Assembly (NCBI RefSeq): GCF_002723955.1
Contig: NZ_BEWN01000005.1
Coordinates: 248,001-312,000, forward strand
Direction of reading: 5' to 3'
Length of the DNA: 64,000 bases
Source: Gluconobacter frateurii
GTDB lineage: Bacteria; Pseudomonadota; Alphaproteobacteria; Acetobacterales; Acetobacteraceae
The notes beneath the pieces were generated by a model that was given only the letters and a program-made list of their open reading frames with translations, had not been told where the DNA came from and searched no databases. Both the position numbers and the translations under genes were made by a program. Every line of letters starts with the position of its first letter. Within the stretch, counting starts at the first letter, position 1. Shown one piece after another: positions 1 to 64,000 of this stretch.

Positions 1-2
1 TC

Positions 3-527
3 TATATTCTGGGCATTTTGGGTGCAGTCTGGGCCTCACGCCATCATGGCGACCTTCCCGCACGAACCTGGGCCAGAATGCTTTGCGGCGGCTACCTGAT
101 CGGCGCATTCATCCTGTGTTTTCCATACGAATACTGGCATCTTGGCGGCCTGAAACTGTTCCCCGCGCCCCCGAACAATGGCAAATCAACCCTCGCCGTC
201 TGGCGGTTGTTTGACATCATGTCGATCTTTTATCTTGTTCAGTCATCCAGCATGTTGCGGCGCTTTTCCGCAGATCGACTGGGACAGGTTCTGGCTCTTC
301 TGGGTCGAAACTCGCTGGAAGTGTTCTCGTTCGGGACGGTTCTCGACCTGCTGGGGCGACTGATCCTTGGCAGTTTTGGCACAGGCCTTGGACTTCAGAT
401 CATCATCAATGTTCTGGGGCTGATTCTGACATTTGTTCTGGCTGTCCCGCTGGACCGCTCCCGCCAGAGAGCGAAAGCGGCCCGAGCCAGTGCAGCTCTT
501 CAGACGGCGACCGTACGTCCCGGATAA
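3..527 (+). CDS. OpgC-like membrane protein, C-terminal part (cut by window edge)
   Basis: The frame is open to the left window edge, so the true start lies outside. The visible part has several hydrophobic segments typical of a polytopic inner-membrane protein, and its layout (PYEYWHLGG, then a GRNSLEVFSFG motif near the end) resembles the C-terminus of OpgC proteins, which are acyltransferase-like proteins that succinylate periplasmic glucans. The last 28 bp overlap the 3' end of hflX on the other strand, so the two genes converge without a visible terminator. The family call rests only on this C-terminal part; another acyltransferase-3-like protein is possible. Confidence 0.6.
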   Translation, partial: YILGILGAVWASRHHGDLPARTWARMLCGGYLIGAFILCFPYEYWHLGGLKLFPAPPNNGKSTLAVWRLFDIMSIFYLVQSSSMLRRFSADRLGQVLALLGRNSLEVFSFGTVLDLLGRLILGSFGTGLGLQIIINVLGLILTFVLAVPLDRSRQRAKAARASAALQTATVRPG

Positions 528-1807
528 CTGATCTCGAACCGTTCCCGATCCATGGGAAACAGACGCACAGACACATCCATTCCGTTTTCATGGTCCAACC
601 GTTCCACAACTTCACCATGCTGGTAGAGCCACGCAAGGGCCGCGCCATCCTGAAGTGAAAGCTGGACACGAATATCCAGCATGGCCTGCGTTAGATACTG
701 GTCCAGTGTCTCGAAAAGATCCGGAATGCCATCGCCGGTGATGGCCGAGATAGCAACCGCATTTTCCCGCTTCGGTACGGCTTCAACGCCACCCATCAGA
801 TCGGCTTTGTTCAGAACCTCGATCGTTCGCTCCGGCCACTGGGCATCCAGCATGCCATCCCGCACCATGCCGTCGAGAACATTCAGAACGTCTGCCCGCT
901 GTGCCACGCTGTCCGGATGAGCAATGTCACGTACATGCAGAATAACGTCCGCTTGGGATACTTCTTCAAGCGTCGCCCGGAAGGCAGCAATCAGCTCAGT
1001 CGGCAGGTCACTGATGAAGCCCACCGTATCGGACAGAATGACATTCCGGCCTGAGGGCAGACGAAGGGCACGCATGGTCGGATCAAGCGTCGCAAAAAGC
1101 TGATCCTGAGCATGAACCGAAGCGCCAGTCAGGGCATTGAACAGCGTTGATTTACCCGCATTCGTATAACCTACCAGAGCCACAATCGGGAAAGGAACAC
1201 GCTTGCGGGCATCACGATGCAGGCCACGCGTCCGACGCACCTGCTCCAGCTCTTTCTTGATCTTGCCAATCCGCTCGGCAAGCATCCGGCGATCCGCTTC
1301 CATCTGGGTTTCACCCGGACCACCAAGGAAGCCGAAACCACCGCGCTGCCGCTCAAGATGGGTCCACAGGCGGACAAGACGTGAACGCTGATATTCCAGA
1401 TGTGCCAGTTCAACCTGAAGCACACCTTCCCGCGTCGCCGCACGGGCACCGAAAATATCGAGAATAAGGCCGGTCCGATCCATAACCTTGCAGCCGAGGG
1501 CCTTTTCAAGGTTACGCTGCTGGCCCGGAGAGAGGCGCGCATCAATGATGACAACATCAACCTGATCGAGCTTCACCGCCTCGGCAAGCTGTTCCACCTG
1601 GCCGCTTCCGAGGAGCGTTGCAGGGCGTCTGGCCCGCAGCAGGATTGCGGCCTGACGGACAATGACAAGTCCGATGGAGGCAGCAAGACCAACCGCCTCT
1701 TCCAGTCGGGCATCGGCAGCCCGGATGTCTTCCTGTGGCCCTGTCTTTTCCCATGGAAGAATAACAGCAGCACGGGTGGCAGGCTTCTTGGTATCAAATC
1801 CGCTCAA
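500..1807 (-). CDS. hflX: GTPase HflX
   Basis: This 435-residue protein is a ribosome-associated GTPase of the HflX family, which splits stalled ribosomes in stress. An N-terminal HflX domain (about 1-190, with the [10 protein letters not shown] segment) precedes a G domain with P-loop GYTNAGKST, switch region DPTMRAL, G3 DTVGF and G4 NKAD. Length fits the family. The start is TTG at 1807 and overlaps the hfq stop (TTGA), so hfq and hflX are translationally coupled, as in many proteobacteria. It is the last gene of the dusB-ntr-hfq-hflX run. Confidence 0.95.
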
Positions 1808-2061
1808 AGTTCATTTTCCGTAAAGCGTGGGAGCGCTCCCACCGGCATGATTGTACTGATGGCATGCTTGTAAATGAGCTGAACGTGCCCATCACGGCGC
1901 AGAAGCAGGGTGTGGCTATCAAACTGGGACACAACCCCCTGAAGCTTCACGCCATTGACCAGAAACACCGTAACCGGCGCTTCTGCCTGACGAAGATGCT
2001 GGAGAAAAATCTCCTGCACGGTCTGCGTTCCGGCGGGGGAATTGGAAGGTTCTGACGTCAC
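1804..2061 (-). CDS. hfq: RNA chaperone Hfq
   Basis: An 85-residue Sm-like RNA chaperone that forms hexamers and helps small RNAs pair with mRNAs. The Sm1 region [14 protein letters not shown] and the Sm2 motif YKHAISTI are both intact, as is the [11 protein letters not shown]-terminal helix. The start is GTG at 2061. Hfq lies between ntrX and hflX, the usual alphaproteobacterial place, and overlaps hflX by 4 bp. The unstructured C-terminal tail is very short, as in other alphaproteobacteria. Confidence 0.97.
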
Positions 2062-2115
2062 TGTGCTGTTGTCTCGCCGGTCCTGAAAAGAAAAGGGAAT
2101 AGGGTCACAGATCGC

Positions 2116-3522
2116 TCAACTTCCAACCGCCGGAGTGGTGGAGCGATCTTCCTGTGTCGTCACGCCCAGCTGCTTGAGTTTGCGATGCAGCGCGCTGCGC
2201 TCCATGCAGACAAAATTGGCCGTGCGACTGATATTGCCGCCAAACCGCATCAACTGGACCTGAAGATACTGGGTCTCAAACAGATCCCGAGCTTCGCGAA
2301 GTGGGAGGCTCATGACATCTGCTCCGGAGTTCAGCCGGGTCATGGACGGCGCACCCTGACTGATGCTGGACGGCAGCATATCCGCACGGATGGGATCACT
2401 GCCCGAGCCCGGCATCATAATCAGCAGACGTTCCATCAGGTTCCGCAATTCGCGGACATTCCCCGGCCATTCGTAAGCCTGCAAAGCAGCCAGCGCATCC
2501 ACGGACAGCTCACGGATCGGCAACCCGGAGGATTGGGCGCAACGCTCAAGAAAGTGCTTGGCCAGACCCGGAATATCTTCCCGGCGCTCGCGCAACGACG
2601 GAATACGCAGTGGCACGACGGCCAGACGATAGTACAGGTCTTCACGGAACCGATGCGCCATGATCTCGGACTGAAGATCACGGTTGGTCGTCGCGATGAC
2701 ACGCACATCCACCTTGATGCGCGTATTCCCGCCAATCCGTTCAAATGTCTGGTCCTGAAGAGCACGAACAATCTTGCCCTGCGTCTCCAGAGGCATATCG
2801 GCCACTTCATCAAGCAGCAAAGTGCCCCGATGGGAACGCTCCAGAACGCCCCGGCGCGCCGGCTGCCCGTCGTTTCCCTCAAGGCCGAACAGCTCCTCTT
2901 CGAAGCGATTCGGAGCCAGAGTGGCGCAGTTCAGCGCAATGAACGGCCCTTCCGCACGGCGGGATCGAGCGTGGATCATGCGCGCGGCCACTTCTTTGCC
3001 TGAGCCGGCAGGGCCGGTAATCAGCACACGGGAGTTGGTCGGTGCAACACGCTCAATCTGGCCACGGACTGCCGAAATGGCTGCGCCTTCACCGGATAAG
3101 GTCGTCTCCGGACCGGCCCGCAGCTTTAGTTCTGCATTTTCACGCTGCAAACGAGCGGCCTCAAGGGCACGCTGCACCACGACCAGAAGCCTGTCAGACT
3201 GAAAAGGCTTCTCGATAAAGTCGTATGCACCATGCTTAAGGCTGGCGACAGCCGTCTCAATCGTGCCGTGACCCGAGATCATCACCGCAGGCATTCCTGG
3301 CTCCTCGGCCTGCATGATCTTGAGCAGCTCAAGGCCATCCAGCCTGGAACCCTGCAACCAGATATCCAGAATAGCCAGGGACGGTCTGTTGGCTCTGAAA
3401 AGCTCCAGGGCCTGATCGGAGTTCGCGGCCGTGCGGGTCGCATATCCTTCGTCGTTCAGGATACCTTCGATCAGGAACCGGATGTCCGGCTCGTCATCGA
3501 CGATCAGAATCTCATGTTCCAT
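2116..3522 (-). CDS. ntrX: Response regulator NtrX
   Basis: This 468-residue protein has an N-terminal receiver (phospho-acceptor Asp53 in LAILDIWLQG), an AAA+ domain with Walker A GPAGSGKE and Walker B TLLLDEVAD, and a C-terminal Fis-type helix-turn-helix (GGNISRTANFV). It is the partner of the NtrY kinase. The sigma-54-contacting GAFTGA loop is not seen; the stretch between ELFGLEGND and GVLERSHRG has other residues. Known alphaproteobacterial NtrX proteins often lack GAFTGA as well, so it may not act on sigma-54 promoters. The start overlaps ntrY by 11 bp. Confidence 0.93.
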   Translation of the reverse strand: MEHEILIVDDEPDIRFLIEGILNDEGYATRTAANSDQALELFRANRPSLAILDIWLQGSRLDGLELLKIMQAEEPGMPAVMISGHGTIETAVASLKHGAYDFIEKPFQSDRLLVVVQRALEAARLQRENAELKLRAGPETTLSGEGAAISAVRGQIERVAPTNSRVLITGPAGSGKEVAARMIHARSRRAEGPFIALNCATLAPNRFEEELFGLEGNDGQPARRGVLERSHRGTLLLDEVADMPLETQGKIVRALQDQTFERIGGNTRIKVDVRVIATTNRDLQSEIMAHRFREDLYYRLAVVPLRIPSLRERREDIPGLAKHFLERCAQSSGLPIRELSVDALAALQAYEWPGNVRELRNLMERLLIMMPGSGSDPIRADMLPSSISQGAPSMTRLNSGADVMSLPLREARDLFETQYLQVQLMRFGGNISRTANFVCMERSALHRKLKQLGVTTQEDRSTTPAVGS

Positions 3523-5878
3523 CTGTCACCCTCATGATCCGGCCTTCTTTCTCTCCCGCACCGTCCAGCTCCGCCAGAGGCAGAGACAGCGTGACGAGTG
3601 TCCCGCGCCGTCCGGTGGACGGATCGGGGTCCCGATCGGTGAGTTGAAGCATCCCGGCATGGTCCTCCATGATCTTTTTGACAATCGCAAGACCGAGGCC
3701 CGTGCCCTTCGCCTTGTGTGTCACATAAGGCTCGGTCAACCGGTGGCGTTCCCCCGCCGGCAGGCCGATCCCATCATCTTCTATCCCTAGCAGGACATGC
3801 CCGCCCCGAATGTGCAAGCCCACCACAATGTGTCCGATTGGCTGCACTGTTCCGTCAGAAGCCTTTTCTCCCGGTTTTCCGCGGCCTGTCATAATAATGG
3901 CGTCCGCAGCATTCTGTAGCAGGTTTGTCAGTGCCTGCCCTATGAGTCGCCGATCGCAGCGCACGATTGGCCCTGACGGCGGAAGATCAACCGTCTCGAA
4001 TACGATATCCGGATGGGCATTTCGCTGAAGAACGAGAGCTTCACGACAGATCCTTGAAAAATCCTCATTCTGCATGACGGGCTGCGGCATCCGCGCAAAC
4101 GCAGAAAATTCATCGACCATCCGGCCAATGTCTCCGACCTGACGAACAATCGTATCCACAAGCTGGGTGTAGGTCTCTGGATCGCTCTGGATTTCCTTCA
4201 GAAAGCGCCTCTTGAGGCGTTCGGCTGCAAGCTGGATCGGCGTCAGCGGGTTCTTGATCTCATGCGCGACACGGCGGGCCACATCAGCCCAGGCCGCCTT
4301 GCGCTGCGCAGACTGAAGAGCGGTGATGTCATCGAACGTCACGACGTAACCTGCAACGTCCGTCCCGCGCAGTTCAGCCACAACGCGGACTAAAAGCGTA
4401 CGCCCGGCGCCCGCACCGCCACCCTCACCCGGACCGCCAGGCCGTTGTGCACCGTCCGTATCCACCTGAATTTCATCCGTGTGGATCCGGTCAGGGGCAA
4501 GGCGGGCCTTGTCGAGCAGGATGGAAAATTCCGGCACACTTACTGAAAGCTTGGTACCGATCGCCGGCTGAAGGTCGCGTTGCAGCACCACGGAGGCCGC
4601 GCGGTTGGGCAGCTCAATAACCTGCCCGCGATCCAGACCAATCACACCCGCTGATACACCTGCCAGAACGGTCTCGGTGAAGCGGCGGCGCTCATTGATC
4701 TGATCATAGGCCTGCATCAGTTCGGAACGCTGGCTCTCGAGCTGATCTGTCATCCGGTTGAAGGCGCGCGATAAGCCCACAACCTCATCGTCTTTCTCCC
4801 GGCTGGACTTGGCGGGAACAGGAACGCGAACACCCAGATCACCTTGCGAAATCCGTGTTGCAGCAAGAATGAGAAGACCTAGTGGATTGGCAATGCGGTT
4901 TGCGAGCGCAAGACCAGTCAGCATGCCAACCGCCAGAACCAGCAGTCCCATCAGACCGAAGATCACTACAACCGTGACCTGCGTCTTGCCACGATTGGAA
5001 ATCATGCGCTGGTAATCCTGCACGAGCTCATTCGTGCGACGCATATGTTCCAGAACATCCGGGTCAACAGGCCGGGTAATGACCAACATCAGGCCTGAGT
5101 TACCGCCCAGTGACACAACAGCCCGCACAATCCTCTGATCGGGACGGTCCAAAATGGCCACGTCACCGGCACGCGCCATCTCGACAACAGACTTCGGTGG
5201 CAGTGGAGGCCGGGCATTCATGTCCGTATTGCCCAGCAGGCCACCAACTCCCAGGACCTTGTTGGTCAACGGATCGAAGACTTCCGCATCCGTCAGCCCA
5301 CGTTCATAAACCTCATCATCCAACAGTTCCTGCAGACGCGAAGGATTGTGAAAGAGATCTGTTCCATGTGTGAACAGCTCATCGTTCTGGATCAGGATGA
5401 GTGTGTTTGCGAGGGCAAAAGCTTCCGTCCGGATATTATCATTATGCTCCTGCAGATAGCCAGCCGCGACAGAACGGGCTTCTGACAGGGCATTGCTCAC
5501 ACGGTTGGAAAACCAGATCTCCACGCCATAATGAAAGAACAGCGCAGCGACGGCTCCCACCACGATCGTCGGCGCGACCGCCACGATTCCGAACAGCGTG
5601 ATGAGGCGCGCGTGGAGTCTTGCACCAGCCAGCCCAAGCCGGCGCTCTGCCAGCATTCGCCCGATCTGCACCACGCCCGCTGCCGTAATGAGCATAAGCA
5701 TGATGAAGTCGAGCAGGAAAATGATCGCCTGCACCTGCGGGCGATGCGCCAGGGACATTCCCCCTGCAAGAACGACAAAGGTCGCAAACGCCAGAACCAG
5801 TGCCATGACGGTCAGAAGAACCACCCCGTTGGCGCTTGTCAGTCGTCTCAGCACACGCCCCGGAGACAAAGAACTCAC
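3512..5878 (-). CDS. ntrY: Sensor histidine kinase NtrY
   Basis: A 788-residue membrane kinase, probably signalling nitrogen or redox state to NtrX. Several transmembrane helices lie in roughly the first 100 residues, followed by a periplasmic region and another helix near 300-325. A HAMP domain (ANRIANPLGLL), a PAS-like domain (RRRFTETVLAGVSAG), the H-box RRVAHEIKNPLTPIQ and the ATP-binding GIGLPAGE and GTGLGLAI boxes follow. The length suits NtrY. The start is GTG at 5878, overlapping the stop of the upstream ntrC-like gene (GTGA). Confidence 0.93.
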   Translation of the reverse strand: MSSLSPGRVLRRLTSANGVVLLTVMALVLAFATFVVLAGGMSLAHRPQVQAIIFLLDFIMLMLITAAGVVQIGRMLAERRLGLAGARLHARLITLFGIVAVAPTIVVGAVAALFFHYGVEIWFSNRVSNALSEARSVAAGYLQEHNDNIRTEAFALANTLILIQNDELFTHGTDLFHNPSRLQELLDDEVYERGLTDAEVFDPLTNKVLGVGGLLGNTDMNARPPLPPKSVVEMARAGDVAILDRPDQRIVRAVVSLGGNSGLMLVITRPVDPDVLEHMRRTNELVQDYQRMISNRGKTQVTVVVIFGLMGLLVLAVGMLTGLALANRIANPLGLLILAATRISQGDLGVRVPVPAKSSREKDDEVVGLSRAFNRMTDQLESQRSELMQAYDQINERRRFTETVLAGVSAGVIGLDRGQVIELPNRAASVVLQRDLQPAIGTKLSVSVPEFSILLDKARLAPDRIHTDEIQVDTDGAQRPGGPGEGGGAGAGRTLLVRVVAELRGTDVAGYVVTFDDITALQSAQRKAAWADVARRVAHEIKNPLTPIQLAAERLKRRFLKEIQSDPETYTQLVDTIVRQVGDIGRMVDEFSAFARMPQPVMQNEDFSRICREALVLQRNAHPDIVFETVDLPPSGPIVRCDRRLIGQALTNLLQNAADAIIMTGRGKPGEKASDGTVQPIGHIVVGLHIRGGHVLLGIEDDGIGLPAGERHRLTEPYVTHKAKGTGLGLAIVKKIMEDHAGMLQLTDRDPDPSTGRRGTLVTLSLPLAELDGAGEKEGRIMRVTDGT

Positions 5879-6603
5879 TCGTCACTTCCCTTTGGAACCG
5901 TAATATCCAGTTCCCTGATCTTCTTGCGCAAGGTGTTGCGGTTCAGACCAAGCATGGCGGCGGCCCGAAGCTGATTGCCACTTGTCCGACGCAGCACCAT
6001 GGTAATGAGCGGACGTTCGACTTCCCCCACCACACTGGCATGAAGATCGCCTGCATCATTTTCGAGACCCGTCTCGAAATACTCTGTCAGCGGGCGCTCA
6101 AGCGCTCTGGCCAGCCCCCGCGGTCGATCATTCCCGGCTCCAGGAAGCCGGCAGACAGCACTGATGCGCTCTGGCCCCAGTCTCTGGGAGGGCTCGAAGG
6201 CTGCCAGCCAGCGATGTAATCCAGCCTGAAAACCACCCTGCCGGAGCAGTAGTGTCAAATCGTGGCGACTGGCAGCAATAATCCTGACATCCGCTTCCCG
6301 ACGTTCTATTTCTTCAATAAACCGAACCTGCAAGGACGGCCCCAGACAATCGATCTCGTCCAGAAGCAGGGTACCTCCGCGTGCCTGTGCAAACCATCCT
6401 GCTTCACGCGCGCCAAACAGGGCTTCTTCTCGCAAAGCACATGGTGTGGCGGTCAGTGCAGCCACCACGAAGGGCTTCTGCGCACGACGGCTATGGTTAT
6501 GCAGCCGGCGGGCCACATCCTGCCGGTCAAGTCGCGAAGCGCCATAAAGAAAGACGGGACGACAGGCATCATCCGCCAGCAGAGGCTCAACCTGCATCAT
6601 CAT
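5875..6603 (-). CDS. Degenerate, receiverless NtrC-like protein
   Basis: This 242-residue protein occupies the usual ntrC position but lacks the whole receiver domain. What is left resembles an AAA+ core plus a Fis-type helix-turn-helix (GNQLRAAAMLGLNRNTLRKK). The Walker A position reads GASRLDRQ, without the GKS/T lysine, and the segment before the Walker B (TLLLDEID) has no GAFTGA. ATP-driven sigma-54 activation therefore looks impossible, while DNA binding may remain. A TTG start at 6621 is possible; the ATG at 6603, the first of three, is preferred. No ntrB gene lies between it and dusB. It may work as a plain repressor or dimer partner, or be a relic. Confidence 0.75.
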   Translation of the reverse strand: MMMQVEPLLADDACRPVFLYGASRLDRQDVARRLHNHSRRAQKPFVVAALTATPCALREEALFGAREAGWFAQARGGTLLLDEIDCLGPSLQVRFIEEIERREADVRIIAASRHDLTLLLRQGGFQAGLHRWLAAFEPSQRLGPERISAVCRLPGAGNDRPRGLARALERPLTEYFETGLENDAGDLHASVVGEVERPLITMVLRRTSGNQLRAAAMLGLNRNTLRKKIRELDITVPKGSDE

Positions 6604-6648
6604 GCCTGACGGTGAAGGCAACGGTCAGACAGAAGACACCTCATGCCC

Positions 6649-7740
6649 TCAAGCCGCCTCACTGCATCCATCACGCGGCATACTCCCAGCAGGTCCGTTT
6701 TCACGATCCCTGACTACTCCTGCTTCAATATGCCGGTCGTAAAACTCTTCCATCATGCCAATCGCTTCCGGCGCATTATCCACACGGTTGATAGCGGACC
6801 GGAACGTGGCAGACCCTGGCAAACCTGCTGAATACCAAGACACATGCTTGCGTGCGAGGCGCAAGCCTGGACGTTCCCCGAAATGATCGAGCATCATGCG
6901 GTAGTGGCGCAGGGCAATGGATTTTTCGGTCGCCAGATCCGGGTCCGGAACATCCTGCCCCGTTTTCAAGGACTGAGCCACCTGCGCTGTGAACCATGGC
7001 CGTCCATAGCATCCCCGCCCGATCATCACCCCGTCAGCGCCAGACTGATGCAACGCCTCACGGGCATCACGGATCGTGTTGATATCTCCATTCACGATCA
7101 CGGGCAGACCGACAGCATCCTTCACGGTCTTCACGAAACGCCAGTCTGCCGTCCCGTTATAGAACATCTGACGAGTGCGGCCATGAACCGTCACGAGCCG
7201 GATTCCACTCTCTTCCGCGATTTTCGCAAGGCGTGGCGCGTTGAGGGAATTATGATCCCAACCCATCCGCATCTTGAGCGTCACGGGAACATTCACAGCC
7301 CTTACCGTAGCCTCAAGAATCTTTCCGGCCTGCACTTCGTCCCGCATCAGGGCAGAACCCGCCATCTGCCCGATCGCGACCTTCTTCACAGGGCAGCCGA
7401 AATTGATGTCGATGAGGTTTGCACCGCCATCAACCGCAATCTTCGCAGCCTGTGCCATCGCCTCCGGATCACACCCCGCGAGTTGAACCGCATTCGGGCC
7501 ATTATCGGCCGAACGCGCCATCCGCATGGTATTTTCGTTCTCCCGGATCATCGCCCAGGACGCGATCATTTCGGACACCACAAGCCCGGCGCCTAACTCG
7601 CGCGCAAGCTGGCGGAACGGCAGATCCGTCACGCCCGAGAGCGGAGCGAGGATCACCGGGTCTTCGATCACCACACCCTGGCCAAGATCAATCGGCGCGA
7701 GAACGCGGTTCGGAGGAGCAGAAGAGGAGGAAGCTGTCAT
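6649..7740 (-). CDS. dusB: tRNA-dihydrouridine synthase DusB (NifR3)
   Basis: This 363-residue FMN enzyme reduces uridines in the tRNA D-loop. It has the TIM-barrel start [13 protein letters not shown], the catalytic-cysteine motif [10 protein letters not shown], and the VHGRTR and [10 protein letters not shown] phosphate-binding segments. It heads the ntr run, as nifR3 does in most alphaproteobacteria, with about 45 bp to the ntrC-like start. The C-terminal roughly 30 residues look poorly conserved. It is divergent from the hydrolase gene at 7870. Confidence 0.95.
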
Positions 7741-7869
7741 GACCCCGCCAATTTACCGATGCGTCCACGCAAGCGCAAACGCTCCTTTGCCACGAAACCG
7801 TTAACGCCCCTGAAACGCTATGGCCTTGCATCCCTTCCCTACTTCAGCAAGGCAACGCAGGAAGCTCCC

Positions 7870-8679
7870 ATGCCCCACATCACCGCGACAGACGGAACGC
7901 GCATCCATTACGAAGAACAGGGCCACGGACGCCCTCTGGTCATGATCCACGGGTGGACGTTTTCGGGTCGATTTTTCCATCGCAATGTTGAAGCCCTTTC
8001 CGAACACGCCCGCGTTATTACCATGGATCTGCGTGGACATGGGCGCTCAGACAAGCCCAAACATGGCTACCGCATTGCCCGCCTCGCGGCTGATTTGCGG
8101 GATCTTATCGGCGCGCTAAATCTTCAGGATGCAACAGTTCTAGGCTGGTCCATTGGCTGTCCCGTCATCTGGTCCTATCTGGAGTTATTCGGACAGGACC
8201 GGCTTCGAAGCGCCATCTTCGTGCAGCAGACACCGAAACAGTTCTACTCCCCGGAATGGAAGCTCGGCCACGCAACCTGCTACGATCAGGCGGGACTGGC
8301 CTATCTCCAGCAGCAGGTTTTTCTCGATTCCGAAAATTTCGACCAGACTAATCTGGCGGACTGCCTGAGCCATGAGATTCCGAAGGAGGAGAAAGCATTC
8401 CTCCTGCGTGAAATGGCGGCCAGCCCCAACTATGCCCGCTCTGCCATGATGGCCGATCACACCACGCAGGACTGGCGGGATGTGCTGCCGCATTTCAGTT
8501 TGCGGTCTCTTATGATGGTCGCCGAGAAAGACAAGATTCTCCCTGCTGGCGGCCCAGCATGGGTGGCAGATCACATGCCAAACTGTGAAGCCGTCTTCTT
8601 CAAGGACAGCGCCCATATGGTGTTCATTGACGAAACTGAGAAGTTCAATCGAACCGTCATCGAGTTCCTGAAAGGCTGA
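7870..8679 (+). CDS. Alpha/beta hydrolase
   Basis: A 269-residue alpha/beta-hydrolase fold protein. The oxyanion region is MIHGWTF, the nucleophile elbow is GWSIGC (Ser in G-x-S-x-G form) and a late histidine lies in KDSAHMVF. The family includes haloperoxidase-like esterases, and the substrate cannot be told. The ATG at 7870 is preferred because the 37 codons upstream lack family character and overlap the dusB promoter region. The stop lies 4 bp before the TIM-barrel gene at 8684, so the two are probably co-transcribed. Confidence 0.85.
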   Translation: MPHITATDGTRIHYEEQGHGRPLVMIHGWTFSGRFFHRNVEALSEHARVITMDLRGHGRSDKPKHGYRIARLAADLRDLIGALNLQDATVLGWSIGCPVIWSYLELFGQDRLRSAIFVQQTPKQFYSPEWKLGHATCYDQAGLAYLQQQVFLDSENFDQTNLADCLSHEIPKEEKAFLLREMAASPNYARSAMMADHTTQDWRDVLPHFSLRSLMMVAEKDKILPAGGPAWVADHMPNCEAVFFKDSAHMVFIDETEKFNRTVIEFLKG

Positions 8680-8683
8680 TCCC

Positions 8684-9529
8684 ATGACCCTGCCTTTCCT
8701 CTTCGGCATGAACGAGTTCACCACGCAGCCCTGGTCTTTTGAAGAAGACGTTGCGCACTACACAGCCGCCGGCGTTCAGGCCATTGAGATTTGTGAAGCG
8801 AAGCTGGATCCTGCGCGCATCCATGAACAGATGACACTCGCTGCCAGTAGCGGAATGGTCATCAGCGCAATCCAGCCAGCCGTTCGGACATTCTTTGGTA
8901 GCCGTATGGCTCCCCAACCCTCCGAGCCCGCCGAGAGGGTTGGCCGCCTTAGAAAAAGTATTGAAACCCTCGCACCCTATGCGCCGGGCACCGTCTTCGT
9001 CACCAACACGGGCGCGCCACTAGAAGGCAACATGCATCGGGTCATGGATGAGACCATCCGATATCTGAGAGACCTTTGCCCACTAGCAGCCGATCTTGGC
9101 GTTTCCCTTTCGCTGGAACCGTTGAATCCGACCTCCGTGAATATCGAAAGTGCTATCTGGACCATCGATCAGGCGATGGACATCATTGACGGTGTTGGCC
9201 ATCCAGCCATGGGATTATGTCTCGATTACTGGAACATCTGGCAGCAGGATGACGTCTGCTCCGCCATCTACCGTGCCGGAGACAAGATCAACGTCCTTCA
9301 GGTCAGTGACTGGCGCACCCCCTTTTCCACCACCGACCGCCTGATCCCCGGTGACGGACTGATCCCGCTCCATGATCTGCTTCATGCCACGTGGGAGGCA
9401 GGGTTCCGCGGTGCCTGCACGGTTGAGATCTTCTCATCCGATGTACCGGACAGTCTTTATGATGGTGACCTCAATGACCTGATTGCAGCCTCACGTGAAG
9501 GACTGGAACAGGCATGGCAAAAAGGCTGA
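8684..9529 (+). CDS. Sugar phosphate isomerase/epimerase-like TIM barrel protein
   Basis: A 281-residue protein of the xylose-isomerase-like TIM barrel superfamily. Metal-ligand type acidic residues are seen in LSLEPLNP, LCLDYWN and CTVEIFS. Members of the superfamily isomerise or epimerise sugars and inosose-type compounds; no specific substrate is visible. It follows the hydrolase by 4 bp, so the pair may act on one carbohydrate-derived ester or lactone, which is inference. The gene ends against the small minus-strand gene at 9532. Confidence 0.8.
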   Translation: MTLPFLFGMNEFTTQPWSFEEDVAHYTAAGVQAIEICEAKLDPARIHEQMTLAASSGMVISAIQPAVRTFFGSRMAPQPSEPAERVGRLRKSIETLAPYAPGTVFVTNTGAPLEGNMHRVMDETIRYLRDLCPLAADLGVSLSLEPLNPTSVNIESAIWTIDQAMDIIDGVGHPAMGLCLDYWNIWQQDDVCSAIYRAGDKINVLQVSDWRTPFSTTDRLIPGDGLIPLHDLLHATWEAGFRGACTVEIFSSDVPDSLYDGDLNDLIAASREGLEQAWQKG

Positions 9530-9531
9530 CC

Positions 9532-9747
9532 TCAGCCTGTGGGGCCGATTTCCAGCCGATGCCTTGCAAGACCGCATTCCGTAATCACGAAACGACCGTC
9601 ATCACGCAACCGCACGAACCCCATGCGCTCAAGACGTTCCAGACAGGGCTGGTCACGTAGCCCCGTTGGCCGACCGGCATCGCCGCAAAGCAGCAGTCGG
9701 TGCAGGGTCGAGCGGCAGCATGTTTCAAGATAGGGTTCTTCCCACAT
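9532..9747 (-). CDS. Small hypothetical protein, possibly winged-helix-like
   Basis: A 71-residue ORF filling the gap between the TIM-barrel gene and pyrD. The frame stays open far upstream, but that part is antisense to pyrD and has no protein character, so the ATG at 9747 is taken. The C-terminal half (RMGFVRLRDDGRFVITECG) looks like a helix followed by a beta wing, as in small winged-helix proteins, and four cysteines are present. I do not recognise a family. It could be a chance ORF, though codon choice looks coding. Confidence 0.45.
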   Translation of the reverse strand: MWEEPYLETCCRSTLHRLLLCGDAGRPTGLRDQPCLERLERMGFVRLRDDGRFVITECGLARHRLEIGPTG

Positions 9748-9850
9748 TGTTCCGCGTCTATCGCGTCCCCATGCTGCCGCCAACCCCTCTACCCTCACGT
9801 TCTGCCCTGCCCTGTGCACCATGCACTGGTTTGCGGTAAGGAAGAGACCC

Positions 9851-10924
9851 ATGATTGATCTTGGAAAACTGGCCACGCCCCTCCTGCATCGCTTCGACCC
9901 GGAAACGGCGCACGAGCTTGCCATAAACTCCATGGCCCTCGGCCTCGGAGGGTCTGCGCCAAAAGACGTTCCGGCCCTTGCCACCCGCGCATTTGGTCTG
10001 CGCTTTCCGAACCCGATTGGTCTGGCTGCGGGCTTCGATAAAAATGCTCGTGCCATCCGCCCACTGGCCAAGCTTGGATTCGGTCATGTGGAAGCCGGCA
10101 CCGTGACGCCACGACCACAGCCCGGCAACCCACAGCCCCGCCTGTTCCGCCTGCCTGAAGACGGAGCCATCATCAATCGCATGGGGTTCAATGGCTGCGG
10201 CATTGATCGCTTCTGCCGCAACCTCGCGCGCCTGCACCGCCCGATGCCCAATGGTCGCACACGCGGTGCGACTGTGCCTCTGGGCGCGAATATTGGCATC
10301 AACAAGATCGGTGCCGACCCCCTGCGGGATTATCCGGAACTTGTTTCCCGCGTCAGTCCGTATGTGGATTACGTGACGATGAACCTCTCATCCCCAAACA
10401 CACCCGGTCTGCGCGATCTTCAATCTGCCCAGATGCTCACGGATCTCCTGGCAGCGATCAATACCCGCAATCCAGACCGTCTGCCCCTTCTGGTCAAACT
10501 GGCACCGGACATGGATGACAGCTCTTACGAGCCTATTCTTGAAGCGGCCATTGCGGGCGGAGCACAGGGGCTGATCCTGACAAATACAACCATTGCTCGG
10601 CCCGCTGGACTTCACAGCTTTTACGCGGCAGAAACAGGCGGCCTCTCCGGACGCCCGCTTGCCCCCCGCTCTCGGGAAGTTCTGAAAGTCGTCTCGCGTT
10701 TTAACAAAGGCCGCATCGCTCTGATTTCCTGCGGCGGCATCGAGACAGGGGACGATATTCTCGACCGCATCTGCACAGGCGCCGATATGGTTCAGATCTA
10801 TTCGTCCTTCGTGCTCCAAGGTCCTGGCATTCTGGCACGACTGAAAAATGAGCTTCTGGAAGCCATGCGCCGCAAAGGCTTCGAGACGATTTCTGACGCA
10901 CATGGCTCATCCAGGCCGGCCTGA
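9851..10924 (+). CDS. pyrD: Dihydroorotate dehydrogenase (quinone)
   Basis: This 357-residue class 2 enzyme oxidises dihydroorotate to orotate and passes electrons to quinone, the fourth step of pyrimidine synthesis. The N-terminal helix pair (HRFDPETAHELA) is the membrane-associated part of class 2 enzymes. The FMN barrel shows NPIGLAAGFDKN, MGFNGCG, NLSSPNTPGLRDLQ with the catalytic serine region, and ISCGGIETG. The start at 9851 gives the normal family length; the upstream TTG extension does not. A strong terminator follows. Confidence 0.95.
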   Translation: MIDLGKLATPLLHRFDPETAHELAINSMALGLGGSAPKDVPALATRAFGLRFPNPIGLAAGFDKNARAIRPLAKLGFGHVEAGTVTPRPQPGNPQPRLFRLPEDGAIINRMGFNGCGIDRFCRNLARLHRPMPNGRTRGATVPLGANIGINKIGADPLRDYPELVSRVSPYVDYVTMNLSSPNTPGLRDLQSAQMLTDLLAAINTRNPDRLPLLVKLAPDMDDSSYEPILEAAIAGGAQGLILTNTTIARPAGLHSFYAAETGGLSGRPLAPRSREVLKVVSRFNKGRIALISCGGIETGDDILDRICTGADMVQIYSSFVLQGPGILARLKNELLEAMRRKGFETISDAHGSSRPA

Positions 10925-10954
10925 CGCAGCCCACTCCTGACAGCCCATCATTTT

Positions 10955-10986
10955 AAGCGCCCCTGTTCCGTATGACAGGGGCGCTT
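10955..10986 (+). terminator. Rho-independent terminator after pyrD
   Basis: A perfect 12-bp stem (AAGCGCCCCTGT with ACAGGGGCGCTT) closes an 8-base loop and is followed by TCTGTTTT. It lies 30 bp after the pyrD stop and ends that transcript before the mechanosensitive channel gene. Confidence 0.9.
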
Positions 10987-11100
10987 TCTGTTTTGCCGAC
11001 AGAAAACTCTGACAGATCAGAGAGGATACACGCCTTTCCTGAACCTTGGGCCCCTTCAGATCGTTGACAGTGCCATCAATACCAGGAGTGAAAGCCCCAC

Positions 11101-13476
11101 ATGAGAGAGCCTAGATCAACAGGGCCCGAGAAAACCCGGCGAACCCGCTTCACCACTAGAGGCGCTTTCCTTGCTCTGACACTCTTCTGTGGCGCGCCTC
11201 TTCTGCCTCCTGATGCGTTGGCAGCAGCTTCCACCGCCCAGCCAGCGCCTCAGAAAGCGCCTGCTGACACCAATGGCGGTCTGGGATGGAGTGCGGTTTC
11301 AGACACGATCAACCATCAGCTTGAGGACAGTTCTGCAACCCTCAAGCAGATCTTCACCACGCTCAATCGTGCCGATGCCAATATCGGCAGCAGCGAACTT
11401 GATGATCTTTCAGCCCGTGCCCAGCGTGTTCAGCAGAACACTCAGGACGCCCTGACCCAGATCCAGTCCTACGACGATATTACGGACTCGTACCTCAAAA
11501 TCCTTGGCCCCAAGCCTGCAGACAACGAAGACAGTTCCGTCACGGCCCAACGCACACGCCTCCAGCAGAATTCGCAGGCGGTAAAATCAGCGCTGATGCG
11601 TGCCAGGCTTTATAACCTTCAGGCCCAGCAACTGAATTCGGCTGTGGCTACAAGACGTACTCGCCTGCAGCACGCTGCCTTATCAGAACGCACAGTCTCA
11701 CCGGCAGCACCGAAATTCTGGCATGCCCTCCTGACTGAGCGTCCGGAAAACCGCTCATCCCTGCATTCAGGCGGTGTACTGGCAGACTGGATGATGCTCC
11801 TGATTGGAGGCATCGGGACGCTGGTTCTGATTGGCGTCATCTCCCCCTTCACGCTCAAAGCACTCTCACGAGCCGGCGCGAGATTCCGAACTTCTGCCGA
11901 AAACGGCGTGAAAGACGCTCTGGCCAACAGCATTCTCGCCATTACCCTCAATGGCATTCTCTGTGCGGTCTTCAGCGGCATTGTCTGGCTTATCTGGAGT
12001 GCAGCGGCCCTGGACACAGAAGGCGGCCCAATCGCCCTCACACTCGGCGAAAGTCTGCCAGTCTGCGGCTTCATCATCGGGGCAGGTCTTCCTGTGTTCG
12101 GACGCAAGGGAGTTCTGGCTGACGGAAACCCGGGAGAACGAAAGGCGCTTCGTGGCGTAGACTGGATGCTGGCCCTCAGCATTCTGTTCCTGAACCTTCT
12201 TCGGGCCTTCCAGGCACAGGATGTCTTCGGGCCGACACTTCAAACACTGCTGGAAATCGTCTTTTCCCTGACTGTCGGTCTCTGTGCGATCGACATCTTC
12301 AGACGCCTTGGCAATCAGGACGACACGCGGACATTTGCCCCCACAGCGCTTGGCCTGTCGTCTCTGGTCTTCGGCATCTCTCTGGTCGCTATCCTGCTAG
12401 GGTATGTCTCGTTCGCATTTTCCCTAAATGGGTGGCTCCTCTCAATCGGCACTGGCCTGGCCGTTGTCGTTCTGCTGGGTCTATGTTGGCGGAGTGTGCT
12501 CGATCACGTCTTTGAGTCTGAAGGCCGCTTCAGTGTTCGCCTTCATGCGCTCGGTCTTTCGTCCCGACGCCTGACCCAGATCAGCGTCGTCCTGTCCGGA
12601 CTGGGCAACGTCCTGCTGCTCCTGCTGCTTTTTTCGATTGCGCAGACAGATGGCAGCTTCAGTGTAGGCGATATCGGGAACCGGCTGAAACTGCTGTTTG
12701 TCGGTAACACGATTCACGGCGTTAAAGTCTCGCTCGATACAGTTGTTCTGTGTGTCGTGGTGGTAATTGTCGCCTACTATCTGATCCGGCAGACAAAGCA
12801 CTGGATCCGGGATCGCTTCCTGCCGACAACACAGTTGGACATCGGTGCGACCACATCCATTCTCAGTATCTTCACCTACTGCTCCTGGATCCTTGTGGGG
12901 CTCGGTATTCTTTCGATTGCCGGCCTGTCGGTCCAGAACCTGACATGGGTTGTCAGTGCCCTGTCGGTGGGTATCGGTTTCGGTCTTCAGTCCATCGTCC
13001 AGAATTTCGTATCTGGCATGATCCTGATGGCAGAACGACCGGTGAGAGTCGGGGATCTGGTCGAGATTGCTGGCGCCAAGGGCGACGTCAAACGCATCAG
13101 CATTCGCGCCACCGATATCAGTCTGGGTGACGGATCAACCCTTATCGTTCCGAATTCGCAGTTCATCACCTCAAGCGTGAAGAATTGCACCACTTCAGGC
13201 TCGACAAGCGTGCTCACATTGAACTTCAAAGTGCCCAGCACAGCTGATCTGGACAAGGTGAAGTCCCTGCTGATCGAAGTCGCGGCGCAACGGCCCGAAG
13301 TTCTTTCCAACCCGGCTCCGTCCGTGAAGGTCAGCGCACTTTCGAACTTTAACCTCACCATGAGCCTGAGTGTCCGCATCATGTCCGCACGCGATGGAGG
13401 CGGTGTGCAGGATGCCATCCTGTTTGATGTATTCCGTCGCTTCGGTGCAGAAAATATCACCCTCACAACTGCCTGA
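11101..13476 (+). CDS. Mechanosensitive ion channel protein (DUF3772-MscS type)
   Basis: A 791-residue inner-membrane channel of the large MscS group that releases solutes on osmotic downshock. The order is a signal peptide (hydrophobic run near 21-42), a periplasmic helical DUF3772-like domain to about 200, roughly ten transmembrane helices, then the MscS pore and beta domain (GFGLQSIVQNFVSG, MAERPVRVGDLVEI, VPNSQFITSSV). It has about 120 bp of its own leader after the pyrD terminator and is followed by a stable hairpin, so it is probably monocistronic. Confidence 0.9.
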   Translation: MREPRSTGPEKTRRTRFTTRGAFLALTLFCGAPLLPPDALAAASTAQPAPQKAPADTNGGLGWSAVSDTINHQLEDSSATLKQIFTTLNRADANIGSSELDDLSARAQRVQQNTQDALTQIQSYDDITDSYLKILGPKPADNEDSSVTAQRTRLQQNSQAVKSALMRARLYNLQAQQLNSAVATRRTRLQHAALSERTVSPAAPKFWHALLTERPENRSSLHSGGVLADWMMLLIGGIGTLVLIGVISPFTLKALSRAGARFRTSAENGVKDALANSILAITLNGILCAVFSGIVWLIWSAAALDTEGGPIALTLGESLPVCGFIIGAGLPVFGRKGVLADGNPGERKALRGVDWMLALSILFLNLLRAFQAQDVFGPTLQTLLEIVFSLTVGLCAIDIFRRLGNQDDTRTFAPTALGLSSLVFGISLVAILLGYVSFAFSLNGWLLSIGTGLAVVVLLGLCWRSVLDHVFESEGRFSVRLHALGLSSRRLTQISVVLSGLGNVLLLLLLFSIAQTDGSFSVGDIGNRLKLLFVGNTIHGVKVSLDTVVLCVVVVIVAYYLIRQTKHWIRDRFLPTTQLDIGATTSILSIFTYCSWILVGLGILSIAGLSVQNLTWVVSALSVGIGFGLQSIVQNFVSGMILMAERPVRVGDLVEIAGAKGDVKRISIRATDISLGDGSTLIVPNSQFITSSVKNCTTSGSTSVLTLNFKVPSTADLDKVKSLLIEVAAQRPEVLSNPAPSVKVSALSNFNLTMSLSVRIMSARDGGGVQDAILFDVFRRFGAENITLTTA

Positions 13477-13484
13477 TAGAGCAA

Positions 13485-13521
13485 ATGCCTCGCCGGAAAC
13501 CCTCGCATTTCCGGCAGGCAT
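13485..13521 (+). terminator. Stable hairpin after the MscS-type gene
   Basis: ATGCCT-C-GCCGGAAA pairs with TTTCCGGC-AGGCAT around an 8-base loop, starting 9 bp after the stop codon. It has no U-tract, so it may be a weak terminator or an mRNA 3'-end protecting structure. Confidence 0.55.
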
Positions 13522-13561
13522 CCATTACGGTTCCCCTGTCAGCACTGTCGGGACACGGATC

Positions 13562-14047
13562 ATGACTCCGCCGTCACACATTTCCGGACACAATACGACC
13601 GGGCAGGTTTTCCATCTGCCCTTACGCTCGCGTCTGTTGGCTGTCCCGGAAGCTGCTGTTTATCTTGGACTGTCCCTGCGTCGTCTCAAGACCTTAGCTA
13701 TTCTGGGTGCAGGCCCCCAGCGCACCCATATGCCAGACGGCCAGCCTGCCTATCGCAGGGAAGACCTGGAGACATATCTTTCCACTCTTTACGAAAAAGC
13801 GGATATTTCAGGGACCGAAAGAGTGCGACGACGTGGCGAGCGGGCGAATGAACGCAACGCGACCCTGGAGCGCCTGCAAGCTGACAGACATGCAGCCCTC
13901 CCTAAGCCCGATCCGCTCATGATGATGGCCACGACTGGGGAAATGTGCCAGCATATGGTCTTCTTCGCTCTGAAGGTTATGGCCATTTTTGGCTTTATCC
14001 TTCTGTGCATTTCGCCCACTCCGCTCCTGCGGACCCATTTCAACTGA
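13562..14047 (+). CDS. Small HTH protein with C-terminal membrane anchor
   Basis: A 161-residue protein of unknown role. Residues about 25-75 look like an excisionase/MerR-type helix-turn-helix (LLAVPEAAVYLGLSLRRLK, then YRREDLETYL). A charged, probably helical linker rich in Arg and Glu follows, and the last 30 residues form a single hydrophobic helix (MVFFALKVMAIFGFILLCI). Together this suggests a membrane-tethered DNA-binding protein. The ATG at 13562 is chosen because upstream codons run antiparallel to the end of the MscS gene. It ends 16 bp before the glycosyltransferase start. Confidence 0.65.
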   Translation: MTPPSHISGHNTTGQVFHLPLRSRLLAVPEAAVYLGLSLRRLKTLAILGAGPQRTHMPDGQPAYRREDLETYLSTLYEKADISGTERVRRRGERANERNATLERLQADRHAALPKPDPLMMMATTGEMCQHMVFFALKVMAIFGFILLCISPTPLLRTHFN

Positions 14048-14063
14048 GCCGAAACAGCCCCGT

Positions 14064-15518
14064 ATGAAAGTTGCCGTTGTTGCCATCGTCCGCGATGAGG
14101 CCTCTGATATCCTGTCATGGCTCGGATGGTACGTCAGTCTGGGCGTTGATACTGTTGTTCTCTTTGATGACGGTTCAACAGACGGAATGGATCGCCTTGT
14201 TACGGATGCAGCCTGTGTCCACGACATCAGATTATACCGGATCAAAGGTGGCAGCGGCTCACATGTCGAACGCCAGAGGCTGGTTTATCTCGAAGCGCTC
14301 GAACATCTTAAAAACGAATTTGACTGGATCGGCTTTCTGGATGCGGACGAATATCTGAGCCTTGAAACCCACGAAACCATTCAGGGATTTTTACGCAGTT
14401 TTCCGGATAACGTCGGGGCAATTGGTATTAACTGGTGCAATTATGGCAGCTCCGGGCACGTGACCAAACCGCTTATGCCTGCTTTCCATGCGTTTACGCA
14501 TCACTACCGAGCCGAAAATGCCATCAACCGACATATCAAGTCTTTTGTGAAGCCTGAACGGTGGAGCGGGCATTGGTCCAATGTTCATTACTTTGACGTG
14601 GCCCCTTACAGATATGTGGACGCAGCTGACCGCGATATCCAGTGGTCAGACGTAAAAGGCATTATTCAGAATATACCAGATTGGCGCGGCGCACGAATTC
14701 TGCATTTCCAGCTCAGAAGCATGGAACATTACATCGATAGAGCTCGGAAGCGTAAGGATATCACACTTCGAGTTGATGGTTTTACAAGTGCCGACCATAA
14801 CGATGTCCACGATACTACACCTCAGCGTCACACGGCTTCTGTGCGAGAATGGGAGCGCAAGGTCTCCCGTCAGACGTGTGCAAGAGTGCTGGATTCCCTT
14901 CCGGAAGCTCATCCCGATGCTGCGCAAGCTCTTCCTCCCGCCTTTCAGCTCTTCACACTGAAAACGAGCGACAATAATCGCATCGGGATAAGGGATGGCA
15001 TTCCCTATGTAATGTCTGGCAACTCTACCGACGTACCGCTTCTGGCTCTTCGCATCGGGAACGAAAGCGAACGGCTGTACCTTCTGGCCGCAGACCAGAA
15101 AGGCGACATCGCCTCTCTCCACATGGACGGGGATGCCAGCCTTTTCGATTTTCTGCCTTACGATATTATCTATACGAATACCCCGGATCTGGTGGCGCTT
15201 CGGCAGGGAGCTGGAGAATACCATCTGGGCGCAGTACCGGCGGCACTAGGCGGGCAGGTCATTTCAGACCGCCGGAATGTTCAGGAATGGGAACTGTTTG
15301 AGCTTGTTCCTCTTGAAGATCCGTTATGGTCTGAGCAGGTTACAGGCGGCCCGATATTCCGGTTTGCCCGGCAGGCATTGTCGTACTCCGGCTCGCTGCA
15401 CACCATCAGTATACTCTCCCGTATAGACCTGAGGCTTACGATCTCCATACTTCCCCTGCTTGCGGATCAGCTGGAAAACAATGAGCGCGGGCAACTGGAG
15501 CTTTTGCTCCAGTCCTAA
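14064..15518 (+). CDS. Glycosyltransferase family 2/92-like protein
   Basis: This 484-residue protein starts with a GT-A nucleotide-sugar fold: VVAIVRDEASDILSW, the LFDDGSTDG motif, and the metal-binding DxD as DWIGFLDADEYL. This arrangement (with VERQRLVYLEAL) matches family 92/DUF23-type bacterial glycosyltransferases. The C-terminal half from about residue 300 is unfamiliar and may be a separate binding domain. The start at 14064 places the first strand right after the Met. It is convergent with the MDR gene, 10 bp apart. Substrate and acceptor are unknown; a surface polysaccharide is likely. Confidence 0.75.
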   Translation: MKVAVVAIVRDEASDILSWLGWYVSLGVDTVVLFDDGSTDGMDRLVTDAACVHDIRLYRIKGGSGSHVERQRLVYLEALEHLKNEFDWIGFLDADEYLSLETHETIQGFLRSFPDNVGAIGINWCNYGSSGHVTKPLMPAFHAFTHHYRAENAINRHIKSFVKPERWSGHWSNVHYFDVAPYRYVDAADRDIQWSDVKGIIQNIPDWRGARILHFQLRSMEHYIDRARKRKDITLRVDGFTSADHNDVHDTTPQRHTASVREWERKVSRQTCARVLDSLPEAHPDAAQALPPAFQLFTLKTSDNNRIGIRDGIPYVMSGNSTDVPLLALRIGNESERLYLLAADQKGDIASLHMDGDASLFDFLPYDIIYTNTPDLVALRQGAGEYHLGAVPAALGGQVISDRRNVQEWELFELVPLEDPLWSEQVTGGPIFRFARQALSYSGSLHTISILSRIDLRLTISILPLLADQLENNERGQLELLLQS

Positions 15519-15528
15519 AGTCTTCTCC

Positions 15529-16539
15529 TCAGAAGCCTGCCAATACGGCCTTACCAACCCCTTTACCGCTCTCCATGAGCTCATGCGCCTTACGAAGATT
15601 TTCCAAGGTGATCGGCCCGATCACCTGATGGAGAGTCGTACGCAAGAGGCCTGCGTCTATGAGAGACGCCACCTGACCAAGAATACGCCCCTGTACAGCC
15701 ATGTCAGGCGTCTCAAAAACAGGGCGAGCGAACATGTATTCCCAGTGAACGGACAAGGACTTGCGTTTGAATGGCATAATGTCGAACTCGCCCGGATCAT
15801 CAATCATGGCCAGCGCTCCTTGGGGAGCCAGAGCACGAACGATTGCATCCTTGTGCTGGCCTGTCGCTGTCAGACCAGCCACATATCGCACATGCGGGAT
15901 GCCAATGCGGGCCAGTTCCTGATCCAGAGGACGACGATGATCGATCACATGATGCGCGCCCATGGATTTGCACCATTCAACCGTCTCTGGTCGGGAAGCT
16001 GTAGCGACGACCTGCAGGCCTGTAAGACGTCGCGCAATCTGCGTCAGAATGGAGCCAACACCGCCTGCCCCACCCACGATGAGCAGCGCGTCCGGGTTTT
16101 CCATCTCCCCCGCCCGCAGACCCAGTCGATCAAACAGAAGCTCCCAGGCCGTCAGGGCCGTCAAGGGAAGCGCAGCAGCCTCCTCATCCGTCAGACTTTC
16201 AGGAGCAAGCGCTATGAGACGTTCGTCAACGGCCTGAAAACGGGCGTTGCTTCCCTGCCGCAGACTGCTTCCAGCATAGAAGACGCGATCACCAGCCCGG
16301 AACCCGCGCACCTGGCCGCCGGTCGCAACGACCCGACCAACTGCATCATAACCCAGAACACGCACCTGCCCCTCTGGGGGAGCAACGGAACGCAACTTCG
16401 TATCAACCGGATTGACGGATACTGCCGAAATCTCAACCACGACATCCCGTGGGCCAGGCTCTGGAGTAGGAATGTCCAGCTCCACCAAAGCATCAGCTTC
16501 ATCAATGCGGGTCGCGCGGGTGTGTCCGAACGCTTTCAT
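15529..16539 (-). CDS. Zinc-type alcohol dehydrogenase-like / quinone oxidoreductase (MDR family)
   Basis: A 336-residue NADPH-binding MDR superfamily enzyme. The N-terminal GroES-like part contains SVNPVDTKLR, and the Rossmann part has IVGGAGGVGSILTQIARRL. The classical catalytic-zinc cysteine is not seen, which is usual for the quinone-oxidoreductase-like branch. It probably reduces quinones or activated alkenes and aldehydes. It is the last gene of a three-gene minus-strand run, 20 bp after the UbiH-like gene. Confidence 0.85.
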   Translation of the reverse strand: MKAFGHTRATRIDEADALVELDIPTPEPGPRDVVVEISAVSVNPVDTKLRSVAPPEGQVRVLGYDAVGRVVATGGQVRGFRAGDRVFYAGSSLRQGSNARFQAVDERLIALAPESLTDEEAAALPLTALTAWELLFDRLGLRAGEMENPDALLIVGGAGGVGSILTQIARRLTGLQVVATASRPETVEWCKSMGAHHVIDHRRPLDQELARIGIPHVRYVAGLTATGQHKDAIVRALAPQGALAMIDDPGEFDIMPFKRKSLSVHWEYMFARPVFETPDMAVQGRILGQVASLIDAGLLRTTLHQVIGPITLENLRKAHELMESGKGVGKAVLAGF

Positions 16540-16559
16540 GGGGAAAACTCCACAAACTT

Positions 16560-17741
16560 TTAACGACGATCCATCAGCATACTGGTGACGGCGGATTTGA
16601 ATGGCAGGAGTCGGTTGGCAACAGCCAGACCAAGCTTTCGTGCCGCAAGGAATGGTGCTTCGTCGCGCGTGTAAACTGTCGCGATGGCGTTGGTAGCGGC
16701 AAACAACGGTGCCGTCGCCAGACGATGCGTCCGTGCAAATTTAGAGAGAACCGACGGTGCACCTGCATCCCCTGGGCCGTCATGAATGGCGCGCGCCAGC
16801 ACTTCCTGCCCTTTGAGACCAAGATTGAAACCATGCGCGGTAATCGGATGCATCCCAACCGCAGCATCCCCTATCAAGGCAAAACGCGCCGCGTGAAAGC
16901 GATGGGCATACACAGCCTTCAGCGGATAGGAGCAACGCGGGCTTTCAAGCGTCATCGGCCCTACGCGACCGTGCGTACGCTTCGTAATCTCAGCGTTGAA
17001 CGCCTCCGGCTCAAGAGTTTTGAGGCGGGCAATCTCGTCATCGGGCAATGTCAGCACCAAAGATGATGATGCCCCGTCCCGACCATCAGGCGCGATCGGC
17101 AACAGTGCAATGGTCTGACCTTCATCGAACCACTGAAGCGCCGTATGGGCATGGGGCTCAGGATGATGCATGCGGCAGACAAGGATGCTGCGACCGAAAT
17201 CATGAACGATCGCTCCGATCCCGGCAGCATCCCGCAGTTTCGAGAAGCGACCATCCGCAGCGACCAACAGGTCTGCGTCCAGCTTCGTACCATCCGTCAA
17301 GGTCACGCTCGCGGATCGCGCATCATGCCGCGCCGTCTCAATCCCTTCACCTGCGCGAATTTCAACGCCGGGTGTACGGGCTGCCACGCGATACAGCGCA
17401 CGGCGGATCAAGTGATTGGCAACCAGATGGCCCAGCGCATCAGGCCCCTCAGCCGGTGCATCGAACAGAAGCGGAGGGCTTCCCACGGCGCCTGTTTCGA
17501 TCCGTGCCGTATGCATCGGGCAAATGGACTCTGCGGGGATCTCAGCCCAAGCCCCAGCGTCTTTCAGCCAGTTGGACGCATGATGTGTCAGCGCAATTTC
17601 ACGACCGTCGAATGGTGGATCAGCAAGAACGGAGAGCGGAGACCGCTCAACAACGCAAACCTTCCGCCCATCGCGTGCAAGAGAAATGGCACAGGCAAGC
17701 CCGACAGGACCACCGCCCGCTACGATCACATCATACGTCAT
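16560..17741 (-). CDS. UbiH/UbiF-family FAD-dependent monooxygenase
   Basis: A 393-residue FAD aromatic hydroxylase. The dinucleotide fold is at the N-terminus (VAGGGPVGLACAISLARDG), the DG motif follows (LLVAADGRFSKLRDAAGI), and the second FAD motif is ALIGDAAVGMHPITAHGFN. These are hallmarks of the ubiquinone-biosynthesis hydroxylases, so it probably hydroxylates a ring position of the ubiquinone precursor. The exact member (UbiH, UbiF, UbiL, UbiI) cannot be settled by eye. It starts 5 bp after the nitroreductase stop. Confidence 0.85.
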   Translation of the reverse strand: MTYDVIVAGGGPVGLACAISLARDGRKVCVVERSPLSVLADPPFDGREIALTHHASNWLKDAGAWAEIPAESICPMHTARIETGAVGSPPLLFDAPAEGPDALGHLVANHLIRRALYRVAARTPGVEIRAGEGIETARHDARSASVTLTDGTKLDADLLVAADGRFSKLRDAAGIGAIVHDFGRSILVCRMHHPEPHAHTALQWFDEGQTIALLPIAPDGRDGASSSLVLTLPDDEIARLKTLEPEAFNAEITKRTHGRVGPMTLESPRCSYPLKAVYAHRFHAARFALIGDAAVGMHPITAHGFNLGLKGQEVLARAIHDGPGDAGAPSVLSKFARTHRLATAPLFAATNAIATVYTRDEAPFLAARKLGLAVANRLLPFKSAVTSMLMDRR

Positions 17742-17746
17742 ACGTT

Positions 17747-18472
17747 TCAGCCCGCGTCTGCGCCAAATGTGACCGGTTCACCTTTCCAGATGGCCATGTA
17801 GTCATCGACGTCGGCCCGCTTACGACCCTCGACAGGCTTTTCCGGTGTTCCTACGAAGAGGAAGCCAGCCAGACGATGAGGCTCCTTGAGGCCAAGCGTT
17901 TCCAGAAGAGTGCGGTCTTCCGAGAAAGCGCCCGTTACCCAGACGCCACCAAAACCTTCCGCATGAAGCGCGTTGAGAACGTTCATGGCTCCGGCTGCTA
18001 CAGACATTTCCTGTTCGATGACCGGAATCTTGCCGTCCGGCTCGATATGCATGCCCAGAGCAATGATCATGGGCATGCTGGAAAAGCGGTCCCGGCGCTT
18101 GGCTTTCTTGGCGGCGGGAGCATCCGGCTCCTGCCGGTCCATGGCCTCCAGCACAACCTGGGCGAACGCCTCACGGTGCTTTCCTTTGATAACCGTGTAA
18201 CGCCAGGGCCGCATCCGACCATGATCCGGCGCTCGAAGCGCAGCGGACAGGATATTGCGAAGCTGATCTCCCTTGGGGGGCGGCTCCACGAGATTATCCG
18301 TCGAGGCGCGGGAGAGAAGGAATTCGAGGGATGCATGATGATGTGCCATGAGTTCAGATATGGCGCGATCGACCGCATCCGCCAAGAGGCTTGCAGAGTC
18401 TTGCCCAAACTCTTGAAGAGAGGTGACAGAAACCCTGTTCTGCGGCACTCTATGAGCCTCCTTTTCCATCAC
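17747..18472 (-). CDS. Nitroreductase family protein (YdjA-like)
   Basis: A 241-residue FMN flavoprotein. The segment LRNILSAALRAPDHGRMRPW matches the FMN-binding start of compact nitroreductases such as YdjA, and GGVWVTGAF with PHRLAGFLFVGTP matches the C-terminal FMN site. These enzymes reduce nitro compounds or quinones with NAD(P)H. The start could equally be the ATG one codon in (18469). It is divergent from hisB, with about 50 bp of shared upstream DNA, and leads the UbiH-like/MDR run. Confidence 0.85.
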   Translation of the reverse strand: MMEKEAHRVPQNRVSVTSLQEFGQDSASLLADAVDRAISELMAHHHASLEFLLSRASTDNLVEPPPKGDQLRNILSAALRAPDHGRMRPWRYTVIKGKHREAFAQVVLEAMDRQEPDAPAAKKAKRRDRFSSMPMIIALGMHIEPDGKIPVIEQEMSVAAGAMNVLNALHAEGFGGVWVTGAFSEDRTLLETLGLKEPHRLAGFLFVGTPEKPVEGRKRADVDDYMAIWKGEPVTFGADAG

Positions 18473-18525
18473 TCATTTCAGGGACAGCGTGGAAATAACC
18501 CTCACGCTGGTGTAGCAGAACCACC

Positions 18526-19122
18526 ATGACCGAAACCCGTCACGCCCGTCTGCACCGCGCGACAAGCGAAACCGACATCACTCTGGCCCTGTCCCTCGAC
18601 GGTCAGGGACGCTCCACCGTGGACAGTGGCATCGGCTTTTTCGACCATATGCTGACGGCACTTGCCAAACATGGTGGCTTTGATCTGGAGCTGGTGGCCA
18701 AGGGTGATCTGCATATCGACGGGCATCACACGGTTGAGGATGTCGGCATCGTTTTCGGTCAGGCATTCCGTCAGGCCATTGGTGACAAGCGCGGTATCGA
18801 GCGCTTCGGTCATGCTCTGGTTCCGCTGGATGAGGCACTGTGTGAAGCAGTAGTGGATATTTCCGGCCGGCCGTATCTGGCCTGGAATGTCACGTTCCCG
18901 CGCGAGAAGATCGGCACGATGGATACGGAACTGTTCGAAGAGTTCTTCCGTGCCTTCGCCATGTCAGCCCATATTGCCCTGCACCTGACCTGCAAGGCTG
19001 GTACCAATGCTCATCACATTGCGGAAAGCGGCTTCAAGGCCGTGGCCCGTGCCCTTCGTGTGGCCGTCTCCATGGACCCGCGGGCGGCAGGTGCCATCCC
19101 GTCCACCAAGGGCGTCCTGTGA
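18526..19122 (+). CDS. hisB: Imidazoleglycerol-phosphate dehydratase HisB
   Basis: A 198-residue monofunctional enzyme of histidine synthesis that dehydrates imidazoleglycerol phosphate. The paired metal-binding histidine motifs are present: GFFDHMLTALAKHG, DGHHTVEDVG, ALHLTCKAGTNAHH and HHIAESGFKA. The length is that of the alphaproteobacterial form without the phosphatase domain. It is the first gene of the his operon here, and its stop overlaps the next gene's GTG start (GTGA). Confidence 0.97.
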   Translation: MTETRHARLHRATSETDITLALSLDGQGRSTVDSGIGFFDHMLTALAKHGGFDLELVAKGDLHIDGHHTVEDVGIVFGQAFRQAIGDKRGIERFGHALVPLDEALCEAVVDISGRPYLAWNVTFPREKIGTMDTELFEEFFRAFAMSAHIALHLTCKAGTNAHHIAESGFKAVARALRVAVSMDPRAAGAIPSTKGVL

Positions 19123-19511
19123 AGCTCTTCACACCTTGCGTTAACCCGAACTCGTCCCGACCGCTTGGCCTGCCCGTCATGGTGCAGGAGGGCTTTTCGT
19201 GGCGGGTTCTGTTTTTCGGCTGGCTGGGCCTCCTGACTTACGGCGCCTGGATTTCCGCCATGATGGCAGCGGCCGTTTCGATCATGCTCCACCTTCTGGT
19301 GACTGCACGATGGGAAATGGCTCTCATCGTCAGCCTGCATGCCGCGCTCGCCACTTTCACGTCCGATATCCGTCTGTGGGAAATGCGCCTGAACGGGCGC
19401 GAGATCGGTGCGCCGATTACTGCCCCCAGCAAGGAAATCGCGCTGCTCCGCTGGGCGGACCAGCAGCCTTCTCCCGTTTCACCCCCGGAGTTCCCATGCG
19501 CGTCGTCGTAA
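19119..19511 (+). CDS. Small membrane protein, DUF2628-like, inside the his operon
   Basis: A 130-residue protein with a phenylalanine/tryptophan-rich hydrophobic core (FSWRVLFFGWLGLLTYGAW and following) and two or three transmembrane helices, ending in a soluble tail. The EGFSWRVLFFGWL pattern resembles DUF2628 proteins. It starts with GTG overlapping the hisB stop and runs 16 bp into hisH, so it is translated with the his genes, although no histidine role is known. A later Met (codon 21, MVQEGFSW) is an alternative start. Confidence 0.7.
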   Translation: MKLFTPCVNPNSSRPLGLPVMVQEGFSWRVLFFGWLGLLTYGAWISAMMAAAVSIMLHLLVTARWEMALIVSLHAALATFTSDIRLWEMRLNGREIGAPITAPSKEIALLRWADQQPSPVSPPEFPCASS

Positions 19512-20134
19512 TTGACTATAACGGTGGCAATCTTGCCTCGGCCGCTCAGGCCGCTCGTAAGGCCGCCACCCTTCGTGGCATCGACGCCGACGTCACCATC
19601 ACCCGCGATGCCGATGCGATCCTGAATGCGGATCGTCTCATCCTTCCAGGTCAGGGCGCCTTCGCGGACTGTGCGGAAGGACTAGGCACGGATCTTCGCA
19701 ATACGCTGGAAACCGCAACTGCTAACGGCACACCCTTTCTGGGCATCTGCGTCGGTATGCAGCTCATGAGCGAATATGGGCTGGAACATGGTCGCACTGA
19801 AGGCCTAGGCTGGATTTCCGGTAATATCCGCCGCATGGACGAAGCTGCGGATGCCGGTTTGCGCCTGCCCCATATGGGCTGGAACACTCTGGACTTCACG
19901 CCCGGCGCGCATCTGCTGACAGAAGGGTTGGAACCCGGCGTACATGGCTATTTCGTCCATTCTTTTGCCCTGCATGACGGCAACCCTGACGAACTGGTAG
20001 CAACTGCACAGTATGGTTCTTCGGTCCCAGCTATCGTCGCTCGCGGCAACCGCTGTGGGACGCAGTTCCATGTTGAAAAAAGTCAGGCTGTCGGCCTTAC
20101 CATCATGGGCAACTTCCTGCGGTGGACATCATGA
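19496..20134 (+). CDS. hisH: Imidazole glycerol phosphate synthase glutaminase subunit HisH
   Basis: A 212-residue class I glutamine amidotransferase that feeds ammonia to HisF. The first strand VVVIDYNGGNL, the nucleophile elbow LGICVGMQL (Cys), and the His-Glu pair in GTQFHVEKS form the catalytic triad. The start at 19496 overlaps the membrane-protein gene by 16 bp, and the stop overlaps the next start (ATGA). Length and motifs are normal. Confidence 0.97.
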   Translation: MRVVVIDYNGGNLASAAQAARKAATLRGIDADVTITRDADAILNADRLILPGQGAFADCAEGLGTDLRNTLETATANGTPFLGICVGMQLMSEYGLEHGRTEGLGWISGNIRRMDEAADAGLRLPHMGWNTLDFTPGAHLLTEGLEPGVHGYFVHSFALHDGNPDELVATAQYGSSVPAIVARGNRCGTQFHVEKSQAVGLTIMGNFLRWTS

Positions 20135-21480
20135 CCGTTACCTGCGAACGCGTCGTCTCGTCCCTGTCTCCCGATGACATGGAAGCCCTGTGCGAGGCTG
20201 TAACGGCGGCCATTCTTGATGGTGGGGGCTTTGGATGGCTGCAGCCGCCTGGCTCTCAGGCACTGGAACGCTACTTCGAGGGCATGCTCCTCGTTCCGGA
20301 ACGCAGTCTTTATGTCGTCCGCGACAAGGGCATGATCTGTGGCGCGGGCCAGCTTGCCCGGCCACCTTCCAGCTATGAAGCCCATGCCGCCACCGTCAAT
20401 CTGACGGGATTTTTCGTAGCGCCCTACGCGCGTGGCCGTGGCCTTGGACGTGCTCTGGCAAACGCCATGATCCAGGGCGCGAAAGCCATGGGCTGCAAGG
20501 TTATTAACTGCGACGTGCGTGAAACGCATGACGCTGCTATCGGGCTGTTCCGGTCGCTCGACTTCGAGCACTGGGGAACCCACCCCTACTATGCACGGAT
20601 CGGAGGCCAGACGGTGCGCGGACTTTTCTTCTCCAAACTTCTCGCCGGTGAACATGAAGCTGCGCGCTGGCAGTCCAGCATTGCCGCGCCAGACGCCGGT
20701 GGCGCACCTGCACCGTCCGAAGCGCCTGAAAAAGCCACACACGGCCTGACGCTCTATCCTGCCATTGATCTGAAAGACGGTGCCTGCGTCCGTTTGCGTC
20801 GTGGCGAGATGGAAGACGCCACGCACTATTCCGATGACCCAGCCGCACAGGCGCGCCTGTTTGAAGAAGCGGGCTGCCGTCACCTGCATGTTGTGGATCT
20901 GAACGGCGCTTTTGCGGGCAAGTCCACGAACATCCCGGCCATTGAATCTATCGTGAAGGCCACGAGCCTACCCGTTCAGCTGGGCGGGGGCATCCGTGAC
21001 ATGGCTGCGATCGAACGCTGGCTGGAGGCTGGAGTGTCCCGCATTATTCTCGGGTCCGTTGCCGTCAAGGACCCAGAGCTGGTCCGTCAGGCAGCGCGCG
21101 CATTCCCTGGGCAGATCGTCGCAGGTATCGATGCCCGTCAGGGCCGCGTCGCAACAGAAGGCTGGGCCGAAGTGTCCGAACTGGAAGCAAATGATCTGGC
21201 TCTTCGCATGGAAGACGCAGGCGTTGCTGCCATCATCTTCACGGAAATCACGCGTGATGGCATGCTGGCCGGTCTGGATCTGGAACAGACGGCTGACATG
21301 GCCCGCCGCCTCTCCATTCCCGTGATTGCAAGCGGTGGCGTCGGCACGCTGAATCACCTGAAGGACTTACGTGAAATTGCTCGCACGGTTCCAGGCATTT
21401 CCGGTGCCATTGTCGGCCGCGCGCTCTATGATGGCCGCATTGCCCTCAAGGACGCCCTGGACGTACTCGGTTCATGCTGA
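20131..21480 (+). CDS. hisA: GNAT acetyltransferase-HisA fusion
   Basis: One continuous 449-codon frame carries two domains. Residues about 1-175 form a GNAT N-acetyltransferase (motif [20 protein letters not shown], motif [18 protein letters not shown]). An Ala/Pro-rich linker (about 176-205) leads to full-length HisA, which isomerises ProFAR to PRFAR. The HisA catalytic aspartates are in [10 protein letters not shown] and VAGIDARQG, with phosphate loops LGGGIRD and ASGGVGTL. No ATG, GTG or TTG sits at the HisA domain start, so a separate HisA product is unlikely. ATG at 20131 overlaps the hisH stop (ATGA); hisF overlaps the 3' end. The GNAT substrate is unknown. Confidence 0.92.
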
Positions 21481-22235
21481 AACTCCGCGTCATTCCGTGT
21501 TTGGACGTCAAGGATGGCCGCGTCGTCAAAGGGGTGAACTTCGTCTCCCTTCGTGATGCGGGTGATCCAGTTGAACAGGCAAAACTCTACGACGCCGCTG
21601 GTGCGGATGAACTGACGTTTCTGGACATCACGGCCAGCGTCGAGAACCGGGACACCATTCTGGATGTCGTTCGCCGGACTGCTGAAGCCATCTGCCTTCC
21701 GCTGACGGTTGGTGGTGGCGTTCGTACGTGTGAGGACATGCGGCGTTTGCTTCTGGCCGGTGCGGACAAATGCGCCGTAAACTCGGCTGCCATCAAACGC
21801 CCGGAGCTGATCCGCGAAGCCTCGCAGCGCTTTGGAAGCCAATGCGTGGTCGTGGCGATTGATGCGCGGTCGAATGGTCGTGGTGGCTGGGAAGTCTATG
21901 CCAAGGGCGGCCGCGAACCTACCGGACTGGATGCGGTGGAATGGGCCAAAAAGATGCAGGATCTGGGCGCAGGCGAAATCCTGCTTACCAGCATGGACCG
22001 TGATGGCACGAAGTCCGGTTTCGATCTGGATCTGCTCAGAGCGGTCTGTGGTACAGTGACCATCCCTGTTGTTGCATCAGGCGGCGTTGGCGAACTGCAT
22101 CACTTTGTTGAAGGCGCGCAGGTCGGCGCAAGCGGCCTGCTAGCCGCCAGCGTATTCCATTTCGGACAGTTCCGCGTTGGGGACGTCAAACAGGCACTGA
22201 ATGAGGCCGGCCTTCCGGTCAGACTTGGAGAATAA
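21474..22235 (+). CDS. hisF: Imidazole glycerol phosphate synthase cyclase subunit HisF
   Basis: A 253-residue TIM barrel that condenses PRFAR with ammonia from HisH into imidazole glycerol phosphate and AICAR. Catalytic Asp residues lie in [11 protein letters not shown] and VVVAIDARS, and phosphate-binding loops in LTVGGGVRT and VASGGVGEL. It overlaps the GNAT-HisA gene by 7 bp and is followed by hisE after 4 bp. Confidence 0.97.
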
Positions 22236-22239
22236 GGCA

Positions 22240-22614
22240 ATGGCAAAGGCAGCAAAACCGGAAGAGCGTAAGGCATCCCCAGCACGGGAACATGTGCTGG
22301 AACGCCTGTTCGAAACCGTTCAGTCCCGCCGCGGTACGGATCCAACGCTAAGCCATTCCGCACGTCTGATGGCACGCGGACGGAACAAGATTGCCCAGAA
22401 GTTTGGCGAAGAAGCCGTCGAGTGTCTGATCGAGGCCGTGAATGGCAATCGCAAGGAACTCGTCGGAGAAAGCGCTGACGTTCTGTACCATCTGATCGTT
22501 ATGTGGGTAGACGCAGGCGTTTCCCCGGAAGACGTCTGGGCAGAACTGAAGCGTCGCGAAGGTACCAGCGGCATTGCGGAAAAGGCCTCCCGCCCCAAAG
22601 AGAAGCTTGGCTGA
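22240..22614 (+). CDS. hisE: Phosphoribosyl-ATP pyrophosphatase HisE
   Basis: A 124-residue MazG-fold enzyme that hydrolyses phosphoribosyl-ATP to phosphoribosyl-AMP. The metal-binding helices are seen as [13 protein letters not shown] and [16 protein letters not shown] at 22240 follows an AGAATAAGGCA context and leaves a short basic N-terminus; an upstream in-frame ATG would overlap hisF and looks less likely. HisI is not adjacent, so the two activities are on separate proteins. Confidence 0.95.
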
Positions 22615-22627
22615 AGGAGACGTTTGC

Positions 22628-22993
22628 ATGACCTACGATCATAGCAATATTTTCGCCCGTATTCTTCGCAAGGAAATCCCGTCCCGTACGGTTTACGAAG
22701 ACGATTACGCACTCGCTTTCCACGACATCGCACCGCAGGCACCCATCCACGTGCTGGTCATCCCTAAAGGACCATACGTGTCCATCGCGGATTTCAGCGC
22801 GACAGCCTCTGCTGATGAGATCACCGGGTTCTGGCGCGCTGTAGCAAAGGTCGCGGAAGACGAGGGCCTAACGAAAGAAGGCTTCCGCCTTATCAGTAAT
22901 TCCGGTCCTAATTCTGGACAGGAAGTTCCCCACTTTCACGTGCATCTCTTTGGCGGCACATCTCTTGGGCCGCTACTCTCTAAAAAATCCTGA
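22628..22993 (+). CDS. HIT family protein (HinT-like)
   Basis: A 121-residue histidine-triad nucleotide hydrolase or transferase. The triad motif is intact as HFHVHLF, and the N-terminal NIFARILRKEIPSRTVYED is typical of HinT proteins that cleave AMP-lysine-type phosphoramidates. ATG at 22628 has AAGGAGACG just upstream, a clear ribosome-binding site. It is the last gene of the his operon; such placement is common in alphaproteobacteria. Confidence 0.93.
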   Translation: MTYDHSNIFARILRKEIPSRTVYEDDYALAFHDIAPQAPIHVLVIPKGPYVSIADFSATASADEITGFWRAVAKVAEDEGLTKEGFRLISNSGPNSGQEVPHFHVHLFGGTSLGPLLSKKS

Positions 22994-23001
22994 AATAACG
23001 C

Positions 23002-23030
23002 TTGCCAAGCCCGAGGGGGTCTTCTATTAA
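23002..23030 (+). promoter_or_regulatory. Promoter of tRNA-Glu
   Basis: TTGCCA and TATTAA are separated by exactly 17 bases and end 13 bases before the tRNA. The region from -10 to the tRNA is C-rich (CCCCCTCGCCC), like the GC discriminators of stringently controlled stable-RNA promoters. A dyad, CGAGGGGGT with ACCCCCTCG, overlaps it (23012-23038). Confidence 0.7.
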
Positions 23031-23043
23031 CCCCCTCGCCCTA

Positions 23044-23119
23044 GTCCCATTCGTCTAGAGGCCTAGGACACCGCCCTCTCACGGCGGCAACAGGGGTTCG
23101 AATCCCCTATGGGACGCCA
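23044..23119 (+). tRNA. tRNA-Glu (CTC)
   Basis: A 76-base cloverleaf with encoded CCA. The acceptor stem pairs GTCCCAT with ATGGGAC. The anticodon arm is CCGCC-CTCTCAC-GGCGG, giving anticodon CTC for glutamate, and the T arm is AGGGG-TTCGAAT-CCCCT. It has its own promoter and stands between the his operon and an AT-rich accessory patch, a typical integration point. Confidence 0.95.
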
Positions 23120-23624
23120 CTCAAACTAACGCAGTTTTTTGCGAATTGTAGTGGATAAAGACACTCTCCTGACTTTCCAGATGCTGGATTTGGCCCCCTT
23201 CCTGAGCCAAGTCAGGAAATATGGCTCAGTGTTGGCAGAGGTTCCATGTGAGAGAAGCCGACGAAGTACGATTCGATCCGACAAGTATCTGGGCCGAAAA
23301 GATGATCGAAGGCAAATGTTCGCAAAAGACTTTTGCTTCCTTCGCTTTGGTCCACGCTGACTTAACAAGGAAAGAACTCAAATAGACCCTGGGCGCTTCA
23401 AGGACACACTATTCTCAAAACAATATATCTATCTGGAAACGCTACGCTATCCACGCATAGGAATCCATATGATCAAAAGAACCTTGGATCCAAACCCAAG
23501 CACCTTCCGACCGCTGAAGAAGCTGACTTTTACATTAATTATATGACAAAATTCGCTGTAAAAATTCTTATGTTATCCTTCTCTACACATGAAACAGCCA
23601 TACTTCCTTATTGCTCGTCAGAGC
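23120..23624. other. AT-rich stretch without a clear gene, downstream of tRNA-Glu
   Basis: About 500 bp with noticeably lower G+C than the his operon. The longest sensible frame is a 54-codon ORF at 23221-23385 (starting MAQCWQRFHVREADEV, ending in TRKELK), which I do not recognise and which may be a decayed remnant. No copy of the tRNA 3' end and no integrase was seen here. Confidence 0.5.
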
Positions 23625-24218
23625 TCATGATAATTTCTCAAAATGGCGAACAATCCATGAAATTTCGTAAAGCAGGCCAATAGTTACAAATCCCATATGG
23701 AACCGACGGTTGGTAAAGACAATCGCAGCACTACACAGCACGAGATAAACTGGAACACGGAACCAATACTCGATTGAAAACATAGCGTAATGCGCTCTGC
23801 CTTTAATCAAGGTATCGATCAGATCAAATAGGACCGTGACAGCAAAAAAAGAGAAAAACCATTTTCTTCTGCGAATAAAAAAGTCTTCGTAATCATTATA
23901 ATCGCTTATCGTGTCAGGAAAAAGAAAAGCACTCAAAAAAAACAGAACAATCGCATAGAGAATGAGAAACAAATACGTCTCAAACGTCCAGACGGATAAT
24001 TCAATCAACCATAATTCCCACCACCAGAAATGCATCAGCATCAGAAGTAATGTCAGAACCCAGCCGATGTGAACCGGATAGATGCGCGTTTGGTTGGGAT
24101 GCTGGATTATACGGACAAGGCCCGTCAGAAGACGGGTCATGCTCAGACCGATCACCATCCCCATGATCATGCGCACATGCTGGAAAATATCTGGAGAGGT
24201 CAGCAAATGTGGTTCCAC
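23625..24218 (-). CDS. Hypothetical polytopic membrane protein
   Basis: A 197-residue, strongly hydrophobic protein with about five or six transmembrane helices, rich in Phe and Trp (LMHFWWWELWL, LFLILYAIVLFFLSAFLF), with a charged cytoplasmic loop (DYNDYEDFFIRRRK). I do not recognise a family. Its AT-rich codon use differs from the his and inositol genes on either side, consistent with transfer. It is 42 bp downstream of the secreted-protein gene and may share its transcript. Confidence 0.65.
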   Translation of the reverse strand: MEPHLLTSPDIFQHVRMIMGMVIGLSMTRLLTGLVRIIQHPNQTRIYPVHIGWVLTLLLMLMHFWWWELWLIELSVWTFETYLFLILYAIVLFFLSAFLFPDTISDYNDYEDFFIRRRKWFFSFFAVTVLFDLIDTLIKGRAHYAMFSIEYWFRVPVYLVLCSAAIVFTNRRFHMGFVTIGLLYEISWIVRHFEKLS

Positions 24219-24260
24219 GATCGGCTTACTCCCTGTTAGTTCTGTCTGATCACTTGCGTC

Positions 24261-25025
24261 TTAAGGTATGGCATTGACGATTTCCAACCCGTCGTCTCCA
24301 AAATAAGCAAGGCCCGCACCTATCATGGCCTGGCCGTTTCTGGTGAACAGATCATGGGGGGAGAACTTCTTCAGGGCCTCCAACCACGCGGGAGGAAAGA
24401 CAATATTCCATCTCTGCTGAAGTTCCGAAGCACTATTGATCATTATGAATTTCCGGGCACCCACATTAACTCTCAAAGGAAACGCCACGAACTGCACCGC
24501 GTCGGAGGGTCGGCCATTAATGACAGCATCATAAAATTTTTTAATAGGCTCTTCGAATTGAGAATCATCCTTATTCGTTACATCTTCATACCGATGACCA
24601 ACCCGATAAGAACTACTATCCACACTAACCAATTTCACGGGAACCGTGTGACCATTTCCGCTCCACGTTCCAATAAGACCCGTGCTATTCTCCGCTGTAA
24701 CGGGTACCAGTTTGTTATCAACATAATGGAGTAAAAAAACACCCCCTCCCGGCTCGACAAACCGAAGTTCGGTGTCGATGGTTCCGGTAAGAGGAATATC
24801 TTTAAGATATTTTCTATAATAATAATGACTACCCTTGCGGACCTTATCTTCTGAAAGACTTAATGTCATACCGATTGGCGCATCGCCGACGACACCTGCA
24901 TAGTCATTAAATTCCTGCACGTCTTCAGCCAACGAATGCGCGGGTATACTGACCGCAAGCCCCCAAAGAAGAATACGTATAAATTTGGAGGCATTCCAAC
25001 ATGTCGCACCGATGGTGAGTGTCAT
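24261..25025 (-). CDS. Hypothetical secreted protein
   Basis: A 254-residue protein with a probable signal peptide (IRILLWGLAVSIPAHSLA). The N-terminal half appears beta-rich, with GTIDTELRF, GGGVFLLHYV and GLIGTWSGNG, a pattern seen in uncharacterised secreted proteins that begin with an IGMTLSL segment. The C-terminal half (FYDAVINGRPSDAVQFVAFPLRVNV) resembles an NTF2-like uncharacterised domain. Function is unknown. It sits in the AT-rich patch with the membrane protein downstream. Confidence 0.6.
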   Translation of the reverse strand: MTLTIGATCWNASKFIRILLWGLAVSIPAHSLAEDVQEFNDYAGVVGDAPIGMTLSLSEDKVRKGSHYYYRKYLKDIPLTGTIDTELRFVEPGGGVFLLHYVDNKLVPVTAENSTGLIGTWSGNGHTVPVKLVSVDSSSYRVGHRYEDVTNKDDSQFEEPIKKFYDAVINGRPSDAVQFVAFPLRVNVGARKFIMINSASELQQRWNIVFPPAWLEALKKFSPHDLFTRNGQAMIGAGLAYFGDDGLEIVNAIP

Positions 25026-25320
25026 GATCTCAGTATTCCGGGGCCAAGAGAATGAAGCACAGTTGACGCATCATTTTTCCATATCTGCAGAACAATTTTA
25101 CAGAGTATCAAAAAACAGGGCCAATATTCTCCCCCAGTCACAGGCCGAGAGATTTTGTCGCTGCGAGGGGAGAACCAACCACACTGTCGCCGTCTCCTTG
25201 GACTGATTACATAGTAACCACCCTATAGATCCGGTCAGATCGTTCGGTCGTTCTGAAATCAGAAAGATAATGATGCCCGAGTATGAACGGATTTACAGCT
25301 AAACACTGATAGCCATTTCA
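25026..25320. other. Intergenic AT-rich region, nothing recognised
   Basis: About 295 bp between the secreted-protein gene and the lipoprotein gene. It must hold the promoter of the minus-strand secreted-protein gene. Short ORFs here have no protein character and no clear repeat was seen. Confidence 0.4.
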
Positions 25321-25746
25321 TTATCGGACGTTCTCACTAAGAACACTGTCTGCAGCAAAAAGCCCTGGGTGACTCGGATCGATCTCGCCGGCTCGATAAA
25401 GACGCACAGTGAGCTCATCTCTTGGCTCCGAAAGCTGATAGGTTTTACGAGCCTGTTTCGACCCATATGACGACGACGGGCCGGGAACCTGGGTCTTTTG
25501 CTCGTCCAAGACCACGAAATACTGATAACCAGCATTCTTTGCTGTCGCTGCAGCAGAGCGGAATACCGCCTGCTGTACACTGCTCATTGTGTCTGTCCCT
25601 GCCCCGGCCCCTGAGATGACCGCCGTATGATCGTCAAGCATCCGCGGCGTAGCTTGCACAGTGCTGAAGGCCTCTCCAAGACCTGTGCATCCAGCCGAGA
25701 AAGAGAAGAGGCCCATGATGGTGGCCTTTTTCCATGTCTGCTTCAT
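25321..25746 (-). CDS. Putative outer-membrane lipoprotein (CC0125/CC1285-like)
   Basis: A 141-residue lipoprotein candidate: the signal peptide ends in the lipobox FSAGC. The middle (DDHTAVISGAG, then AAATAKNAGYQYFVVLD) follows the pattern of a small lipoprotein family seen in Caulobacter and other alphaproteobacteria (CC0125/CC1285), in which residues leading to a GYxYF core are conserved. Function is unknown. It lies between the AT-rich patch and the SDR gene. Confidence 0.65.
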   Translation of the reverse strand: MKQTWKKATIMGLFSFSAGCTGLGEAFSTVQATPRMLDDHTAVISGAGAGTDTMSSVQQAVFRSAAATAKNAGYQYFVVLDEQKTQVPGPSSSYGSKQARKTYQLSEPRDELTVRLYRAGEIDPSHPGLFAADSVLSENVR

Positions 25747-25779
25747 AAGGTTTCTCCTCGGGCGCGGACCAGATATTCA

Positions 25780-26553
25780 CTATTTTGTTGTATAGCCGCC
25801 GTTGATCAGAATGGTCTGTCCCGTCATCCACCAGCCTTCCGAAACAAGAAAGCGAACAAATGGCGCAATATCCTCGATATCTGTCAGTCCCGTCTTGCTC
25901 AATGCAGAGAGTGCGGCGGCAGATTTATGATAGGCCACTGCGTCGGGGGCTTCCTGACCATAAAAAAACGGGGTGTCCATCGGGCCTGGACCAATGGCAT
26001 TCACGGAAATGCCACGCGCACCATATTCCTTTGAAGCCGCACGGGTAAAATGTTCAACTGCCGCCTTAGAGCCGGCATATGTGGAATAAAATGGCGTATA
26101 AGCTCCAAGCAGTGACGTTACGAGTGTCAGGAGTTTGCCGTTGTCATTAAGATGGATACCTGCTTCCTTGATAAAGAAATAAGCAGCTTTCGTATTCACC
26201 GCGAACATCGCATCGAACTCGTCTTCCGACGTATCGGCGATAGGCTTCTTCAACACTTTACCAACTGTATTGATGGCAATATCCGGCTTGCCGATAGCGG
26301 CAACTGTATCGGCGAAAAGTTTTGTGTTGGCTGCAGCCGTTGTGAGGTCCGCCTGAAAAGACACTGCCTGAACACCTGCCGCCTTTAGATCGGTAACAGT
26401 CTTATCTGCGTCCTGTTTCGAGGCTGGGCTATTGTAATGGATCGCAATAGCCTTGGCGCCTGCAGCCGCTAGTTCACGGGCAATCAGGCCGCCGAGATTC
26501 TTTGCTCCCCCTGCGATCAGAACGGTTTTTCCCTTGATACTGTGATCTGCCAT
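25780..26553 (-). CDS. SDR family oxidoreductase
   Basis: A 257-residue short-chain dehydrogenase/reductase. The cofactor motif is LIAGGAKNLGGLIA (variant TGxxxGxG), the NAG-like element reads INTVGK, and the catalytic pair is Y-x-x-x-K in YSTYAGSKAA with a Ser upstream (LVTSLLGAY). The C-terminal GQTILINGG is typical. Substrate is unknown; a sugar or polyol ketone is likely in this organism. It is divergent from the LysR gene at 26697, which probably controls it. Confidence 0.88.
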   Translation of the reverse strand: MADHSIKGKTVLIAGGAKNLGGLIARELAAAGAKAIAIHYNSPASKQDADKTVTDLKAAGVQAVSFQADLTTAAANTKLFADTVAAIGKPDIAINTVGKVLKKPIADTSEDEFDAMFAVNTKAAYFFIKEAGIHLNDNGKLLTLVTSLLGAYTPFYSTYAGSKAAVEHFTRAASKEYGARGISVNAIGPGPMDTPFFYGQEAPDAVAYHKSAAALSALSKTGLTDIEDIAPFVRFLVSEGWWMTGQTILINGGYTTK

Positions 26554-26696
26554 GATCCTGTCTCTCCGTAAGGTTCAGAACGTGTCTGGCACGCTTTCCG
26601 TTCAGAAAGATTATCATTCGTGATATCGTTATAAATGCCTCTTTTCTGATAACACTTGTCAGAAAATCAGAACAAACCAAGGCGGATGTATCGACA

Positions 26697-27593
26697 TTGG
26701 ACAGGATCGACCTTTTCCGGATTTTCGCACGTGTCGTGGAAACAGCAAGTTTCACACGCACTGCTGACACGTTGAAAATGCCCCGGTCGACCATTTCGGT
26801 TGCGATCCAGGAACTGGAAACACGAGTGGGAACGCGCTTGCTGGCGCGCACAACCCGTTCCGTTTCCGTTACACCAGACGGGGCGGCCTTTTATGACCAC
26901 TGCCTCCGGATTGTGACCGAGGTAGAAGAGGTCGAGGCTCTGTTCAGTCAGGATGCGGTTCGTCCACAAGGCGTCCTGCGGGTCAATATTCCCGGTCGAA
27001 TTGGGCGGCTGATCATCGCACCTGCATTGCCGGATTTTCTGGAATCCTACCCCGGAATTGACATTGAACTCGGAATGACAGATCGGGCTGTCAATCTGAT
27101 CGAGGATGGGATTGACTGCGTTCTGCGCGTAGGGCCACTACAGGATTCCGGCTTGGTTGGGCGTAAGATTTGCGACCTTGAACTTATTAATGTGGCAAGC
27201 CCTGACTATATCAGACGATTTGGTTCCCCTACTTGCCCGGATGATCTGGGTCAGCATCATGTCATCCGTTACGCCTCACCAACATCCGGTCGCGTAGAGG
27301 ACTGGGAGTGGGTCGAAAATGGCGAAGTACGTTTGAAACCTGTCAAAGGACGCGTTACTGTCAACAGCGCAGAAGCGTCTATCGCATGTTGCCTCTCAGG
27401 GCTGGGATTGATCCAGATTCCGGCCTATGATGTCAAAAATCATCTCGCCGCGGGAGATCTTGTGGAAGTGATGCCGGACTGGCGCGCTGAAGGCCTCCCG
27501 ATGACCATTCTTTATCCGCATCGCAAACATCTTTCGCGTCGCGTCCAGGCATTTGTAGAGTGGGTCGTACCGCTGCTGAACAGTTCTCTTTGA
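26697..27593 (+). CDS. LysR-family transcriptional regulator
   Basis: A 298-residue regulator with the N-terminal winged helix-turn-helix (FARVVETASFTRTADTL, MPRSTISVAIQELE) and a periplasmic-binding-type effector domain. The PRSTIS recognition helix and GRIGRLIIAPALP mark the CrgA/DsdC-like subgroup. The start is TTG at 26697; no in-frame ATG lies close. It stands back to back with the SDR gene (144 bp apart), the classic LysR arrangement for control of a divergent target. Confidence 0.9.
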   Translation: MDRIDLFRIFARVVETASFTRTADTLKMPRSTISVAIQELETRVGTRLLARTTRSVSVTPDGAAFYDHCLRIVTEVEEVEALFSQDAVRPQGVLRVNIPGRIGRLIIAPALPDFLESYPGIDIELGMTDRAVNLIEDGIDCVLRVGPLQDSGLVGRKICDLELINVASPDYIRRFGSPTCPDDLGQHHVIRYASPTSGRVEDWEWVENGEVRLKPVKGRVTVNSAEASIACCLSGLGLIQIPAYDVKNHLAAGDLVEVMPDWRAEGLPMTILYPHRKHLSRRVQAFVEWVVPLLNSSL

Positions 27594-27631
27594 ACACCTT
27601 CAGTCTGGAAGTTTAGCATCGCGCTTTGAAC

Positions 27632-27666
27632 TGAGGCTTCCTCCCAAAAGAGGGAAGGAAGCCTCA
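27632..27666. terminator. Hairpin between convergent LysR and tautomerase genes
   Basis: TGAGGCTTCCTCCC pairs with GGGAAGGAAGCCTCA around a short AAAAGA loop, with one A bulged. It lies between two converging genes and may serve both directions, although neither side has a strong U-tract. Confidence 0.6.
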
Positions 27667-27682
27667 AATCGATAGGCTAACT

Positions 27683-28096
27683 TCAAACGAGATGTAGCTT
27701 CTTACCGCCAAGTTCTCCGGTCAGGAACTGCGCGCGCCCCAGCCCAAAGGACCAATGGGCATCCTCGTTTTCCACGACCGAAACCATGACATCCGAAGAA
27801 GAAATTCCACATTCTCTTTCGAGATATTCCGTAAGCAGTTTATAGAACAGAGCCGTCTTTTCTTCACCGCGTGGACGGCTGAACATCTGGACGACCACGA
27901 CTTTTTCAGTACGGGGAATACCGAGACCCGTGTCTTCGACAATCATGCGGGACGGCTTGTATTCCGAGACGAGTTGATAGCGGTCACCACGGGGCACCTC
28001 GAAAGCTTCCAGCATGGCTTCATGAGCCGCATCCAGAAGCGTCTTGATCTCCGCATCCGTGCGGCCTTCGAGTATATGAAAATGAAGGAGTGGCAT
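27683..28096 (-). CDS. Tautomerase family protein
   Basis: A 137-residue protein starting MPLLHFH, so Pro2 would become the catalytic N-terminal proline of the tautomerase/MIF superfamily. Two beta-alpha-beta repeats are visible; the second holds VVVQMFSRPRGEEKTALFYKLL. Such enzymes isomerise keto-enol acids or remove halide or water. It is the last gene of the inositol run, 30 bp after the dehydrogenase gene, so it may handle an enol intermediate of this pathway (inference). Confidence 0.82.
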   Translation of the reverse strand: MPLLHFHILEGRTDAEIKTLLDAAHEAMLEAFEVPRGDRYQLVSEYKPSRMIVEDTGLGIPRTEKVVVVQMFSRPRGEEKTALFYKLLTEYLERECGISSSDVMVSVVENEDAHWSFGLGRAQFLTGELGGKKLHLV

Positions 28097-28126
28097 GGTC
28101 TTTTCTCCAGCTTTGATTGAAATGGT

Positions 28127-29248
28127 TCAGGAAATTATCTGCCATTGCCGTTCCCGATGGGAGCGGACAGCAATGTCGATGATTTTCTGAATTTCCCATG
28201 CTTCCCGGAAATCCGGACTGCTGGGTTCGCCACGATCGATGGCACGAATGAATTCTGCCATTTCGATCGTCTTGATGTCGTTGAAGCCAAGATGGTGGCC
28301 CTGCGCAACGCAGAACTCACCATATGGCGGATGTTGCGGACCTGTTTCGATCAATCGGAATCCGTTTGATCGACTATCATCACCCGCTTTGTAATAGAGC
28401 AGTTCATTCATGCGTTCCTGCGTGAACGAAAGCGCGCCCTTGCTGCCAGAAATTTCGAATTCCAACTGCATTTTGCGACCGGTTGCCAGCCAGTTCGCTT
28501 GGATGGTTCCCGAGCATCCACGTTCAAAAGTGACGATCATTCGCGCGACATCGTCCACGTTGATCTCTTTGAGTTCGGATGCTCCCGGATAAGCAGGACG
28601 CTGCTTCACCACTGTATCAAGCTGGGCAAAGATTGACGTCAAAGGACCCAGCAAGAAACGGGAAATCGAAATGATGTGACTTCCGACATCTGCCAGCGCG
28701 CCCGTCCCGCCGGCCGGATCGCAGCGCCAGCTATAAGGCGACAGGGGATCAGACATGAAGTCTTCCGCGTGGATCCCGTTAAAGGCGTAAATCTCCCCGA
28801 GTTCTCCCGACGCTATAAAATCACGAGCATATTTCAGGAGGGGATTCTTCAGATAATTGAAGCCACTCTGCGTCCTGACACCGGCCTTTTCAGCCGCCTG
28901 AACAATCTCCCAGGCTTCGGATGCTGTAGGAGACAGCGGCTTCTCGCAATGAACATGTTTGCCTGCGGCGATAGCAGCCAATGCCATTTCACGATGCAAA
29001 AGCGTAGGCGTCGTAATGGAAACGATGTCGATCTCCGGATTGTTGACGACCTCCTGCCAATCCTGCGTGTATGAGGCAAAACCGAACTGACGCTGGAAAA
29101 GACGCGCACGCTCCCCATCAATGTCTGCAATTTTGTGCAGCACCGGCCGGGAAATATCTTCAAAAACATTCCCCGCTGCCTGATACGCCAAGGCGTGGGC
29201 CTTCCCCATGAAACCCGTGCCAATCAGGCCAATTTTAAGAGTATTCAT
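28127..29248 (-). CDS. Gfo/Idh/MocA family oxidoreductase (inositol dehydrogenase-like)
   Basis: A 373-residue NAD(P)-dependent dehydrogenase: N-terminal GLIGTGFMGKAHALAY Rossmann motif, catalytic-lysine motif GKHVHCEKPLSPT, and the D-x-x-x-H pair in DVGSHIISISRFLLG. The operon context suggests oxidation of myo- or scyllo-inositol to the inosose that IolE dehydrates. Whether it is IolG-, IolW- or IolX-like cannot be decided by eye. The ATG at 29248 is preferred over the GTG at 29257 because AGGAG sits 8 bases before it; the GTG would overlap the transporter stop. Confidence 0.85.
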   Translation of the reverse strand: MNTLKIGLIGTGFMGKAHALAYQAAGNVFEDISRPVLHKIADIDGERARLFQRQFGFASYTQDWQEVVNNPEIDIVSITTPTLLHREMALAAIAAGKHVHCEKPLSPTASEAWEIVQAAEKAGVRTQSGFNYLKNPLLKYARDFIASGELGEIYAFNGIHAEDFMSDPLSPYSWRCDPAGGTGALADVGSHIISISRFLLGPLTSIFAQLDTVVKQRPAYPGASELKEINVDDVARMIVTFERGCSGTIQANWLATGRKMQLEFEISGSKGALSFTQERMNELLYYKAGDDSRSNGFRLIETGPQHPPYGEFCVAQGHHLGFNDIKTIEMAEFIRAIDRGEPSSPDFREAWEIQKIIDIAVRSHRERQWQIIS

Positions 29249-29253
29249 TGATA

Positions 29254-30735
29254 TCACTCCTGACCTGACACCACAGGAACAACCGGAGCACTAACCGGCG
29301 TAACGACGGGTGCAGCGCCAGGACGACGGCTCAGCATGACGGCCTCGATCTTCTCCAGAGAAACGCCTTTGGTCTCAGGCACATACTTGAGAACGAACCA
29401 CATGCACACGAGGCACAGACCGGCAAAGAGCCACATGGAAAATGCGCCATGAAAATGCTCGTTCAGGAACTTGTTTTCGCTCAGCATTGGAAAGGTCTGG
29501 CTGACCACGAAATTCATGGTCCACTGGCAGGATACGGCAATGCTCATCCCAATTGAACGAATGGCATTCGGGAAGATTTCAGCCACCAGAACCCAGGTCA
29601 CAGGCCCCCAGGACATACCGAAAGCAAACATGAAGACCAGCATACCGATCAGCGCCAGCAAGCCTGTGGTCTGCGTATAAAGCGCCCATGAAACAGTCAG
29701 AAGACCAAGGCACATCACCACAGACCCGACACGGATCAGGGGCAGACGTCCTTTTCGATCAATAATCCAGGCCCCAAGCATTGCCCCGCAGACCGAAACC
29801 ACGCCAATCCAGATTGTCTGAAACAGTGCAGCCTGGATACCACCGCTCGTGGTCTTCAGAACCATGGGGGCGTAATACATGATGACATTCACGCCAGTGA
29901 GCTGTTGAAGCAGTGCAATCATGGCACCGACGAAAATGATCCATTTCGCACCATCTCGTTTTAAAACCGAAACACTGTCACGCGCGTCCATTTCAATATT
30001 AGCGACGGACTCACGGATTTCCCCCAGCAGCGAATGAGCGTGCTGTTCATTGGAAATCCGTTTCAGCGTCGTGAGAGCCTCTTCATCCCGCCCGCGCAGG
30101 ACGTGCCACCGAGGTGATTCCGGGATCAAAAAGATCGTTGCACAGAAAATGACGCACGGTACGATTTCCGATGCAATCATCCAGCGCCAGCCAACATCTC
30201 TCAACCATTCTGTCGAAGCACTTCTGGCGATAAGATAGTTCACAACGAAGACAATGACCTGCCCGAAGACAATAGCAAACTGCTCCATGGTCAGAGCACG
30301 ACCACGCATGTCCTTTGGTGAGACTTCCGACATGTACATCGGTGAGACTGCCGAAGCGACGCCCACCGCAACGCCACCAATCATGCGGTAAATAACAAAC
30401 CACAGAAAGCTGTGAACGAGCGCAGCCCCGAGAGCCGAGATCGTGAACAGAATGGCGCACACAAAAAGCGTGACACGTCGCCCCAGTCTATGCGCCATCC
30501 AACCGGACAGGGCAGCACCGATGATGCAGCCAACAACCACATTCGAAACTGCCCATCCCGTCTCCGCCGGAGAGAGCTGGAAATAGTCGCGCAGGGAGTC
30601 AATTGCGCCCGAAATGACGGACGTATCGTATCCGAAGAGGATACCCCCGAGCGCTGCGACGGCACAGATACGAAGAACATATTTTACATCATGTCGTTCA
30701 GACTGAACGAACACGACATCCTTGATAGTAGCCAT
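29254..30735 (-). CDS. MFS sugar porter (probable inositol transporter)
   Basis: A 493-residue major-facilitator permease with 12 predicted helices. Sugar-porter signatures are present: GGILFGYDTSVISGAI in helix 1, PESPRWHVLRGR before the central loop, DRKGRLPLIRVGS after helix 8, and PETKGVSLE at the C-terminus. It lies within the iol run, so myo-inositol symport is the likely role. The ATG at 30735 is chosen over a TTG-type start 27 bases upstream because MATIKD leads directly to helix 1. Confidence 0.9.
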   Translation of the reverse strand: MATIKDVVFVQSERHDVKYVLRICAVAALGGILFGYDTSVISGAIDSLRDYFQLSPAETGWAVSNVVVGCIIGAALSGWMAHRLGRRVTLFVCAILFTISALGAALVHSFLWFVIYRMIGGVAVGVASAVSPMYMSEVSPKDMRGRALTMEQFAIVFGQVIVFVVNYLIARSASTEWLRDVGWRWMIASEIVPCVIFCATIFLIPESPRWHVLRGRDEEALTTLKRISNEQHAHSLLGEIRESVANIEMDARDSVSVLKRDGAKWIIFVGAMIALLQQLTGVNVIMYYAPMVLKTTSGGIQAALFQTIWIGVVSVCGAMLGAWIIDRKGRLPLIRVGSVVMCLGLLTVSWALYTQTTGLLALIGMLVFMFAFGMSWGPVTWVLVAEIFPNAIRSIGMSIAVSCQWTMNFVVSQTFPMLSENKFLNEHFHGAFSMWLFAGLCLVCMWFVLKYVPETKGVSLEKIEAVMLSRRPGAAPVVTPVSAPVVPVVSGQE

Positions 30736-30834
30736 GATTTCTACTCCATCACTAAGAAGCATTTCTCTCTTGGTGACTGGTTGGCCTTGTCGTTTCCTGT
30801 TGAAGTACCCTGCCGTGCAGGTTTTCTTTAGCGC

Positions 30835-31635
30835 TCAATATGGAAGATGCGCCTGATCGGGATCCATGGAGAATTTCCACGCCCGGCGCGGTCCCGCCAT
30901 CATATTGAGATAATAAAGGTCGAACCCATGCGGCGCGCCGACCGGATGGTACCCTTTCGGAACCATAACGGTATCCCGATCGGAAACAGCCATGGTCTCA
31001 TCAAGGGAACCGTCCTTCGTATAGACGCGCTGCAGAGCAAAACCGCTGCCCCGTTTCAAGCGATGATAATATGTTTCCTCAAGATAGGTCTCATTGGGAA
31101 AATCATCGGTATCATGCTTGTGGGGCGGGTAGCTGGACCAGTGACCGCCAGGGGTAATGACTTCGACAACGAGCAGCGTTTCCGCCGGTGCTGTATCCGG
31201 AAGGATATTCCGGATCAGCCGCTCGTTTGTTCCTGTGCCCCGTGCAATCTCGCCCGCTTCTTCCGGAGGGATAAGTCGTGCCGGATATTTTCCGGACGCA
31301 GGGGAACGGCACACTGCCAGCTCCACATCCGTCTCGGCTTCAGCACGCCACACCGTTGCCGGAGGAAGGTACACCGACCACGGCAGCCCATCGAATGGAC
31401 TCATCCGCTCTCCCAGCACACCAAAATCCTGCTCCGCACCTTCGATACGGGCACGACCGCTCACCAGAACGAGACAAACCTCGGTTCGGTCCGTGGCTTC
31501 CGAAACCGTTTCACCGGCCTTGAGTGACATCACTTCAAAGCCGATGTAATCCCACCCAGCCTGTTCTGGCGTCAGATTGATAATCCGACGATTTTCATCG
31601 CGTGGGTGAGCGTGAATCAGGAGGCGCGAAGACAT
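30835..31635 (-). CDS. iolB: 5-deoxy-glucuronate isomerase IolB
   Basis: A 266-residue cupin enzyme that converts 5-deoxy-D-glucuronate to 5-dehydro-2-deoxygluconate in inositol breakdown. Diagnostic elements are GGHWSSYPPHKHD, with the metal-binding histidines, EETYYHRLKRG and VPKGYHPVGAPHGFDLYYLN. Length fits the family. Its start overlaps the end of iolE by 19 bp. Confidence 0.95.
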   Translation of the reverse strand: MSSRLLIHAHPRDENRRIINLTPEQAGWDYIGFEVMSLKAGETVSEATDRTEVCLVLVSGRARIEGAEQDFGVLGERMSPFDGLPWSVYLPPATVWRAEAETDVELAVCRSPASGKYPARLIPPEEAGEIARGTGTNERLIRNILPDTAPAETLLVVEVITPGGHWSSYPPHKHDTDDFPNETYLEETYYHRLKRGSGFALQRVYTKDGSLDETMAVSDRDTVMVPKGYHPVGAPHGFDLYYLNMMAGPRRAWKFSMDPDQAHLPY

Positions 31636-32519
31636 GATAGATGCCCCGTCTGTGAAAGGATATTAACCAGATAGTTTCGTCCCATCCGGGCATAGGTCAG
31701 CGGACTGACCTCTTTCGAATACTGTTCCGCCTCAAGAACAACCCAGCCGGAATAGTCTGGAATTTCTGCGAACACCTTGCCGTAGTCGATGCAACCATCA
31801 CCCGGGACAGTGAAGACATCCCCCATGATCGCCTGCAGAAAGCTCCAGTCTTCCGCATCCGCCGTGGCCCGATTGGCTGGCCGCAAATCTTTCACATGCA
31901 CATGGCGAATACGGTCACGATAGACCTTCGCCAGTTCTGCCGGATCCGAACCACCCCAAAGAGCATGACCCGTATCAAGCAGCAGCTTCACGGAAGGCCC
32001 GGTCAGCGTCATGAGGGCATCAATGTCCTGGCGAGACTGAACAACGGTACCCATGTGATGATGGTAAACAAAGTCCATTCCTGCGGCAGCCACGGCATCA
32101 GCCATCAGCGTCATGCGACGTGTAAATTCCGGCCACTCCTTTTCTGCCAGAACAGGACGTCGGGAAAGCGGAATACTGACATCTGAATGAATGGCATTCG
32201 ACGTTTCCGCAGCGATGAAGACCGGGGCTCCCAGAGCTTTGAGAAGCTGCAGATGCGGCTGCATCCGCTCGATCTCTTCTTCCGCGCTTCGAACCAGAAG
32301 CTCCGTCGAATACCAGCCGGAAATCAGTTCCAGTCCATATGACGCAAGCACAGATTCCAGCTCAGAGGCCGCTGTTGGAAACTTGTTCCCCAGTTCCATC
32401 CCCTCAATCCCTGCCTCCCGCGCTTCAGACAGGCAGGTGTCCAAAGAAATATCACCACCCAGAGACGGCATATCGTCGTTGCTCCAGATAATGGGATTGG
32501 CACCAATTCTAATAGGCAT
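31617..32519 (-). CDS. iolE: Myo-inosose-2 dehydratase IolE
   Basis: A 300-residue TIM-barrel enzyme that dehydrates 2-keto-myo-inositol to the diketone used by IolD. The start MPIRIGANPIIWSNDDMP matches IolE N-termini, and metal ligands are in EGMELGNKFP, YHHHMGTVVQ and LLLDTGHALWGG. The 50 codons upstream of 32519 lack family character and overlap iolD, so they are excluded. The stop overlaps iolB. Confidence 0.95.
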   Translation of the reverse strand: MPIRIGANPIIWSNDDMPSLGGDISLDTCLSEAREAGIEGMELGNKFPTAASELESVLASYGLELISGWYSTELLVRSAEEEIERMQPHLQLLKALGAPVFIAAETSNAIHSDVSIPLSRRPVLAEKEWPEFTRRMTLMADAVAAAGMDFVYHHHMGTVVQSRQDIDALMTLTGPSVKLLLDTGHALWGGSDPAELAKVYRDRIRHVHVKDLRPANRATADAEDWSFLQAIMGDVFTVPGDGCIDYGKVFAEIPDYSGWVVLEAEQYSKEVSPLTYARMGRNYLVNILSQTGHLSCLRAS

Positions 32520-32566
32520 TGAAGACTCCCGGCCTTCACTGAAGGCCTCACTTCCTGTGTTCAGTT

Positions 32567-34423
32567 TCAATTCCCGATGCGCTGACCAACCCGCAACCGT
32601 TCGTAGGTTGTGCGAGCTTCCCGAACTGCCTCCCGCGTTGACACTTCCGGAACCGCGACATCCCACCATGTGCCACCATCATCCGTGATCGCTTTCGGGT
32701 CGGTATCAATTACAATCACCGTCGTACGATCTGCAGTTCTGGCGCGCTGTACGGCTGCCGAAAGTTCCGCAGGCCCCGAGACTTTTTCCGCCCTAGCGCC
32801 CAGACCTTGCGCCAGTTGAATAAAGTCGATTTCCGGCATCACTACCTGAGTGCAGTTTTCCAGAAGGTTGTTGAACGGTGCCCCGCCGACCGCCTGCTGA
32901 AGCCGGTTAATGCAGCCATAGCCCCGGTTATTCAGGAGGACGACTGTCAGCTTCTGACCCAGCATCACGGATGTTGCGATCTCGGAATTCAGCATGAGGT
33001 AAGAGCCGTCACCAAGCATGACGGTCACATTCCTGCTGGGATCCGCCATTTTGACGCCCAAAGCACCTGCCAGCTCATATCCCATGCAGGAAAAGCCGTA
33101 TTCCATGTGATATCCACCCGGCAGACCGGGGCGCCAGTGTTTCTGGAGTTCAGCAGGCAGCCCCCCAGCAGCACAGACCACAATATCGCTCGACTGAGCC
33201 ACGCGCTGCACGGCCCCAACCACTTGCGCATCGCTCGGCAGGGCTTCCTGCGAAGCAGACGGCTCAGCCTGATAGCGCAGGGAACTTTCCGACCATGCCT
33301 CCAGACCGTTTCTGGCTTTCTGCGTCCAATCCGGATCAGCTTTCCAGCCCGAAAGATAACTTTCCAGCGCTCTCAGCCCCACGCGTGCATCCGCCACAAG
33401 CGGGGTCGCAAGATGCTTTGTCGCGTCTGCAACCTGCACATTCAGGGTGACAATCTTCACGGACGGATTATGAAAAATCCCCCAGGACCCCGTGGTGAAA
33501 TCCTGAAGACGGGTTCCCACGGCGATAATGAGATCCGCCTCTTCCGCAAGTTCATTGGCCGCTGAAGTCCCAGCCACCCCGAGGCCACCCATATTCAAAG
33601 GATGATCTGGCAGCAGCGATGATTTTCCGGCCTGCGTTTCACCCGACGGCACGCCGTGGCGGTTACAGAACTCCGCTAACGCCCGCTCTGCACCAGAATA
33701 GAGAACACCTCCCCCTGCGATGACCAATGGCTTGCTGGACTCACGGATCAGCGCCGCAGCGTCCACCAGTTCACGTTCGTCGGGTTCAGCCCGGCGGATA
33801 CGATGAATACGGTCCGCAAAGAAGCTTTCCGGATAATCAAACGCTTCCGCCTGAACATCCTGGCATAGAGACAGCGTGACCGGCCCGCACTCCGCCGGAT
33901 CAGTCAGAACCGTCATAGCGCGATTAAACGCCGGAATGATCTGCTCCGGTCGCGTGATGCGGTCAAAGTACCGCGACACGGACCGGAACGCGTCATTCGC
34001 ACTGACTGTGCCATCACCAAAATCCTCGATCTGCTGAAGCACAGGATCAGGAATACGATTGGCGAACACGTCCCCCGGCAGAAGCAGCAAAGGTAGTCGG
34101 TTGACGTGCGCCACGGCCGCGCCCGTCACCATGTTCAACGCACCGGGACCGATCGAACTTGTACAGGCCATGGCACGACGACGACGGGATGCCTTGGCAA
34201 AAGCCGTCGCAACATGCGTCATGCCCTGCTCATTATGAGCACGCCAGGTGACCAGTTCATCACGGGACGCATGGAGCGCCTCTCCGAGACCGGCAACGTT
34301 GCCGTGCCCGAAAATCGCCCAGACGCCCGCAAAGAATGGCTCTATCCGGCCGTCTATTTCGGTCTTCTGTGCGATCATGGCGCGCACCAGAGCCTGAGCC
34401 ATCGTCAGGCGTATCGTTTTCAT
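32567..34423 (-). CDS. iolD: 3D-(3,5/4)-trihydroxycyclohexane-1,2-dione acylhydrolase IolD
   Basis: A 618-residue thiamine-diphosphate enzyme that opens the inositol ring to 5-deoxy-glucuronate. The TPP-binding glutamate region is at the N-terminus (TAFAKASRRRRAMACTSSIG), the central nucleotide fold follows, and the C-terminal TPP motif is GDGSYLMLNSEI ending in NNRGYG. Length is normal. It starts 24 bp after iolC-J and lies 47 bp ahead of iolE. Confidence 0.95.
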   Translation of the reverse strand: MKTIRLTMAQALVRAMIAQKTEIDGRIEPFFAGVWAIFGHGNVAGLGEALHASRDELVTWRAHNEQGMTHVATAFAKASRRRRAMACTSSIGPGALNMVTGAAVAHVNRLPLLLLPGDVFANRIPDPVLQQIEDFGDGTVSANDAFRSVSRYFDRITRPEQIIPAFNRAMTVLTDPAECGPVTLSLCQDVQAEAFDYPESFFADRIHRIRRAEPDERELVDAAALIRESSKPLVIAGGGVLYSGAERALAEFCNRHGVPSGETQAGKSSLLPDHPLNMGGLGVAGTSAANELAEEADLIIAVGTRLQDFTTGSWGIFHNPSVKIVTLNVQVADATKHLATPLVADARVGLRALESYLSGWKADPDWTQKARNGLEAWSESSLRYQAEPSASQEALPSDAQVVGAVQRVAQSSDIVVCAAGGLPAELQKHWRPGLPGGYHMEYGFSCMGYELAGALGVKMADPSRNVTVMLGDGSYLMLNSEIATSVMLGQKLTVVLLNNRGYGCINRLQQAVGGAPFNNLLENCTQVVMPEIDFIQLAQGLGARAEKVSGPAELSAAVQRARTADRTTVIVIDTDPKAITDDGGTWWDVAVPEVSTREAVREARTTYERLRVGQRIGN

Positions 34424-34447
34424 TGTGATATCCTTCCGGGCATTCGC

Positions 34448-36388
34448 TCAGGCCGCACTCTGGTGAGGCAGAGGACGTCCCCTGCTCTGCCAGGCCGCCA
34501 CAAAATGCTCGAAACGACGCGCCAACTCGTCTCTGGCTTCGCTATCCGAAAGCTCGCCCGCAAGCCATGCGCGCGCCGGATCGCTGAAAATGGTACGGCC
34601 GATCGCAAAGCCTTTGACCCAGGGCGTTGCTGTAGTTTTACGGAATGCCTCTTCCAGGTCCGCTATAGGCGCATCCAGTCCAAGGAGCAGAATACCCCGG
34701 CAGAACGGATCACGCTTTTCGATAACCTCACCAATCTTTGCCCACGCAGCTTCCGATGGCTGGGACTCAAGCTTCCACCAGTCAGGCTGAATGCCGATGT
34801 CATAAAGCCGCTCAAGCACGCGAGAAACAGTATCCCCCTTGAGTTCACCATGTTTCCCGGCGATGATTTCCAGCAATAGCTCCCGCCCTTGCAGACGACA
34901 GGCCTCATAAGCCCGACGGAGTTCGCGCTCCTGATGCAGCTTCAGATCATCGCTATCATCCGGATGATAGAAGCAGAGACATTTGATGACCTGGTCCTTT
35001 GGCCATTCGATAAGCGAAGTACCGAGACTGCCCTGCCCTTCGAAATCCAACGGACGTGAGCCAGTTTTTTCAATAGGTCGGGCTGTCCAAAGATTATCGT
35101 CAGCGGCTCGGAAAAGGGCGTCCTGCCCATACCGGCCATCCATGAAAACTCCGAAGCCTTCCCGGCCGTTTGCGACCCGCGCCGCCGCCTCGACAGCCAA
35201 AATCTTGAAACGTGAGATCTTGCTGAATGGCGCTCCGACAGCAGTTGCCATGTCTTCGAGCTGCAGTCGGTGGTCGCAGGCCAAAGCCATGACTGGGAAA
35301 GCCTGCTTCCTGCGGGTCGTGACCCAATGCAGATGATTCAGGGCTGCATCATATCTCAGAGCCCGATGGGTGGACCCATGGGAAAGGAAATAGTCCAACT
35401 CTTTCCAGCTTGGAATTTCAGAGGAGCAAAGCAGACGCGAAACTGCAAAAGCCCCGCAAGCATTCGCGTACCGGCAACATTCCGACAATGCCTCATCCCG
35501 TAGCCACCCTCGCAGGAAGCCGGACATGAAGGCGTCTCCTGCTCCGAGCGTATTGTAGACCTCCACCGGAAAGCCTGGACCACTAATTCCCTTGTCGAGA
35601 CTGTCAGGAATTGCATCGTCGAAAACAACACAGCCCATTGGTCCCCGCTTGCAGACAATGGTGCCCGCAGAAACAGCCCTGATGTTCCGGATAGCTTCCA
35701 GCGTATCTTCACTGCCGCCCGCGATATGCAGCTCTTCTTCCGTACCAACGATCAGGTCACAATCCGGAAGAATATCCTGAAGATGCGCCGTCACATTTTC
35801 AGAACGAACGTAACGCGCCTCGCCGTCTCCGATACCAGCCAGCCCCCAGAGATTGGGTCGATAATCCACATCAAAAGCAATGCGACCACCCACCTCCCGA
35901 ATCAGCTTCATGGCCTTTCGCTGTGCTGCCGCGGCTTCCGGTCGCGCAAAATGCGTTCCGGTGACCACAATGGCCCGGGCACGCTGAATGAAGGCTGGAT
36001 CAATATCCCCCTCATTCAATGCAGCATCAGCGCAGTCGGTCCGGTAAAACAGGAGAGGGAAACTGTCCCGGTTTTTGACACCTAAAATCGCCAGCGCCGT
36101 AAATCGGTCCGGATCCGTATGAATGCCATCAACCGCAACACCTTCACGGACCATCTGTTCCTGAATAAACCGCCCGAAATGTTCATTCCCAACGCGGGTA
36201 ACGATCCCGGACTTCAGTCCAAGGCGAACCGTTCCGATTGCAATATTGGCAGGGCAACCGCCAACCGCTTTGCTGAAACTGGCCATATCTTCAAGCCGAC
36301 TGCCAATCTGCTGCCCGTAGAGGTCCACAGAGGCGCGGCCAATAGTGATAACATCAAGATCTGGAGACATCGCAGGATACACCTTCAT
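34448..36388 (-). CDS. iolC: Bifunctional 5-dehydro-2-deoxygluconokinase / phosphogluconate aldolase-like (IolC-DUF2090)
   Basis: A 646-residue fusion. Residues about 1-330 are a PfkB sugar kinase (ITIGRASVDLYGQQIG, and the catalytic GAGDAFMSGF); residues about 340-640 are the DUF2090 domain, a TIM barrel thought to act as the IolJ-type aldolase that yields malonate semialdehyde and dihydroxyacetone phosphate. This fused form is widespread in proteobacteria. It is the first gene of the iol operon; an operator-like GGAA-N6-TTCT sits about 25 bp before the start. The ATG at 36370 is an alternative start. Confidence 0.93.
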   Translation of the reverse strand: MKVYPAMSPDLDVITIGRASVDLYGQQIGSRLEDMASFSKAVGGCPANIAIGTVRLGLKSGIVTRVGNEHFGRFIQEQMVREGVAVDGIHTDPDRFTALAILGVKNRDSFPLLFYRTDCADAALNEGDIDPAFIQRARAIVVTGTHFARPEAAAAQRKAMKLIREVGGRIAFDVDYRPNLWGLAGIGDGEARYVRSENVTAHLQDILPDCDLIVGTEEELHIAGGSEDTLEAIRNIRAVSAGTIVCKRGPMGCVVFDDAIPDSLDKGISGPGFPVEVYNTLGAGDAFMSGFLRGWLRDEALSECCRYANACGAFAVSRLLCSSEIPSWKELDYFLSHGSTHRALRYDAALNHLHWVTTRRKQAFPVMALACDHRLQLEDMATAVGAPFSKISRFKILAVEAAARVANGREGFGVFMDGRYGQDALFRAADDNLWTARPIEKTGSRPLDFEGQGSLGTSLIEWPKDQVIKCLCFYHPDDSDDLKLHQERELRRAYEACRLQGRELLLEIIAGKHGELKGDTVSRVLERLYDIGIQPDWWKLESQPSEAAWAKIGEVIEKRDPFCRGILLLGLDAPIADLEEAFRKTTATPWVKGFAIGRTIFSDPARAWLAGELSDSEARDELARRFEHFVAAWQSRGRPLPHQSAA

Positions 36389-36412
36389 CGTGTCTGAACA
36401 TTCCCTTGAAAT

Positions 36413-36426
36413 GGAATATTTATTCT
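36413..36426. promoter_or_regulatory. Near-consensus GGAA-N6-TTCT operator
   Basis: GGAATATTTATTCT differs by one base from the GGAA-N6-TTCC palindrome reported for rhizobial IolR. It lies about 25 bp upstream of iolC and would block its transcription if bound. Confidence 0.5.
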
Positions 36427-36567
36427 ATTCCCACACACTCAACTCACCCGCAATCTGATTTTTTGTTATATATATCACGTTTTAATGATATTGGTCTCGT
36501 TGTTACGTTATATATCGGGCTTTATGTCACATATTGATGACGATTCTCCCACAAGCCATATCGTTAT

Positions 36568-36581
36568 GGAATATATTTTCC
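36568..36581. promoter_or_regulatory. GGAA-N6-TTCC operator (IolR-type)
   Basis: GGAATATATTTTCC is an exact match to the GGAA-N6-TTCC palindrome described for RpiR-type IolR of Sinorhizobium. It lies about 107 bp before the RpiR gene and on the regulator side of the divergent region. Confidence 0.65.
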
Positions 36582-36687
36582 GTTATAAAATGAAGACGTT
36601 TCCTTAGCTTTCTTCTAGACTTCCCGGATAATGAGACCGCCACCGACAGCGCGCGTGAGATGACAGGGAAGCCTCGGCTGAACCACT

Positions 36688-37503
36688 ATGACTGACCGAT
36701 ACCAAACGTTCTCAGCCGAACTGAAAGAACGATATGCGTCTCTCCCCCCCCGCCTGAAACAGCTTGCCGACCTTGTCTCCAGCAATGCAGACGATGTTGC
36801 GCACTGGACCGTCAGTACCCTCGCCCATCACGCCAATGTTCAGCCTTCCACCGTCGTTCGTTTTTCGCGCACTTTTGGATTTCAGGGATACTCTGATTTT
36901 CAGGCCATTTTCCGGGAGAGGCTCCGTGGGCTGGCATCATCTTACCCAGAGCGGCTCCAGACCCTGAAAACTCCGGAAGATACCGGGCACTCCGCGATCA
37001 ACCTGCTAACCGGGTTCCATCGCGCCGCCGTTACGTCCCTGAATATTCTTCAGGAAAAGACTAACCCTCTCCTGCTGAACCGGGCTGTCGACATTCTGGC
37101 AAACGGTCGTTGCATTCATATTCTTGGACTGCGCCGCTCCATGCCCGTGGCGCGGTACTTCGCCTATCTACTCGCCAAAATGGCTATTCCTCATCAGGTC
37201 ATCGGCATGGAAAGCGGTATGGAAGAAGAAGCACTTCTCACCGCAACCCCTGATGATGCTGCTCTCATTATCAGCTATGCGTCCTATGCGCCCAAGACAG
37301 TTGAACTGTTTCAAAAGCTGGAAGAACGCGGCGTACCTATAGTCTCCCTGACAGACAACAGAAACAGCCCGGTCATTCCAAAATCCGGCATCTGGCTTCA
37401 GGTTGCAGAGGCTGATTTCCACGGCTTCCGCTCCAATGCCGCTTCGGTTGTGATGATCATGACGCTTGCCACGGCGATCGGGAATTATCAGCGCGCTACT
37501 TGA
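36688..37503 (+). CDS. MurR/RpiR family regulator (probable IolR)
   Basis: A 271-residue regulator with an N-terminal RpiR helix-turn-helix (HHANVQPSTVVRFSRTFGF QGYSD) and a C-terminal SIS sugar-phosphate-binding domain (HILGLRRSMPVARYFAYLL, IISYASYAPKTVELF). In rhizobia the RpiR-type IolR represses inositol genes and is relieved by a pathway intermediate. Position divergent from iolC and the GGAA-N6-TTCC site support the same role here. The LGLRRSM variant replaces the usual GxGxS of the SIS domain. Confidence 0.88.
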   Translation: MTDRYQTFSAELKERYASLPPRLKQLADLVSSNADDVAHWTVSTLAHHANVQPSTVVRFSRTFGFQGYSDFQAIFRERLRGLASSYPERLQTLKTPEDTGHSAINLLTGFHRAAVTSLNILQEKTNPLLLNRAVDILANGRCIHILGLRRSMPVARYFAYLLAKMAIPHQVIGMESGMEEEALLTATPDDAALIISYASYAPKTVELFQKLEERGVPIVSLTDNRNSPVIPKSGIWLQVAEADFHGFRSNAASVVMIMTLATAIGNYQRAT

Positions 37504-37710
37504 CACAATACGCCTGCATTCGACGCCATATTGCCTCTGCGTGAGGCATGCGCAGGACATTTTGCGCCGACTACCTAAGCACAGTCACGCCAAAGTATTT
37601 CATCTCAGAGATAATCCCGACATACGGAAGAAAAAAAGCCTGACTATATCGTCAGGACCAGGGGCGAATTTTTCGACCTCTCCGAAAAATTCAACAAGAG
37701 AAACCTACCC

Positions 37711-37992
37711 ATGCAGGCGTGCACAAATAAAGACCATCGCGTCCAGAAGAAGATATGTCTTCCTGATCTCACCCTCACCAGGAAAAATTTTGTTTCCCTC
37801 GAAGAGGTATTCACAACACCATCGCCCGAGGGACGTGCTGCCATGGGAAGCTCTGAGCCCTCATCTCGGCAACATCAGCATTTTTCCTTGAAAAAATTTC
37901 TCTCGCGTATGTTACGCAGCGCGCCCTGGATGTTCTTGTTAATGTATACAGTCTTTTTTATTATTCTTTCGATCTTCTACGGATTTAACTGA
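37711..37992 (+). CDS. Small hypothetical protein with C-terminal membrane helix
   Basis: A 93-residue ORF in a 600-bp gap. Residues about 1-65 are polar and basic; the last 25 (PWMFLLMYTVFFIILSIFYG) form one hydrophobic helix. It reads as a possible tail-anchored small protein. No family recognised and no obvious ribosome-binding site. A short inverted repeat (ATCTCA-TTAT-TGAGAT, 38021-38036) lies just downstream. Confidence 0.4.
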   Translation: MQACTNKDHRVQKKICLPDLTLTRKNFVSLEEVFTTPSPEGRAAMGSSEPSSRQHQHFSLKKFLSRMLRSAPWMFLLMYTVFFIILSIFYGFN

Positions 37993-38120
37993 TATCTTCA
38001 GTATCAATAAATAAGATAAAATCTCATTATTGAGATAATTCATTCATACAGCAATACAGGAGAGGCACAAACCTCCCCCTTAAAAGCACTTTCTGTACAT
38101 AATCAGGGCAGACTGAAAAA

Positions 38121-40148
38121 TCATTCCTCCTGCGCTAGCAAACGCGTAGCGCGCGAAAGCGCCATGATCGGGAAAAGCTGTCGGTAGAGATCATAACGCA
38201 ACATGAATGCCCGTGAGAGTTCTGCCCCCTGCATGAGACGCTTTGACAACGCCGGGTCATCCAGTTTGATGGTCTGACCAACACCGTATCCTGGGAACCC
38301 TGTGCCGGTGAACTCCTCTTCCGCCCAGCTTCCGTCCGCTTCCTGCCGGTCAATCAGATAACGGCACCCTTTGGCAATGGCTCCATAATCCTGAGGACGC
38401 GCAGCCGCGATCAGCCCCATCAAGGCCCAAGCGGTCTGAGAAGGCGTTGTTGCTCCATGCCCTATGGACGAAATATCCATATAAGACGCGCAACTTTCAC
38501 CCCATCCACCATCGTCCTGCTGGTGTGAAATCAGCCAGTCGCAGGCTTTTGCGATGTAAGGCTGTGACATATCTTCACCGATGGCAGCCAGAGCAGGCAG
38601 GACCGCCCCCGTGCCATACAGGTAATTCACGCCCCACCGACCAAACCAAGATCCCTGCGGATCCTGCTCCGCCCGAACGTAAGCAAGGGCCTTCTGAACA
38701 ACAGGCAGATCACGCGACACGCCCAGAAGACCAAAGGCTTCCAGAATATGAGCGGTCACATCCACCGATGGCGGATCAAGAGCTTCCCCGAAGTCACAGA
38801 ACGGAATTTTCGAGAGCAGGCTCTTGTTGTTGTCCTTATCAAAAGCTCCCCAGCCGCCGCACGAACTCTGCATGGCGATCAGCCAGTTCACCGCCCGTGC
38901 AATTGCCTCATCAACACCTTTTCGCTTCCACTCTTCCCGGTGGCGGCAGAATGACAATGCAATCAGCGCAACAGCCGTGTCGTCGGTATCCGGATATTGG
39001 TCATTTGCATATTCAAACGACCATCCCCCCGGTTCCACATCAGGCAGCTTGACGGACCAGTCCCCTTTAACGCGCACCTGTCGATCCAGAAGCCAGCCAA
39101 GTGCCTTGTCCATTTCGGGCGTAAAGCGTTCCTGAGCATTGGCGTCATACAACGCCATCAGAGCCAGCATGGTGTCCCAGACAGGGCTATTCGTCGCCTG
39201 AATCCACGATGCCTCCCCCTTGTCATAGCGCCAGCCGGGATCATCCAGCGCGGCAAGAGCCTTGGCCATTACAGGGTGATGGAACTGGTAGCCTTCGCCA
39301 TGCAACGCCATCAGGCCGTATACCCATGGTGGCTGGATACCACCCCACCCTCCATCTGCATCCTGATGCCGGATGATCCATTCCAGCATGTGCCGAACCG
39401 CTGCTTCACGAATGGTATTGCGCTTGAGAAATTTAGTTTGGAGCCAATGCAGCCCTTTGTCCGTCGTCCGGAAAAAGCTGGACCATGCGTCCCTCCCTTC
39501 TTTTTTGGGAAGGGTATAATCGAACCGCTTACGCCCTTCCGGAAACAACGCATCCAAACGATCCTGCGGACGCAAAGGACGACTAGGACGACGTGCAGAC
39601 AAAATGGCGAGTGGTGCCAGGGTCGCACGTGCCCATTGTGCAAAATTATAAATGGAAAAAACGAAATTATCCGGAAACCAGATGATCTCAGGAGGAAGAT
39701 TAGGTGTTTTTTCCCAAGGCCATTCACCAATAAGAGCGAGCCAATATCGGGTAAACACGCGAATGTTTTTCAGGCCGCCTTTTTCAGCAATCCATGTGCT
39801 GGCTTTTTGAAGAGCCGGATGATCCGCGGGGTACCCCAATGATCGTAAAGCGGCATAGGCTTCTACCGTGGCGTTGATATCGCCATTGCCTGCGCCGAAA
39901 TAAATTCCCCAGGACCCGTCTTCGCGCTGCATTTCAAGAAGGGCATTGCCCAGCCGAGGGCGAAGTGGATGATCTTCAAGGCCCAGAAACCACAGAGCAA
40001 GACACCACTCAGCTTCCATGGACGCATTGGACTTAACAGATCCAACCCAGTGACCATCTCCCTTCTGCTGTCCAATCAACCAGTCACAGGCGGAAGACAC
40101 AGTATGAGCCAGACTATTACTCATACCTTTGAGTATTGGCGCATTCAT
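38121..40148 (-). CDS. shc: Squalene-hopene cyclase
   Basis: A 675-residue triterpene cyclase that converts squalene to hopene, the first step to hopanoids that stiffen membranes against ethanol and acid. The catalytic DxDD motif appears as YPDTDDTAVALI, and QW repeats are numerous (QQKGDGHW, QREDGSWG, HQDADGGWG, QSSCGGWGAF, QDPQGSWFG, QQDDGGWGES, QEADGSW). The ATG at 40148 gives MNAPILKG; upstream codons look non-coding. A TetR gene lies upstream in the same orientation. Confidence 0.96.
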   Translation of the reverse strand: MNAPILKGMSNSLAHTVSSACDWLIGQQKGDGHWVGSVKSNASMEAEWCLALWFLGLEDHPLRPRLGNALLEMQREDGSWGIYFGAGNGDINATVEAYAALRSLGYPADHPALQKASTWIAEKGGLKNIRVFTRYWLALIGEWPWEKTPNLPPEIIWFPDNFVFSIYNFAQWARATLAPLAILSARRPSRPLRPQDRLDALFPEGRKRFDYTLPKKEGRDAWSSFFRTTDKGLHWLQTKFLKRNTIREAAVRHMLEWIIRHQDADGGWGGIQPPWVYGLMALHGEGYQFHHPVMAKALAALDDPGWRYDKGEASWIQATNSPVWDTMLALMALYDANAQERFTPEMDKALGWLLDRQVRVKGDWSVKLPDVEPGGWSFEYANDQYPDTDDTAVALIALSFCRHREEWKRKGVDEAIARAVNWLIAMQSSCGGWGAFDKDNNKSLLSKIPFCDFGEALDPPSVDVTAHILEAFGLLGVSRDLPVVQKALAYVRAEQDPQGSWFGRWGVNYLYGTGAVLPALAAIGEDMSQPYIAKACDWLISHQQDDGGWGESCASYMDISSIGHGATTPSQTAWALMGLIAAARPQDYGAIAKGCRYLIDRQEADGSWAEEEFTGTGFPGYGVGQTIKLDDPALSKRLMQGAELSRAFMLRYDLYRQLFPIMALSRATRLLAQEE

Positions 40149-40176
40149 CCTACAAACACCCATACAATATATAAAA

Positions 40177-40746
40177 TCATGCTTCTGGCAGCTTCTTATC
40201 AGCCTCACCTGATAGCGTCAGCCTCTGAATATCAGCATAAACAGCATTCCATTCTGCTTCCTGCATATCAATGAAGCCAAAACTACGAAGACAGAATGCC
40301 CCCTCTGCCGCGAAAATCATGGCGCGTATCTTTCTGGCTTCGGTGGACTGGCACGCATCAGATTTCAGCCACCCTGAATACCAGTCTCTTACTTTCTGCA
40401 AATGGCCAGGAGACTGTAGCAAAGTAATGAGCATCCCCACCATACGGGCCCGTGTTGCATCATCAATCTGGCTACAGACCTGAACATAAGCCCGCGCACG
40501 ATCAGACGCACTTGCATCTAGGGGGACATGCCTGAGCACCTCGGCATCAAAGGCAGAAATCCAACGATCAATCAGCGCGGCAATCAGGTCATCTTTACTG
40601 CCAAAGCAGTATTGCAGGCCACCCTTGGTAATACCGGCTTCTTTGGAAACAGCATCCAGGGTCAGGGCTGTAGCACCTCCCTCCCGAACGAGACGTTCCG
40701 CACATTCCATAACCTGATCGCGATTAATGGTTCTGGGACGCGCCAT
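40177..40746 (-). CDS. TetR family transcriptional regulator
   Basis: A 189-residue regulator with the N-terminal helix-turn-helix TALTLDAVSKEAGITKGGLQYCFGSKDDL, given here in shortened reading as residues about 25-52, and a variable ligand-binding C-terminus. ATG at 40746 gives the common MARPRT start; an ATG 21 bases upstream is possible. It precedes the hopene cyclase by 28 bp on the same strand, so the two are probably co-transcribed and it may regulate the cyclase or itself. Confidence 0.85.
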   Translation of the reverse strand: MARPRTINRDQVMECAERLVREGGATALTLDAVSKEAGITKGGLQYCFGSKDDLIAALIDRWISAFDAEVLRHVPLDASASDRARAYVQVCSQIDDATRARMVGMLITLLQSPGHLQKVRDWYSGWLKSDACQSTEARKIRAMIFAAEGAFCLRSFGFIDMQEAEWNAVYADIQRLTLSGEADKKLPEA

Positions 40747-40959
40747 AAACTTCTCTGCTAGTTTCATTCCGTCTGTATGGAATTAAACCAGCAATTTTTC
40801 CTTGGCAAGACCGCTCGTGCGGCCGGATGTAGTGCCGACGCAGATCGTTAACTTTACTTATAGAGAGGTTCGTACTCTGAAGACAAAGCAGCCAATGCGC
40901 CTGAACATTAATACCGTATCAAAGAATAATAGACTTTTTATTCTGTTTTTTTTCAGAGA

Positions 40960-40990
40960 GAGGAGCTGCCATACAAGTGGCAAGCTCCTC
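40960..40990 (-). other. Strong hairpin downstream of pdc
   Basis: GAGGAGCTGCCA pairs with TGGCAAGCTCCTC with one bulged A. It lies 16 bp after the pdc stop on the minus strand. The tract following it on that strand is A-rich, not U-rich, so it is more likely an mRNA 3'-end stabiliser than a classical terminator. Confidence 0.5.
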
Positions 40991-41006
40991 CTTCCAGTAA
41001 CGTGTT

Positions 41007-42692
41007 TTAAGCTGGCTTGCGCGAATTGGCAGCGGCCACGAATTTACCCCATTTCACAAGGGTTTCCGTGCAATCCGTCCGATCGAGCTTACACTCGATG
41101 AGGGTAGGACCACGTGTATTCTTTCGAGCCTTTTCAATAGCCTCCGCAAGTTCTGCGCCAGTCGTAGCGTGAAGGCCCAGACCATATTTTCCGCTTTCCT
41201 CACCCGGGACACCCTGGTTGAAGCAGTTGATCAGGGCAGCGTAATCCCAGTTCTGGATATAGTTGTATGGGCCGTCATGGATCTTGATCTCGATGACATA
41301 ACCATAATTGTTGATAAGGAAAATAATGACCGGCAGTTCGTACCGGATCATCTGTGCCACTTCCTGCGCCGTAAGCTGAAACGACCCGTCTCCAACCATC
41401 AGCACATGCTGGCGATCGGGGGACGCCATGGCGTTACCAAACATGGACGGCACCGACCAACCAATGTGCCCCCACTGCATCTCGGACTCGACTTTAGCGC
41501 CTTCAGGCAGGTTCATGCGAATGGCATTGAACCAGGAGTCACCCGTTTCAGCGTAAAGCGTCGTCTTGCTATCAACCAATGCATTGATCTGACGGGTCAT
41601 TTCATCATTGGTCAAAGGTGCGGCTGGATCTTTTTCCGGCAGCGTGACGGGTTTGTATGGCACTGCCAGCGAAGCAGACTTCTTTGGGGCGTCCTTGGTC
41701 AGAGCAACGACAAACTCTTTCAGACTAAAGCCTTCGAAAGTTTTCCCAGCAACCGTTACGCGATGCGGCTCAACTTCCAGAACCCGCTCACCGCGAACCA
41801 GATCACGCCAGCCAACGGAGGAGTAGTCGTTCCAGACAGGCGCCAGAGTAATGACTGCATCCGCCTTCTTCACAACGTCTTCAACACCGGGGCTACTGAC
41901 TTCACCCCAGTAGACACCCCTGAAACCCGGATGCGTTTCAGGGAAGAAGCTCTTGGCCGCAGCCATAACCGTCACTGCGCAACCCAGTTTGTCAGCAAGA
42001 GCGACTGTTTCATCCAATGCTTCGCTAGCGCGCAGCTTGCTCCCAACGAGAATGACCACATTCTCGGCCTTCTCCAGAAAACCAAGGCTTTCTGTGAGCG
42101 CAGCCTTCAGGCTGTCCTGATCCGGGGTAAGCTGGGACAACAGCGAAGAAACGGGTCCTGGGCGAACACAAGGCTGGCTCGCCACATTACAGGCGATCTC
42201 CAGGTAAGCCGGCTTCTTTTCCCGCAGCGCCGTACGAATGACGTGATCAATTTTCTCGGGTGCAGTCTCGGCTGATGTGATGCTTTCGGCGGCACAAGTG
42301 ACGTGCTTCGCCATTTCCATCTGGTAATTGTATTCTGTGGTTCCGATCGTGTGATGCAGAACACGTCCGGAGCCATGGTCATTGGAATTGGGCGCACCTG
42401 AAATCAGGATAACCGGAAGGTTTTCCGCATAGGATCCGCCCAGACCATTCATCGCAGAAATCGCACCCACGCTGAATGTCACAACGGCAGCAGCAGCTCC
42501 GTTGGCACGCGCATAACCTTCAGCTGCAAAACTGCAGTTCAGCTCATTACAGTCATAGATCTGCTTCATTCCGCCATGCTCGATCAACTGATCGAGCAGG
42601 ATCAGATTATAGTCACCCGCAACAGCAAAGTGATGCTTGAGGCCAATCTGCGTCAGCCGTTCAGCAAGGTAATGTCCAACAGTAAAAGCCAT
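41007..42692 (-). CDS. pdc: Pyruvate decarboxylase
   Basis: A 561-residue thiamine-diphosphate enzyme that decarboxylates pyruvate to acetaldehyde. It follows the Zymomonas enzyme closely: [40 protein letters not shown] with the TPP glutamate, the HH pair in [22 protein letters not shown], and the TPP motif [12 protein letters not shown] ending in NNYGYVIEI. In acetic acid bacteria it serves lactate or sugar use. The ATG at 42692 gives the family's N-terminus. A LysR gene is divergent. A hairpin in the leader covers the ribosome-binding site. Confidence 0.97.
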
Positions 42693-42700
42693 GATCCGGT

Positions 42701-42719
42701 CCTCAGAAATTTTCTGAGG
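42701..42719 (-). promoter_or_regulatory. Leader hairpin covering the pdc Shine-Dalgarno sequence
   Basis: On the mRNA strand CCTCAG-AAAATTT-CTGAGG forms a 6-bp stem extendable to a perfect 9-base dyad. Its 3' arm holds GAGG, the only Shine-Dalgarno-like element, about 9 bases before the pdc start. Folding would hide the ribosome-binding site; as DNA the same dyad could be an operator. Confidence 0.55.
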
Positions 42720-42771
42720 CCTAGGGTGCGCGCCCTTTGTCCTGCCGTCCAATATATAGTTGAAGCGGTTT

Positions 42772-42790
42772 CCATATATAATTAATATGG
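42772..42790. promoter_or_regulatory. Palindrome in the pdc/LysR divergent region
   Basis: CCATAT and ATATGG are separated by seven AT bases and end 4 bp before the LysR start codon. A LysR-type regulator commonly binds such AT-rich dyads, so this is a candidate autoregulatory and pdc-activating site. Confidence 0.45.
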
Positions 42791-42794
42791 ATAA

Positions 42795-43694
42795 ATGGAT
42801 TTACGCCATTTACGATACTTCGTCGCCATCGCAGATCACGGAAGCTTTACGCAGGCTGCGGAGGCTCTGCATATTGAGCAGCCCCCCTTGAGCCAGCAGA
42901 TCAAAGCTCTTGAAGCTGAACTTGGTCTCAAGCTTTTCACGCGATCCAGAAGGGGCGCCTCCCTGACGGATGCAGGAGAGCAACTTCTTGAGCAGGCACG
43001 AACGATCCTGACGCTTGAGCGTCAGTTTCATCTTCTCGCCCAGGGCATGGCCCGGGGCGAACAGGGGCGCCTGAGAATTGGCATGGCTGGCGCCGTAGCG
43101 ATGCTTCCCCTGATTCCACGCGCCATCCGTGCTTTTCGGGAACGGTGGCCGGAAATCCTGATCACGCTGGAAGAAAGTAATACCCCGGCTCTTTGCGAAG
43201 CTCTGCGCGAACGCCGTGTTGACATTGCTATTGTTCGCCCCCCCGTTCCAGACCCGGTCATCTCACTTCATCCTCTGCTGGACGAACCGACAATGATCGC
43301 CATTCCGAAAGGCCATCCTCTTTCGGAGCATCACACACTCAAGCTGTCTGACGTCGCAAATGAGCCGTTCCTCATTTTTGACCGTAGAATTGGTCCTGGT
43401 TTTTACGATGCCATTATTGCCGCCTGTCAGCAGGCAGGATTCACACCCCATTTCGGACAATCCGCTCCTCAGATTGCCGCTACGGTTCCGATGGTGGCTG
43501 CAGGTCTCGGTGTATCCGTCGTTCCCGCATATCTCAGCCAGATCCACGCGGATGGAGCAACTTTTCATCCGATTTCCGGCCCTGCTCCCCGCGCAACAAT
43601 TTCACTCGCATCCCGCGATCCTGACCTGACTGGCCCCAGCTCCAATTTTCATCAGATTCTTCTCAAACTTGCCGAAGCCTCATCACGAGCATGA
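42795..43694 (+). CDS. LysR-family regulator divergent from pdc
   Basis: A 299-residue regulator. The N-terminus [20 protein letters not shown] with [20 protein letters not shown] is the BenM/CatM-like helix-turn-helix; the effector domain follows ([31 protein letters not shown]). It stands about 100 bp from pdc, back to back, and is the best candidate regulator of pyruvate decarboxylase. The effector is unknown. Confidence 0.92.
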
Positions 43695-44049
43695 GGTGCG
43701 ACATCCCTTCACATACCAGATTGACAGATACTTACGTTTGTCATGCCTCTTTCATCGTCCAAGAAGCCGGGAAGAGAGGATAAATCTCGTCAGAAATTTC
43801 CCGTTCGGCGCTTGAAATATTCCCACAGATAAGGCCAGCAAGGGTTTTATCATTATGTAACATATAGCGTCTTTTTGGATCTATATGTAATATATTTACA
43901 TTTATAAGTAATTAATGTTTTCAAAAGAGATAAGTATTTTACTTGTCATAAAACATTCAAATATTAATCCGCATTGGAGTTCTTTTTTTCAGAAAAATAG
44001 CCACTATAAACGCGCCATGAAGAAAACAGGCGTTCTAACAAGAGGTATC
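43695..44049. other. AT-rich leader of the first TonB receptor
   Basis: About 355 bp without a gene. It holds an inverted repeat TGTAA-N5-TTACA at 43886-43900 and an 18-base element at 43924-43941 that recurs, with one mismatch, at 55179-55196 upstream of the nucleoside permease. An in-frame extension of the receptor (from 43915) lacks signal-peptide character. Confidence 0.55.
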
Positions 44050-46482
44050 ATGTTGTCTCGCTCAAAACATTTCTTGTGTGCAACATCTGCCTTGGCGATG
44101 AGCATCTCCTGGGCCTCTGCCCAGACAACCACGGCCGACAACAAGCGTCCGCATGGGCACCCTCACAAGAAGATCACTCAGGCCGCTCATGACAGCAGCC
44201 CTTCCATGATGGGCGCAACGGCCCCGACGGATGCTGAGAAGGCAGAGCTCGTGCAGGTGCATGGCGCCCGTCACAATGCGCCCGGCGGCGGCCTTATGGT
44301 GCATGAAGATGCCGCCAAATCACGCTCGACCGTAACGCAGGAATTTATCGCCAACCAAACGCCTGGCGTGAACCCGATGCAGCTCATCGCCCTGCTGCCT
44401 GGTGTAAACACGACATCCGTTGATCCGCTTGGACTCAATGGCGGCAACATGACGCTTCGTGGCCTGAATTCAAGTCAGATTGGCTTCACGCTCGAAGGCT
44501 TCCCGATCAACGACATCGGAAGCTACGCAGTCTATCCGCAGGAAATCGTGGATTCCGAAAACCTTCGCTCAATCAACGTCGAGCAGGGTTCGGCTGACCT
44601 CGATAGCCCGCATATCAGTGCATCGGGCGGGTCGGTCAACATGTATCTGCTGGATCCGAAGGACCGGTTCGGCGGCCATATCGACGGCACTTACGGCAGC
44701 TATAATGCACGTCGTATCTTCGGCCGTCTTGATACTGGCAAGATCGGCAATACCAATCTCAAGGGTTACATGTCCTTTTCCGCTGCGGATGAGAAATCCT
44801 GGCGTGGACCTGGCAGCCAGAAAAAGCTGCATGGTGAAACCAAGTGGGTCAATGAATGGGGTAACGGCAACCGGATCTCGCTCGCCATCGTCGGCAACCA
44901 GTCCAACAGCGTGCTGTTCCCGTCCATGTCGCTTGCGAACTGGCAGAAATACGGCGTTCATTACGCCTACCAGTCCAAGTGGGATCCGAAAAACCCCAGC
45001 GCAAACTATTACAAGCTGCACCAGAACCCGTTTACCAACATCTACGCCAGTGCACCGTCAACCTTCCATCTGACGGATAACCTGACCCTGACCGAAACGC
45101 CTTATTTCTGGTACGGCAACGGGAATGGTGGTGGCGCGTATTCAGAGAGCCTGACCAGCCAACAGTATGGCAGCCAGTCCCTCTCGGCTTCGATCGGGCA
45201 ATACAATGCGTCCAACACAAAGAGCCTGCTGGTCTATAACCCGTCCAACACTCAGACGTATCGTCCCGGTGCTGTCACGAAGCTAACGCTTCACACCGGC
45301 ATCAACCGCCTGATGGTGGGTTACTGGTTTGAGTATTCGAAGCAGATCCAGACATCCCCCTACAGCCTTGTGAACATGTCGACGGGTGAGCCATACGACG
45401 TTTACGGCAATGGCGTGAACATGGTGCTGTCCAACGGTCAGACAGCTCAGTATCGTGATACGCTGACACAGACGCGCATCCATACGATGTTCATCGACGA
45501 CAGTCTGTCGCTTCTGAACAACAAGCTGACCATTGAAGCGGGCCTGAAATATGCCATCGTCATGCGAAACGGGCACAACTTCCTGCCTGAAACATCGACA
45601 GGCCCCTATATCAACGGCTCGTGGAACGAACCCCTTCCGGCCGTGTCGATCCGCTACAAGCTGAACAATCAGATCCAGCTCTTCGCATCTTCCACGACCA
45701 ACTTCCGTATTCCGATGAACACATCGCTATACGACGCTGGCACCTACACGTCTGGAACGGGTTACAGCACAAAAGCCAACCCCAACATGAAGCCGGAAAT
45801 CTCTATTTCCGAAGAGGCTGGCGTGCGTTACCAGGGCGACCTGATCAACAGCACCCTGACGTATTTCCATTATAACTTCACGAACCGCCTCTACAGCCAG
45901 ACGGTTGTTCAGGCTAACGGAAGCTATTACTCCCAGAGCATCAATGGCGGCGGATCGCACGCTGATGGTGTGGACTTCGAAATCGGTACACGCCCGATCC
46001 TGTACCATATCCGCCCATACGTCTCGGCTGAGTACATTGACGCCCGCACGGACAGCAACGTGGCTGCCTCAAGCTCTGGCGACTACGTATTCAGTAAAGG
46101 CAAGTTTGCGCCTCAGACGCCAAAATTCCAGGTTGGTTTTCATCTCGACTATGATGACGGCCATCTCTTCAGCGGGTTCGGTCTGAAATACGTCGACAAG
46201 CAATACGCAACCTTCAACAACGACACCTCCATCCCGAGCTATGTCACGATGGACGTTCATGCAGGTTACCGCTTCAAGGACTTCAGCTTCCTGAAAAACC
46301 CGATCCTGCGCCTGAACATTCAGAATATCACTAACAAGCAATACCTCGGCTTCGTAAACGGCACAGCCGCAAACGGAAAAGCCGCAACCGGCGTGTTCGG
46401 TTCCAAGCTCTCTGCAGGCAGCACCACTTACTATGTTGCGGCTCCCTTCTTCGTGGGCGGCAGCGCAAGCGTTGATTTCTAA
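44050..46482 (+). CDS. TonB-dependent receptor with His-rich N-terminus
   Basis: An 810-residue outer-membrane receptor. A signal peptide (MLSRSKHFLCATSALAMS, cut after WASA) is followed by a His-rich stretch (RPHGHPHKK), the plug (QLIALLPGVNTTSVDP, LRGLNSSQIGFTLEGFPIND) and a 22-strand barrel ending in phenylalanine (GGSASVDF). AAGAGG lies 5 bases before the ATG at 44050, so that start is preferred over 44017. The ligand is unknown. It is similar in layout to the receptor at 52587-55001. A terminator follows. Confidence 0.9.
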   Translation: MLSRSKHFLCATSALAMSISWASAQTTTADNKRPHGHPHKKITQAAHDSSPSMMGATAPTDAEKAELVQVHGARHNAPGGGLMVHEDAAKSRSTVTQEFIANQTPGVNPMQLIALLPGVNTTSVDPLGLNGGNMTLRGLNSSQIGFTLEGFPINDIGSYAVYPQEIVDSENLRSINVEQGSADLDSPHISASGGSVNMYLLDPKDRFGGHIDGTYGSYNARRIFGRLDTGKIGNTNLKGYMSFSAADEKSWRGPGSQKKLHGETKWVNEWGNGNRISLAIVGNQSNSVLFPSMSLANWQKYGVHYAYQSKWDPKNPSANYYKLHQNPFTNIYASAPSTFHLTDNLTLTETPYFWYGNGNGGGAYSESLTSQQYGSQSLSASIGQYNASNTKSLLVYNPSNTQTYRPGAVTKLTLHTGINRLMVGYWFEYSKQIQTSPYSLVNMSTGEPYDVYGNGVNMVLSNGQTAQYRDTLTQTRIHTMFIDDSLSLLNNKLTIEAGLKYAIVMRNGHNFLPETSTGPYINGSWNEPLPAVSIRYKLNNQIQLFASSTTNFRIPMNTSLYDAGTYTSGTGYSTKANPNMKPEISISEEAGVRYQGDLINSTLTYFHYNFTNRLYSQTVVQANGSYYSQSINGGGSHADGVDFEIGTRPILYHIRPYVSAEYIDARTDSNVAASSSGDYVFSKGKFAPQTPKFQVGFHLDYDDGHLFSGFGLKYVDKQYATFNNDTSIPSYVTMDVHAGYRFKDFSFLKNPILRLNIQNITNKQYLGFVNGTAANGKAATGVFGSKLSAGSTTYYVAAPFFVGGSASVDF

Positions 46483-46494
46483 AGCGCAACACGA

Positions 46495-46530
46495 TTTCAG
46501 ATGCCCGGACGAATGGCCGGGCGTCTGAAA
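46495..46530 (+). terminator. Terminator-like hairpin after the first TonB receptor
   Basis: TTTCAGATGCCCGG pairs with CCGGGCGTCTGAAA (14 bp, one G-T wobble) around an 8-base loop, 12 bp after the stop. The U-tract is weak, but the stem is long and flanked by A/T at its base. Confidence 0.75.
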
Positions 46531-46739
46531 CATTTACAAAATTGGCCGGCCACCGCGGCTACCTGCGATAACTGGAAGATCACTTCCTCTCGCCGCCCCA
46601 GAATTTCCCTAACAAAAATCTAGAAATAACTTAGCAGAGCAGATGTCTGGCTACAGGCCTTGCCATCACTGCTCACCTGCAAAAGTGTGACTGTTGTGCC
46701 GCAATCCCGACTGCAACACATTTTGCCATCTCACGCTAC

Positions 46740-46758
46740 TTGCAAATGCCTCTCAATA
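46740..46758 (+). promoter_or_regulatory. Candidate Fur-type operator
   Basis: TTGCAAATGCCTCTCAATA resembles the TGCAAAT-NNT-CTCAAT pattern of alphaproteobacterial Fur boxes. It lies about 40 bp before the siderophore-receptor start. The core ATTCTC is imperfect (CCTCTC), so the match is tentative. Confidence 0.4.
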
Positions 46759-46798
46759 CCGATACGAGCCGTTGGCTACACGCCAGCAGGAACCAGCA

Positions 46799-49015
46799 AT
46801 GAGATCGGACATGCCTCGCAGCAGGGCTATTTATGCCATCCCTCTTTCCCTTTTTGTGAGTGGTACTGCCCTTGCAGCCGATCAGACTGAAAAATCCGAT
46901 CGTTCCCGCCCTGAGAAAAGCACTGTCGAAACGCGGAAACCCAGAACTGCCGATACTCGTGTAACGAATATCGAGAGCCTCAGAGTCCGTGGGCGCAAGC
47001 CCTCAACGGTGGCTTCCTCCGCCACGAAATCAGATACGCCTCTGGTTGAAACAGCCCAGTCCGTCACGGTCATCACCCGTAACGAGATGGATATCCGGGG
47101 CGTTCTGAACCTGAATCAGGCTGTTCGATACGCTGCTGGCATTACGCCTGACCTGCGCGGCGGAGAAGGCACACGATACGACCAGTTCCTTCTGCGCGGC
47201 TTCATGGTTCCGACATTCCTTGATGGCCTGAAACTTCAGGACAGCCCGACGGGTTACGCCAGCGCCCAGACCGACACGTCGAGACTGGAACGCATCGAGA
47301 TCCTCAAGGGCCCGGCGTCCGCGATTTATGGTCAGTCAAGCCCGGGTGGCCTGACAGCCCTGTCCAGCAAACTCCCAACCGATCAGCGGTTCTATGGAGG
47401 GGTCAATGCGACCGGCGGTATGTTCGACCTGTACCGCGTGGACGCAGATGTTGGTGGTTTTGCGACAGATAACGGCTTCGTCCGATACCGCATCAACGGC
47501 ACGGTCAACGGCCAGCACACACAGCTTGCCCGGACCGGAAGTCGTCGCTTCAGCATCAGCCCGTCCTTCACGCTTGGTGGTGACGGCCCGACGACACTGA
47601 CCATCCTTGGTAATTATCAGTATGATCCCGAAAACGGATCATACGGTGGCGTGCCGCTGGTTGGATCGCTCAAGCGGGCATCCTTCGGTTATCTGCCGCG
47701 CAACTTCTACGATGGCGACGCCAACTACGAGAAGTTCAACCGTAAGCACGGCTCGATCACTTATATCCTGAACCATCGCTTCAACCAGGACTGGAGCTTC
47801 AGCACCCGCGGCCGATACGACGATATCAAGACGCAATATCGCAGCGTCTACAACAGCGGGTATTACACTGACGAAGCCACGGGCCTCCTCGCCCGCTCTG
47901 CTTTCGGAACGAATGAACACACCCATAATCTGGCATTCGACAGTCAGTTCAAAGGCCATGTTCGCACGGGTCCACTGACCCACTCGCTGATGTTCGGCTT
48001 CGACTACATGCAGCAAACGGCCTCGGAGCAGGGTTTCTATGGTTCCGCACCGGATCTGAACGTCTTCCACCCGAACGCCAACATGGCTATCCCCGCCGCC
48101 GCGCCTTACATCAGCTACAACACGACGTCCCACCAGATCGGCGCCTATGGGCAGGACGAAATCCACTGGAAGCACCTGATTGTTACAGGCAGCATCCGGA
48201 ACGACTGGTATCGCTCCCATCAGGTCGAACATATTTACGGATCGGACTCACGGCAGAACCCCAGTCAGATCACATGGCGCGCCTCCGGCCTCTATCATTT
48301 CAACTTCGGGCTGGCACCGTATATCAGCTACTCGACGTCCTTCCAGCCGCAGTCCGGCACGGTTTCCAGCAATGGCGGCGCAACCCTCCGTCAGGCCAAT
48401 CCGTCGCTCGGCAAGCAGCTTGAGGGCGGTGTGAAGTATCAGATCCCGGGCACGTCCATCCTGCTGAGCGCAGCCGGCTTTCATATTGAGCAGACAAACG
48501 TACTCGTAGCCGTCGCCAACACGGCGTACAGCATCGAAAGTGGCAAGGTTCATTCAGACGGGTTCGAATTTGAAGCCCATGCCGAGCCTTTCAAGAATCT
48601 GCTGCTCACGGCCGCTGTCAGCTTCCAGAAGGTCAAGGATGACTCGACCGGAAAACCGCTTATCCAGTCTGGCCGAGGCAACGCTTCCCTCTTCGCGTTC
48701 TACACCATGCCGTCTGGCCCGCTGAAAGGTTTCGGCTTCGGCGGTGGCATGCGTTACACGAACAAGTCCTACGGTGGAGAGGCGACCTATGGCAGCGTCT
48801 GGATTCCGCAATATGCGGTGTTCGATGCCTCCGTCCGCTATGATCTTTCAAAAGCATCGCCTTCTCTTCGTGGCTGGAATGTTTCCGCCAGTGTTCGTAA
48901 CCTGTTCGACAAGAACTTCATTGCCAACTGCCTGAGCTATGCCTCCTATGGTCAGGAATTCTGCTACTATGGAGAGCGCAGGAACGCTCAGGCGACCATT
49001 GGCTACAGCTGGTAA
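46799..49015 (+). CDS. TonB-dependent siderophore receptor
   Basis: A 738-residue ferric-siderophore receptor of the FpvA/FoxA/FhuE type. A signal peptide (IPLSLFVSGTALAA) precedes a TonB-box region, the plug (LVETAQSVTVITRNEMDIRG, YDQFLLRGFMVPTFLDGLK, RIEILKGPASAIYGQSSPGG) and a barrel ending in TIGYSW. The ATG at 46799 places the signal peptide properly. Its last 47 bp overlap the DUF3649 gene, so it heads a four-gene iron-uptake set. A Fur-like site precedes it. Confidence 0.93.
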   Translation: MRSDMPRSRAIYAIPLSLFVSGTALAADQTEKSDRSRPEKSTVETRKPRTADTRVTNIESLRVRGRKPSTVASSATKSDTPLVETAQSVTVITRNEMDIRGVLNLNQAVRYAAGITPDLRGGEGTRYDQFLLRGFMVPTFLDGLKLQDSPTGYASAQTDTSRLERIEILKGPASAIYGQSSPGGLTALSSKLPTDQRFYGGVNATGGMFDLYRVDADVGGFATDNGFVRYRINGTVNGQHTQLARTGSRRFSISPSFTLGGDGPTTLTILGNYQYDPENGSYGGVPLVGSLKRASFGYLPRNFYDGDANYEKFNRKHGSITYILNHRFNQDWSFSTRGRYDDIKTQYRSVYNSGYYTDEATGLLARSAFGTNEHTHNLAFDSQFKGHVRTGPLTHSLMFGFDYMQQTASEQGFYGSAPDLNVFHPNANMAIPAAAPYISYNTTSHQIGAYGQDEIHWKHLIVTGSIRNDWYRSHQVEHIYGSDSRQNPSQITWRASGLYHFNFGLAPYISYSTSFQPQSGTVSSNGGATLRQANPSLGKQLEGGVKYQIPGTSILLSAAGFHIEQTNVLVAVANTAYSIESGKVHSDGFEFEAHAEPFKNLLLTAAVSFQKVKDDSTGKPLIQSGRGNASLFAFYTMPSGPLKGFGFGGGMRYTNKSYGGEATYGSVWIPQYAVFDASVRYDLSKASPSLRGWNVSASVRNLFDKNFIANCLSYASYGQEFCYYGERRNAQATIGYSW

Positions 49016-49295
49016 ATCACTCTCTTTGAAGCGCTGGGATCTGGCCTGCCGGATCCTGGCTGCCCTTCCCGGGGGCTATGCACTCGCGGCTTTTTCCGGA
49101 ATCTGCCTTGCCGTATGGCTCCCTGGTCTGCGGGTGGAACGCGCTATGACGGGAATGCTGACCGGCCTTCTGATCTGGCCTGTCGCTTTCATGGCGAGCT
49201 TTGCTGTTCCTGACGGACGCAAAATGCTTGGAGGCACAGTTATTGCGCTCCTTGCTCTCATGGGGCTGGCAGCACTCAGAGGATGGCGCCCATGA
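48969..49295 (+). CDS. DUF3649-like iron-uptake membrane protein
   Basis: A 108-residue protein with three hydrophobic helices (LAALPGGYALAAFSGICLAVW, GMLTGLLIWPVAFMASFAV, GTVIALLALMGLAAL). Small proteins of this kind (DUF3649) regularly lie between TonB siderophore receptors and PepSY-type membrane proteins, where they are thought to help siderophore reduction or uptake at the inner membrane. The start lies inside the receptor gene; the stop overlaps the next start (ATGA). Confidence 0.75.
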   Translation: MESAGTLRRPLATAGKSLSLKRWDLACRILAALPGGYALAAFSGICLAVWLPGLRVERAMTGMLTGLLIWPVAFMASFAVPDGRKMLGGTVIALLALMGLAALRGWRP

Positions 49296-50755
49296 AGGGA
49301 ACATTCCGTGCTTCCATGGCGTGGCTGCATACAGGCCTCGGACTTGTCACAGGCTGGGTCCTGTTTGCCATCGCACTTTCAGGAAGCCTGAGCGTTTTCC
49401 GGGAAGGCATCAGCGTCTGGATGCGGCCCGAACTTCCGACTGTGCCCGTCCAGACCGTCGATGCTACCGCACATGCTGTGGCGTGGCTCACGGATCATGC
49501 TGCCAAATCATCTGCCTGGTATCTTGCGGTTCCCAACCATCGGGCGCCTTACGTTTTTGGGACCTGGGAGCGGCCAGATGGAAGTTACATCCAGAAAGCG
49601 CTGAACCCTCTCACCGGCAGCCCGGATGGTATCCGCGATACGCTGGGAGGTGAGTTCTTTTACCGCTTCCATTTTGAACTTCAGCTTCCCTATCCCTACG
49701 GCCGCCTGATTGCCGCTATAGCTGCTCTTGCTCTGGTCGTTGGCCTCATTTCCGGACTGATCATTCATCGGCGCATCTTCGCAGACTTCTTCACATTCCG
49801 TCCGAACAAGGGGCAAAGAAGCTGGCTGGACGCCCACAATCTGCTGGGCGTTCTGGCTTTTCCCTTCCATCTGATGATCTCCTTCACGGGAGCCGTCACC
49901 CTCGTCACGATGCTGCTGCCATGGGGGCCGCAAGCTGTTTACAAGCAGGATGTGATGGCGGGATATACGGATCTCGACCCTGCCCTTGAGTCCCGGGCCG
50001 CCAGCGGAAAGCCCGGTCATCTCACGGCTATCACACCTTTGCTCCAGAATGCTGAAGAGCGCTTCAGAGGGGCTGGGATTTCACAGGTCTACATTTACAA
50101 TCCGTCGGACGCGGCGTCCCTGGTCACGGTCATCGCGGGAAATAACGGCACGGTTAGTACCCTATCCCATAGCCTGACATTCGATGGGACAACGGGCCGT
50201 CTCATAAGAGAGCATGTCGAAACGCGGCCAGCCGTTCGCACTTACACGTTTCTGTATGGACTCCACATCGCACGGTTTACGCCGGACGTGACGCGATGGC
50301 TCTATTTCATTTCCGGATTAATGCTGACCGCCGTCATCGGGAGCGGAATGCGACTATGGACTGTCAAACGCCTCCGCCTGCCCCACCATCTTGGGCATGT
50401 TCTGACAGATCGCCTGAACGTTGGGGTTCTGGGTGGTACGTCCCTCGCCTTTGCATCCTATTTTCTGGCCAACAGACTATTGCCTCCCATGTCTCCGCAT
50501 CGTGCGGGCCATGAAGTGCAATGCGTTTTCATCGTCTGGGGGTTGGCGCTGGTGTTTGCTCTCATCCGCCCCGCCAGACGCGCATGGCCCGAGATGCTGG
50601 CGGCCTGCGCATTGGCATGTTTTGCAATTGCCGCCGTGAGCAGTCCATGGACCAATCCTGTCACCCAAAGCACAGCCCTTGTGAGCTTGCTCTTCTCCGG
50701 CGCTTTTGGCTACGCCGCCTTCCGTGCTCTCAACGGAAAAGCAAAGCAGACATGA
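49292..50755 (+). CDS. PepSY-associated TM protein (siderophore-iron reductase-like)
   Basis: A 487-residue inner-membrane protein with PepSY-associated helices: HTGLGLVTGWVLFAIALSGS at the start, a periplasmic region, DAHNLLGVLAFPFHLMISFTG, and several C-terminal helices. Conserved histidines inside the helices may bind haem, as proposed for related ferric-siderophore reductases of the FoxB/FegB type. The ATG at 49292 overlaps the DUF3649 stop; the gene's own stop overlaps the DUF3325 start (ATGA), so the three membrane proteins are translationally coupled. Confidence 0.85.
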   Translation: MKGTFRASMAWLHTGLGLVTGWVLFAIALSGSLSVFREGISVWMRPELPTVPVQTVDATAHAVAWLTDHAAKSSAWYLAVPNHRAPYVFGTWERPDGSYIQKALNPLTGSPDGIRDTLGGEFFYRFHFELQLPYPYGRLIAAIAALALVVGLISGLIIHRRIFADFFTFRPNKGQRSWLDAHNLLGVLAFPFHLMISFTGAVTLVTMLLPWGPQAVYKQDVMAGYTDLDPALESRAASGKPGHLTAITPLLQNAEERFRGAGISQVYIYNPSDAASLVTVIAGNNGTVSTLSHSLTFDGTTGRLIREHVETRPAVRTYTFLYGLHIARFTPDVTRWLYFISGLMLTAVIGSGMRLWTVKRLRLPHHLGHVLTDRLNVGVLGGTSLAFASYFLANRLLPPMSPHRAGHEVQCVFIVWGLALVFALIRPARRAWPEMLAACALACFAIAAVSSPWTNPVTQSTALVSLLFSGAFGYAAFRALNGKAKQT

Positions 50756-51039
50756 CGGGACCGTCTTTCCTGTGCGGGCAATTCGCAATGCTGCTACTCG
50801 CCGCTGGATCAGCCCGTGGCAGTGGTGTTTTCTTCCGGAAATCGCCTCCCGGCTCTTATCGGCTTGGACTGCAAATCTCTGGGTTTGCGCTTCTGATGCT
50901 AAGCCTGCTTCTGGAACTCTATGACAGCGGTTTCCCGATCGTTGCCACGACAACCTGGATAGGGCTGCTCAGCCTTGAGGTGCTGCTCGCGGCATTAATC
51001 TGCACCGCCCTGAATGCCCACAAGCGGTCTTCCCGGTAG
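50752..51039 (+). CDS. DUF3325-like small membrane protein
   Basis: A 95-residue protein with three hydrophobic helices and little else, like the DUF3325 proteins found in siderophore-receptor clusters. It starts in the stop codon of the PepSY gene and ends 2 bp before the convergent CLC gene. It completes the receptor-DUF3649-PepSY-DUF3325 set. Confidence 0.7.
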   Translation: MTGPSFLCGQFAMLLLAAGSARGSGVFFRKSPPGSYRLGLQISGFALLMLSLLLELYDSGFPIVATTTWIGLLSLEVLLAALICTALNAHKRSSR

Positions 51040-51041
51040 TT

Positions 51042-52376
51042 TCATTTCCTGAGATCCCGCAAAACCGCCCCTGAACGTTCGAGCGCGAGTGAGGTCTTGG
51101 GCGTTCCAATGCGCTGTGCCTGATAAATTCCACTGTGGCCGGACGCCAGATAGGCGATGAAGCACCCCGCCGCATAGTAAACGACATCCGTTGCCCCGAA
51201 GAGTTCTATGGCCATGAACGTACAGGCCAGAGGCGTATTCGCCGCGCCTGCAAAGACTGCCACAAACCCCACGCCTGCCAGTAGATCTGCCGGCACACCA
51301 AGCACCGGCGACAGCGCATTTCCCAGCCCGGCGCCAATGAAGAAAAGCGGCGTAACTTCCCCGCCCTTAAATCCGGACGCGAGCGCTACCAGCGTGAAGA
51401 CCAGCTTCCAGAACCAGCTCCAGGGATAATACCCATGGCCGAAAAAATTCATGATGCTGGCGCCGTCGATGTCAGGGGACGTCACACCGAGGCCGAGATA
51501 GTCCCGCGTTCCCAATAGACCGGCCAGCAAAATCGTCAGAACCCCACCTAATGCGGGCCGCAGCCATGCCGGAGGACAGAGTTTCTGGAAAATACCCGCC
51601 AGCCGATGAACGCCCGAGGCAAAAGCCCGACTGGCAAGACCAAAGCACACGGCGGCAAAACTGACTTTTACGAGAAGCAACGCATCAACATGGAACATCG
51701 TGCCATCGGCAGACGGGATGCCCCGAAAGCCAACATGATAGGCGGCATGATGAATACCCCAAGCATGGCAGGTCCAGTCCGCAACAATGGAGGCCACGGC
51801 AACTGGAAGAAGCGCTGCATAGTCCAACCGCCCCAGCGTCAGAACTTCCAAACCGAAAATCGCACCCGCGACCGGGGTTCCAAACACTGCACCAAAGCCT
51901 GCGGCAATCCCCGCCATCAGAAAGAGGCGCATTGCGCGGTCATTAAGGCGGAACAACCGCCCGATTGCCGCTGCAAAACTGCCCCCAATCTGAACGGCCG
52001 TTCCTTCACGCCCAACCGAGGCCCCGAAAAGATGGCTGATGACCGTGCCGAACAGAACAAGCGGCGCCATGCAGAACGGAACGCCCCCGCCCGGCTTGTG
52101 AATTTCATCAATAATCAGATTATTGCCGGCCGCCGCTCTGCCCCCGTAGCGCTGGTACAGAAGCGCTACGCCGATCCCTGCCACCGGGAGCCCGAACAAC
52201 AGCGATGGATGCAGGAACCGAAGTTGCGTCACCTGATCGAGCAGCCACAGGAACAGCGCACAGATCGAGCCGACACTAACGCCCAGCAGCAACAGGATCA
52301 GTCCCCAGTGAAGAGCGATCTGAGCAAGCCGTGGAAAACTCTGGAACGTGCGCATTGGATAGACTTCTCCTGCCAT
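51042..52376 (-). CDS. CLC-F type fluoride/proton antiporter
   Basis: A 444-residue CLC channel/transporter homologue with about ten membrane helices. Two signatures point to the fluoride-exporting CLC-F branch and not chloride CLCs: GNNLI in place of the GSGIP filter, and GREGTAVQIGG in place of GKEGP. The later GVGFVAVFAGAANTPLA fits. It would expel fluoride from the cytoplasm. A probable fluoride riboswitch lies directly upstream. ATG at 52376 has AGGA only 3 bases away; the ATG at 52355 is an alternative. Confidence 0.88.
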   Translation of the reverse strand: MAGEVYPMRTFQSFPRLAQIALHWGLILLLLGVSVGSICALFLWLLDQVTQLRFLHPSLLFGLPVAGIGVALLYQRYGGRAAAGNNLIIDEIHKPGGGVPFCMAPLVLFGTVISHLFGASVGREGTAVQIGGSFAAAIGRLFRLNDRAMRLFLMAGIAAGFGAVFGTPVAGAIFGLEVLTLGRLDYAALLPVAVASIVADWTCHAWGIHHAAYHVGFRGIPSADGTMFHVDALLLVKVSFAAVCFGLASRAFASGVHRLAGIFQKLCPPAWLRPALGGVLTILLAGLLGTRDYLGLGVTSPDIDGASIMNFFGHGYYPWSWFWKLVFTLVALASGFKGGEVTPLFFIGAGLGNALSPVLGVPADLLAGVGFVAVFAGAANTPLACTFMAIELFGATDVVYYAAGCFIAYLASGHSGIYQAQRIGTPKTSLALERSGAVLRDLRK

Positions 52377-52399
52377 GCTTCCTGGGAAGCGAGTTTGAC

Positions 52400-52464
52400 A
52401 GGAATCATCAGCATCTCGCGGCGGAGAGCGGTTCGACCATTACGGTCAGGCAGAATCCATTGCC
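52400..52464 (-). promoter_or_regulatory. Probable fluoride riboswitch (crcB motif)
   Basis: Read on the minus strand, GGCAATGGATTCTGCC is followed by an extra hairpin (GACC-GTAAT-GGTC), then AACCGC, a UCUC/GAGA stem, and GCTGATGATTCCT. The aptamer consensus, as I recall it, is GGcGAUGG...GCC, then AA-C-GC, then cUGAUGaUgCCU. The match covers nearly all conserved bases; one G is A in GAUGG, and the pseudoknot-side pairing has a U-U mismatch. It ends 24 bases before the CLC-F gene. Confidence 0.7.
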
Positions 52465-52516
52465 GTTATGAGAATGCTAGCGCGCGCCACTTCTGGTGTC
52501 ACCCCGGGCTAAATAA

Positions 52517-52556
52517 AAAACGGCTCTCCCTGTTTCCAGAAAGAGCTGTTTTTTTG
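52517..52556 (-). terminator. Bidirectional terminator after the second TonB receptor
   Basis: On the minus strand AACAGCTCTTTCTG and CAGGGAGAGCCGTT pair around a GAAA loop, followed by a T6 tract. The plus strand also ends in a T7 tract. It separates the receptor gene from the fluoride riboswitch. Confidence 0.85.
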
Positions 52557-52586
52557 CGGAAAGTCTATCGATCTAATATCCGGAAA

Positions 52587-55001
52587 TTAGAACCCGACAG
52601 AGATGTTGCCCGTCACGCTGAAGCGCGGGTAGAGATAATAGGTCGGCGTTCCGCTAGCACTGATTGTGCTGCCATAGATGCCCTTGGCTGCTTTGGCGTT
52701 GGACACAAGGCTATACGCACCTGTTCGAACAAAATCGCCTCCCAGGTTGCTGAAGTTCAGCTGGAACTTCGGCGCCTTGAAACGACCATAGGAATTGAAG
52801 CGATAGCCGAGCGACAGGTTATCCGTGATGTAGCCCGGAATTTTCTCATCATTCATGAATGTTGAGTACTGGGACGACACGTAACTGACGCTGCCATTGG
52901 CGAAGAAATGACCATCATCATAGGTCAGGCCCGCACTGGCATGAACATGTGGAGACTGCACCGCCGTCTTCCCTTTGGTCGGCAGCAGATCACTGACGGT
53001 CTGACCATTCAGCGTACCGGTCGTGAGGATATTGGAATCCATCGTCGCATTCAGATACTCGACAGAGACATACGGGCTGAAGTGGTGCCACGGATGCGCG
53101 GAGATCATGAAGTCCACGCCACGTGCCGTCTGGTTGCCAGCATTGATGGTGGAGCTGATGGCCTGATTGTTCAGGTACACGCTCGTGGCCAGAAGACGGT
53201 TGGTGATGGAGTAATTGAACAGCTCCAGATCCGTCATGAAGTAATCATTATCAAAGCGCCAACCAAGCTCTTCCTTGATGGAATACTGCGGCTTCGGATT
53301 ATAGGGATTACCGACGTAACCACCCGTCTGCGCATCATAGACCTGACCAAGCGACCCTGGGTCCGGCATACGGAAGTCACCTTCGGCATTCACATAAATC
53401 AGGTTGTGCTGATCAATCCGATAGCTGATTCCAAGCTGCGGCAGAGGCACAACCTGGTTCTGTTCAGTCCGGGGCGTTGAAGACGCGCCATTGACTGTCC
53501 AACGGTTGATCATGGCCACCTTGATACCGCCGTTCAACGTCAGACGATCATGCAGAAGCTTTGCCGTGTTCTGAAAGAACAGCGAATGGATCTTCCAGCC
53601 AGCGTCGCCCTGATAAGGCATGTAACGCTCACCATTGACGTAAATGCCTTTGGAGCTGTTGTACGGGAAGTACTGGCTGCCATTGGTTTGCAGCACGGAA
53701 TACATGTTGTTGACCTGGTTGTCCTGATAGTCGAACCAGTATCCCAGTTCCATATGATCCCAGCTCACCGGATCATAATTCAGCTTGGCGACAGTTCCTG
53801 CATGCGGGCGATACACGCTGTAGTAGGACGCGGAAGGAACGCTTCCGGAAATGGCACTTCCACCCTGCCCTATCGTCGCATTGCGACCAGCGCCATTAAA
53901 GAGGCTACCATTGTAAGTATAGCCGCCATTATAAACGTAATATGGCTTGAAATCGAAAGAGAACTTCGCAGGCAGGTGTATATGAACAGGCAGTGTCACG
54001 AAGACCTGGTCCCACATATTGCCGTTCAGCATGCCATACGCTGAAGGATTTGATGGGTCATAGGACGAAGAATAATTGTACGTCCCAAGACCATCCTTCT
54101 TGTTATAGAACTGCTTCGCCGTAGGCTTAAGTGGCTCCATCGTGAACTGATGGTTCCATGACACGAAGAGATTGACGGAAGATCCATCACTGAAGTCTTT
54201 GGCTGCGCCGAAATCAAGGTGACGTCGTTCGTTGGTGCCAGGACCGTTCCAGTTGCGGGAATGGGTATGCGAGAACGATGCAAACGTACGGATACCGGAA
54301 TTGCCGATATCACCACTTTCGACACGGATGAACTCACGGGACAGATTGTTTGTCCCATATGAGAAATCCATCAGACCACCGAACTTGTGAGACGGCGTCA
54401 TGGTCTGTGAATCCATGATGCCAGCAGCGGCAGACGTCACGGGCAGGTCAATGGCAGAGGATCCGGGTGTGACGGAAATCGTGTTGACGTTTTCAGTATC
54501 GACATTCTGGTTCAGGTAATATGCGGTCGCCACAGGTACGCCATTCAGCAGAATGCCCATATCTGAATCCGTCAGGCTTCGGCTGTTGATCTTACCACCC
54601 AGAATGCCCGAGCTATCGACAGTCGAAACCGTGACGCTCGGCAGGTTCTTGATCATGTCCAGCGCTGTGCTGGCCGGGCTCTGCATCTCGATATACTGGC
54701 GCGTGACGGTCTGGACGGAGTGAGACGCCATCTCATGGCGCATCATGCCGCCACCGCCATTTAAAGCCTGACGAGACACACGCACGGAAATTGCTTCCGC
54801 ATCATGGGCATCAACAGCCGTGCGGTGATGAACGGGCGCTGCATGAGAATGAACTGGAGCCGCATTTTGCGAGCCGCCCGTCGCGACCGGATGCTTGGTC
54901 CGAGCATGGGGAGCCGCATAACCGGCTGTGTCGCAGAAAACTCCCGCCAGCACTGTCGCTGTTAGCAATGTGAGGCGTCTGGCACCAAAATTCATCTTCA
55001 C
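52587..55001 (-). CDS. TonB-dependent receptor with His-rich N-terminus (paralogue)
   Basis: An 804-residue outer-membrane receptor. Signal peptide TLLTATVLAGVFCDTAGYAA is followed by a long His-rich stretch (APVHSHAAPVHHRTAVDAHD), a plug (TALDMIKNLPSVTVSTVD, LNGVPVATAYYLNQN) and a barrel ending VTGNISVGF. Layout and several motifs (RxWxGPG, SSYDPSNPSA vs SKWDPKNPSA) show it is a paralogue of the receptor at 44050. The ligand is unknown; the divergent nucleoside permease hints at nucleoside uptake (inference). Confidence 0.9.
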   Translation of the reverse strand: MKMNFGARRLTLLTATVLAGVFCDTAGYAAPHARTKHPVATGGSQNAAPVHSHAAPVHHRTAVDAHDAEAISVRVSRQALNGGGGMMRHEMASHSVQTVTRQYIEMQSPASTALDMIKNLPSVTVSTVDSSGILGGKINSRSLTDSDMGILLNGVPVATAYYLNQNVDTENVNTISVTPGSSAIDLPVTSAAAGIMDSQTMTPSHKFGGLMDFSYGTNNLSREFIRVESGDIGNSGIRTFASFSHTHSRNWNGPGTNERRHLDFGAAKDFSDGSSVNLFVSWNHQFTMEPLKPTAKQFYNKKDGLGTYNYSSSYDPSNPSAYGMLNGNMWDQVFVTLPVHIHLPAKFSFDFKPYYVYNGGYTYNGSLFNGAGRNATIGQGGSAISGSVPSASYYSVYRPHAGTVAKLNYDPVSWDHMELGYWFDYQDNQVNNMYSVLQTNGSQYFPYNSSKGIYVNGERYMPYQGDAGWKIHSLFFQNTAKLLHDRLTLNGGIKVAMINRWTVNGASSTPRTEQNQVVPLPQLGISYRIDQHNLIYVNAEGDFRMPDPGSLGQVYDAQTGGYVGNPYNPKPQYSIKEELGWRFDNDYFMTDLELFNYSITNRLLATSVYLNNQAISSTINAGNQTARGVDFMISAHPWHHFSPYVSVEYLNATMDSNILTTGTLNGQTVSDLLPTKGKTAVQSPHVHASAGLTYDDGHFFANGSVSYVSSQYSTFMNDEKIPGYITDNLSLGYRFNSYGRFKAPKFQLNFSNLGGDFVRTGAYSLVSNAKAAKGIYGSTISASGTPTYYLYPRFSVTGNISVGF

Positions 55002-55340
55002 CCGTCCTAGTTGTGTCGTTTGCGGCGCAGAAAATATTCAGAACGTCGCTCATGACAAGTCATACAAAGAAATTCTTCGCTATTTATTCTGATAAGTTTG
55101 CACTAGTTCTCTATGTGTGACTTTTTTAACACATATATTAGCGCATAATATTTTAGTAAATTTGCTTCTTATGTAAGTAAACAGATAAGTATTTTAATCT
55201 ATATTTCGAAATATTTTTGTACCTATAAAAGGCATCACTCCGTTGCCTATAAGAGAACGCCCTCGCTAAAGGAATATTCGTTTTCGAGAACTTTGCTATA
55301 AGCTGACCTCATTATGAGAACGGAACGACGGTAGAAAACC
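55002..55340. other. AT-rich divergent region, TonB receptor / nucleoside permease
   Basis: About 340 bp without a gene. It contains the recurring 18-base element at 55179-55196 and an inverted repeat TTTCGAAA-like core at 55204-55215 (ATATTTCGAAATAT). Promoters for both neighbours should lie here. Confidence 0.5.
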
Positions 55341-56429
55341 ATGAAAATTATCTCTTTTGTGCAACAAATCATGCCATGGGCATTTTCCTTAGCCTGCATC
55401 GCGCCGCTTGCCCTTGCCGGAAACCACGCAGACGCGGCCGACAAACCTTGGGATATCCGCGCCGTTGTGCTGACTACATACGAGATCGGTGCCGATACCG
55501 GAGATCGCGCAGGTGAGTTTCAACCCTGGATTGAGGGAGAACATCTCACTGAAAAAGTACCTTTCCCGCTTGGGATTCACCCAATCTATACAGATCCCGA
55601 CCATCATTTGCTTGTGGTGGTCACCGGCACACCGATTGCTCCTGCGACAACGTCTGTCATGGCCCTCGCAACAGATCCCCGGTTCGATCTGCGCCATGCC
55701 TACTGGATGGTAGACGGCATTTCCGGTTTTGACCCCGCGGTCGCGTCCGTCGGTTCGGTGTCGATCGCGGATTATGTCGTCGGGGACATCACGCGTTACA
55801 TCGACAAGCGGGAAGCACCGAAGGAATGGCCATACGGCTATTTCATGATTACGGCTCAGATGCCCAACCAGTACGCCCTGTCAGGTGGAGACGCTCCTGA
55901 TGGCAGCATCCAGCACAACAATGCCTTTCAATTGAATCCGTCCCTCGTGCACTGGGCTTATAACCTGACCCAGACCATCACACTGTCTGATCCGCCTCAG
56001 TTGGAGGCCCAACGAAAGCTCTATAAATCTACCGATGTTGCTGCCGGCCATCCTGCCGTCGTAACAGGCGGGGACTTCGGATCAGATACTTTCTGGCATG
56101 GTAAGATCATGACGGGCTTTGCCCGAGACTGGGTCCATCTTCTGACGCAGGGCAAAAGCCACTTTGTCTCCAGCGATATGGAAGATTCAGGCATCCTTGA
56201 AGCCCTTACACGTCTGGGACAGGCACGACGTGTGGATAGCAGTCGTGTTCTGATTCTCCGCAGCGCGTCCAACTACACCGAGCAACCACGCAGCATGACC
56301 GCCGTCCAGTCCATGAACAGTGGTTATGATGGAGAAAAAGTCGCGCTGGATAATGGCTATCGTGTGGGATCCCGGATCATCCACGAACTGCTGCAACACT
56401 GGGAGCAATTCGGCTCAAAAACACCCTGA
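55341..56429 (+). CDS. Purine nucleoside permease (NUP family)
   Basis: A 362-residue secreted or periplasmic protein with a signal peptide (AFSLACIAPLALAGNHADA). The nucleoside-phosphorylase-like fold of the NUP family is indicated by IRAVVLTTYEIGADTGDRAGE, FWMVDGISGFDP-like YWMVDGISGFDP, and the late SDMEDSGILEAL. Family members from Candida act as purine nucleoside permeases; in bacteria the role is unproven. It faces the second TonB receptor across a 340-bp promoter region, which suggests a shared nucleoside-scavenging job. Confidence 0.85.
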   Translation: MKIISFVQQIMPWAFSLACIAPLALAGNHADAADKPWDIRAVVLTTYEIGADTGDRAGEFQPWIEGEHLTEKVPFPLGIHPIYTDPDHHLLVVVTGTPIAPATTSVMALATDPRFDLRHAYWMVDGISGFDPAVASVGSVSIADYVVGDITRYIDKREAPKEWPYGYFMITAQMPNQYALSGGDAPDGSIQHNNAFQLNPSLVHWAYNLTQTITLSDPPQLEAQRKLYKSTDVAAGHPAVVTGGDFGSDTFWHGKIMTGFARDWVHLLTQGKSHFVSSDMEDSGILEALTRLGQARRVDSSRVLILRSASNYTEQPRSMTAVQSMNSGYDGEKVALDNGYRVGSRIIHELLQHWEQFGSKTP

Positions 56430-56440
56430 CACGGTTCCGG

Positions 56441-56470
56441 GCTGCATCTTCATAAAGGATGCCGCCCGAA
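56441..56470 (+). other. Hairpin after the nucleoside permease
   Basis: GGGCTGCATC pairs with GATGCCGCCC with one mismatch around a 9-base loop, 12 bp after the stop. No U-tract follows, so terminator function is uncertain. Confidence 0.4.
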
Positions 56471-56645
56471 TATTGCGAAGTCTTGCTCAAGGGTTCATAT
56501 AACATGCCAACCTCCCTTTTTCGTGAGGGAGTACGACATTGAAGCGCCTCTTCCGCTTCAGCCGCCGACCGGACATGTTATTTCTGACCGTGCCCCTTCC
56601 GACGGCTCCTGCCAGGACGCTTCGCGACAAGACAGGGGATCACAC

Positions 56646-57125
56646 ATGAGCCGGGAAACCAGCGCCACCCTTTTCCTTGAAAAGCAGGGCATTCCTTTCA
56701 GCCTTCACGACTACGAATACAATCCGAATGGCGGACTGATCGGAATGCAGGCCGCAGATGCTATCGGCGCGGACCCGGGGAGTGTCCTGAAGACACTAGT
56801 CGTCGAAATTGACAAGAAACAGCCAGCCTGCGTCGTAGCACCGGCTCATCAGAAGCTGAACCTGAAGAAGGTCGCCGCACTCTTCGGCGGCCGGAACGCC
56901 CGCATGATGAACCCGGAGAAAGCCCACGAGCTGACAGGATATCAGTCCGGCGGCACTAGCCCATTCGGGCAGGCGACGTCCATTCCCGTTGTTCTGTCCC
57001 GGGATGCGATGGGTCAGGAGCATGTCTATATCAATGCAGGCCATCAGGGTTTTGTCGTTCGGATTTCCCCTCAGGATGCCCAGCGCATTACAGACGCCAA
57101 AGTCGCCGATGTCGCCGCAGACTGA
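56646..57125 (+). CDS. ybaK: Cys-tRNA(Pro)/Cys-tRNA(Cys) deacylase YbaK
   Basis: A 159-residue YbaK/EbsC editing protein that removes misattached amino acids from tRNA(Pro). Typical segments are ALFLEKQGI-like TLFLEKQGIPFSLHDYEY, the nearly invariant VLKTLVVEID lysine, KLNLKKVAALFGG and YQSGGTSPFG. The ATG at 56646 follows the family N-terminus; the upstream extension is not conserved-looking. The 3' end overlaps the DUF2075 gene by 17 bp. Confidence 0.93.
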   Translation: MSRETSATLFLEKQGIPFSLHDYEYNPNGGLIGMQAADAIGADPGSVLKTLVVEIDKKQPACVVAPAHQKLNLKKVAALFGGRNARMMNPEKAHELTGYQSGGTSPFGQATSIPVVLSRDAMGQEHVYINAGHQGFVVRISPQDAQRITDAKVADVAAD

Positions 57126-58359
57126 GCAACAGGGAGTGACACTCGCAGAGGACGCAGCATCACTCCCACACGCTAACGCAGCCACGTCAAAACTCTCCCC
57201 TGCTCGCCCGCTCTCGCCTGAACAGAACGCACTCCTAAAAGAGATCCTGTCCTTCTGTTCTGACCATCTGGATGACCAGAGCGCCCTCCTCGTAATCGAA
57301 GGGGCTGCAGGCACCGGCAAAAGCGTTGTGCTGAATGCCATTTTCAACGCCATTCAGACACGGGCACGCTCCAGAAACCCTGCCGATCCTCTTAGCGGTA
57401 CGCGCAATGCGCTTCTGGTCAACCATCCTGAAATGCTGAAGCTCTACCGCAATATCGCGGTAAAAATACCCGCGCTTAAAAAAGCGGACTTTGAACGACC
57501 AACAACATTCATCAACCGCCTCCATAAATCTGACAGCCGCGCAGATATTGTTCTGGTCGATGAAGCACATCTGCTCCTCACCCGACCGGATCGCTACAAC
57601 CATTTCAAACAGCAGAACCATCTTGAAGAAATCCTGGAACTGGCACGTGTGGTCATCATCGTCTTTGACCCGTTGCAGGTTCTGAAATTCAAGAGCCACT
57701 GGTCCACCACCATGCTGGATGAGTTCCGTAAAGGCCGCCCGACCAAGACCCTGCACCTGACCACTCAATTCCGGGTTGGTTCAGGGCCAGCAGTCAGGCA
57801 CTGGCTGGATGCTTTGGCTGAGGGGCGGATTCTGCCACGTCCCCATGATCCGAAGTTTGATTTGCGCGTCTATGACGACTGCGCACAACTTTACGAAGAT
57901 CTACAGGCGCGCAACCGTGATGTCGGCCTCTGCCGACTTCTTTCCACGTACGATTATCCATATCGCCTGGATGGAGAAGACCACTTCATTGAAGAAGGAC
58001 GTTTCCGTCTGCGGTGGGACCGCTCCAAACCGGAAGAAAAACTCCCCTGGGCCGAACGCCCTGATACCATTGATGAGGTGGGGTCCGTCTATACCATTCA
58101 GGGTTTCGACCTGAATTATGCAGGCGTCATTCTGGGGCCTTCCCTTTCCTATGACCCTGCGACCGACAGTATCCGTGTCGATCCGTCACGATACGAGGAT
58201 AGTGCCGCCTTCCAGGGGCGGGATGGCATTGCGGCCCCTGAGAAAGCGAAAGAACGTGTCATCCTGAATGCCTTGAACGTGCTTCTTACGCGAGGGATGA
58301 AGGGAATTTATCTGTACGCCCATGATCCTGCCCTACGGAAGCGGCTTCTGAACGCATAA
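57109..58359 (+). CDS. DUF2075-type ATPase/helicase-like protein
   Basis: A 416-residue P-loop protein. Walker A is EGAAGTGKSVVLNAI, Walker B ADIVLVDEAHLLL, motif III-like VVIIVFDPLQVL, and a late SVYTIQGFDLNYAGVILG with a final LNALNVLLTRGMKGIYLY matching superfamily 1 motifs V and VI. These features define DUF2075 (schlafen-group-3-like). Role is unknown; phage-defence and RNA-repair links have been suggested for relatives. The start overlaps ybaK by 17 bp. Confidence 0.85.
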   Translation: MSPQTEQQGVTLAEDAASLPHANAATSKLSPARPLSPEQNALLKEILSFCSDHLDDQSALLVIEGAAGTGKSVVLNAIFNAIQTRARSRNPADPLSGTRNALLVNHPEMLKLYRNIAVKIPALKKADFERPTTFINRLHKSDSRADIVLVDEAHLLLTRPDRYNHFKQQNHLEEILELARVVIIVFDPLQVLKFKSHWSTTMLDEFRKGRPTKTLHLTTQFRVGSGPAVRHWLDALAEGRILPRPHDPKFDLRVYDDCAQLYEDLQARNRDVGLCRLLSTYDYPYRLDGEDHFIEEGRFRLRWDRSKPEEKLPWAERPDTIDEVGSVYTIQGFDLNYAGVILGPSLSYDPATDSIRVDPSRYEDSAAFQGRDGIAAPEKAKERVILNALNVLLTRGMKGIYLYAHDPALRKRLLNA

Positions 58360-58456
58360 ACGGGCCTGCAAAACGGCCAGTCAGAGGATGCGTTCAACAA
58401 GGGTTGAGTTGCTGCCTGCGCAACGCTCTGGCCCAGTAGGGCAAGGAGATCGATTT

Positions 58457-59578
58457 ATGACGTTCCAGTACCCAGCCATTCTTGCCGCACTCCTTGGTGC
58501 ATCTGCCCTTGTTCCCAGCGCATATGCTGCCGACACAACCGATAAGGGTTATGTTTCCTCAGGGAATGTTGAAATCATTGGTCGTTTTCAGGATGCCCAG
58601 CCTTCCGGGATCGCCGCCCTCCCAGATGGTCGCCTGGTTCTTGGCTTCCCCCGGAGTGTAAAAGATCACTCAGGCCCACGCCTTGCCACTTATGCCAAGG
58701 GTCGTCTGACACCGTTTCCGGATACCCCCACGCAAGACCACTTTGTCTCTCCCCTAGGGATGACTGTTGATGCCAAGGGGCACCTCTGGGCGCTGGATGA
58801 AGGCATGCTGGCGGGCAAAGCCACGGTTGCCGGAGCGCAGAAGCTCTTTGAGATTGATCCGGGCACCAACAAGGTACTGAATGTCCTGACACTCTCTGCC
58901 CCAAGCCTTCTGCCAGACAGCCACGTCAATGATGTCCGTATTGATCTGACACATGGCAAAGCTGGCACGGCTTTCATTACCGATACATCCACCGGTATTC
59001 ATCCGGCGCTGATTGTCGTGGATCTAGCATCTGGCAGGCAACGCCGCATTCTGGCAGATACAAAGCCTGTGATGGCGGAAACAGGCTTTGTTGCTGTCAT
59101 GGATGGTCGCGCCGCACGTTATGACGCCAACCATCCCCAGATGCCTCAGGGCGGTGCAAATGGTATTGGTATCAGCCCAGACCAGCAGACACTTTACTGG
59201 CAGCCCCAGACCAGTCGTCGTCTCTATTCAGCACCCACGTCTGTTCTTTCAGATTGGACAGCATCTGAAAAACGGATCGAAGCCGCCGTACATGATGAAG
59301 GCGAAACCGGCATGGGCGACGGTATGGCAACAGGACCAGACGGCTCGCTCTACATTACGGATGACGAACGCCATGCCATTCTCAGACATGCTCCAGATGG
59401 AACAATCTCCGTGGTAGCGCATGATCCTCGCATGATCGAACCGGATGGCCTGACCTACGGAAAAGACGGATTGTATTCCACCATCGGACAATGGGCACGG
59501 CTGCCCGATTTTCATGGGGGCAAGGACATGCAGGAACTCCCCTACATCGTCGTTAAAGTGACCTTACCGAAAGAGTAG
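58457..59578 (+). CDS. MRJP/SMP-30-like secreted protein
   Basis: A 373-residue periplasmic protein with a signal peptide (AALLGASALVPSAYA). Beta-propeller blades are visible as GIAALPDGRLVLGFPR, GMTVDAKGHLWALDEG, VNDVRIDLTHGKAGTAFITD, GIGISPDQQTLYWQP and DGMATGPDGSLYITDDE. The family includes bacterial major royal jelly protein-like proteins, some of them gluconolactonase-like. In an acetic acid bacterium a sugar-lactone role is plausible but unproven. ATG at 58457 is preferred because it gives the signal peptide. Confidence 0.85.
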   Translation: MTFQYPAILAALLGASALVPSAYAADTTDKGYVSSGNVEIIGRFQDAQPSGIAALPDGRLVLGFPRSVKDHSGPRLATYAKGRLTPFPDTPTQDHFVSPLGMTVDAKGHLWALDEGMLAGKATVAGAQKLFEIDPGTNKVLNVLTLSAPSLLPDSHVNDVRIDLTHGKAGTAFITDTSTGIHPALIVVDLASGRQRRILADTKPVMAETGFVAVMDGRAARYDANHPQMPQGGANGIGISPDQQTLYWQPQTSRRLYSAPTSVLSDWTASEKRIEAAVHDEGETGMGDGMATGPDGSLYITDDERHAILRHAPDGTISVVAHDPRMIEPDGLTYGKDGLYSTIGQWARLPDFHGGKDMQELPYIVVKVTLPKE

Positions 59579-59669
59579 GCTACTCTGACTGTATGGCCCC
59601 GGAATAACGATCTGCCGCCTGCGATATAGCTTTCCCGACGAAGCCACCTGCGTTGCGAAGAGGCTGCCG

Positions 59670-61373
59670 TTAGATATCCTGCGGGAGCCTCTGTACACGG
59701 CTGCGAATGACCTGCTCCTCGTAATCCAGTTCGCGCTGAATTTCCCATTCTGTCTGATCGTTGATATCGCGCGCATCGACCAGCGCATGAAGCGTCTGCC
59801 GCTGCAGACGCAGAACAATGAGGCGCAATGCAAGTTCAATGCGCTCGCGGCGGAGCGCCGTTGTACGGGTCAAGACTGGAGATTGTGTGGGCCCATCAAT
59901 CTGGCTGAGACGGTTCTCATAAGTTTGTAGAAGACGCCCCAAAACCTCCAGGCGCACGTCCTCGTTGGTATGATCGCTGTTGCCGTTATCAATCAGCTCA
60001 CTTCGATCCTTCTCCGTCCTGCCTTGTTCATTATGCAGGAGTTGCAGAGTTGCCTGAAGCAAACGCTGACGAGCGAGGCTTTCTTCCTGCGCATGTTTGT
60101 CGGTCACATCACGCGGGAGGAAACGAATACAAAGCGGAATAGCAATCGCTGCCATAACGAGCGAAAGTACGATCACTCCTGTCGCAACAGTAATAACAAA
60201 GCTGCGTTCGGGAAATGCCTCAGGATCAACTCCCATGGCAGGAAGCGACAGCACGGCAGCAAGGGTGACCGCGCCCCGCACCCCTGAAAAAGCCAGCAGC
60301 ACAATCTCGAGAAAATGCGGGAACGCGAACGGTCGATGGGACATGCGAGCGACTGCCCATCTCCGCATAACAGAGACCCAGATCCCGCAAAATCGGATCA
60401 CGAACATGATCGCGTAAACGCTAACTACAAGCAAAGAGAGTTGCCAGAAATGCGCGCTGTGTTCATGAGCAAGTTCCACACCGGCATTCAGAAGCCATGG
60501 AAGCTGCAGTCCCAACAACAGAAAGATCAGGGCGTTGAAGACATAGCTGACTGTATCCAGAACAGTCCCGGCCTGAAGACGGGTAGCTGTCGCGGCTTCG
60601 TCTGACACCCCGGTCAGTTTTATGACCATGCAGCCTGAAACTGCCGCCAGGATGCCTGATGCATGAGCAGTCTCGGCGGCCTGATAAATACCGAACGGCA
60701 GAAGAACAATCATCAGAACCTGCATCAGAGGATCGTCAAATCCACGGCGCAGAAGGATGCGTTCGGTCCGCACCGCGACCCATGCCAGTGCAGCTCCAAT
60801 GATCAGGCCGCCGAATGATACCAGTAAAAAGGAGCTGAACGCCTGACGATAGGAGAACTCCCCTGTCATTGCTGCGATCATCGCAAAATGAAAACAGACA
60901 AGACCGGAAGCATCGTTAAATAACGCCTCCCCGTTCAGAATATGGATAAGTCGTTCTGAAACACGTCGTCCAGCAATGAGGCTTGAGACTGCGACGGTAT
61001 CTGTAGGGGAAAGAGCAGCAGCAAGAGTAAAGCACACTGCCAACCCAACTGCCGGAATCATCCAATGGATGGCGTACCCGCAGAGAACCGTCGAAATAAC
61101 AACGAGGCCGAATGCCAGGAAAAGAATCACGCTACGCAGTTCAGAAAATTCGCGTAGCGGCATGCGAAAGGCATCAGTGAAAAGCAATGGAGGTAGAAAG
61201 ACCAGCATAAACAGGCCGGGCTTAAGTCCGACATGCAGCCCTAGAGATGCCGCAACAATTCCTAAAAAAATTTGCACAAGTGGGGCCGGAACGCGGTTGG
61301 ACAATCCTCGCACTACAAGACTGCTCAGAACAATCATAGCGAGGAGAACAAGAATGGTTTCTGCTTCCGACAT
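59670..61373 (-). CDS. Na+/H+ antiporter (CPA1 family)
   Basis: A 567-residue inner-membrane antiporter with about twelve helices in residues 1-400 and a long charged cytoplasmic tail. The ion-binding ND-type motif is NDASGLVCFHFA, preceded by ALSPTDTVAVSSLIAGRR; both are hallmarks of the NhaP/YjcE group. It moves Na+ or K+ against protons for pH and salt control. ATG at 61373 has GGAGAAGAG upstream and is preferred over the GTG at 61379. Confidence 0.9.
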   Translation of the reverse strand: MSEAETILVLLAMIVLSSLVVRGLSNRVPAPLVQIFLGIVAASLGLHVGLKPGLFMLVFLPPLLFTDAFRMPLREFSELRSVILFLAFGLVVISTVLCGYAIHWMIPAVGLAVCFTLAAALSPTDTVAVSSLIAGRRVSERLIHILNGEALFNDASGLVCFHFAMIAAMTGEFSYRQAFSSFLLVSFGGLIIGAALAWVAVRTERILLRRGFDDPLMQVLMIVLLPFGIYQAAETAHASGILAAVSGCMVIKLTGVSDEAATATRLQAGTVLDTVSYVFNALIFLLLGLQLPWLLNAGVELAHEHSAHFWQLSLLVVSVYAIMFVIRFCGIWVSVMRRWAVARMSHRPFAFPHFLEIVLLAFSGVRGAVTLAAVLSLPAMGVDPEAFPERSFVITVATGVIVLSLVMAAIAIPLCIRFLPRDVTDKHAQEESLARQRLLQATLQLLHNEQGRTEKDRSELIDNGNSDHTNEDVRLEVLGRLLQTYENRLSQIDGPTQSPVLTRTTALRRERIELALRLIVLRLQRQTLHALVDARDINDQTEWEIQRELDYEEQVIRSRVQRLPQDI

Positions 61374-61529
61374 AACCACTCTTCTCCGCCAAATTTAAGA
61401 CGCAGGCAAACCCCTTCATCAATGGCGGCTATCTCTCCTGCGGAAGAGACATCAGAGATGCCAAGTTCTCTGAACTATTTTGGAGGGTGATCTCGCTGGC
61501 GTCCTGACGGATGCGTTGGGTGCAAACGC

Positions 61530-61566
61530 AAAAAAACCCGCTATCTCATCAAGATGGCGGGGTTTT
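61530..61566 (-). terminator. Minus-strand terminator left of the att-like site
   Basis: On the minus strand AAAACCCCGCCATC and GATAGCGGGTTTT pair around a short loop and run into T7. It could end vapBC transcription, or be the original terminator of a tRNA gene displaced by an insertion. Confidence 0.8.
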
Positions 61567-61577
61567 AAAATTTGATA

Positions 61578-61590
61578 TGGTTGCGGGGGC
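61578..61590 (-). repeat. 13-base tRNA 3'-end copy (putative att site)
   Basis: On the minus strand GCCCCCGCAACCA equals the last 13 bases, with CCA, typical of initiator tRNA-Met genes. No tRNA body is attached, and a terminator follows directly. This is the pattern left at the far end of an island that integrated into a tRNA gene. It also forms a dyad, GGTTGC/GCAACC (61579-61598). Confidence 0.5.
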
Positions 61591-61707
61591 CTGCAACCGA
61601 AGAAAACTGCTGCTTGTCAGCGGGTTCGTAGAGAGGCTCGCTGCATGACATAATCGATTGATAAACAATCTTTTTATCAATATTCTGTCTCGCCAAGCCT
61701 TTCGCGG

Positions 61708-62118
61708 TCAGACCGTGTCAGTCAGCCAGTCCTCCGTTCGAAGACCCTCCACCCGCTGGAATTCCCGAAGGTTCCCGGTCACCACAATCAGCCCCCTGCT
61801 CCGGGCATGCCCGGCAATCATGAGATCATATGGACCTATGATACGGCCATTCCGTTCAAGAGCAGCCCGAATATCCGCCGTATGGGCAGCCGCTTCACTG
61901 TCGAATGGCAGAACTGCCAGCCTTGCCGCGAAGTGCTCAACCTCGCGTCTGATGCGCACAGGATCAGACGAGCGCTCCGCGCCATAAAGCAGCTCATACA
62001 GAACCACGTCCGAAATGCAGAGTTCCTCCGCACAGTTGTTGAATCTCGGACGCAGCCCCTGTGGTCGATGCCGCAACACCCGGATACAGAGGTTCGTATC
62101 CAGCAGATAACGCAGCAT
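61708..62118 (-). CDS. vapC: VapC-type PIN-domain toxin
   Basis: A 136-residue PIN-domain ribonuclease toxin. The acidic active-site residues are in YLLDTNLCI (Asp7), DVVLYELLYGAERS (Glu) and IGPYDLMIAGHA (Asp), and the C-terminus VVTGNLREFQRVEGL is typical of the VapC/FitB branch that cleaves initiator tRNA in other bacteria. The ATG follows the vapB stop without a gap, so toxin translation depends on vapB. Confidence 0.92.
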   Translation of the reverse strand: MLRYLLDTNLCIRVLRHRPQGLRPRFNNCAEELCISDVVLYELLYGAERSSDPVRIRREVEHFAARLAVLPFDSEAAAHTADIRAALERNGRIIGPYDLMIAGHARSRGLIVVTGNLREFQRVEGLRTEDWLTDTV

Positions 62119-62343
62119 TCAGAGCGCCTCGCGTTCCTGCATGGCTGGCTGGTTCCGCTCCCCCAGATCGACCCCGGGGGCCGCAAAGAAATCATCCCAC
62201 GCCGCATCGGCCGGAGCAATGATCCGCCGGGAACCTTCGGACACGATGACCACGTCACGCACCTGTTCCCCGAAGGCGACCATCTTCGGCAGACGCACCG
62301 CCTGCGATCGGTTGGATAGAAAGAGTGTCGTACGGGTCAGCAT
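62119..62343 (-). CDS. vapB: VapB-type antitoxin (VagC/AbrB-like)
   Basis: A 74-residue antitoxin with an N-terminal swapped-hairpin DNA-binding domain (LFLSNRSQAVRLPK) and a C-terminal toxin-binding tail (APADAAWDDFFAAPG). It would bind VapC and repress its own operon. The start is an ATG at 62343, directly preceded by the dyad at 62359-62379, a likely operator. Confidence 0.92.
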   Translation of the reverse strand: MLTRTTLFLSNRSQAVRLPKMVAFGEQVRDVVIVSEGSRRIIAPADAAWDDFFAAPGVDLGERNQPAMQEREAL

Positions 62344-62358
62344 CGGCTATCCCCCAAT

Positions 62359-62379
62359 GGATATATGTCATGTATATCC
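62359..62379. promoter_or_regulatory. vapBC operator dyad
   Basis: GGATATA and TATATCC are perfect inverted repeats separated by 7 bases, 16 bp upstream of vapB. AbrB-fold antitoxins bind such dyads together with the toxin. Confidence 0.65.
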
Positions 62380-62520
62380 CATTTGGACGACGATGTCCCG
62401 TATTTTTAGGGCCCTCCGCACCGAATGCATACAAGCGGGCCGAATGATACAGTAGATCTTCCGCGCGCCCCACGATGGGATCGCTCTCCTCTCTCCCTGA
62501 AAGACAAAAAGACAGCATTC

Positions 62521-62905
62521 ATGACAGATAGGCCACGAACACGAAGTGAGGCTTTCGCCCGCGCAGAAGAACGGGGTCGTCACCTGACAGCCACCATTCT
62601 GTCAGGGCCGGACATGCTGACGGGAGAGGTTTTTTGCCCATCGTCTTGGTCTGACTGTCTCAGCCCTGCATGATTTGGAACAGGCCCATGCTGTCCTCGT
62701 TCTGCCAGAATCCTCACCACGAGAAGCGCGCTATCCGGCCTGGCAGATCGACGCGACACTGATTGCACGCTTTATGGTTGTGCGCCCAGAAGTAGGGCGA
62801 ACACTTCGCAATGAAAACCTCCAGATTCTCTGTGCAACGACGGTTCGCAGAGTTCAGATGGTAACTCTCTCTGCCAAGATTAAGCGCGTCGAAAGCAGTG
62901 TTTGA
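62521..62905 (+). pseudogene. Frameshifted antitoxin-like gene
   Basis: A first frame begins MTDRPRTRSEAFARAEERG and stops after ...MLTGEVF; the sequence then continues in another frame as AHRLGLTVSALHDLEQAHAV and ESSPREARYPAWQIDA. Removing one T from the six-T run at 62630-62635 joins both into one protein of about 127 residues. The RYPAWQ motif is typical of Xre/MbcA/ParS-like toxin-binding antitoxins, but the match is by eye. The break may be real decay, slippage control, or a sequencing error in the homopolymer. Confidence 0.6.
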
Positions 62906-63350
62906 GCACTGAATTGGAGGATATGGATAGTAGTCTCAAAGCATTTCTTGAGAGGTAGGTCAGCGAGATCTAACACCGGATTGAAGGCGTCATCCCAAAA
63001 ACCCCAGAACTCGGCTGCATGACAGCAAGCGGAGCCGCTGCGACGGCCAGACTTACACAAACGGCGCATGAGAGGCGCGCGATGCGCAAGAAACGTGTCA
63101 CTCCAGGGGAACGGGGTCTCTCTGCCATGTCATGTTCCAGGCCGGATATGTATCTTGATGCCATAATCCGGTTCTGAGAGCCGTTGGCAGGCACATGAAA
63201 GAGCGTGGCACGGTCAATAAACGTTCGGAATCTACCTTTTTAACCACAAACCTCAAGCCGTACGGTGTGTCTTGAAAAAGAAAGCGACAGTCGGCGTACG
63301 ACCCCATCCTCGACAGGATACGGCCCCAGACAATGGACCCAACAAAGATA
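62906..63350. other. Decayed accessory DNA without a clear gene
   Basis: About 450 bp. Short ORFs exist on both strands, such as one on the minus strand with a signal-like run (LSCAVCVSLAVAAAPLAV), but none has a credible family or ribosome-binding site. No inverted repeats of an insertion sequence were found. It looks like remnant mobile DNA. Confidence 0.4.
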
Positions 63351-63356
63351 AAAAAA

Positions 63357-63382
63357 GCCACCAAAGCATAAACTTTGGCGGC
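63357..63382 (-). terminator. Terminator of the right-end TonB receptor gene
   Basis: On the minus strand GCCGCCAAAG and CTTTGGTGGC pair around a 6-base loop and run into TTTTTTTATC. It lies 10 bp after the receptor stop. Confidence 0.9.
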
Positions 63383-63392
63383 CTTTCTTTAT

Positions 63393-64000
63393 TCAAAAAC
63401 TACGTCCAATCTGAGCAAAAACATAACGCCCTATGATTTCCTCGCTATACATCGACAATGCGGTATTGGTTGCACCATCGGGCACAAATGGAGGCTTCTT
63501 ATCGAGAATATTATTAACCCCAACCTCGAACTGCCAATTCTTAGTGTTGTAGTTCAAGGTCACATCATGTGCGAAAATACCGGGAACCTTGCAATAAGAA
63601 TAGACCTTGCAACTCAGGTCATTGGAACCATCATTGAAGCGCATTCCACCGGTGTAACTCATCATATAAGTAAGACTGAAGTTGTTGTGGCTCCAGGTTG
63701 CAGTAGCATAATCGCGAACACGCGGCATGCCGTAGCCGCTTTGATAAAATAGGCGCCCGGCATAGTTATACCACGTACCACCAGGTTCGTTCTGCTGAAG
63801 ATACCCAATCAGCTGCTGAAAATTATTACTCAAATTCAAGTGATCATGCGGTGACAGGCGGATACGGTAATTCAGGTCAAAATCTAGACCATTAGTCCTC
63901 AAACCACCTGCATTTGAATAAAGATCGTCAACTTGCGTCAGCTGCCCTGCCGAACTCCGTGATGCGACATTGCTACACCACCCGGTATTTGTTCCCGTAT
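63393..64000 (-). CDS. TonB-dependent receptor, C-terminal part (cut by window edge)
   Basis: About 200 C-terminal codons of a TonB-dependent receptor; the frame stays open to the right edge. Barrel strands are visible (YSNAGGLRTNGLDFDLNYR, ATWSHNNFSLTYMMSYTGG, VTLNYNTKNWQFEVGVNNIL) together with the canonical DKKPPF turn, and the C-terminus ends in phenylalanine (VFAQIGRSF). The family with LYSNAGGLRTNGLDF resembles receptors for carbohydrates or plant compounds, but the ligand is unknown. Low-G+C codon use differs from the other receptors in the window. Confidence 0.85.
   Translation of the reverse strand, partial: TGTNTGWCSNVASRSSAGQLTQVDDLYSNAGGLRTNGLDFDLNYRIRLSPHDHLNLSNNFQQLIGYLQQNEPGGTWYNYAGRLFYQSGYGMPRVRDYATATWSHNNFSLTYMMSYTGGMRFNDGSNDLSCKVYSYCKVPGIFAHDVTLNYNTKNWQFEVGVNNILDKKPPFVPDGATNTALSMYSEEIIGRYVFAQIGRSF

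Follow-up and report, generated by a model that had tools for sequence, protein, structure and literature searches.

Probable stepwise reduction of NtrC to a constitutive, Fis-like DNA-binding regulator in acetic acid bacteria

Introduction

In alphaproteobacteria, the gene for NtrC lies in the order dusB-ntrB-ntrC-ntrY-ntrX. In gammaproteobacteria, fis lies in an operon with dusB, and Fis is a dimer that binds and bends DNA and has a role in the nucleoid. Morett and Bork reportedly proposed in 1998 that Fis descends from NtrC. Moreover, in VpsR and FleQ the AAA fold serves something beyond plain sigma-54 activation.

The NtrC of Caulobacter does not possess GAFTGA. According to an excerpt of the report on this protein (PMC10274813), its bound sites have a motif akin to that of E. 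coli Fis, and 37 of its 51 sites overlap sites of the nucleoid protein GapR. The same excerpt describes that the Walker residues are required on ammonium and that NtrC without REC or AAA does not support growth on ammonium. Therefore, as far as this excerpt goes, truncation of NtrC is not harmless everywhere.

Here we analyse the dusB-ntrY slot in a stretch of 64,000 nucleotides from Gluconobacter frateurii (the window). In this slot, we found a shortened gene derived from ntrC, and we compared it with its counterparts across the Acetobacteraceae.

Results

The gene order around the slot is as follows; positions are those of the window.

2116-3522, minus strand: ntrX, full length and without GAFTGA (NF051870, 696 bits against a cut-off of 600).
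3512-5878, minus strand: ntrY (Pfam NtrY_N, HAMP, HisKA and HATPase_c).
5875-5878, minus strand: GTGA, in which the stop codon of the truncated gene overlaps the GTG start of ntrY.
5875-6603, minus strand: truncated NtrC-derived gene, 242 amino acids from the ATG at 6603, with intact HTH.
6649-7740, minus strand: dusB (TIGR00737, 385.9 bits), the upstream neighbour of the truncated gene.

An alternative TTG start at 6621 would give 248 amino acids (ORF 5875-6621, minus strand). In the truncated protein, Pfam detects a partial Sigma54_activat match (58.7 bits) and an HTH_8 match (50.2 bits). No Response_reg match was found in it by Pfam, and the receiver is absent in the alignment too. The preliminary description had presented this gene as an NtrC of 242 residues without receiver, Walker A lysine and GAFTGA, and Pfam and the alignment agree on this. 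The Fis-type HTH (GNQLRAAAMLGLNRNTLRKK) is intact, as had been stated, and the GTGA overlap fits the proposed coupling to ntrY.

Next to the lost elements, the parts of the protein can be placed on the DNA. Residues are given in the 241-amino acid numbering for the core.

6151-6567, minus strand: AAA-derived alpha/beta core with deleted lid (about residues 12-150).
6520-6543, minus strand: former Walker A, GASRLDRQ; Arg26 takes the place of the lysine in all 33 usable rows.
6397-6414, minus strand: junction of the deleted L1 (GAFTGA) loop, from the alignment.
6349-6378, minus strand: former Walker B, GGTLLLDEID; Glu82 and Asp84 are invariant (33/33) and Asp81 is kept in 31/33.
6166-6204, minus strand: deleted arginine-finger, lid and sensor-II segment, from the alignment.
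5893-6120, minus strand: Fis-type dimerisation helices and HTH (residues 161-236).
5917-5943, minus strand: recognition helix NRNTLRKKI; NRNTLRK is invariant in 33/33 usable rows.

These counts come from 34 rows, of which 33 were usable: G216, where a contig starts near the gene and the gene was wrongly cut, was dropped. An AlphaFold2 model predicts a folded alpha/beta core and a Fis-type domain (mean pLDDT 83.4). The pLDDT of the core is mostly 83-93, and its match to bEBP AAA domains reaches a Z of 17.1 (VIA-align). The pTM is only 0.61, which leaves the relative placement of the two domains uncertain. VpsR and FleQ, whose entry titles name c-di-GMP, are among the structural matches to the predicted core.

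The protein falls outside the families on both sides. Against the NtrC equivalog TIGR01818, it scores 110.4 bits, far below the curated cut-off of 558.6. It has the C-terminal Fis-type HTH and the place after dusB, and lacks a receiver with phospho-acceptor Asp, the Walker A lysine, GAFTGA, the arginine finger, sensor II and a cognate NtrB. The Fis-type part matches E. coli Fis (1ety) with an E of 2.6e-13, and scores 62.4 bits against Fis PRK00430, below the cut-off of 99 bits. At 242 amino acids with an AAA-derived domain, it also differs from Fis in size (about 98 amino acids, no such domain).

No second NtrC was found in the genome (99.97% complete, 10 contigs): nothing scored above the TIGR01818 cut-off, and the best matches were NtrX and the PspF equivalog. 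The best match of the genome to an NtrB query was NtrY itself (73.8 bits), while the same query gave 238-748 bits in the three NtrB-bearing genomes of that search. Thus, ntrB is missing, as the preliminary description had said, and these searches revealed no ntrBC pair elsewhere in the genome. Among 22 tested genomes that carry the form of about 235 amino acids, RpoN is absent in 12. Therefore, the protein cannot need sigma-54. Judged by sequence, with RpoN-less genomes and a lost P-loop, it is not a sigma-54 enhancer-binding protein, which takes RpoN and ATP hydrolysis.

We compared the slot between dusB and ntrY across 41 selected genomes of the Acetobacteraceae. In a graded series, it holds full ntrBC, an ntrC with eroded GAFTGA, a dead-looking NtrB/NtrC pair (G048), an ntrC that has lost the receiver and its neighbour ntrB, the form of about 235 amino acids (Gluconobacter, Neokomagataea, Saccharibacter, Bombella and others) or a Fis-sized protein of 95 amino acids (G025). 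In three of the 41 loci the slot is empty, and all three of these retain NtrY and NtrX. It should be added that, in the NtrX of L044 and L051, stops within tblastn segments were set to X. Several relatives show no evident overlap of the gene in the slot with ntrY. A full NtrBC pair occurs together with the glnB-glnA pair in 13 family genomes examined, and the clade with the form of about 235 amino acids is without glnB-glnA. The G025 protein is the only form seen that has the size of Fis and no AAA-derived domain; it scores 62.7 bits against Fis (also below the cut-off) versus 48.9 against NtrC, and G025 is the sole genome of its genus. Short frames in G119 and G171 were considered as further Fis-sized forms and rejected, since they are located at contig ends. 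When genome contigs were scanned to look for the short form outside Acetobacteraceae, 11 of the best 80 loci listed were short; the other 69 were longer matches, taken as ordinary NtrC without individual reading.

To describe selection, we estimated omega in relatives. The gene is open, without a stop, in all 26 genomes of the genus examined. In pairs with dS under 1.2, omega was 0.01-0.09 in the AAA remnant (residues 12-140) and 0-0.06 in the HTH part (residues 181-236); these ranges leave out pairs with dS over 1.2, and the G216-G217 pair was also dropped. Among the pairs with dS over 1.2, the top finite omega of the AAA part was 0.13 (G000-G208, dS 1.82; G000 is the genome of the window). 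For comparison, the values for the neighbours were 0.01-0.04 (N-terminal part of NtrY) and 0-0.03 (DusB). In most pairs the AAA part is under weaker constraint than the neighbours, and the linker is constrained still less (omega up to 0.11). It had been argued earlier that the gene is not simply decaying, and the strong purifying selection and the open frame in 26/26 genomes bear this out. A full ntrB/ntrC pair elsewhere in the genome and a lack of purifying selection had been named as findings that would refute the description, and neither turned up. The gene had also been called a relic. Its origin from NtrC holds; the sense of a decaying leftover does not, and the word understates the protein because constraint extends to its AAA-derived half, for which a fold is predicted.

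Upstream of glnK, 31 of the 32 genomes of the clade with the form of about 235 amino acids share a palindromic element of 22 bp. Its arm spacing is 5-N12-5, and that of classical NtrC and Fis sites is unlike this. The element may be a sigma-70 promoter or an operator of another factor. It contains TGGCACG. We rejected a sigma-54 role for it today, since conservation does not extend to the -12 half and the element persists in genomes that have no RpoN. The E. coli-type pattern TGCAC-N7-GTGCA was sought upstream of P-II genes, and none of 40 regions was under p 0.05 by shuffles, in a scan that has no power because NtrBC control genomes also failed to score. Upstream of dusB, the best scores for this pattern were 5-8 of 10, given without a significance test. 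Conserved blocks upstream of dusB resemble a sigma-70 promoter.

A search of 30 genomes with the 20-base consensus of the glnK element, allowing up to 3 mismatches, gave 39 matches, 18 at glnK and 21 elsewhere; the reversed pattern gave 7 as a control. Thirteen of the 21 other matches lie within reading frames of at least 200 amino acids. Two of the 21 are found again in another genome: a match within a frame of 592 amino acids resembling a GMC oxidoreductase (G000, G208) and a match that lies in no long frame (contig 5 of G000, and G219). The consensus misses the glnK variant of G000 itself (over 3 mismatches), so that it does not serve as a valid regulon search for G000. For the DNA targets, glnK-amtB is the leading candidate, and we name it tentatively.

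Discussion

We consider it likely that the protein is an NtrC stripped stepwise to a constitutive, Fis-like DNA-binding regulator, a member of a graded series. The losses are shown: the protein has neither receiver nor P-loop lysine, its sigma-54 loop and AAA lid are deleted, and NtrB is missing. What is left is under strong purifying selection, and genomes without RpoN keep the gene. The protein would dimerise via its Fis-type helices and bind DNA without phosphorylation, ATP or sigma-54. It may then regulate ordinary sigma-70 promoters, by occluding or bending them or through contact. What remains of the AAA domain would now be a module for oligomerisation, a partner or a ligand, and not an ATPase.

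The preliminary description had suggested a phosphorylation-independent DNA-binding partner of NtrX, or an antagonist. DNA binding without phosphorylation fits the sequence, and an antagonist is possible; a dedicated partnership with NtrX is not supported. If the protein paired with NtrX via the AAA core or the Fis-type helices, as partner or antagonist, it could tune the output of NtrYX. Both proteins belong to the NtrC family and the gene is joined to ntrY by operon position and the GTGA overlap, this position being the sole link found. However, NtrYX does not need the protein, because NtrY and NtrX are kept in all three empty-slot genomes, and an obligate partnership is unlikely for the same reason. 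Moreover, the alignment shows deletion of the lid and the arginine finger, which in bEBPs are part of the subunit contact, and in several relatives the overlap is not evident. We therefore hold this explanation to be quite improbable.

By analogy with VpsR, FleQ and c-di-GMP, the degenerate core might instead bind a small molecule or second messenger that controls DNA binding at sigma-70 promoters. Despite its loss of the P-loop, the core is under constraint and has a predicted fold, and VpsR and FleQ are among its structural matches, but such matches reflect the common bEBP fold, and we regard this explanation as unlikely. Least credible, and in our view very improbable, is a pseudogene on its way out that stays open merely through coupling to ntrY. 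The empty slots and the dN of the AAA part, above that of NtrY in most close pairs (0.4 to about 6 times), would agree with it. However, the intact frames without a stop, the low omega and invariant residues in both halves led us to reject a pseudogene, and the overlap is, again, not evident in several of the relatives.

Returning to the Fis-like regulator, the acetic acid bacteria may be repeating the origin of Fis independently and in a form that can still be observed, although we put this forward with considerable doubt. In this course of events, the ntrC downstream of dusB would lose the sigma-54 loop, the ATPase, the receiver, the kinase and the lid stepwise and become a Fis-sized architectural DNA-binding protein; its former nitrogen circuit of glnB-glnA and NtrB would be taken apart, and a new operator for the protein would arise at glnK-amtB. 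The locus would provide living intermediates of an NtrC to Fis-type descent within one bacterial family. Therefore, one could test whether Fis descends from NtrC by comparing these forms, or exchanging them, in laboratory strains. More generally, the case shows that a response regulator can be without its kinase, receiver, ATPase and sigma factor and still be kept under constraint. These findings also bear on the control of ammonium uptake without NtrBC in industrially used acetic acid bacteria.

Compared with alphaproteobacterial NtrC, the truncated protein shares the locus, the HTH and a recognisable AAA core, but is without receiver, P-loop lysine, GAFTGA, lid and NtrB. According to the excerpt cited above (PMC10274813), the NtrC proteins of Caulobacter and Rhodobacter, which lack GAFTGA, are independent of sigma-54, as the truncated protein is; Caulobacter NtrC, unlike it, retains the receiver, the P-loop and NtrB. 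VpsR and FleQ, as degenerate or c-di-GMP-binding bEBPs, have structures that match the predicted core and retain more of the AAA module. With gammaproteobacterial Fis, the protein shares the C-terminal domain and the place downstream of dusB, whereas it retains an AAA-derived domain and is derived locally from NtrC; the G025 form, at 95 amino acids, comes close to the 98 of Fis. The Acetobacteraceae series, whose intermediates are still alive, runs parallel to the origin of Fis that Morett and Bork reportedly proposed.

Structure and conservation of the truncated NtrC protein

The window gene, on the minus strand in the dusB-ntrY interval, encodes 242 residues, or 248 from a TTG. Domain profiles gave a partial match to the sigma-54 activator AAA domain and an almost full match to the Fis-family helix-turn-helix (HTH). 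Alignment with ordinary NtrC agreed with the anatomy given in the preliminary description: the receiver is missing, Walker A is GASRLDRQ in place of GESGTGKE, and the L1 loop, which bears GAFTGA, is gone. In the same alignment, another insertion and the segment of arginine finger, lid and sensor II are also deleted, and the linker is shorter. These losses are discrete; a continuous alpha/beta core followed by Fis-type helices is left. The translational coupling to ntrY described earlier was seen as a GTGA overlap between the stop codon of the gene and the ntrY start.

AlphaFold2 was run on an alignment of the window and named-locus sequences (34 rows). The model had a mean pLDDT of 83.4 (mostly 83-93 in the core) and a pTM of 0.61. 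The predicted core superposes on two bEBP AAA domains, LuxO 5ep0 (VIA-align Z 17.1, rmsd 3.0, 143 residues) and 4bs1 (Z 17.0, rmsd 2.5, 140 residues). This model suggests that the core of the protein is folded.

The gene was free of stop codons in 26 of 26 genomes examined within the genus. Omega was computed for 21 pairs, one of which was then dropped because its G216 sequence had been wrongly cut. For pairs with dS < 1.2, omega was 0.01-0.09 in the AAA-derived part, 0-0.06 in the HTH and up to 0.11 in the linker, as compared with 0.01-0.04 in the N-terminal part of NtrY and 0-0.03 in DusB; one saturated pair gave 0.13 for the AAA-derived part. Arg26 (at the former P-loop lysine position), Glu82, Asp84, Trp131 and the recognition helix NRNTLRK are invariant in the 33 usable rows of 34. 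Because omega is low and these residues are invariant, the AAA-derived part is constrained, though less than the neighbours in most pairs. Thus, with the frame open in all 26 genomes, the gene is under purifying selection, on which the reading in the preliminary description depended. Separately, a TTGCGC-N17-TAAATT block just 5' of the dusB start (window 7750-7778) resembles a sigma-70 promoter and is partly conserved in the genus.

NtrC, NtrB and sigma-54 in the window genome and its relatives

The search covered the entire window genome, an assembly of 10 contigs with a total of 3.31 Mb and a completeness of 99.97%. No NtrC scored above the TIGR01818 cut-off, and the best match to an NtrB query was NtrY (73.8 bits); the absence of ntrB and of a full-length ntrBC pair therefore holds for the whole genome. 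The strong sigma-54-activator matches were NtrX and a PspF equivalog beside PspA; the window gene was the third match, and four further matches were weak (21-39 bits). A weak match to the NtrC C-terminal HTH (22.9 bits) lies in a 307-aa open frame (contig 2, 610904-611023). RpoN is present. The adjoining psp genes are as follows.

pspF: window genome contig 2, locus L002, 1405-2457
pspA: window genome contig 2, locus L002, 609-1328

Since pspF was the sole strong activator match in which a GAFTGA loop was seen, RpoN may serve mainly psp in this genome.

RpoN was found in 23 of 49 genomes. It was found in 10 of the 22 tested carriers of the short (~235-aa) form; because the short form is kept in the 12 that lack RpoN, its retained function cannot require sigma-54 there.

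A graded series at the dusB-ntrY slot

The dusB-to-ntrX locus was examined in 41 genomes, namely the window and 40 chosen from a family sample of 200. Both ntrB and ntrC are present in 18 loci. In seven, ntrB and the receiver are missing and more of the AAA module is kept; 12 have the short form, one (G025) encodes a 95-aa protein, and in three the interval is empty. Besides the window, short-form carriers include Gluconobacter potus, G. roseus, Gluconobacter sp. Dm-62, Neokomagataea thailandica, Saccharibacter sp. EH611, Saccharibacter floricola, Bombella intestini, Bombella saccharophila and Acetobacteraceae bacteria B3987 and ESL0709. The first four of these fall under one genus code with the window, so this genus is Gluconobacter in a broad sense. 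All 17 ordinary NtrC rows retain both the P-loop and the Asp motif of the receiver, and 10 of the 17 retain GAF[TSA]GA. The 20 proteins with no adjoining ntrB all have the NRNTLRK helix; four keep the P-loop lysine and none has a receiver or GAFTGA.

Seven genomes with otherwise complete ntrBC have an eroded GAFTGA (G030, G169, G117, G013, G040, G122 and G173), and RpoN is missing in all six of them that were tested. RpoN is also missing in G135 (GAFTGA) and G073 (GAFAGA), which argues against a simple GAFTGA-RpoN link. The ntrY gene of G126 (L053) matches across two frames, and a TAA lies inside the ntrY match of G046.

G048 keeps both genes in the same operon (locus L051).

ntrB: 3297-4373
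ntrC frame: 4386-5981

In this long NtrC, the Walker A Lys is replaced by Arg and the Walker B acid pair is missing. Its NtrB has RGVRNP where that of G030 has HEVRNP; therefore, the phospho-acceptor His is gone. Judged from these sequences, this dead-looking pair probably represents a step before deletion. The gene for the 95-aa protein of G025 overlaps ntrY by ATGA. Among PDB entries, the closest match to its product was E. coli Fis, with an E-value of 5.5e-12 (NtrC 1ntc, 1.5e-4); the product scored 62.7 bits for Fis versus 48.9 for NtrC in NCBIfam, under both cut-offs.

In a tree of DusB and NtrX (41 rows, 807 columns), G048 and all rows lacking ntrB form one clade (100/100). Nested in it is a subclade (100/99) that unites the ~235-aa form with the three empty slots. 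Support is just 82/72 for the grouping of G048 with G025 and the seven receiver-less rows. A topology in which ntrB was lost once and G048 lies outside is not rejected (p-AU 0.41). This tree requires two events to account for the three empty slots.

P-II genes and the glnK element

A glnB-type P-II gene adjoins glnA in 13 of 13 ntrBC genomes examined (G048 aside). The 32 genomes whose slot holds a truncated NtrC have a single P-II gene, of GlnK type, with amtB found 3' of it in 28. NtrB absence was searched in 23 of these; slot contents were determined directly in 30, G149 and G192 being assigned from the genus of G085. As for the empty-slot genomes, the search found no P-II in G066, and those of G029 and G116 are divergent (56 bits versus at least 97.6 in the other 46). 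NtrY and NtrX are retained in all three (L061, L062, L072). The two slot losses are in small genomes; equally small genomes (e.g. G032, G070) keep both the protein and glnK. The link between the window protein and glnK is thus one of correlation only.

A 22-bp palindromic element lies 5' of glnK.

glnK element: L183 (window genome contig 2, 5' of glnK); L184-L204, L207-L212, L214-L216 and L275

The consensus is ATCGTTATGAAACTGGCACGAT. Shuffles gave it p <= 0.01 in 31 of the 32 (G070 misses); these p-values serve just for ranking, as the consensus was derived from the scored sequences and the shuffles ignore kinship. All 31 fall in one clade. At this threshold, the element was found in none of 23 P-II upstream regions (13 glnB-glnA, 10 other P-II genes) from 13 ntrBC genomes, the lowest p being 0.028 and 0.048, nor in G048, G029 or G116. 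Across 19 distinct variants, 83% of cells in the two 5-bp arms show complementarity, as compared with at most 50% when the arms are slid. Changed arms that still pair include ATCGT/ACGAT, ATTGT/ACAAT and ATCAT/ATGAT; ATCAT/ACGAA is unpaired. Many versions contain TGGCACG, the sigma-54 -24 stretch; the element persists in genomes lacking RpoN.

Away from glnK, 30 genomes gave 21 pattern matches (reversed control, 7 in all). Thirteen of the 21 fall in long frames, and the 21 together revealed no recognisable recurrent target. Two Gluconobacter genomes share one 3-mismatch version of the element at a position outside any long frame (window genome contig 5, 4643-4662; G219 contig 187, 4717-4736). 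The spacing of the element presumably fits neither a classical NtrC site nor a Fis site; therefore, glnK as a target of the window protein stays a lead.

Comparison with known systems

The window protein is a truncated NtrC derivative that is predicted to fold and is under selection; its form persists without NtrB and, in some relatives, without sigma-54. It probably acts by binding DNA as a dimer at sigma-70 promoters, and would need neither phosphorylation nor ATP.

A dusB-fis operon is named in the literature, and Morett and Bork (1998) reportedly proposed that Fis originated from NtrC. The Acetobacteraceae series runs parallel to this in another bacterial class, again downstream of dusB; the window protein falls under the curated cut-offs of both NtrC and Fis and is a member of neither.

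Searches of the open-licence literature turned up no account of the truncated form. Within the family, earlier papers report ntrB and ntrC in Acetobacter pasteurianus Ab3 (table length column, 1110 and 1443; PMC5017713) and Gluconacetobacter diazotrophicus (PMC2765452), and an NtrC-family gene that is up-regulated in G. oxydans NL71 and could be the window gene or a different one (PMC5403930). Sinorhizobium NtrC binds to the promoter of dusB and is a repressor of the operon that encodes it (PMC10746234). Among experimentally studied proteins, Caulobacter NtrC comes closest as a precedent. This protein, which lacks GAFTGA, is reported as a regulator of sigma-70 promoters, its motif is related to that of Fis, and 37 of its 51 sites overlap GapR sites; its Walker residues and receiver are nevertheless still important (PMC10274813).
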